In this document: one piece after another, positions 1 through 21,283 of the stretch
How the letters are laid out: every line of letters begins with the position of its first letter
Numbering within the stretch: the first letter of the stretch is position 1
Virus record (IMG/VR): IMGVR_UViG_3300047478_000207
Span: 1 to 21,283 of that record
Strand: one strand, 5' to 3'
Length of the DNA: 21,283 bases
Origin: a virus
Notes under the pieces: model-generated
The model's input: only the letters and a program-made list of their open reading frames with translations
Told to the model about the DNA's origin: nothing
Database searches by the model: none
Program-made: the position numbers and the translations under genes

Positions 1-3000
1 ATAGAGAAAATAGTGTTTGACAGGTCATCATATTCATTAACGGTCAGGTTATCCCAGTCCTTAGCCCCACTCTCTAGAGTTTCTCCAATGTAAACATCAG
101 CCCGTGTTCCCCATTCATCAGTTTCACGAAACTTCTTGAGAGCCTTTGCGAAGCTCTCAGGAAGAGTTGGTTTGTCATAACCTTCTCTTGATTTTCTCAC
201 AGACCGCGCTGTTGTAATCCCTGAGTCATTCAGGAGGGTGTGAAGCAATTCCATGTGGGCATGAGAAACACCATTGATGGTCTTGTTCCGACTAATCCTT
301 TTTACAAGACGCTCCGTCTGCCTGACTCTTTTGCCGAAATCACGAGCCTCTTTTGCAAGAAACATAGACATAATTTGCTGTTGTTTGTACTTGGATGCAA
401 TATCGTACTTCCCTTTATCGAAGAACTCTTGTGCCTTCTTACCGTTTCTCTTTGCTGAGTTAATATACTTCTTGTAATTCCTTGACGCATCTTTATTGCC
501 AACACTACCGAACAGTTTGCGAGCAGAGGCTTTGAACGCACTGGGGTCGATTGGCATTGACTCACCATCTTGCAGGCTTCTTAAGTGATTCAGTTCGTCT
601 GTCAACACCTCTGCAATCCGTGAATCAAACAGCTCTTGCTCAGGGTTCGATTGATGCTCAGCATCCTTGAGTGAGCTGAATTCATCCATTGCTTTACGCT
701 CAACACTAAGCCTTCTCGCATCTTCCATGTTGATGTCTTTATTCCCAGTAACACTCTTTCTCATGCTTTCCAAATCTGCAAGATGTTGTCCCATTTCTCT
801 TGCTGTGCCGTACCCAAGTCTTTGAGCAACAAGGTCTGGAGATACACCGTCCTCAGATAGCACCTCTTTAGGAAGGAGAGCAGGGTCAATGCCGAATATT
901 GCCTGTGCATCACTTGGTTTGATTTTAAGGTCTTCATCTTCCGTAATAGCCCTAAAGGTCTGCATCTCTGGAGAGGCATCGCTTTCATCCATAAGCCTTT
1001 GACGTATAGCAAACATCTCTTCCTTGCCAACTCTTGTTTTCCTCTCTGTGACGGCCTTCATAGCTCGTTTGCGGAGTTTGTCAGAAATCTCACCGAAGAT
1101 AGTGGCATACTTCTTCACATACCCAGTGTGACTTGCGTCATCCATTCCAGATGTCGCTCCATCCTTGAACATGGGGTCAATGCCATATTCTGCTGTGAGT
1201 TGGTTGACTTTATCATCTGTCGCAAGAAGTCTGTCAAACACAAGCTTAATCTCTGGTGACAGGGGAACGCCGTAATCCTTAATCCCCTTGTAGATAGCCT
1301 TGATGAGGTTTCCAAAGCGAATGAACGTCCCTCTTAGCCCTTTGTTTGGAGCTTTGCCTTCTTTGATGTACCATTCAAATGACCTTGCCCATCCCTCGTG
1401 AAGGATTGTCTTGAGAAATGCATCAGTGCTGTCCTTTGATTTTAGACCACCTTCAATGAAAGATTTGATGTAGTCGTCACCCCTTGCCTTGATTTTATCA
1501 ATTTCAGTTTTGCTTGCAGGGTTGGCCTTTATCTCAAAGTCAAAGAGAGTTTCTCGGCTCTCATACATCCACTTCTTTGTGCTTTCAAAGTCCTCAATGA
1601 GGGTGGTGTCTTTATTGGTGAGCGTAGCATCCATGGCATCAAAGAAGAACTCGTCCAAGAACTTGTGGCCAAACTCATGGCTGATAGTGGCAACGTCACC
1701 CTTTTGGAATATCTGAATGACAGAGAAATCCTTGAAGGCAGTAATCCGACCATACTCACCTTGGTTCTTTACATCAAACTCAGGGGCAGTGCCATCATTC
1801 TGGCCAATCCACGCTTTGGCTTTGGTTAACCCCTCATCGCCTGCTTCCTCAATAACAGCCACACGCTCAGACAGGTCATCTGTGTTTTTGTAAATCTCAT
1901 ACCCAAGGTCACCACGAGATTGAACCCAGTAATCACCCTTTTCGTAAGACAAGACGGGAGTGCTGGGGGTTGCCTCTTCTGGTTTTGGTTCAGAGATAGA
2001 TTCAGGTTCTTGAGCTTTCTCCTTGCTCTTCTTTGCTTTCGCAGGCTTTGCTTTTGTTGCCTTCACCTTTGTGACGGGTGGCTCAGGTTCAGATTGAGGA
2101 GCAGGTTCTGGTTCGGGAGTAGGTTCAGGTGTAACAATAGGTTCAGGTTCAACTGGTGATACACTGTCACCGATTGGGTCTGGGGTAGGTTGTGCTACCT
2201 TTGGTGGTTTTTTAGCATTGGCGATGACAGTGTGAGACCCTGCTTTGTTGGCTGGAGCAATAATCCCTTCCTGCTCTAACCGTGCAAGGACACCACGAGC
2301 TTCGTCATCACTTTTAATCTTCCCTAGCCTCTTGATGGCACTCAGACCAACAGCTTTCTTTCCACTCGTGAAAGTCAGGATGTCTTTATAGCGTTCTTCA
2401 TTAGGGTCAATGACGGTGGGCTTTGGATTTCCTTGAAACTCATTGTAAGCATCCATTGCCCTCGCATCTGCACCCTCTCCCTCTTTGAGGAACTGGAATA
2501 CAAATGGACTGCGATTATACTCATTCAGAGCATTATCTGGTGTGCCGTACCGCTGGATAGACCGTCCGATTGCTCTTTGGAGGGCAATCATTGCGATACC
2601 GTTTTTGTCTTTTCCTTTGAAGTTAGGATTGTTATCAAACCCACCGTCATCCAGTTTCTTTATGACATCCTTGTAGATGATAGCTCTGTAATCATCCCCA
2701 GTATCAGTCTGCTTCTCATTGAGCTTTTCAACAAAAGCATTAAGGTCGTCTTGCACCTGTTGAGGAAGAACCTTGAGTGTTTCTCTCGCCTCATCCGCAG
2801 TCATGCCGTCAGGGTCAGTTAACACCTGAGGGAGAAGCTCCCTTGCTTCATTCTGGAAATACGTCAGGAATGATGCTGTATTGAGAGAGATGTTCTCTCC
2901 TGTCTTGCCGGCTGTTTCGAGCCTCTGGTCAATATCTGGAAACACAGCACGCCACAGGTCAGGGTTTCTCTCCATCTGATTGTACAAGGTGTCATAAGGT

Positions 3001-4403
3001 ACATCAACCGTGTGGAAATCCGTTTCAGACAGAACAAACTTGGTAAACTCCCTGAATGTTTCTGGGTCACGCACAAGGGTTTTGCTGTTTGCCATTGAAT
3101 CAAGCACACCTGTGAGAATCTGTTCATGATTGAGGGCTTTTGGAGCTTTGTTCACGAACCTTGAAATCAATCGTCCTGTTCCTGCCATAGCTCCTGTTAA
3201 TGCTGAACCACCAATTCCCCCAAGAGCAGAGGCTGTGCCAATTCTTTGCAGGGCAGACATCATGCTTTCAGACGTAGGATTACTCAGCAGGCTATCCATG
3301 CCTGATTGCTCTTTAGCAATCTCAACTGCCCCTACATTCACAGCCTCAGTCACACCGCCCACAACAGCATTCTCTACACCGCTAGCAAGCATGGTTCTGA
3401 CAACGCTATTTGTCGCATTTCCTAGGATTGGATTAACAAGAGCCTTTGCTCCAGACATTGCAGGGAATATGCCCAAAGCTAAGTTTGCACCCCATGACGT
3501 GAGCATGGCTTGCTGTGCAATCGGAATAGCTTCTTCGTGAGTCTTTCCTGCGTTGATAGCATTATCGTATGCTTCCTTTGCAATCATGCCTGCTGACTGG
3601 AGAGCTTGGTCCTCGGCAATACCAACGACAGCCCCTGAGCCAGAACCCACCAAAGCCCCTGCCGTTGTTCCAACTAAAGGCAGAGCCGAGCCAATAACAC
3701 CGCCCCCGATTCCTCCTTGAATAGCTCTTTTATTAGTCGACTCAGACAAAGCAGACAAACCAATGCTTGTCGGAAACTTTGTTACAAATTCCCCACTGGA
3801 ATACATCCACGAATCAGATGGTTTTACCGCATCAAACTTTGTCGGTGGATTGCCATTAGAAATATCGCTCATCCATGTGAGGGCCTCGTATTTTTCTTTC
3901 TGTGCAATGGATGGGCCTTCAATAGCCCCCTGTGCAAAGTTAGAAACACCCTCTGTAAAATAAGGAAGGACTGACTGACTGGGCTTAGACTTATCTGAAA
4001 TGGCCTTGAGAGCATCAAGGTCATCAATGGTTTTCTTTACATTATCTGGGTCGCTTGCCCACGCAAGAAGGTCATTGTTATCCTTAATCGTCAGGTAGTT
4101 CTTCTTGTAAGCGTAATCCCTCTCGTGCTTCTTCATGTCGGTGGCAACAAGACCCTCGGGAACTTCCAAGAATGAGCCGATCTCTTTTGCCCTCAGAGTA
4201 TCATCGGGAGAAACACCTTGCGATGACACAAGACTAGAAACTGCATTGGATATTGTTAATTGGTCAAACTGCTCAGTTAATGAAGGCTCTTTTAGTTGTT
4301 GCTCAGGGGTTGGCTTCGAGAAGGACAGAGGAAGTGGGTTTTTCTCAAAGTAACTATCAGGGAGAGGCTCAAGTCCTGCAAATGGATCTGCTTTATTTTC
4401 CAT
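1..4403 (-). CDS. Giant virion/ejection protein with HExxH metallopeptidase motif (3' end missing)
   Basis: One uninterrupted frame of 1467 codons starts at ATG 4403 and runs off the left edge, so the C-terminus is missing. An AAGGGA site lies just upstream, and the start overlaps the previous gene by 11 bases. Seen in order: a Gly/Ala-rich hydrophobic stretch from about residue 228 to 430; a winged-helix-like segment at about 665-722 that recalls the FtsK gamma fold (ending in LEQEGIIAP); a Pro/Glu linker with Lys/Ala runs at about 733-818; HEFGH at 909-913; and HEGWARSFEWY at 1002-1012, whose Glu1010 could be the third zinc ligand. The following segment (EGKAPN, then VFDRLLATDD) is typical of large polyvalent phage proteins. 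Its place after the gp13-, gp14- and transglycosylase-like genes suggests an ejected internal virion protein, as for T7 gp16. That role and any protease activity are inferred. Confidence 0.85.
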   Translation of the reverse strand, partial: MENKADPFAGLEPLPDSYFEKNPLPLSFSKPTPEQQLKEPSLTEQFDQLTISNAVSSLVSSQGVSPDDTLRAKEIGSFLEVPEGLVATDMKKHERDYAYKKNYLTIKDNNDLLAWASDPDNVKKTIDDLDALKAISDKSKPSQSVLPYFTEGVSNFAQGAIEGPSIAQKEKYEALTWMSDISNGNPPTKFDAVKPSDSWMYSSGEFVTKFPTSIGLSALSESTNKRAIQGGIGGGVIGSALPLVGTTAGALVGSGSGAVVGIAEDQALQSAGMIAKEAYDNAINAGKTHEEAIPIAQQAMLTSWGANLALGIFPAMSGAKALVNPILGNATNSVVRTMLASGVENAVVGGVTEAVNVGAVEIAKEQSGMDSLLSNPTSESMMSALQRIGTASALGGIGGSALTGAMAGTGRLISRFVNKAPKALNHEQILTGVLDSMANSKTLVRDPETFREFTKFVLSETDFHTVDVPYDTLYNQMERNPDLWRAVFPDIDQRLETAGKTGENISLNTASFLTYFQNEARELLPQVLTDPDGMTADEARETLKVLPQQVQDDLNAFVEKLNEKQTDTGDDYRAIIYKDVIKKLDDGGFDNNPNFKGKDKNGIAMIALQRAIGRSIQRYGTPDNALNEYNRSPFVFQFLKEGEGADARAMDAYNEFQGNPKPTVIDPNEERYKDILTFTSGKKAVGLSAIKRLGKIKSDDEARGVLARLEQEGIIAPANKAGSHTVIANAKKPPKVAQPTPDPIGDSVSPVEPEPIVTPEPTPEPEPAPQSEPEPPVTKVKATKAKPAKAKKSKEKAQEPESISEPKPEEATPSTPVLSYEKGDYWVQSRGDLGYEIYKNTDDLSERVAVIEEAGDEGLTKAKAWIGQNDGTAPEFDVKNQGEYGRITAFKDFSVIQIFQKGDVATISHEFGHKFLDEFFFDAMDATLTNKDTTLIEDFESTKKWMYESRETLFDFEIKANPASKTEIDKIKARGDDYIKSFIEGGLKSKDSTDAFLKTILHEGWARSFEWYIKEGKAPNKGLRGTFIRFGNLIKAIYKGIKDYGVPLSPEIKLVFDRLLATDDKVNQLTAEYGIDPMFKDGATSGMDDASHTGYVKKYATIFGEISDKLRKRAMKAVTERKTRVGKEEMFAIRQRLMDESDASPEMQTFRAITEDEDLKIKPSDAQAIFGIDPALLPKEVLSEDGVSPDLVAQRLGYGTAREMGQHLADLESMRKSVTGNKDINMEDARRLSVERKAMDEFSSLKDAEHQSNPEQELFDSRIAEVLTDELNHLRSLQDGESMPIDPSAFKASARKLFGSVGNKDASRNYKKYINSAKRNGKKAQEFFDKGKYDIASKYKQQQIMSMFLAKEARDFGKRVRQTERLVKRISRNKTINGVSHAHMELLHTLLNDSGITTARSVRKSREGYDKPTLPESFAKALKKFRETDEWGTRADVYIGETLESGAKDWDNLTVNEYDDLSNTIFS

Positions 4404-6825
4404 TATTCATCCCTTTCTTGGCGTTTAATAAATCTCTAATTTCATATATGTCAGCAGGGTTACCTGTCTTGCTCCTGTCAATCAAAAGCTTCGCAACATC
4501 CCTTGGATTCCGCCCCTCTAGTGGACTGCCCTTTGCCGTGAGTGATGTTGCAACATCCGAAAGTGTTCCTGTTTTTTTGACTGGCATATCACTTCCAAAC
4601 CCAGCAGTATACCATGCCTTCTCTTTTGTAATATAAGCCACATCCTGTTTGCTTTGAACAACAACATCCCTAATGATGCCCTCTTGCTCTTCCCTTGTTA
4701 GTGGCTTGCCACCATTAACCTGTTGTATCTCCTTTTGGCGTTCCATGAACATTCCATATTGAAAAAGATACAGCTTGCCATCTTCTGTTGGAGTGCCATC
4801 TGCCAGATACAGAATCCTTTGTGCTGTCGGCTTATTGTAGAACTGTGTCCACATATCATTAAACACAGCTTTCCCTTGGTTTACATTTGTGTGGAGTGGG
4901 TCAGTTGGGACAGATTTTTCTTGCTCATTTTTCCACAAGACCATTTTTAGGGTGTCCTCTCGTGTCATGTTCTTTGAGTATTCAGGGGACAAGAAATCAA
5001 CAGATTTGAGAAGTTCAGGGTTATTTGAGAAATATGCTTTGGCTTGAAGCAAAGCGACGTTGGATTTTTTTGATAATTCTTTATCCATCCTTTCATCTTC
5101 AGTGTTCTTCTTGCTAAGAATATTGAATTTCTTCTGTTCATCAAATCGAGAGAATGCCTCTAGGGCTTGAGGATTGGAGTGTAGAGCCTTCTCAACATCA
5201 AGAATACCATTATTATTTGCCATGTACTGATTGAACGCAGAGTAAACCACGTTATTGTCCGCATCGGTCTGAGCATTGATTATGGCAAGCTGATTGCTCT
5301 TGAAAAGATTGAGGCCTGCTTGAATCTTATTTCTCACATCCTTATCTTGAATTTGCTGTGCTTTTCTTGTTTCCCTAGCAAAAAACGAATTAACTCCTTC
5401 TTTTGTGGAAATATCAGGAAGAGTATTTTGTTGTGCATCTTGCGGAGGAGTGGACTGCCCCCTTGTCGTTGTTTTAACCCCAACAGAAAGAACATCACCG
5501 CTTGTATTAAAAATCTTGTCAACGTACCTCTTGGTTTCGTCAGGCATGAACTCCATGACTTGACCTACGCTAGGATTGGCTGTGTCGTATTTCTTCCGAG
5601 CTTTTGAAATAGCACCCTCGTGCTTGACTCCATTTTTATCTGTCCACCCCACCAATCTGCCAGCTCCTGCATTGTAAGCAGCCGTCCCAAGAACTTCTCC
5701 GTGCTTTGTGATTTGCTGACCTAAATACCTTGCTCCTGCTGGAATAGCTTTTGCAGGATTAAATCTGTCTTTGTTAGATAACCCTAGCTCCTTGGCGGTT
5801 GCTGGCATGATTTGCATCACCCCACCTGCTCCCTTAGGACTCACGGCATTGGGGTTGCCATTTGATTCAACATCAATGACTTTTGCAAGGAGGCTTTCTC
5901 TTACGCCAGACTGGAGAGAGGCTTCTTTGATATGAGGTGTGTACTCATTTAGGCTATTCTCAATCTTGTTTACATCAAACACCGCCCCTTGGACAGGTTG
6001 CTCCATGCCTTGTGTTGGAAGTCCCGCAACAGCATTCTGAATATACGCATCAGCCCGTATGCCATCAAGAACAGGTTTGTAAGTCGTCATCTTCTTGGCA
6101 TAAATCTCTGGTGACATTTTACCTTGATTGTCAGCAAGCCATGATGCCCCTGCTTGTGGGTCTTGCTGAAACTTCACATCTGCAATATTCCCATACACTA
6201 CATCAAGATGGTCTTGCTGAAACTGCTTCACCTTTTCTGGGGGCCATCCCCTTTTTTCACCAAATTGCTCAATCTGGTACAGCCCAGTGCGAGTGAAACG
6301 GTCAGAAATCTCAGGGATACTTTGAAAATCAGATGCAGATTTTGCTGTGTTTGCGAGGTCAGCTTTGAATGTGTCTTCCTCGTATACTTCAAACTGTGTC
6401 TGGCGGTGGCGACCATACAACTCTTTTGATTGGTTCATCCTCTTGGTTAAGAGAAACTCCATCTTTTGTTTCTCAAGTGGGCTTTCAATTCCATCTAAAA
6501 CCTGCTTGCGAACCTCATTCAGCCGTTCATTTGCTTTCTGATAACCGCTAACCGAGTTGCCCCCTGCTGTACTTGTGTAGTCCAAATCAGCCTGTCTGAG
6601 TAAATCAAACACCTCGTTATTATACTTACTCTCAACATTCAGATTGGCTTCTTCCTCTCTCTCTTGCTCCAGCCTCTCAGCCATATTGCCAAGGGTATCG
6701 CCTGCTTGCATCATAGCCTGACCAACGCCTGCACCAAAGTCTTCAGCTGTTGCCCTTGCACTTGAGTAAGGGTTCATCGTGTCAAGTTGTTGTTGTGTAT
6801 TCTCGTATACTGGTACTCTTGGCAT
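4393..6825 (-). CDS. Internal virion protein with lytic transglycosylase (SLT) domain
   Basis: This 810-residue protein is probably ejected with the DNA and cuts peptidoglycan so the channel can cross the cell wall. An SLT/goose-lysozyme-like domain lies at about residues 295-440. It shows VIDVESNGNPNAVSP with the likely catalytic Glu320, then GGVMQIMPATA, then AAYNAGAGR at about 382-390. The flanks are long, charged and helical, with no signal peptide. The start is set by AGGAGG five bases before the ATG. It follows the gp14-like gene by nine bases and overlaps the giant gene by 11 bases. In T7 the transglycosylase domain is at the N-terminus of gp16. Here it sits in mid-protein and is separate from the giant protein, as if the gp15/gp16 functions were divided differently. 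The domain call is firm; the ejection role comes from gene order. Confidence 0.92.
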   Translation of the reverse strand: MPRVPVYENTQQQLDTMNPYSSARATAEDFGAGVGQAMMQAGDTLGNMAERLEQEREEEANLNVESKYNNEVFDLLRQADLDYTSTAGGNSVSGYQKANERLNEVRKQVLDGIESPLEKQKMEFLLTKRMNQSKELYGRHRQTQFEVYEEDTFKADLANTAKSASDFQSIPEISDRFTRTGLYQIEQFGEKRGWPPEKVKQFQQDHLDVVYGNIADVKFQQDPQAGASWLADNQGKMSPEIYAKKMTTYKPVLDGIRADAYIQNAVAGLPTQGMEQPVQGAVFDVNKIENSLNEYTPHIKEASLQSGVRESLLAKVIDVESNGNPNAVSPKGAGGVMQIMPATAKELGLSNKDRFNPAKAIPAGARYLGQQITKHGEVLGTAAYNAGAGRLVGWTDKNGVKHEGAISKARKKYDTANPSVGQVMEFMPDETKRYVDKIFNTSGDVLSVGVKTTTRGQSTPPQDAQQNTLPDISTKEGVNSFFARETRKAQQIQDKDVRNKIQAGLNLFKSNQLAIINAQTDADNNVVYSAFNQYMANNNGILDVEKALHSNPQALEAFSRFDEQKKFNILSKKNTEDERMDKELSKKSNVALLQAKAYFSNNPELLKSVDFLSPEYSKNMTREDTLKMVLWKNEQEKSVPTDPLHTNVNQGKAVFNDMWTQFYNKPTAQRILYLADGTPTEDGKLYLFQYGMFMERQKEIQQVNGGKPLTREEQEGIIRDVVVQSKQDVAYITKEKAWYTAGFGSDMPVKKTGTLSDVATSLTAKGSPLEGRNPRDVAKLLIDRSKTGNPADIYEIRDLLNAKKGMNNGK

Positions 6826-6834
6826 ACACTCCTC

Positions 6835-7449
6835 CTATCGTCCGAGGGTGGTCATGCTACCACCCCCTATATATCCACCACCACCGCTAGCCATTGGATT
6901 TGAGCCATAACTAACGCCACTTCCCATGCTTGAGCTACCGCCCCACATACCTGAACTTTTACCAGATCCATAGAAACTAGATGCCCCATCCAAGAAGGAC
7001 GACATTGCTCCTATGTTCGATGCACTTTGTGCAGAACTGCCCTTCATAAACTCAAGGTTGGCTTGATTGGTAAAGTCAACAGCCTGTTGCCTCAACTGTT
7101 TGCGTTTTGCCTTGGTATTTTCTCTAATCGTGAGAAGGTCTTGGTATCCTAAAGAGGCAGAGCTTGTTTGCACTTTCTTTGCTGTACCTGTATTCACATC
7201 AACCCCCGATGCACCAAACCCAGTTCTCTGTTCACCTAATAGGGTTGCCATCTTAACTCGCTGTTGTTGCTCTTGCATTGCCCCCGCTCTTTGAGCCTCC
7301 CTAACATTTTCCTCTGCGACCATTGCATTATTCCGAGAGATTGTTGCATTGTACTCGGCCATTGCCTTCTGACTTTGCCCCTGAGAGATACCACCAAACA
7401 CACTCAGTGCTGTTTGCCCCCCAATCATTGCCAAATCCATATTACACAT
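6835..7449 (-). CDS. T7 gp14-like internal virion (ejection) protein
   Basis: This 204-residue protein has the usual layout of small podovirus core/ejection proteins. A short N-terminal hydrophobic helix (about residues 5-20) is followed by a long Ala/Gln/Glu-rich coiled-coil region containing the family-like GASGVDVNTGTA stretch at about 78-89. The tail, from about residue 150, is Gly/Ser-rich and low-complexity. In T7, gp14 forms the outer-membrane part of the ejection channel; the same role is inferred here. ATG 7449 was chosen over the ATG at 7440 because GAGGGA lies at the right distance before it. The start overlaps the end of the GNAT gene by eight bases. Sequence identity to any named family member was not computed. 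Confidence 0.75.
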   Translation of the reverse strand: MCNMDLAMIGGQTALSVFGGISQGQSQKAMAEYNATISRNNAMVAEENVREAQRAGAMQEQQQRVKMATLLGEQRTGFGASGVDVNTGTAKKVQTSSASLGYQDLLTIRENTKAKRKQLRQQAVDFTNQANLEFMKGSSAQSASNIGAMSSFLDGASSFYGSGKSSGMWGGSSSMGSGVSYGSNPMASGGGGYIGGGSMTTLGR

Positions 7450-7897
7450 CTTTTTCCCTCACAGCTTTTACAAACACCATATTTTCTTTTACCACTTCTT
7501 CTTCAAATTTAAAACCATGATACTTTAAGAATCGGATGGCCTTGATATTATCCTTGGCCACATAATTGTACACAGTTTCATACTTTTCGAACATTCTTTT
7601 AAAATAGGGCTTGGGAAGCGTAAGAAACTCTCTTGTGTAGCAATGAAGCTCTGATGTGCCAAGAAACCAAACACACGCATCTTTCCCTAGGCCGTAGTCC
7701 TGTGACCACCCAAACATTGCGGTTGGCCTGCCATCAATGGTGATTGTGTAAGGCTCATCTGATAACGCAGACGACATCAACAAAGCCTGCCTCGGTGTCT
7801 TCTCTGACCAGACCCTGCACTCTATCTGGTCAATCGTTCTCATGTGGGGGGCAATAGCGTCAATATCGCCCTTGTGTGTTGGTCGTATCTCTATCAT
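7442..7897 (-). CDS. T7 gp13-like GNAT-fold protein
   Basis: This 151-residue protein has a GNAT acetyltransferase-like layout: an N-terminal strand (MIEIRPTHKGDIDAI), a central GRPTAMFGW strand, a WFLGTSELH strand, and the C-terminal segment NIKAIRFLKYHGFKFEEEVV typical of acetyl-CoA-binding N-acetyltransferases. The size and place, between tail nozzle and gp14-like genes, match the phage gp13 family (internal virion protein A), which is needed for correct assembly of the tail core although enzyme activity has not been assigned to it as far as I know. The start ATG overlaps the stop of the nozzle gene in ATGA, which points to translational coupling; the upstream AGGTGA site is weak. The acetyltransferase fold is well supported, but substrate and activity are unknown. 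Confidence 0.8.
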   Translation of the reverse strand: MIEIRPTHKGDIDAIAPHMRTIDQIECRVWSEKTPRQALLMSSALSDEPYTITIDGRPTAMFGWSQDYGLGKDACVWFLGTSELHCYTREFLTLPKPYFKRMFEKYETVYNYVAKDNIKAIRFLKYHGFKFEEEVVKENMVFVKAVREKDV

Positions 7898-10800
7898 GCG
7901 TCACCTAAAGTTACCTCCAGAATCAACCCTGATATTTCAGCAGGGAGAGGATATTTCTGTTTTACCTTAACAGAAGCTTGCTGTGTCATGAAAGAGCTAA
8001 TTGGCACTTCTCTGTCACCTGTAAAGAGAATAGGGTTCTCTGTATTGTCATACTCTGTTTCCTTCATCTCTTCCATGTCACTGTCATCATGACCCACTTC
8101 CAAGCCCCTTGTGTGAACCATACGAGTTGTCACCCTGTTTATGGTTTTCATTTTTCCTGAAATTCCCAAGTTTCCTCTATCGAGAGGCAGTGTTTCAAGC
8201 TCGCAGGTGTAGGGAAGGCCGACTGCAATAAAGCTTCCATAACGATTAAAGACAGCTGTTCCGTTCCTCACAATAACAGGTGGATGAACAGACCCATCAA
8301 GAAGAACAGACACTGTGCATCCCTCTAAATGGTCAAGGCCACTCATTCTATCAATCGGTGTTCCTTGATAATACCGTCCGCAGTCCACAAAATATGCCTT
8401 CTTAATGTCTGGAATGCCATCTGTGTAAAGATTGCGAGAGTGCATCCGCTCAACGTATTTGTAGAATTTGCAACCCCTCTCATTGCAGATATACCGAGTC
8501 ACCACAAAATACACAACGTCTTCGCCATTTTCAGAGATAGTGCAGACTGACCTAAACCTATCTCTACCACTATCTCCAACGCTATCGCCCCATGACCATG
8601 CGATTGTCTGTGCCTCTTTGAGGTAAGACAGCATCAGTATTTTTCCATCTTCTCTAACGCAATACAGAATATTGTCAGGCTCACTTGCATAAGCCCATTC
8701 CCTGATAGGAGAAGCCTCAAGAAGATGCTTTGAGCGAAACGAAATATCATCGGCCTTGTACGAATCAGAATAGAAGTCATACGCCAATGCCCTAACTGTT
8801 GACCCCTTAGACTGCACATACAGAACATCCGTATTCATCACAACAGGTGATATGTGGTTTGCTCCAGTAGAAATAGATTGTGGCTTCACATTAATGGAAG
8901 ATGGAGAAATAGCACCCCCATTATCTGCCCCTGATATTCTAAACGCACCAGAGAGGGTAAGAGCGAGAAGACTTTGCGTGGAAACCAAGTGATTGATTTG
9001 ATTGATTTGCCCAGATGTTCCTGCTGTGATATTGAACTCAATGGAATCATCATCTCTCACAGGATAGCGAATATCCATGTTATCATAGTCACCTGTCTTC
9101 GTCATCCACACCCCTTGTGGAGTCCGACTTGACCCTGCAAAGACCCGACGCTGTTGAAAATACGCACTGCATGAGGGATTGTTTGCGAGCTTCTGGATTG
9201 TCCCTGTGTTTGATGTATGTGCTGTCCACGAGGTTGAATCAACCGTTTCACCATCCTCGTTATAGAAGGTCATGCCGTAATTGGGGGCATCAGGGGGACC
9301 ATACATTGACCGTATAGTGTAATACCCATCCACAAACTGAGTCATGCCTCCAATCCCCGAGATATACACAAGGTCACCTTCTGCCCATTCGCTTGGTGTT
9401 CCTGTATACAAGACCCCCGCAGGATTCGCCTGAGAGATGGTTGTTATACTCGCTGTCGTGGGGACAAAAGGATTGTAGATTTCAGGAGGACCTTCAGTAA
9501 AGTCTGGGGAAACATTCTGGTCAGTGAAAGAATTTGATTCAGTGTGTCCAACATAACCATACATAGACCCTGTTGAAGGCGAGCCACCTGTGACTTCCTG
9601 CTGTCTGTATATTTTATATCGCTTTGCCCCTGAGTTCGCAGTCCATGAAAGAGAGATGTTCGGGTAAGGAGAGCCAGAGGCGACAGGGGCTGACATTGCA
9701 ACAGACACAGCAGACGCAATGGCAGATGGCCTGCTTTCCTGCTCGGCTTTATTGACGCAGGTGACTTTGTATCTGTATGTGGTATCAGCACTCGCTGTAA
9801 CAGAGGGTGTTGCTGTGACCCCAGTGGGTGCAAGAAGTGGCGGTTTAAAGTCCAAGCGTGCCAAGTTCCAAATAGCATGCCCCTGTCTTGTGAGAATGCG
9901 AGGCTCATAATCAGGATGTGTAATTGTCATGACATCGGCATCTTGAACAAACTTCAAAAGATGAAGGTCTTCCCCCTTGTACGGCATAGACTTTGTAAAA
10001 ATGCGTTGGAGTCTTCCTGAATTAGCCTGTGCCTCGAAATACTCCGAGGTGTCCAAATAAGCCCCATCAAAATACTTGAGCTTCATGGTGTCGCCAACAC
10101 GGTCAGATACGATAAAGATTTTGTTATTTATCTCATCATAAGGGACAGCGTTGGTGTCGTTAACAAGAAGTGTTCCTGCGACTGTACCTGCTGTAAATCC
10201 ACCTGTTCCACCAACTTCATAAAACAAGCGGAGGTATCTCTTTATTTCGCCTCTTGTCCCATCATTTAACACGATATTATTAATCCGCACCGCACCTGCC
10301 GTTAAACTTCCAACAGCTAGTGCGGAAGATGAGTACATCGTTTCAAAGGTGGTGAATAACCTACTATTTGATGTCTGAACATGAAATGTCAGTGTTGCTG
10401 ATGCTCCCACAAATGCAGTTCCTACTACGCACCGTGCAGAAAGCTCATCTTCAATGTTCTGATAGTCCGACCCAAGGTCAATAATCTTCTCACTCACAAC
10501 CGACGTAGACCTGACATCTTGAGAGCCATCATCAAACCGTGGTCTTTTATACGCACCCACAAACTGAACGTGAGAGCCTGAACCATAGACAGGCTTTGTT
10601 CCATCTGTTGTCAGTGTGACAACGGCCTCTGTTGCTGTTGTAATGCTAACAATAGACCTTTGAATAACATTACTATCTTCATCTGTTTCAAGGACATACC
10701 CACCATTGCGAATAACCCTCATATATTTATGACCAAATTCAAGAGCATAGCTGTCTTGCTCGTTGAACTGGAATGGGATTAATCTCACAACATCTGAAAT

Positions 10801-10998
10801 ACTGGGGTCTAGATTCTGACCACGACATACACCAACAAATTCAGTGCCTGCTCTGTTACAGACCCCTGCCTGAGGTTTTACAAAGAAGTTTCTAATCGTC
10901 TTTGCCCCATTCGCATAAAGGTCAATGTCTACACGAGCATGAAGATGAGGGGATATTTCACCGTTACCAAAGTTTGTTTGAAAGATTGAATTGGTCAT
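7894..10998 (-). CDS. Tail nozzle/tubular protein B-like, with cement-like, Fn3-like and FCCH-like inserts
   Basis: This 1034-residue protein probably forms the tail nozzle below the adaptor. The N-terminus (FGNGEISPHLHARVDIDLY, then NFFVKPQAGVCNRAGTEFV at about 37-55) has the GEISP/RxGT signature of T7 gp12-type nozzle proteins. Residues about 183-281 resemble the phage's own cement protein (see findings). Residues about 388-495 look like a fibronectin type III domain (PTGVTATPSV, ISLSWTANSGAKRYKIYR). Residues about 513-603 resemble the beta-barrel often labelled E1-FCCH-like in phage tail proteins (GDLVYISGIGGMTQFVDGYYT). The nozzle beta-propeller part resumes at about 608 (RRVFAGSSRTPQGVWMT). 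The start overlaps the adaptor stop in TAATG and the stop overlaps the GNAT start. It is longer than T7 gp12 (about 800 residues), which the inserts explain. Confidence 0.88.
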   Translation of the reverse strand: MTNSIFQTNFGNGEISPHLHARVDIDLYANGAKTIRNFFVKPQAGVCNRAGTEFVGVCRGQNLDPSISDVVRLIPFQFNEQDSYALEFGHKYMRVIRNGGYVLETDEDSNVIQRSIVSITTATEAVVTLTTDGTKPVYGSGSHVQFVGAYKRPRFDDGSQDVRSTSVVSEKIIDLGSDYQNIEDELSARCVVGTAFVGASATLTFHVQTSNSRLFTTFETMYSSSALAVGSLTAGAVRINNIVLNDGTRGEIKRYLRLFYEVGGTGGFTAGTVAGTLLVNDTNAVPYDEINNKIFIVSDRVGDTMKLKYFDGAYLDTSEYFEAQANSGRLQRIFTKSMPYKGEDLHLLKFVQDADVMTITHPDYEPRILTRQGHAIWNLARLDFKPPLLAPTGVTATPSVTASADTTYRYKVTCVNKAEQESRPSAIASAVSVAMSAPVASGSPYPNISLSWTANSGAKRYKIYRQQEVTGGSPSTGSMYGYVGHTESNSFTDQNVSPDFTEGPPEIYNPFVPTTASITTISQANPAGVLYTGTPSEWAEGDLVYISGIGGMTQFVDGYYTIRSMYGPPDAPNYGMTFYNEDGETVDSTSWTAHTSNTGTIQKLANNPSCSAYFQQRRVFAGSSRTPQGVWMTKTGDYDNMDIRYPVRDDDSIEFNITAGTSGQINQINHLVSTQSLLALTLSGAFRISGADNGGAISPSSINVKPQSISTGANHISPVVMNTDVLYVQSKGSTVRALAYDFYSDSYKADDISFRSKHLLEASPIREWAYASEPDNILYCVREDGKILMLSYLKEAQTIAWSWGDSVGDSGRDRFRSVCTISENGEDVVYFVVTRYICNERGCKFYKYVERMHSRNLYTDGIPDIKKAYFVDCGRYYQGTPIDRMSGLDHLEGCTVSVLLDGSVHPPVIVRNGTAVFNRYGSFIAVGLPYTCELETLPLDRGNLGISGKMKTINRVTTRMVHTRGLEVGHDDSDMEEMKETEYDNTENPILFTGDREVPISSFMTQQASVKVKQKYPLPAEISGLILEVTLGDA
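10150..10506 (-). other. Cement-protein-like domain inside the nozzle gene
   Basis: Nozzle residues about 165-283 include a segment (183-281) that aligns along its length with cement residues 33-130. The clearest block is YLRLFYEVGGTGGFTAGT (255-272) against YVRLNFTVSTGPFTAGT (107-123). Two more blocks are TAFVGASATLTFHVQT against TAFTASGSATLVIAVQT, and ALAVGSLTAG against SIAVASMTAG, all in the same order. Similarity at DNA level is patchy, so the duplication is old or the homology is distant. Confidence 0.8.
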
Positions 10999-11762
10999 TA
11001 GTAACCTGTGTATGGGTAGAGAGATGAACCATAAGGGTAGAATGATGACATGCTATCAGATTGTCTTGCCATCATCATAGATGGCATGGGGTCAAGAATA
11101 ACTGGCCTTTTATCTTTTTCATGTTCTTGGCCATAAACTTGCATTGCCCTTGCGAGAAGCTGTTTTGATTCGGCTGTTATTCCTTGGAGAAGGTTTTTAT
11201 CTCCATTCAGTGCGATAACAAGCTTAGATGCGAGGGTCTTCGTAAGTGTTTCTGTGAAGTCATAAGGAAAGATATTTGTGTCCTCAACGTCAGCCACATA
11301 CATCAGATTTGCCCCTGCCTTGTGGGTATAGAGAACCCTTTGAAGGTATCCTGATGTTAGGTCTGTGCGTGTTCCTTCTGCAAAATATATGTAGTTATTT
11401 TGACCATCTCTAACGTTCCCCAAATTAACAAAGGGAGTTTCAATCTCCCCCTCTGTCTTTGGTTTAATCCAGATTGGCTTTACACAATCACTTGGATAGG
11501 CATAAACATACGCCCAATCCCCCTCAGGCACAAGTGCCGTTCCATCCAGATTCTCTGGTGTTCCTGCCTTTGCTCCCAAGAGAGAGAGGTCTGCATAGCG
11601 TCTTGTGAACGGCCATGCGAGAGCCATCTGCACTTCCCTGCGGGTCATGTCATAGTGAACCTTGCAAGCCTTAGCTGTACTACTCACCTCATCTAAAGAT
11701 GTGATTGTTGCTCTTGCCCCAACCATAGACAGTGCCGAATTGCAAATTTCCACGACTGACAT
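10998..11762 (-). CDS. Tail adaptor (tubular protein A-like)
   Basis: This 254-residue protein resembles the T7 gp11/P22 gp4-type adaptor that docks under the portal and carries the nozzle. It begins with a helix of the form VVEICNSALSMVGA, then CKVHYDMTRREVQMALAWPFTRR at about 32-54, the usual 'ARxxY...R...L...W.FA.R' pattern of this family. It ends in a long helical segment followed by a Met/Ser/Tyr-rich tail (YPYGSSLYPYTGY). The start is ATG 11762, because AAAAGGAG lies five bases upstream; the in-frame GTG at 11768 falls inside that ribosome site. It is followed directly by the nozzle gene (one-base overlap) and preceded, after 19 bases, by the 120-residue unknown. The adaptor call rests on the N-terminal pattern, length and position. 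Confidence 0.85.
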   Translation of the reverse strand: MSVVEICNSALSMVGARATITSLDEVSSTAKACKVHYDMTRREVQMALAWPFTRRYADLSLLGAKAGTPENLDGTALVPEGDWAYVYAYPSDCVKPIWIKPKTEGEIETPFVNLGNVRDGQNNYIYFAEGTRTDLTSGYLQRVLYTHKAGANLMYVADVEDTNIFPYDFTETLTKTLASKLVIALNGDKNLLQGITAESKQLLARAMQVYGQEHEKDKRPVILDPMPSMMMARQSDSMSSFYPYGSSLYPYTGY

Positions 11763-11781
11763 AACCACTCCTTTTAAGGGT

Positions 11782-12144
11782 TTATTTACTTCTTGCTTTG
11801 GAAGATGCTATCTGAACAGCACGCTCCTGCAACGCCTCCTTACTTGCTCCTAATTCATAAGAACTAAGCTCAGGGTCAATAACCCCCTCAGAAAGAGATT
11901 TGTAGTACTCAGCCATAAACTTTGCTCGAATACGCTCTGGGTTCAGAACAAACTCAGCTTGCTGTGTCAGCTTTCGCTTTGTTTGCAGTTTCTCCATTGC
12001 TCTTTGTGCAGGTTCATCAATAGGTTCCCATGTAATTGAGGGAACATGGTCATCTGAAACCAGAACCTCACGTCCCAATTCTGGGTCAACTCTGATAAGC
12101 TGTGCGTCAATTTCACAAGGTTCGTAAGTTTTGTATAAAGCCAT
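11782..12144 (-). CDS. Unknown 120-residue protein between cement and adaptor genes
   Basis: I do not recognise a family. The N-terminal half has short strands (ALYKTYEPCEIDAQLIRVDP); the second half is charged and probably helical (about residues 48-120, rich in Glu, Lys, Arg and Gln). There is no signal peptide or membrane segment. The ATG has AGGAG five bases upstream, eight bases after the cement stop, so it is well placed for translation in the same transcript. Its position in a BPP-1-like order, after the cement gene and before the adaptor, suggests a head or head-to-tail completion factor, but this is only a guess from context. Confidence 0.75.
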   Translation of the reverse strand: MALYKTYEPCEIDAQLIRVDPELGREVLVSDDHVPSITWEPIDEPAQRAMEKLQTKRKLTQQAEFVLNPERIRAKFMAEYYKSLSEGVIDPELSSYELGASKEALQERAVQIASSKARSK

Positions 12145-12152
12145 AAATACTC

Positions 12153-12599
12153 CTAGATGTATCCTAAGTTAAGTCCACTTGTGTATGCTGTATTAACCGC
12201 AGGTTCAATATCAGTTACATGAGCAAACAACGTTCCTGCTGTAAATGGACCAGTAGAAACAGTGAAGTTCAAACGAACGTACTTCTCAGCACCACGAGGA
12301 AGCTTAATCGCATTCAGCAGTTTTGTTCCTGCTGTCATACTTGCCACAGCAATAGATGGTGATGTGTACAAGGTTGTTGGGCTTGAGAATGATGTGTTAT
12401 CATCTGTTTGAACAGCAATAACCAATGTCGCAGAACCAGACGCTGTGAAGGCTGTCTGCACCATAGCATCAATATAAAGATTACAACCAACGCCCCAATC
12501 TCCACCACCAATGTCTAAAGCGACATGGTTTGTGGAAGCCCGAGTCACTGTCAGTGCGGTATTCGAAGGCTCTAAGACCTGTAAACTGTCAATCAACAT
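12153..12599 (-). CDS. Bbp16-like capsid cement (decoration) protein
   Basis: This 148-residue protein matches the type of small beta-rich protein encoded just after the capsid gene in BPP-1-like phages, where a jellyroll cement protein staples capsomers. The sequence is almost all predicted strands, rich in Thr, Ser, Ala and Val, with few charges (for example SATLVIAVQTDDNTSF at 56-71, YVRLNFTVSTGPFTAGT at 107-123). The AGGAG of its ribosome site overlaps the capsid stop (TAGGAG), giving a nine-base gap and tight coupling. The same fold recurs inside the tail nozzle gene of this phage. Role as cement protein is inferred from family resemblance and position. Confidence 0.8.
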   Translation of the reverse strand: MLIDSLQVLEPSNTALTVTRASTNHVALDIGGGDWGVGCNLYIDAMVQTAFTASGSATLVIAVQTDDNTSFSSPTTLYTSPSIAVASMTAGTKLLNAIKLPRGAEKYVRLNFTVSTGPFTAGTLFAHVTDIEPAVNTAYTSGLNLGYI

Positions 12600-12608
12600 A
12601 ATTCGCTC

Positions 12609-13673
12609 CTATGACACGGTCGATTCGGTGTTTAAAATAGCATCGCAAATAACAATAGGGATACCACGGAAATTTGGATAGTAAGTTCCTGCACCTTCAC
12701 CAAGCGATAAGTATGGTGTCAACGCATTCATCTGACGGTCAAACAGGGATTCACAGCCACGGTTCATATAGATAACTGTACGAACACTTCCTGAATTGGA
12801 CATTTTCAGGCCGTTATTCGCTCCTGCATCACGAGCATTTGTAAAGCGTTGTTGTGGGCGACCAAGTTTCTTGAGGCCTTGGGCAATCAAGTTTGGCAAG
12901 TTCGCAGCACTAGAGTTTGCTTGAGCATTGGACATATCAATATTACAGATACGAACAGCCCCACGATAGTCAGCAACAGTCAGACCAGAATCCCAAGAGA
13001 AGTAAGTGTGGTGAGCATAGTAGGTATTGCTGTCGCCATCGAGAACAGGGAACTCACCTTTGTACTTACTCTGAATCCCAGATGTTGAGTTCTCAGGGAA
13101 GATGCAGGTTAATGAACGAATGCCCCACTGAACAATCCAGATAGACGAGTTATCATTTCCTGAACCACCACCAGAGATAACCTGACCGCCAATATTACCA
13201 GAGAGGGTGTTATAGCGTGCTGTTAATCCTGTGAACGAAGAAGGGTCATCAACAGATGCACCTGCTACGTTTCCATAGAATAATGTCGAACACCATTCAT
13301 TGGACATAGACTCGAAGAATGCATGGCTTTCATCAACCATAGCCGTCTTCATGTCCTTTGTGTAACGCTCCATCCGAGTGTCCACAATAGACTGCCCTTC
13401 AAGCATCCCCATTGTATCCACGATTTTTGTGGTTGAAGACTTGCTATTTGGCGTTCCTTTATAGAGCTGACCCCATCTGACGGTGGGCAATGCTGTCCGA
13501 ATAGTTGTCACATTGCTGTTAGACTGATTGGATTGTTTCCACATCGCATCATCAAGAATACCGTTCCATTGGGACAGCATCTCAACCACACCCTCAGAAA
13601 CGCCACTATCTTTATCTCCGAACCGTTTTGCATAATCATGCAACGTCAGAACTGTTGTTCCAGTAATCGCCAT
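12609..13673 (-). CDS. Major capsid protein (HK97-fold, BPP-1 Bbp17-like)
   Basis: This 354-residue protein is the probable shell protein. It opens with LTLHDYAKRFGD, followed by VSEGVVEMLSQWNGILDDAMW (split around residues 24-45), a beginning I associate with capsid proteins of BPP-1-like and related podoviruses. Other family-like features are MGMLEGQSIVDTRM at about 88-101 and the C-terminal YYPNFRGIPIVICDAIL. No N-terminal protease-processed domain is apparent, fitting a separate scaffold. The ATG has AAGGA six bases upstream, inside the end of the scaffold gene, which stops three bases before. Scaffold upstream and cement downstream support the assignment strongly. Confidence 0.9.
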   Translation of the reverse strand: MAITGTTVLTLHDYAKRFGDKDSGVSEGVVEMLSQWNGILDDAMWKQSNQSNSNVTTIRTALPTVRWGQLYKGTPNSKSSTTKIVDTMGMLEGQSIVDTRMERYTKDMKTAMVDESHAFFESMSNEWCSTLFYGNVAGASVDDPSSFTGLTARYNTLSGNIGGQVISGGGSGNDNSSIWIVQWGIRSLTCIFPENSTSGIQSKYKGEFPVLDGDSNTYYAHHTYFSWDSGLTVADYRGAVRICNIDMSNAQANSSAANLPNLIAQGLKKLGRPQQRFTNARDAGANNGLKMSNSGSVRTVIYMNRGCESLFDRQMNALTPYLSLGEGAGTYYPNFRGIPIVICDAILNTESTVS

Positions 13674-13676
13674 ACA

Positions 13677-14342
13677 TTATCCTTTCTGTTTGGCATCTTT
13701 GTAGGAATCCATTTCCCCAAAGATTTTATTGAAGTACTTCTCTGTCCCAGATGGAGTGTTCTTCACTGTTCCACCTGTTACATACCCTCCTTCGGTCACC
13801 ATTTTGGATGCCCTAGCAAGGAACTTCACAATGACAGGGTTATTCCCTGCACCTGTTTCTCTCATGGCTTTCTTAAATTCTGCTACCTCACTCTCACCTC
13901 CTACAGTTTTCAGCATCTGATTAATGGAAAGCAAGGTTTTATCCTTGTTGTCCCCACCAATCTCTGCGTCATTCTCAATTTGACGCTTCCACTCTGTCTG
14001 CTGTTTAACAACTTGCTCAAATAACTTTTCTTGGTATTTTTCAACGCCGTACGCATACTTCTTAAATAAAGTATCGTAGGTGTCTTGGGACAATCCTGCC
14101 TTTTTAGCCACTTCATTGAACTGAGTGAGTAGCTCTTTATCAAGGTCTTCTTCCTTGTATCCTTCTGGAATCTTGTAAGAAATATTTTCCTTTGCCTCTT
14201 CTGGCTTTCCTTCCTCAACAGGCTTCTCTTCCTGTTTTGATTCGTCGCTTTTGGTGGGTTCCTCCACAGGTGTGTCCAAGAAATCCACATCTTCAAGAAC
14301 GCTCTCTGTTGTTAAAGTTTCATGGGTTACTTCATCTGTCAT
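13677..14342 (-). CDS. Capsid scaffolding protein
   Basis: This 221-residue, very acidic protein has the look of a scaffold: a disordered Glu/Lys/Pro-rich N-terminal third (about residues 20-60), a helical centre with QTEWKRQIENDAEIGG, and a C-terminal segment with ETGAGNNPVIVKFLARASKMV. The last two patterns recur in scaffold proteins next to HK97-type capsid genes. The start is ATG 14342, because AAGGAG lies at the proper distance before it; the frame is open to a GTG at 14357, but the ribosome site would then lie inside the gene. It overlaps the Bbp19-like gene by 11 bases and ends three bases before the capsid start. It should be absent from mature particles. Confidence 0.85.
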   Translation of the reverse strand: MTDEVTHETLTTESVLEDVDFLDTPVEEPTKSDESKQEEKPVEEGKPEEAKENISYKIPEGYKEEDLDKELLTQFNEVAKKAGLSQDTYDTLFKKYAYGVEKYQEKLFEQVVKQQTEWKRQIENDAEIGGDNKDKTLLSINQMLKTVGGESEVAEFKKAMRETGAGNNPVIVKFLARASKMVTEGGYVTGGTVKNTPSGTEKYFNKIFGEMDSYKDAKQKG

Positions 14343-14649
14343 ATTTCTCTCCTTCACGAATCATCATATATGTTTGGTCTGGTGCTATTTCCTTGAGAAG
14401 CTGCAAGAGCCTGTTTCCTGCACTTCGTCTTCCCTCAAGGTACGCACTTGCAGTCGGGGATTGGTCAAATGTCGACTGACCAAAGCACCCCATTTCCCTT
14501 AGGAAGGTGAATAAAAACTCCCTTCCATAAGGATTGCCGAGAAGATGAACAATGCTGTTTCTTGTTTCATCCCTCTGCCCTCTATCGTGGCCAGATGTTC
14601 CAATCCGACCAGATTTCAAGTCAGCAATATTTAAAACATCATCCAACAT
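14332..14649 (-). CDS. Bbp19-like small protein
   Basis: This 105-residue protein sits between portal and scaffold genes, as does the Bbp19-like family in BPP-1-type phages. The match is to a pattern rather than a computed score: an N-terminal RDETRNSIVHLLGNPYGREFL, then CFGQSTFDQSPTASAYLEGRRSAGNRLL (split) and a C-terminal YMMIREGE. The family is conserved in many podoviruses but I know of no firm function. The ATG overlaps the portal stop region by 11 bases and has GGAGG five bases upstream, inside the portal C-terminus. Its end overlaps the scaffold start by 11 bases. Expression coupled to portal and scaffold is therefore likely. Confidence 0.78.
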   Translation of the reverse strand: MLDDVLNIADLKSGRIGTSGHDRGQRDETRNSIVHLLGNPYGREFLFTFLREMGCFGQSTFDQSPTASAYLEGRRSAGNRLLQLLKEIAPDQTYMMIREGEKYDR

Positions 14650-16375
14650 TCATGCCTCCACCCATTCCAAAGACTTGACTTAGGGCTGACTTGCCACCAC
14701 CGACATCGGTTTCGGAAAGCAGTTTCGCACTCTCTGCCCCCATCAGCCCTTGCTCCATCATTTGCTGTTGTTGCATCTGCTGTTGCTGAGCCTGTCTAGC
14801 TTGGTTCGCATCCTTCACGGGTATAAGGACTTGTGGGTCAACACCCGTATCTTCTGCATATTTATCAGCCACGAAATCAATATTAATGCGGTCACGAAGC
14901 TCAGGAAACACAGCGGTAAGGTTTCCAACGAATGCCAAGAACTGCTCAAGGCTTGCTGTACTCGCTGCTTTCTGTGCAATGGATAGGGCAGACACATACT
15001 TAATCTCAAGGCTTCTTCCTTGAAGGCTCTCAGGTGGCTTTGGAAACGCACCAAACCGCTCACCAATAGCGTAGACCCTATCAATACAAGGACTGAGAAG
15101 CTCTCTCTCTAACCGCTCAATAATAGGCGACATCTGGGTAATCTTCTCGCCTTCACGCTTGAGAAGCTCAAACTGACTGCGAGGTTGAACACCTTGAAGT
15201 CTATCAAGCATCATCAGGAGGTCTGTATGGAAACTTCTCTCAATGCGGATTCTCACGTCCTGAATATCCTCCATCAAACCACTGAGGTCTGGCGGAACCT
15301 GATAAATAGGCTTGAATCCAATGTTTGTATTAGGGTTGTTGATGTAAGTCACGCCATTGGGAAGTGTAGATGCAGGCTCACCCCGAAGAGAGCTATCCGC
15401 AATCATGGGAGGATTAACGTGCTTCTCAATCCCCTGTGATTTACGGAGTTGGTCAAACTGTAGATGCTTTAAATCCCCCAAAGCATCATCAGCAGGAGAG
15501 CGACCATACACATCATTGTCATTTCTATGCCATCTCACAACACAGAAGGGCTTTTCCTTGAACCCACCATATCTCAGGAATTGGTCATTTTCTGCCCCAT
15601 CTTCCCAATAGACATTGATATACTCGTGGGCCTTCCTTCCTTTTTCCTTAGGATTAAAGTCCTTGTTTCTTTGAATGACATGATAAACCTTGAACTCTGT
15701 ATCAAGATTTGTTTGGTCATCAAGCATCATCTGTATTTTCTTAGACAGATTGTTGTACCCAAACTCCTCATTCATAGCGTAAGCTGTCATAGAGTATTCA
15801 CGGTAAAAGACCGTCACATCATTCCGATTATCAACCCCTGCCATGAACTCGCCGATAGGAGGTGTATAACATCGAATGCCATCCCTCTCATCCTCAAGAA
15901 TGACAATCGCCCCTGTTCCAAACGCACACAGGTTCTGAAATACAACACCCAACTCTTCATAGAAGTTTGACTGTGACATCATCATCTTCATGATACGTTC
16001 AACGTGCGAGAGATAAACCTTCACCTCTGGGTCATTAACAAACTCTTCTCCTGCCGTGAGTTTAAACCAAGGTTTTGATGGACTCACAAGGTTACTTTGA
16101 AGGCCCGCAACCAGTGTTCTGAGGGCAATGATACCTGTGTTGTCAATAATCAGGTCATTGCTTGTGGGCGGTCTATTGTAAATCATCTCCCTGAGTCTTG
16201 GGAGCTTGTCGGTGGCAACAACCTTTGCAATCTCTTCCCATCTCTTGAGGTGCATTGAACGCCTAGACTTCAAATCATGAAGCCGTCTTCTCAGGTCTGT
16301 TTTGAGTTTACTCGCCTTCTCACCTGAAATGGCCTTATTCTCTGTCACCGTTTCATCGAGGAATGATTGAAGCAT
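14639..16375 (-). CDS. Portal (head-to-tail connecting) protein
   Basis: This 578-residue protein is the probable dodecameric portal through which DNA is packaged and ejected. It resembles the podovirus head-tail connector family: an N-terminal helix, RRSMHLKRWEEIAKVV at about 38-53, then NDLIIDNTGIIALRTLVAGLQ at about 73-93, KPWFKL at about 101-106, and CAFGTGAIVILEDE at about 151-164. The C-terminus has a Gln-rich stretch (about residues 535-549, QQQQMQQQQMM) and a Gly/Met-rich end, typical of the flexible crown or barrel tail. The length fits the family. The ATG starts one base after the previous stop and has only a weak TTGGG-type site, so it may depend on translational coupling with the upstream 80-residue gene. 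Confidence 0.9.
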   Translation of the reverse strand: MLQSFLDETVTENKAISGEKASKLKTDLRRRLHDLKSRRSMHLKRWEEIAKVVATDKLPRLREMIYNRPPTSNDLIIDNTGIIALRTLVAGLQSNLVSPSKPWFKLTAGEEFVNDPEVKVYLSHVERIMKMMMSQSNFYEELGVVFQNLCAFGTGAIVILEDERDGIRCYTPPIGEFMAGVDNRNDVTVFYREYSMTAYAMNEEFGYNNLSKKIQMMLDDQTNLDTEFKVYHVIQRNKDFNPKEKGRKAHEYINVYWEDGAENDQFLRYGGFKEKPFCVVRWHRNDNDVYGRSPADDALGDLKHLQFDQLRKSQGIEKHVNPPMIADSSLRGEPASTLPNGVTYINNPNTNIGFKPIYQVPPDLSGLMEDIQDVRIRIERSFHTDLLMMLDRLQGVQPRSQFELLKREGEKITQMSPIIERLERELLSPCIDRVYAIGERFGAFPKPPESLQGRSLEIKYVSALSIAQKAASTASLEQFLAFVGNLTAVFPELRDRINIDFVADKYAEDTGVDPQVLIPVKDANQARQAQQQQMQQQQMMEQGLMGAESAKLLSETDVGGGKSALSQVFGMGGGMNVG

Positions 16376-16376
16376 A

Positions 16377-16619
16377 TTAACCCAAATATGATGTACCTGT
16401 TAAAGCCTTAAATGCAGACATATTGGCATTTGTTGTCCCTGCCTGCCCTGTCAATCCCATGCCCGTGGTTGATACGTTCTGTGCCGCGCCCATTAATCCC
16501 CTCCGTCTTGCCACATCATTGGTTGCAAGTTGGCCTGCGTTCTCTGGCGACTTGGCGGGTGGAGTTACTTTTGGAGGACTAGCATCTGGAACGGTAACTG
16601 GTTGTTGCATTAAACACAT
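16377..16619 (-). CDS. Small conserved-type phage protein between terminase and portal
   Basis: This 80-residue protein is Pro/Ala/Gly/Thr-rich and probably largely disordered. It contains VARRRGLMGAA at about 36-46 and ends in ALTGTSYLG. Small proteins with an Arg-rich 'RRRG' and a C-terminal 'LLG/YLG' are common at this position in podoviruses, but their role is unknown to me. The first ATG (16619) was chosen because AGGA lies seven bases upstream; the ATG three codons later has no site. It is the first gene after the promoter at 16646-16674 and is directly followed by the portal gene, one base later. A head-assembly role is inferred from position only. Confidence 0.7.
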   Translation of the reverse strand: MCLMQQPVTVPDASPPKVTPPAKSPENAGQLATNDVARRRGLMGAAQNVSTTGMGLTGQAGTTNANMSAFKALTGTSYLG

Positions 16620-16645
16620 AGTTTTTTCCTATCAAAATTTAGTTA

Positions 16646-16674
16646 ACGATAGATTTTATCAATCATACTGTCAA
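16646..16674 (-). promoter_or_regulatory. Sigma70-like promoter for virion gene operon
   Basis: On the minus strand TTGACA (16674-16669) is followed, after exactly 17 bases, by TATCGT (16651-16646). The -35 matches the consensus fully, the -10 in four of six positions. It lies in the only gap (82 bases) between the large terminase and the 80-residue gene, about 27 bases before the latter's start codon. Confidence 0.65.
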
Positions 16675-16682
16675 GTTAATTA

Positions 16683-16698
16683 TATAACGACCGTTATA
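16683..16698. repeat. 16-base palindrome, probable operator
   Basis: TATAACGACCGTTATA has two perfect seven-base arms around a two-base centre, too tight for an RNA hairpin loop but suited to a dimeric DNA-binding protein. It lies four bases after the terminase stop and eight bases upstream of the -35 box on the minus strand. No T-run follows, so it is not a terminator. Confidence 0.6.
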
Positions 16699-16701
16699 GA
16701 A

Positions 16702-18183
16702 TCAAAAAGGAGAGAACTCACTATAGACAACTGACCCTTGTGGGCTTCTATACTGTGACGGCATATCCATTGTTAGAGCAGGGTTGACCCTCTTAACGCC
16801 AAAGCCACTCAATATCATATAGCGTGTTGAATCACATAAATGGTCATTCTTTTTCAATATCTTACCGTCCTCATCCCTCTGATAAACCCTGTACTCCGAC
16901 AGAAAATTCGTGAGGGTGTTGAATATCTTTAGTCTTCCTGTAGAGAGCCTTTGCCAGACCTCATAAATCCCTGTTTCAACACTGTTGTTTGCAGGAATAA
17001 GATTGAGACCAAGGTCAAGATACATTGAGTACAAGTCCCGACCATCTACCTGATTTCGCCCCCTAGACGCAGGGTCAATCGCACCAACAATCCATTCTCC
17101 TCTGGCTTTGATTGATGAGGCATGAATAACAGGTTCAGCGTGTTTCATGTAATGCTCCGAGTAAGCGTAGACAATATCAGATTGTTCATCATAAGCACCC
17201 CAAATTCCACACGTTACCTCCCACCCTACGTCCATTCCGTAGAACCGTGGCCAGTGTTTTGGAATATCGAATGGTTTGACCGTAATGTCATCCTCACTGA
17301 TAGGGTAAATCACACCCGAACCGAGAACAGGTATCCCCTTGGAACGTGCATCTCGTGTGTGAGGAAGGTAGGATTTTAAAAGCTCAGCCTTTGCCTCTTC
17401 GTCAAGATGGGGAACGTCATCCCACGTCACATTAACAACGGTTTTCCCGTCAATAGACCCTTCCGTGATTCGATTGTCAGGCAGGAACATCTGGATAACC
17501 TTTGACAAACCAAGTAGAGGAGTAAACGTGAGCATAATCATCCCCCCTGTTGTTGCTGTCCGAGTGAGTGCCTCCTCATAAACGTCTGCTGGAGGTTCTT
17601 CGTCAAACCATATCAGGTCTTTTGCTGTCCCTTGGAACGATTCTCTTCCCTGCCCGTACGTCTTCATCCCCAAATAAGAGTATCCACCTGTGACGTGCTT
17701 GATAGCGACAATATCCACGAAGTCAGGTATTCCCTGCTTCCATGTGACCTTCCCGATGCAGGACTTTGGTATCATCCCTGTCCCTGTCGTTGTCTTCTCC
17801 CCCTCCTCTCCTTTAGCAGGATTGCCAAGAAGCTCTAACTGAATAATGTCCCGAGTCGCCTCATTGGTTAGACCCGCACACCACGCCTGAATGGGATGCT
17901 CAAATCTCCGTCCTGTCCACCACTTTGGGTACAATCCTGTGAGATGACACGCTACGGCATAACTTCCTGCAAATGTCTTCCCGCTTCGGTTGCCCCCGAG
18001 TATCAAGAGTTGTCTATCTTTGGCATTAAAGAAGTCAGTGTGCTTCCTGTATTTCTCTCTAGCAAATCTTCCTGTGTCTGGGTAAACATGAAATAGCTTG
18101 TTTTCTGCCTTAGCCTTCGCCTGTATCGCTTCAATCTCAGCAATCTGATTAATGAGGGCATTAAGTTCTGCTGAATGGGTCAT
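16702..18183 (-). CDS. terL: Terminase large subunit
   Basis: This 493-residue packaging motor has an ATPase followed by a nuclease domain. Walker A is GGNRSGKT (63-70), Walker B is LIWFDEE (190-196), and the coupling motif region is LTFTPLLG (218-225). The RNase H-like nuclease shows an Asp in FYGMDVGW (318), an Asp in VGAIDPASRG (370) and acidic residues in NDHLCDS (446-452). The start is ATG 18183, because AAGGA lies seven bases upstream; the frame is open further but without a site. The start overlaps the zinc-ribbon gene by 23 bases. The motor cuts and pumps concatemeric DNA together with the small subunit. All key residues are present. Confidence 0.97.
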   Translation of the reverse strand: MTHSAELNALINQIAEIEAIQAKAKAENKLFHVYPDTGRFAREKYRKHTDFFNAKDRQLLILGGNRSGKTFAGSYAVACHLTGLYPKWWTGRRFEHPIQAWCAGLTNEATRDIIQLELLGNPAKGEEGEKTTTGTGMIPKSCIGKVTWKQGIPDFVDIVAIKHVTGGYSYLGMKTYGQGRESFQGTAKDLIWFDEEPPADVYEEALTRTATTGGMIMLTFTPLLGLSKVIQMFLPDNRITEGSIDGKTVVNVTWDDVPHLDEEAKAELLKSYLPHTRDARSKGIPVLGSGVIYPISEDDITVKPFDIPKHWPRFYGMDVGWEVTCGIWGAYDEQSDIVYAYSEHYMKHAEPVIHASSIKARGEWIVGAIDPASRGRNQVDGRDLYSMYLDLGLNLIPANNSVETGIYEVWQRLSTGRLKIFNTLTNFLSEYRVYQRDEDGKILKKNDHLCDSTRYMILSGFGVKRVNPALTMDMPSQYRSPQGSVVYSEFSPF

Positions 18184-18424
18184 AATCTTTTCCTTTTGCA
18201 AATACAGGAAGCTTTGACCATGACATAGGCGAACCACCATCGCATGGGTCTTTGAGTGTCTGAGGGGTTTCCCTCTTTCCGCACTTCTTGCAAATCTTCT
18301 GCTTCCCCTGCCCTAAATGTTCTAGGCTTTCAAAAACGTGTTCCACTTGACACCTTCTTTCGTGAGTGTTACCTTTGAGTGGATTTCTGCTATAGTTTCT
18401 GTTAGCATTTTTTCTTCCTCCCAA
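18161..18424 (-). CDS. Small zinc-ribbon-like protein between terminase genes (TTG start)
   Basis: This 87-residue protein is not a family I can name. It has a metal-binding look: CQVEH near residue 25, CKKCG at about 45-49, and CDGGSPM at about 61-67, with many Lys/Arg at the N-terminus. Small phage proteins with H-x(n)-CxxC-x(n)-C and a 'GG.PM' end are often found near terminase genes. No ATG lies in the reading frame before the cysteines. The TTG at 18424 has a run GGGGGGAGG eight bases upstream, which decides the start. It overlaps the large terminase start by 23 bases and follows the small terminase by 50 bases. A DNA- or packaging-related role is only inference. Confidence 0.6.
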   Translation of the reverse strand: MGGRKNANRNYSRNPLKGNTHERRCQVEHVFESLEHLGQGKQKICKKCGKRETPQTLKDPCDGGSPMSWSKLPVFAKGKDYDPFSRT

Positions 18425-18432
18425 TTCGACTG

Positions 18433-18441
18433 CCTCCCCCC
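18433..18441 (-). promoter_or_regulatory. Strong ribosome binding site before a TTG start
   Basis: On the minus strand GGGGGGAGG ends eight bases before TTG 18424 and supports that unusual start. The same bases form part of the left arm of the plus-strand terminator, so an RNA hairpin on either strand could mask it. Confidence 0.55.
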
Positions 18442-18476
18442 ATTCTCGTTTTTGACAAGCAGAGTGGGGTTTTTTT
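18438..18476 (+). terminator. Intrinsic terminator pointing against the operon
   Basis: On the plus strand CCCCATTCT (18438-18446) pairs with AGAGTGGGG (18461-18469): nine pairs with one G-U, a 14-base loop, then seven T bases (18470-18476). Read on the minus strand there is no T-run after the hairpin. It sits between small terminase and zinc-ribbon genes, where no plus-strand gene was found. Confidence 0.7.
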
Positions 18477-18939
18477 ATTCTTGGGAAAGTGTTTGTGTCA
18501 TGGCCTGTATTTGTTTGAGGATTTGCTCTTTCTTGGCCTCGAGTTCCTGCTGGGTTAATCCTGCATTCACATTCTCATTCTTGATTGTCTGCTTATCCTG
18601 ATAGGTTTCGTTGTGTTTCCCTGCAATCCACATTCTCGACTTAATCATAGACATTCTCATGCCATCTGTAATGGTTGGGTCTTCCGCAACATCGAGTGTC
18701 TGGTAAGCAAGGACTGATGCCCCCATCTCTATCGCCTCAATATACGCCTCCCTGAAGTCATCAAACGCTTTGCACCAAAGCATCACATCCGACTCACTCT
18801 TGATTACCCCCTGCCTCTTTAAACTGGTAAGTGTCGTCCCCTCTGCTACAGCGAGAAGAACAGCCTGAGCGGTATCTGGATGGAATGATGCAAGAGCCTT
18901 CTTGATAAAGAGTGTCTTTACGCCTGTTTCAATTCTCAT
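18475..18939 (-). CDS. terS: Terminase small subunit (probable)
   Basis: This 154-residue protein has the architecture of a small terminase. A helix-turn-helix-like N-terminal region (about residues 15-60, with AVAEGTTLTSLKRQGVIKS then VMLWCKAFDDFREAY) would bind the packaging site. A helical oligomerisation segment follows. RMSMIKSRMWIAGKHNETY at about 101-119 is a family-like pattern ('R...K..W...K..P..Y'). The C-terminus is Gln/Glu/Lys-rich and helical. AGGAGG four bases before the ATG gives a strong start. It precedes the large terminase with one small gene between, the usual order. A gene-free region of about 530 bases lies upstream. Confidence 0.82.
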   Translation of the reverse strand: MRIETGVKTLFIKKALASFHPDTAQAVLLAVAEGTTLTSLKRQGVIKSESDVMLWCKAFDDFREAYIEAIEMGASVLAYQTLDVAEDPTITDGMRMSMIKSRMWIAGKHNETYQDKQTIKNENVNAGLTQQELEAKKEQILKQIQAMTQTLSQE

Positions 18940-19470
18940 AGAGCCTCCTTGTTTTTACATTAACCACAAAAAAAACACTTGTCGAGTCTGAAGAAATATT
19001 GCATAATTGTCCTTGCTGTTAAAGCCGTCCGTTTTGCTTGTGTTTTCAATCGAGAACTGAAAAACAAGGAATGCCATTAGGAAATGATTGACGACTTGCT
19101 GGTACCTAATGATGAAGCTCCTGCCAGAACCATGGGAGAACCCGAAGTGAAGTGTGTTGAGGGGGTAAGCGGTCTTCTAGAGGCTGGATGAGAAAGACAC
19201 ACCGTTGTGGGGATTACTAGATGAACCCATGATACAGTATGAAGCGATAGACGGCTCCGAAGAAACCAATCTTCCTGCATTATTAGCTCCCTGTAGAACT
19301 CAAGCCCTCTTATGGGGGGGCGGGGTTAAGTCGCTTTGCGAGATAGTTCTACAGTTTTGCTCCAGACTCACCAAAGAAACCCACCCCACACTCAGACAGT
19401 AGATAGCGAAGCCAACAACTGATAACACGTCAACTGTAGCAAGCTTGCATCTTAGGGAAGAGAGAAGAAA
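18940..19470. other. Gene-free region rich in inverted repeats; candidate structured RNA
   Basis: About 530 bases between helicase and small terminase hold no convincing gene: the short open frames on both strands lack family resemblance. Several inverted repeats crowd the part from 19042 to 19354. They include CATTAGG (19075-19081) with CCTAATG (19105-19111), CTCC (19118-19121) with GGAG (19134-19137), CGG-TCTT-CT (19170-19178) with AG-AAGA-CCG and bulges (to 19204), and CTGTAGAACT (19291-19300) with AGTTCTACAG (19345-19354). I see no tRNA, tmRNA, or group I or II intron core. The strand of any transcript is not decided. Confidence 0.45.
19291..19354. repeat. Perfect 10-base inverted repeat enclosing two smaller hairpins
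   Basis: CTGTAGAACT and AGTTCTACAG enclose 44 bases. Inside, CTCAAGCCC (19299-19307) can pair at seven of nine positions with GGGGTTAAG (19322-19330), and TCGC-TTT-GCGA (19331-19341) forms a perfect four-pair hairpin. Together they make a three-way junction, the best evidence for RNA structure in the gap. Confidence 0.6.
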
Positions 19471-20682
19471 TCACTCCACCACTGCAATCAACGCACGCTG
19501 TTTCGCTCTTGTGAGTGCCGTATAGAACCATTGTCGATTAACAGACCGACGTTCCAAGACTATCAAAACAGTGTCGTATTCACTCCCTTGAGATGCGTGT
19601 CCAGTGATGGCGTACCCGTAATCTGCTTTGAGAGTTTGGTTGGAAACAGCACCAAAATCAGGCCAGTGTTGGTCAAGATTAATGTTCTCTCCAAAGAATG
19701 TTTTCTCAAATTGTGTGTCCTCACCAGTTCGCTCAAACCTCATTCTCAGCTTCCCAGTTTTGTTCCCCTTAATAAGCCTTGAAGACTTCACCTCAATTAT
19801 CTCTCCATTCACAAACACGTCTTCCCCAATCACCGTATTCTTGAGAATCAATCGCTCACCTTTTATTGGTATAACGCTCTTGATTCCACGAGCCTTGCGT
19901 GTTTCCTGATTTAGCATCTTGCGTGTCTTGTTCGTGTAGCAAATGGTCTGGTCATAGTCCTTCATCATCTCAGCAATCTCTTCAATCGGTAGAGTTTCAC
20001 ACATATACCCAAACTCATTCCCAAGCAGGCTATCAAGTTTCAGCCATTCCCCCTCCTTCCCTCTCGTCTTCGTTGCAAGGGCAAGGATTGGATTATCGAG
20101 TGCTGTCCTAAAAACCTCAGTCAAGGTAAAATCAGCTTTCGAGAAATACAGCTCATCTTTCACTGGTGGCAACTGCTCGGGGTCACCCACGGCAATAATA
20201 CGCATTCCCAGCTTCTCTAATTTTTCACCGTACACTTTCCTTCCAACCATCGAACACTCATCAATAATCACCGTCATCCCTACAGCATCTTCCTTGCTTA
20301 TCGCATCAACAGGTATAATTGTGCTGTACTGCTTATGAAGAAGCTGTATTTCCTCCAATACCAGTTTGTCCTTTGTATCCCTGTACCTTGCCTTAAGGTT
20401 CTCGTAGTGCTGAGCCACCTTCTCTGTCATAAGAGGTGTCGATGCCTTAAACAAGAACGAGAACAGCGTTGACGCATTCACACCCTTATTCTGAAGCACT
20501 CTGACAGCCTTATTCGTTGGTGCTGTAAAGATGTACTTTGTTCCTTCCTCATCCATACGCCTCATCAACTCCGACAGGATTGTACTCTTCCCTGTCCCTG
20601 CATATCCGAAGATTGTCACAGACTGGTTGGGGTTATTCATGCAGTAGTCAATAGCTTCCTGCTGTTGCTTAGATAGTTGCAT
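19471..20682 (-). CDS. SF1 DNA helicase (Dda/RecD2-like)
   Basis: This 403-residue protein is a probable 5'-3' single-strand DNA translocase or helicase for replication or recombination. Motifs seen: I, GYAGTGKST (26-34); Ia, TAPTNKAVRVL (53-63); II, DECS (141-144); III, GDPEQLPP (166-173); V, ITGHASQGSEYDTV (359-372); VI, YTALTRAK (387-394). The DECS box and the compact two-domain size fit T4 Dda-like SF1B enzymes better than UvrD/Rep. The protein is complete. The ATG has AAGGAG six bases upstream, and a promoter lies about 26 bases before it. It is the first minus-strand gene of the window and is separated from the packaging genes by the gene-free region. Helicase identity is firm; its exact task is not. 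Confidence 0.94.
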   Translation of the reverse strand: MQLSKQQQEAIDYCMNNPNQSVTIFGYAGTGKSTILSELMRRMDEEGTKYIFTAPTNKAVRVLQNKGVNASTLFSFLFKASTPLMTEKVAQHYENLKARYRDTKDKLVLEEIQLLHKQYSTIIPVDAISKEDAVGMTVIIDECSMVGRKVYGEKLEKLGMRIIAVGDPEQLPPVKDELYFSKADFTLTEVFRTALDNPILALATKTRGKEGEWLKLDSLLGNEFGYMCETLPIEEIAEMMKDYDQTICYTNKTRKMLNQETRKARGIKSVIPIKGERLILKNTVIGEDVFVNGEIIEVKSSRLIKGNKTGKLRMRFERTGEDTQFEKTFFGENINLDQHWPDFGAVSNQTLKADYGYAITGHASQGSEYDTVLIVLERRSVNRQWFYTALTRAKQRALIAVVE

Positions 20683-20707
20683 TTATTCTCCTTTTGTTTG
20701 GTAATTA

Positions 20708-20736
20708 ACTATAGCACAATCGTAATAATGGGGCAA
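20708..20736 (-). promoter_or_regulatory. Sigma70-like promoter for the helicase gene
   Basis: On the minus strand TTGCCC (20736-20731) and TATAGT (20713-20708) are separated by exactly 17 bases. They match the consensus at four and five of six positions. The predicted transcript starts about 20 bases before the helicase ATG. It may also feed the genes to the left, depending on what happens in the gene-free region. Confidence 0.55.
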
Positions 20737-20773
20737 CTCGGTTTTTTTAATCTTGTTAAAAATGCCGTTCTTT

Positions 20774-20803
20774 TTGAGGGTAAATTTAAGTACCCTATAT
20801 ACT
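20774..20803 (+). promoter_or_regulatory. Possible sigma70-like promoter, plus strand
   Basis: TTGAGG (20774-20779) and TATACT (20798-20803) are 18 bases apart, matching the consensus at four and five of six positions. It would give a leader of about 190 bases before the 57-residue gene. The surrounding AT-rich run makes chance matches likelier. Confidence 0.35.
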
Positions 20804-20878
20804 ATATGAAAAGTGTATCACAAGCTGTTGATTTAAAAGGCTTTTTTGGAGGTTCATTACAAACAGGTTTGAAATGGC

Positions 20879-20927
20879 GACCATTTTCTTGATGTCAGGA
20901 ATATGGTCATTTGGGTTTGGATAACTC
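20879..20927. repeat. Imperfect direct repeat, unit A
   Basis: Unit A begins with GACCAT, returns to ATGGTC (20903-20908) as an inverted repeat, and ends TTTGGGTTTGGATAACTC. It resembles unit B at 21191-21239; over the last 25 bases 21 are identical. It ends ten bases before the -35 box of the plus-strand promoter. Confidence 0.6.
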
Positions 20928-20937
20928 TTGTTTTCCC

Positions 20938-20966
20938 TTGACCATGGCACCACCACATGCTCTAAA
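20938..20966 (+). promoter_or_regulatory. Promoter for the plus-strand small gene
   Basis: TTGACC (20938-20943) and TCTAAA (20961-20966) are exactly 17 bases apart, with a TGC extended -10 just before the second box. The predicted start lies about 27 bases before ATG 21000. Five of six positions match at -35 and four of six at -10. Confidence 0.55.
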
Positions 20967-20999
20967 TTTCGAATACGAACAAACAAACAAGGGGACACA

Positions 21000-21173
21000 A
21001 TGCCTGACTTAGAACAACGCATCGATACCATCATCGACCTTCAAAAGCGACTGCACAACGAAATTTCAGAACTCGCATCTTGTCATCTTGTCCCAACAAA
21101 AGTAATGGACACTCTTGGGGCTATCACACTCCTTTTGGATGAAATTGAACCCCGAAAAGTGAAGTCATTTTGA
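21000..21173 (+). CDS. Small helical protein of unknown function, divergent from all other genes
   Basis: This 57-residue protein is the only plus-strand gene I accept. It is acidic in its first half, with a regular heptad-like helix (EQRIDTIIDLQKRLHNEI, residues 5-22), a break near VPTK (31-34), and a second hydrophobic helix (GAITLLLDEI, 40-49). This suggests a small coiled-coil or helical-hairpin protein. The ATG has AAGGGG about five bases upstream and a good promoter before that. Repeat units A and B flank it. I do not recognise the family. Small divergent genes beside replication genes are often regulators or host-takeover factors, but nothing in the sequence shows DNA binding. Confidence 0.6.
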   Translation: MPDLEQRIDTIIDLQKRLHNEISELASCHLVPTKVMDTLGAITLLLDEIEPRKVKSF

Positions 21174-21283
21174 AGTGTCCACGGGTTCTAGACCATATCG
21201 TTGGTTTGCACGAAATGGTAATTTGGATTTGAATAGCTCACGGGTATATGGTGGTATATATCATCAGGTACCACCCCCCATCG
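21174..21283. other. Right-edge non-coding segment with repeat unit B and hairpin
   Basis: After the small gene come CACGGGT (21180-21186), repeat unit B (21191-21239), a second CACGGGT (21239-21245), and the inverted repeat GGTGGTA/TACCACC (21250-21256 and 21269-21275, 12-base loop). No T-run follows the hairpin, so an intrinsic terminator is not supported. The window ends eight bases later. Confidence 0.5.
21191..21239. repeat. Imperfect direct repeat, unit B
   Basis: Unit B begins with GACCAT, returns to ATGGT (21215-21219) and ends TTTGGATTTGAATAGCTC. As in unit A, the outer inverted pair is kept although the bases between differ, which suggests that the symmetry matters. Confidence 0.6.

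Follow-up and report, generated by a model that had tools for sequence, protein, structure and literature searches.

A short-tailed uncultured phage has a capsid cement domain, of the kind that normally glues the outside of the head, built into its tail nozzle (Table 1). The phage is represented by IMG/VR record IMGVR_UViG_3300047478_000207, whose 21,283 bases form the window analysed here. Our data support a model in which the Bbp16 jellyroll fold is used twice in one phage, as head decoration and as a module inserted in the tail nozzle. The domain is a known one, as is the protein that carries it; its place within the nozzle is new and was found in one virus. A literature search found no paper that treats Bbp16 and the nozzle together. 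The initial annotation had pointed out that a segment of the nozzle resembles the cement protein, and had proposed profile–profile alignment, structure comparison and a survey of related nozzles as checks.

The genes of the window follow the order terminase, portal, putative protease-region ORF, capsid protein, cement, 120-aa ORF, adaptor and nozzle, a cassette common to BPP-1, epsilon15, phiV10 and Carin-1. The cement protein is encoded by a separate gene (12153-12599) directly downstream of that for the major capsid protein; the nozzle insert has no gene of its own and is internal to the 1034-aa ORF, which starts where the adaptor gene ends. An AlphaFold2 model of the full nozzle superposes on the Carin-1 nozzle 8ck1_A with Z 44.8 (rmsd 1.6 over 572 residues) and on T7 gp12 with Z 26-27. 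The protein thus has the platform and seven-bladed beta-propeller fold of a T7 gp12-type nozzle, and its gene follows that of the adaptor, as in this type. For the 120-aa ORF that separates cement from adaptor (11782-12144, minus strand) no family was matched, and other phages also carry small variable genes at this position. The adaptors annotated as tail tubular protein A in relatives from Manatee Spring are longer, with 753 aa (L001:3728-5989) and 652 aa (L003:3351-5309) compared with 256 aa in this phage and 223 aa in BPP-1; the extra length has no clear Pfam domain.

Table 1. Features of the nozzle, cement and neighbouring genes in the 21,283-base window.
Feature	Position	Strand	Evidence
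Tail nozzle protein (T7 gp12 / BPP-1 Bbp13 type), 1034 aa	7894..10998	-	phrog_376 tail protein E 1.4e-173; AlphaFold2 model vs 8ck1_A
Nozzle residues 1-105, conserved N-terminal block (start of platform and beta-propeller)	10684..10998	-	matches 8ck1 10-109; aligned in relatives
FCCH-like module, first half, residues 104-148	10555..10689	-	slot-module HMM positions 4-26 vs residues 112-134; model strands
Inserted Bbp16 jellyroll, residues 160-279	10162..10521	-	PF21190, hhalign, predicted fold
FCCH-like module, second half, residues 288-334	9997..10137	-	HMM positions 41-86 vs residues 287-333
Nozzle residues 607-1034: remaining propeller, fibre dock, platform	7897..9180	-	matches 8ck1 332-827; propeller matches span model 44-855
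Stand-alone capsid cement protein (Bbp16 family), 148 aa	12153..12599	-	PF21190 76.4 bits, E 2.8e-21; PDB 8cjz_B E 2.7e-13, 3j4u_H E 5.7e-9
Major capsid protein (GP7 / Bbp17 type)	12609..13673	-	PF20911 E 2e-91; NF045672 E 6.4e-72
Tail adaptor (tail tubular protein A type), 256 aa	10998..11768	-	phrog_394 tail protein E 5.5e-41

The resemblance between the nozzle segment and the cement protein was confirmed by BLASTP, shuffling, PF21190, hhalign and predicted topology. BLASTP with composition adjustment aligned cement residues 28-133 with nozzle residues 173-286 at 33% identity over 115 columns (E 2e-10), and the Smith-Waterman score of the pair was 140 compared with 38 +/- 5 for shuffled sequences (maximum 64, n=1000). 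The Bbp16 family model PF21190, which has a curated cut-off of 27.1, gave 41.5 bits for nozzle residues 160-274 and 76.4 bits for the cement; phrog_427 likewise matches both proteins. Profile–profile alignment agreed: a profile built on 29 cement proteins of other phages, with neither sequence of this phage included, matched nozzle residues 160-276 in hhalign with E 2.8e-11. A search of the whole record (21,283 bases) found two Bbp16 copies, the cement and the nozzle insert. The common descent proposed initially is therefore borne out by sequence, profile and predicted fold, as is the sharing of one fold between the cement gene and the nozzle module. The extent given for the nozzle segment, residues ~183-281, did capture the homologous block; the block is slightly longer and covers residues ~160-279 (nt ~10162-10521). 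Identity of the insert to cements is ~30-38%, with the reading frame and the jellyroll core intact, and the segment between the E and G strands is well preserved in it (ALAVGSLTAG vs SIAVASMTAG). In GC content, overall and at third positions, the insert resembles the N-terminal region of the nozzle and the cement.

The insert was also modelled on its own with AlphaFold2, its sequence being aligned for this purpose with 49 Bbp16 domains (mean pLDDT 83.6). The closest structures were 3j4u_H, the BPP-1 cement protein (Z 15.3, rmsd 2.2 over 124 residues), and 8cjz_A, the Carin-1 cement protein (Z 14.8), followed by a next-best entry at Z 8.3, and Foldseek agreed in placing the model nearest to cement proteins; because the alignment is made of cements it favours a cement fold, and the comparison tests fold compatibility and is no independent proof. 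The sequence statistics for homology are independent of this model. In the full nozzle model, confident strands (113-119, 126-129, 143-147, 294-301 and 304-308; pLDDT ~85) lie on both sides of the insert. The insert itself has pLDDT <50, with no confidence for residues 150-287, because there are no aligned relatives over that stretch, and its orientation on the nozzle is not fixed by the model.

The jellyroll is a domain within a domain, in an arrangement of three levels absent from the initial annotation: a propeller loop holds an FCCH-like barrel, which in turn holds the Bbp16 jellyroll. Alignment with the nozzles of MW202738 and MW202473 places the insert within this module. Nozzle residues 104-337 are extra relative to Carin-1, in which the conserved blocks flank a short turn; the FCCH-like module follows the conserved N-terminal block and precedes the strands with which the propeller continues. 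An HMM of the modules that 13 other nozzles carry in the slot matches this nozzle in two halves, residues 112-134 and 287-333. Splicing out the Bbp16 stretch joins them into a single complete match of 43.0 bits, compared with 10.3 for the best of 497 shuffles. The Pfam FCCH model PF16190 stays below threshold on the divergent module of this phage, although it recognizes several relatives. In MW202738 the FCCH-like module is uninterrupted and has a slightly longer loop at the corresponding insertion point.

We surveyed the slot in 68 sequence-distinct nozzle frames, this phage included. It measures 5-13 residues in 40/68, 19 and 22 residues in two, and 52-553 residues in 26/68; the slot of this phage comprises 229 residues, made up of the FCCH-like module and the Bbp16 domain. 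FCCH modules occupy the slot in L001, L003, L039, L053, L058, L063, L126 and L133, CBM5/12 modules in L081 and L129, and laminin-G/ConA-like domains in L012 (IMGVR_UViG_3300022539_000216) and L014 (IMGVR_UViG_3300028610_000267). The slot is thus a site where related nozzles carry optional extra modules, of which several belong to sugar-binding families. The L014 nozzle, of 1339 aa, has two laminin-G/ConA-like domains, and neither the L012 nor the L014 record has a Bbp16 match. Further on, the nozzles of L011 and L013 have a second slot, with an F5/8 type C (galactose-binding-like) domain at residues ~182-293, after a conserved QSADVM-HPD block.

In the same survey, none of the other 67 sequence-distinct nozzles carries Bbp16, which was found there in this virus only. 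Exactly one Bbp16 copy, always a short stand-alone frame, was present in 35/40 of the searched records. With the insert as query, viral contigs returned only cement genes and one identical record, IMGVR_UViG_3300043431_000374, which is 100% identical over 11,272 bases that cover both insert junctions and may share its sample or raw data with our record. No embedded Bbp16 copy was found in 398 Pseudomonadota genomes. Two candidates for such a copy were rejected: a 659-aa frame (G039) reflects read-through of the GC-rich DNA upstream of an ordinary cement gene, and the match in L116 scores below threshold and lies in an unrelated gene. In a bacterial genome, a capsid-like ORF is closely followed downstream by a 177-aa ORF (L117:1210-1743) that is weakly and distantly related to Bbp16 (PF21190 E 5e-4; iterated HMM 3.9e-9), which suggests that the family may extend beyond BPP-1-like podoviruses. 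Limnohabitans phage DC33 (L130, PQ492659.1) is classified in the Inoviridae, yet encodes cement and nozzle within a podovirus cassette of the BPP-1 type; its taxonomy is probably wrong.

The closest annotated nozzles, at 41-45% identity, are those of Podoviridae sp. MW202738, MW202473 and MW202478 from Manatee Spring. They have FCCH or FCCH-like modules in the slot and no Bbp16, and each genome carries one stand-alone Bbp16 copy. The Carin-1 (Cobetia phage) nozzle 8ck1 belongs to the same family and shares its core with the nozzle described here, but its slot is a 6-residue turn as opposed to 229 residues. The BPP-1 nozzle, Bbp13, has no insert, unlike that of our phage. SU10 and crAss001 offer a looser parallel: the SU10 nozzle and the crAss001 muzzle are also beta-propellers with extra beta-sandwich domains at early blades. 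These are Ig-like domains inserted at blades 2 and 3 (PMC9509320, PMC10172136) and, unlike the present insert, have not been described as homologues of the phages' own capsid cement.

Among 88 Bbp16 domains, the best pairwise match of the insert is the cement of the same phage (44.8 bits; next 36.4). In a maximum-likelihood tree the insert falls away from this cement, on a long branch (1.89; 145 columns) and with a placement that lacks support. Approximately unbiased (AU) tests rejected neither a sister relationship with the phage's own cement (p 0.22) nor membership of a clade with the nearest, Manatee Spring, cements (p 0.26). We consider it likely, although less certain, that the insert was duplicated from the phage's own cement gene, which lies 1.6 kb away.

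BPP-1 Bbp16 (3j4u; PF21190) belongs to the same jellyroll family as the insert. It is a separate, capsid-bound protein, a dimer formed by F-strand pairing, whose two termini and B-C loop grip the capsid (PMC3863775); a functional cement of this family is expected to sit as a dimer on capsid two-fold axes. The insert is an internal nozzle domain in which these capsid-binding elements are missing. We compared the positions that at least 80% of cements share, with strand names carried over to this phage's protein from the BPP-1 description. The N-arm columns M1, D4 and S10 are absent or changed, and there is no M1-D4 arm. In the B-C loop, D34, G36 and G38 are replaced or missing. There is no C-tail, and the chain continues straight into the second FCCH-like half. 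Three of seven conserved columns are kept in the first strand region, and in the jellyroll core most of the strongly conserved residues are kept: G91, Y107, Y112 and T120 are present, P101 is not. Judged by these columns, the insert has neither N-arm nor C-tail nor the signature of the B-C loop and is therefore probably not a cement. Trimer contacts, suggested in the initial annotation, are not supported and were rejected as the default, since the BPP-1 cement is a dimer. The trimer-forming GP4 cement has been described as Ig-like.

The reading we favour, with a probability of about 60%, is that the insert is a structural or adhesive appendage of the nozzle that faces outward and no longer binds the head. 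On this reading, the Bbp16 cement jellyroll entered the nozzle of a BPP-1-like podovirus as an additional copy, and this copy would have lost head binding, as suggested by the absence of the elements that hold the capsid in BPP-1. The jellyroll would project from the outer side of the nozzle, since the early propeller blades of the related SU10 nozzle face away from the channel (PMC9509320, PMC10172136). Were the nozzle a hexamer, each tail would bear six copies. The appendage would lie close to the tail fibres or to the surface of the cell and replace the CBM, lectin-like or FCCH modules of relatives. The conservation of core and frame at ~30-38% identity to all cements suggests that the insert is under selection and is not a recent neutral insertion. 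It may bind carbohydrate, for which the CBM5/12 or laminin-G/ConA-like modules in the slots of relatives provide circumstantial support. No carbohydrate-binding or lectin profile matched the insert, to which Bbp16 alone was matched, and comparison of the insert model with lectins and CBMs, the Bc2L-C lectin included, gave Z ~7 (all <8), within background.

Four other roles or histories were weighed. The insert could be an oligomerization or bracing element, its F-strand edge pairing with neighbouring nozzle subunits or with cement dimers near the tail vertex and stiffening the tail or the head–tail junction. Pairing of this kind is how the BPP-1 cement dimerizes (PMC3863775), the E-to-G segment is well kept in the insert, and in SU10 the domains of the nozzle touch one another as well as the short fibres. 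We nevertheless regard bracing as unlikely, as the insert has lost the parts by which cement touches the major capsid protein and the F strand of the insert is named by transfer from BPP-1. In a more specific version, which appears rather improbable to us, the phage would have recycled its own cement gene into the tail by intragenomic duplication, and the nozzle copy would keep the dimer edge, joining nozzle subunits or, at the portal vertex, linking cement dimers with the tail; if this were true, one fold would brace both head and tail. We give similarly little weight to the idea of a neutral spacer, which arose by recombination and is tolerated although it does nothing itself: the insert is found in one virus only and the slot tolerates widely differing lengths, but a fold core and frame kept at such divergence suggest selection. 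Still more doubtful is a docking platform for a fibre or spike, holding a receptor-binding protein on the nozzle. The SU10 short fibre does dock to a loop at the edge of propeller blade 1, and variation of the slot between phages is expected of host-range parts; however, the fibre dock domain of T7-type nozzles already lies in another part of the protein (PMC6702177), and in most relatives the slot is without a domain. Finally, Thr/Ser/Gly-rich, beta-rich proteins can align by composition, but chance similarity, or an assembly artefact joining cement to nozzle, is refuted for practical purposes by the composition-adjusted E value and the far lower scores of all 1000 shuffles, the lack of a comparable match in the other 67 distinct nozzles, the second record (identical across both junctions, if possibly from shared raw data) and a divergence from the cement (only 33-38% identity) that does not fit a misjoined copy.

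With both copies in one genome, this phage provides a clear case of a capsid-decorating fold that has moved into the tail. The comparison also maps a loop of the BPP-1-like nozzle as a slot for optional modules, which can be FCCH, CBM5/12, laminin-G or, here, Bbp16. Provided that its module points outward, such a slot would offer phages an obvious site at which to alter the contact between tail and cell surface.
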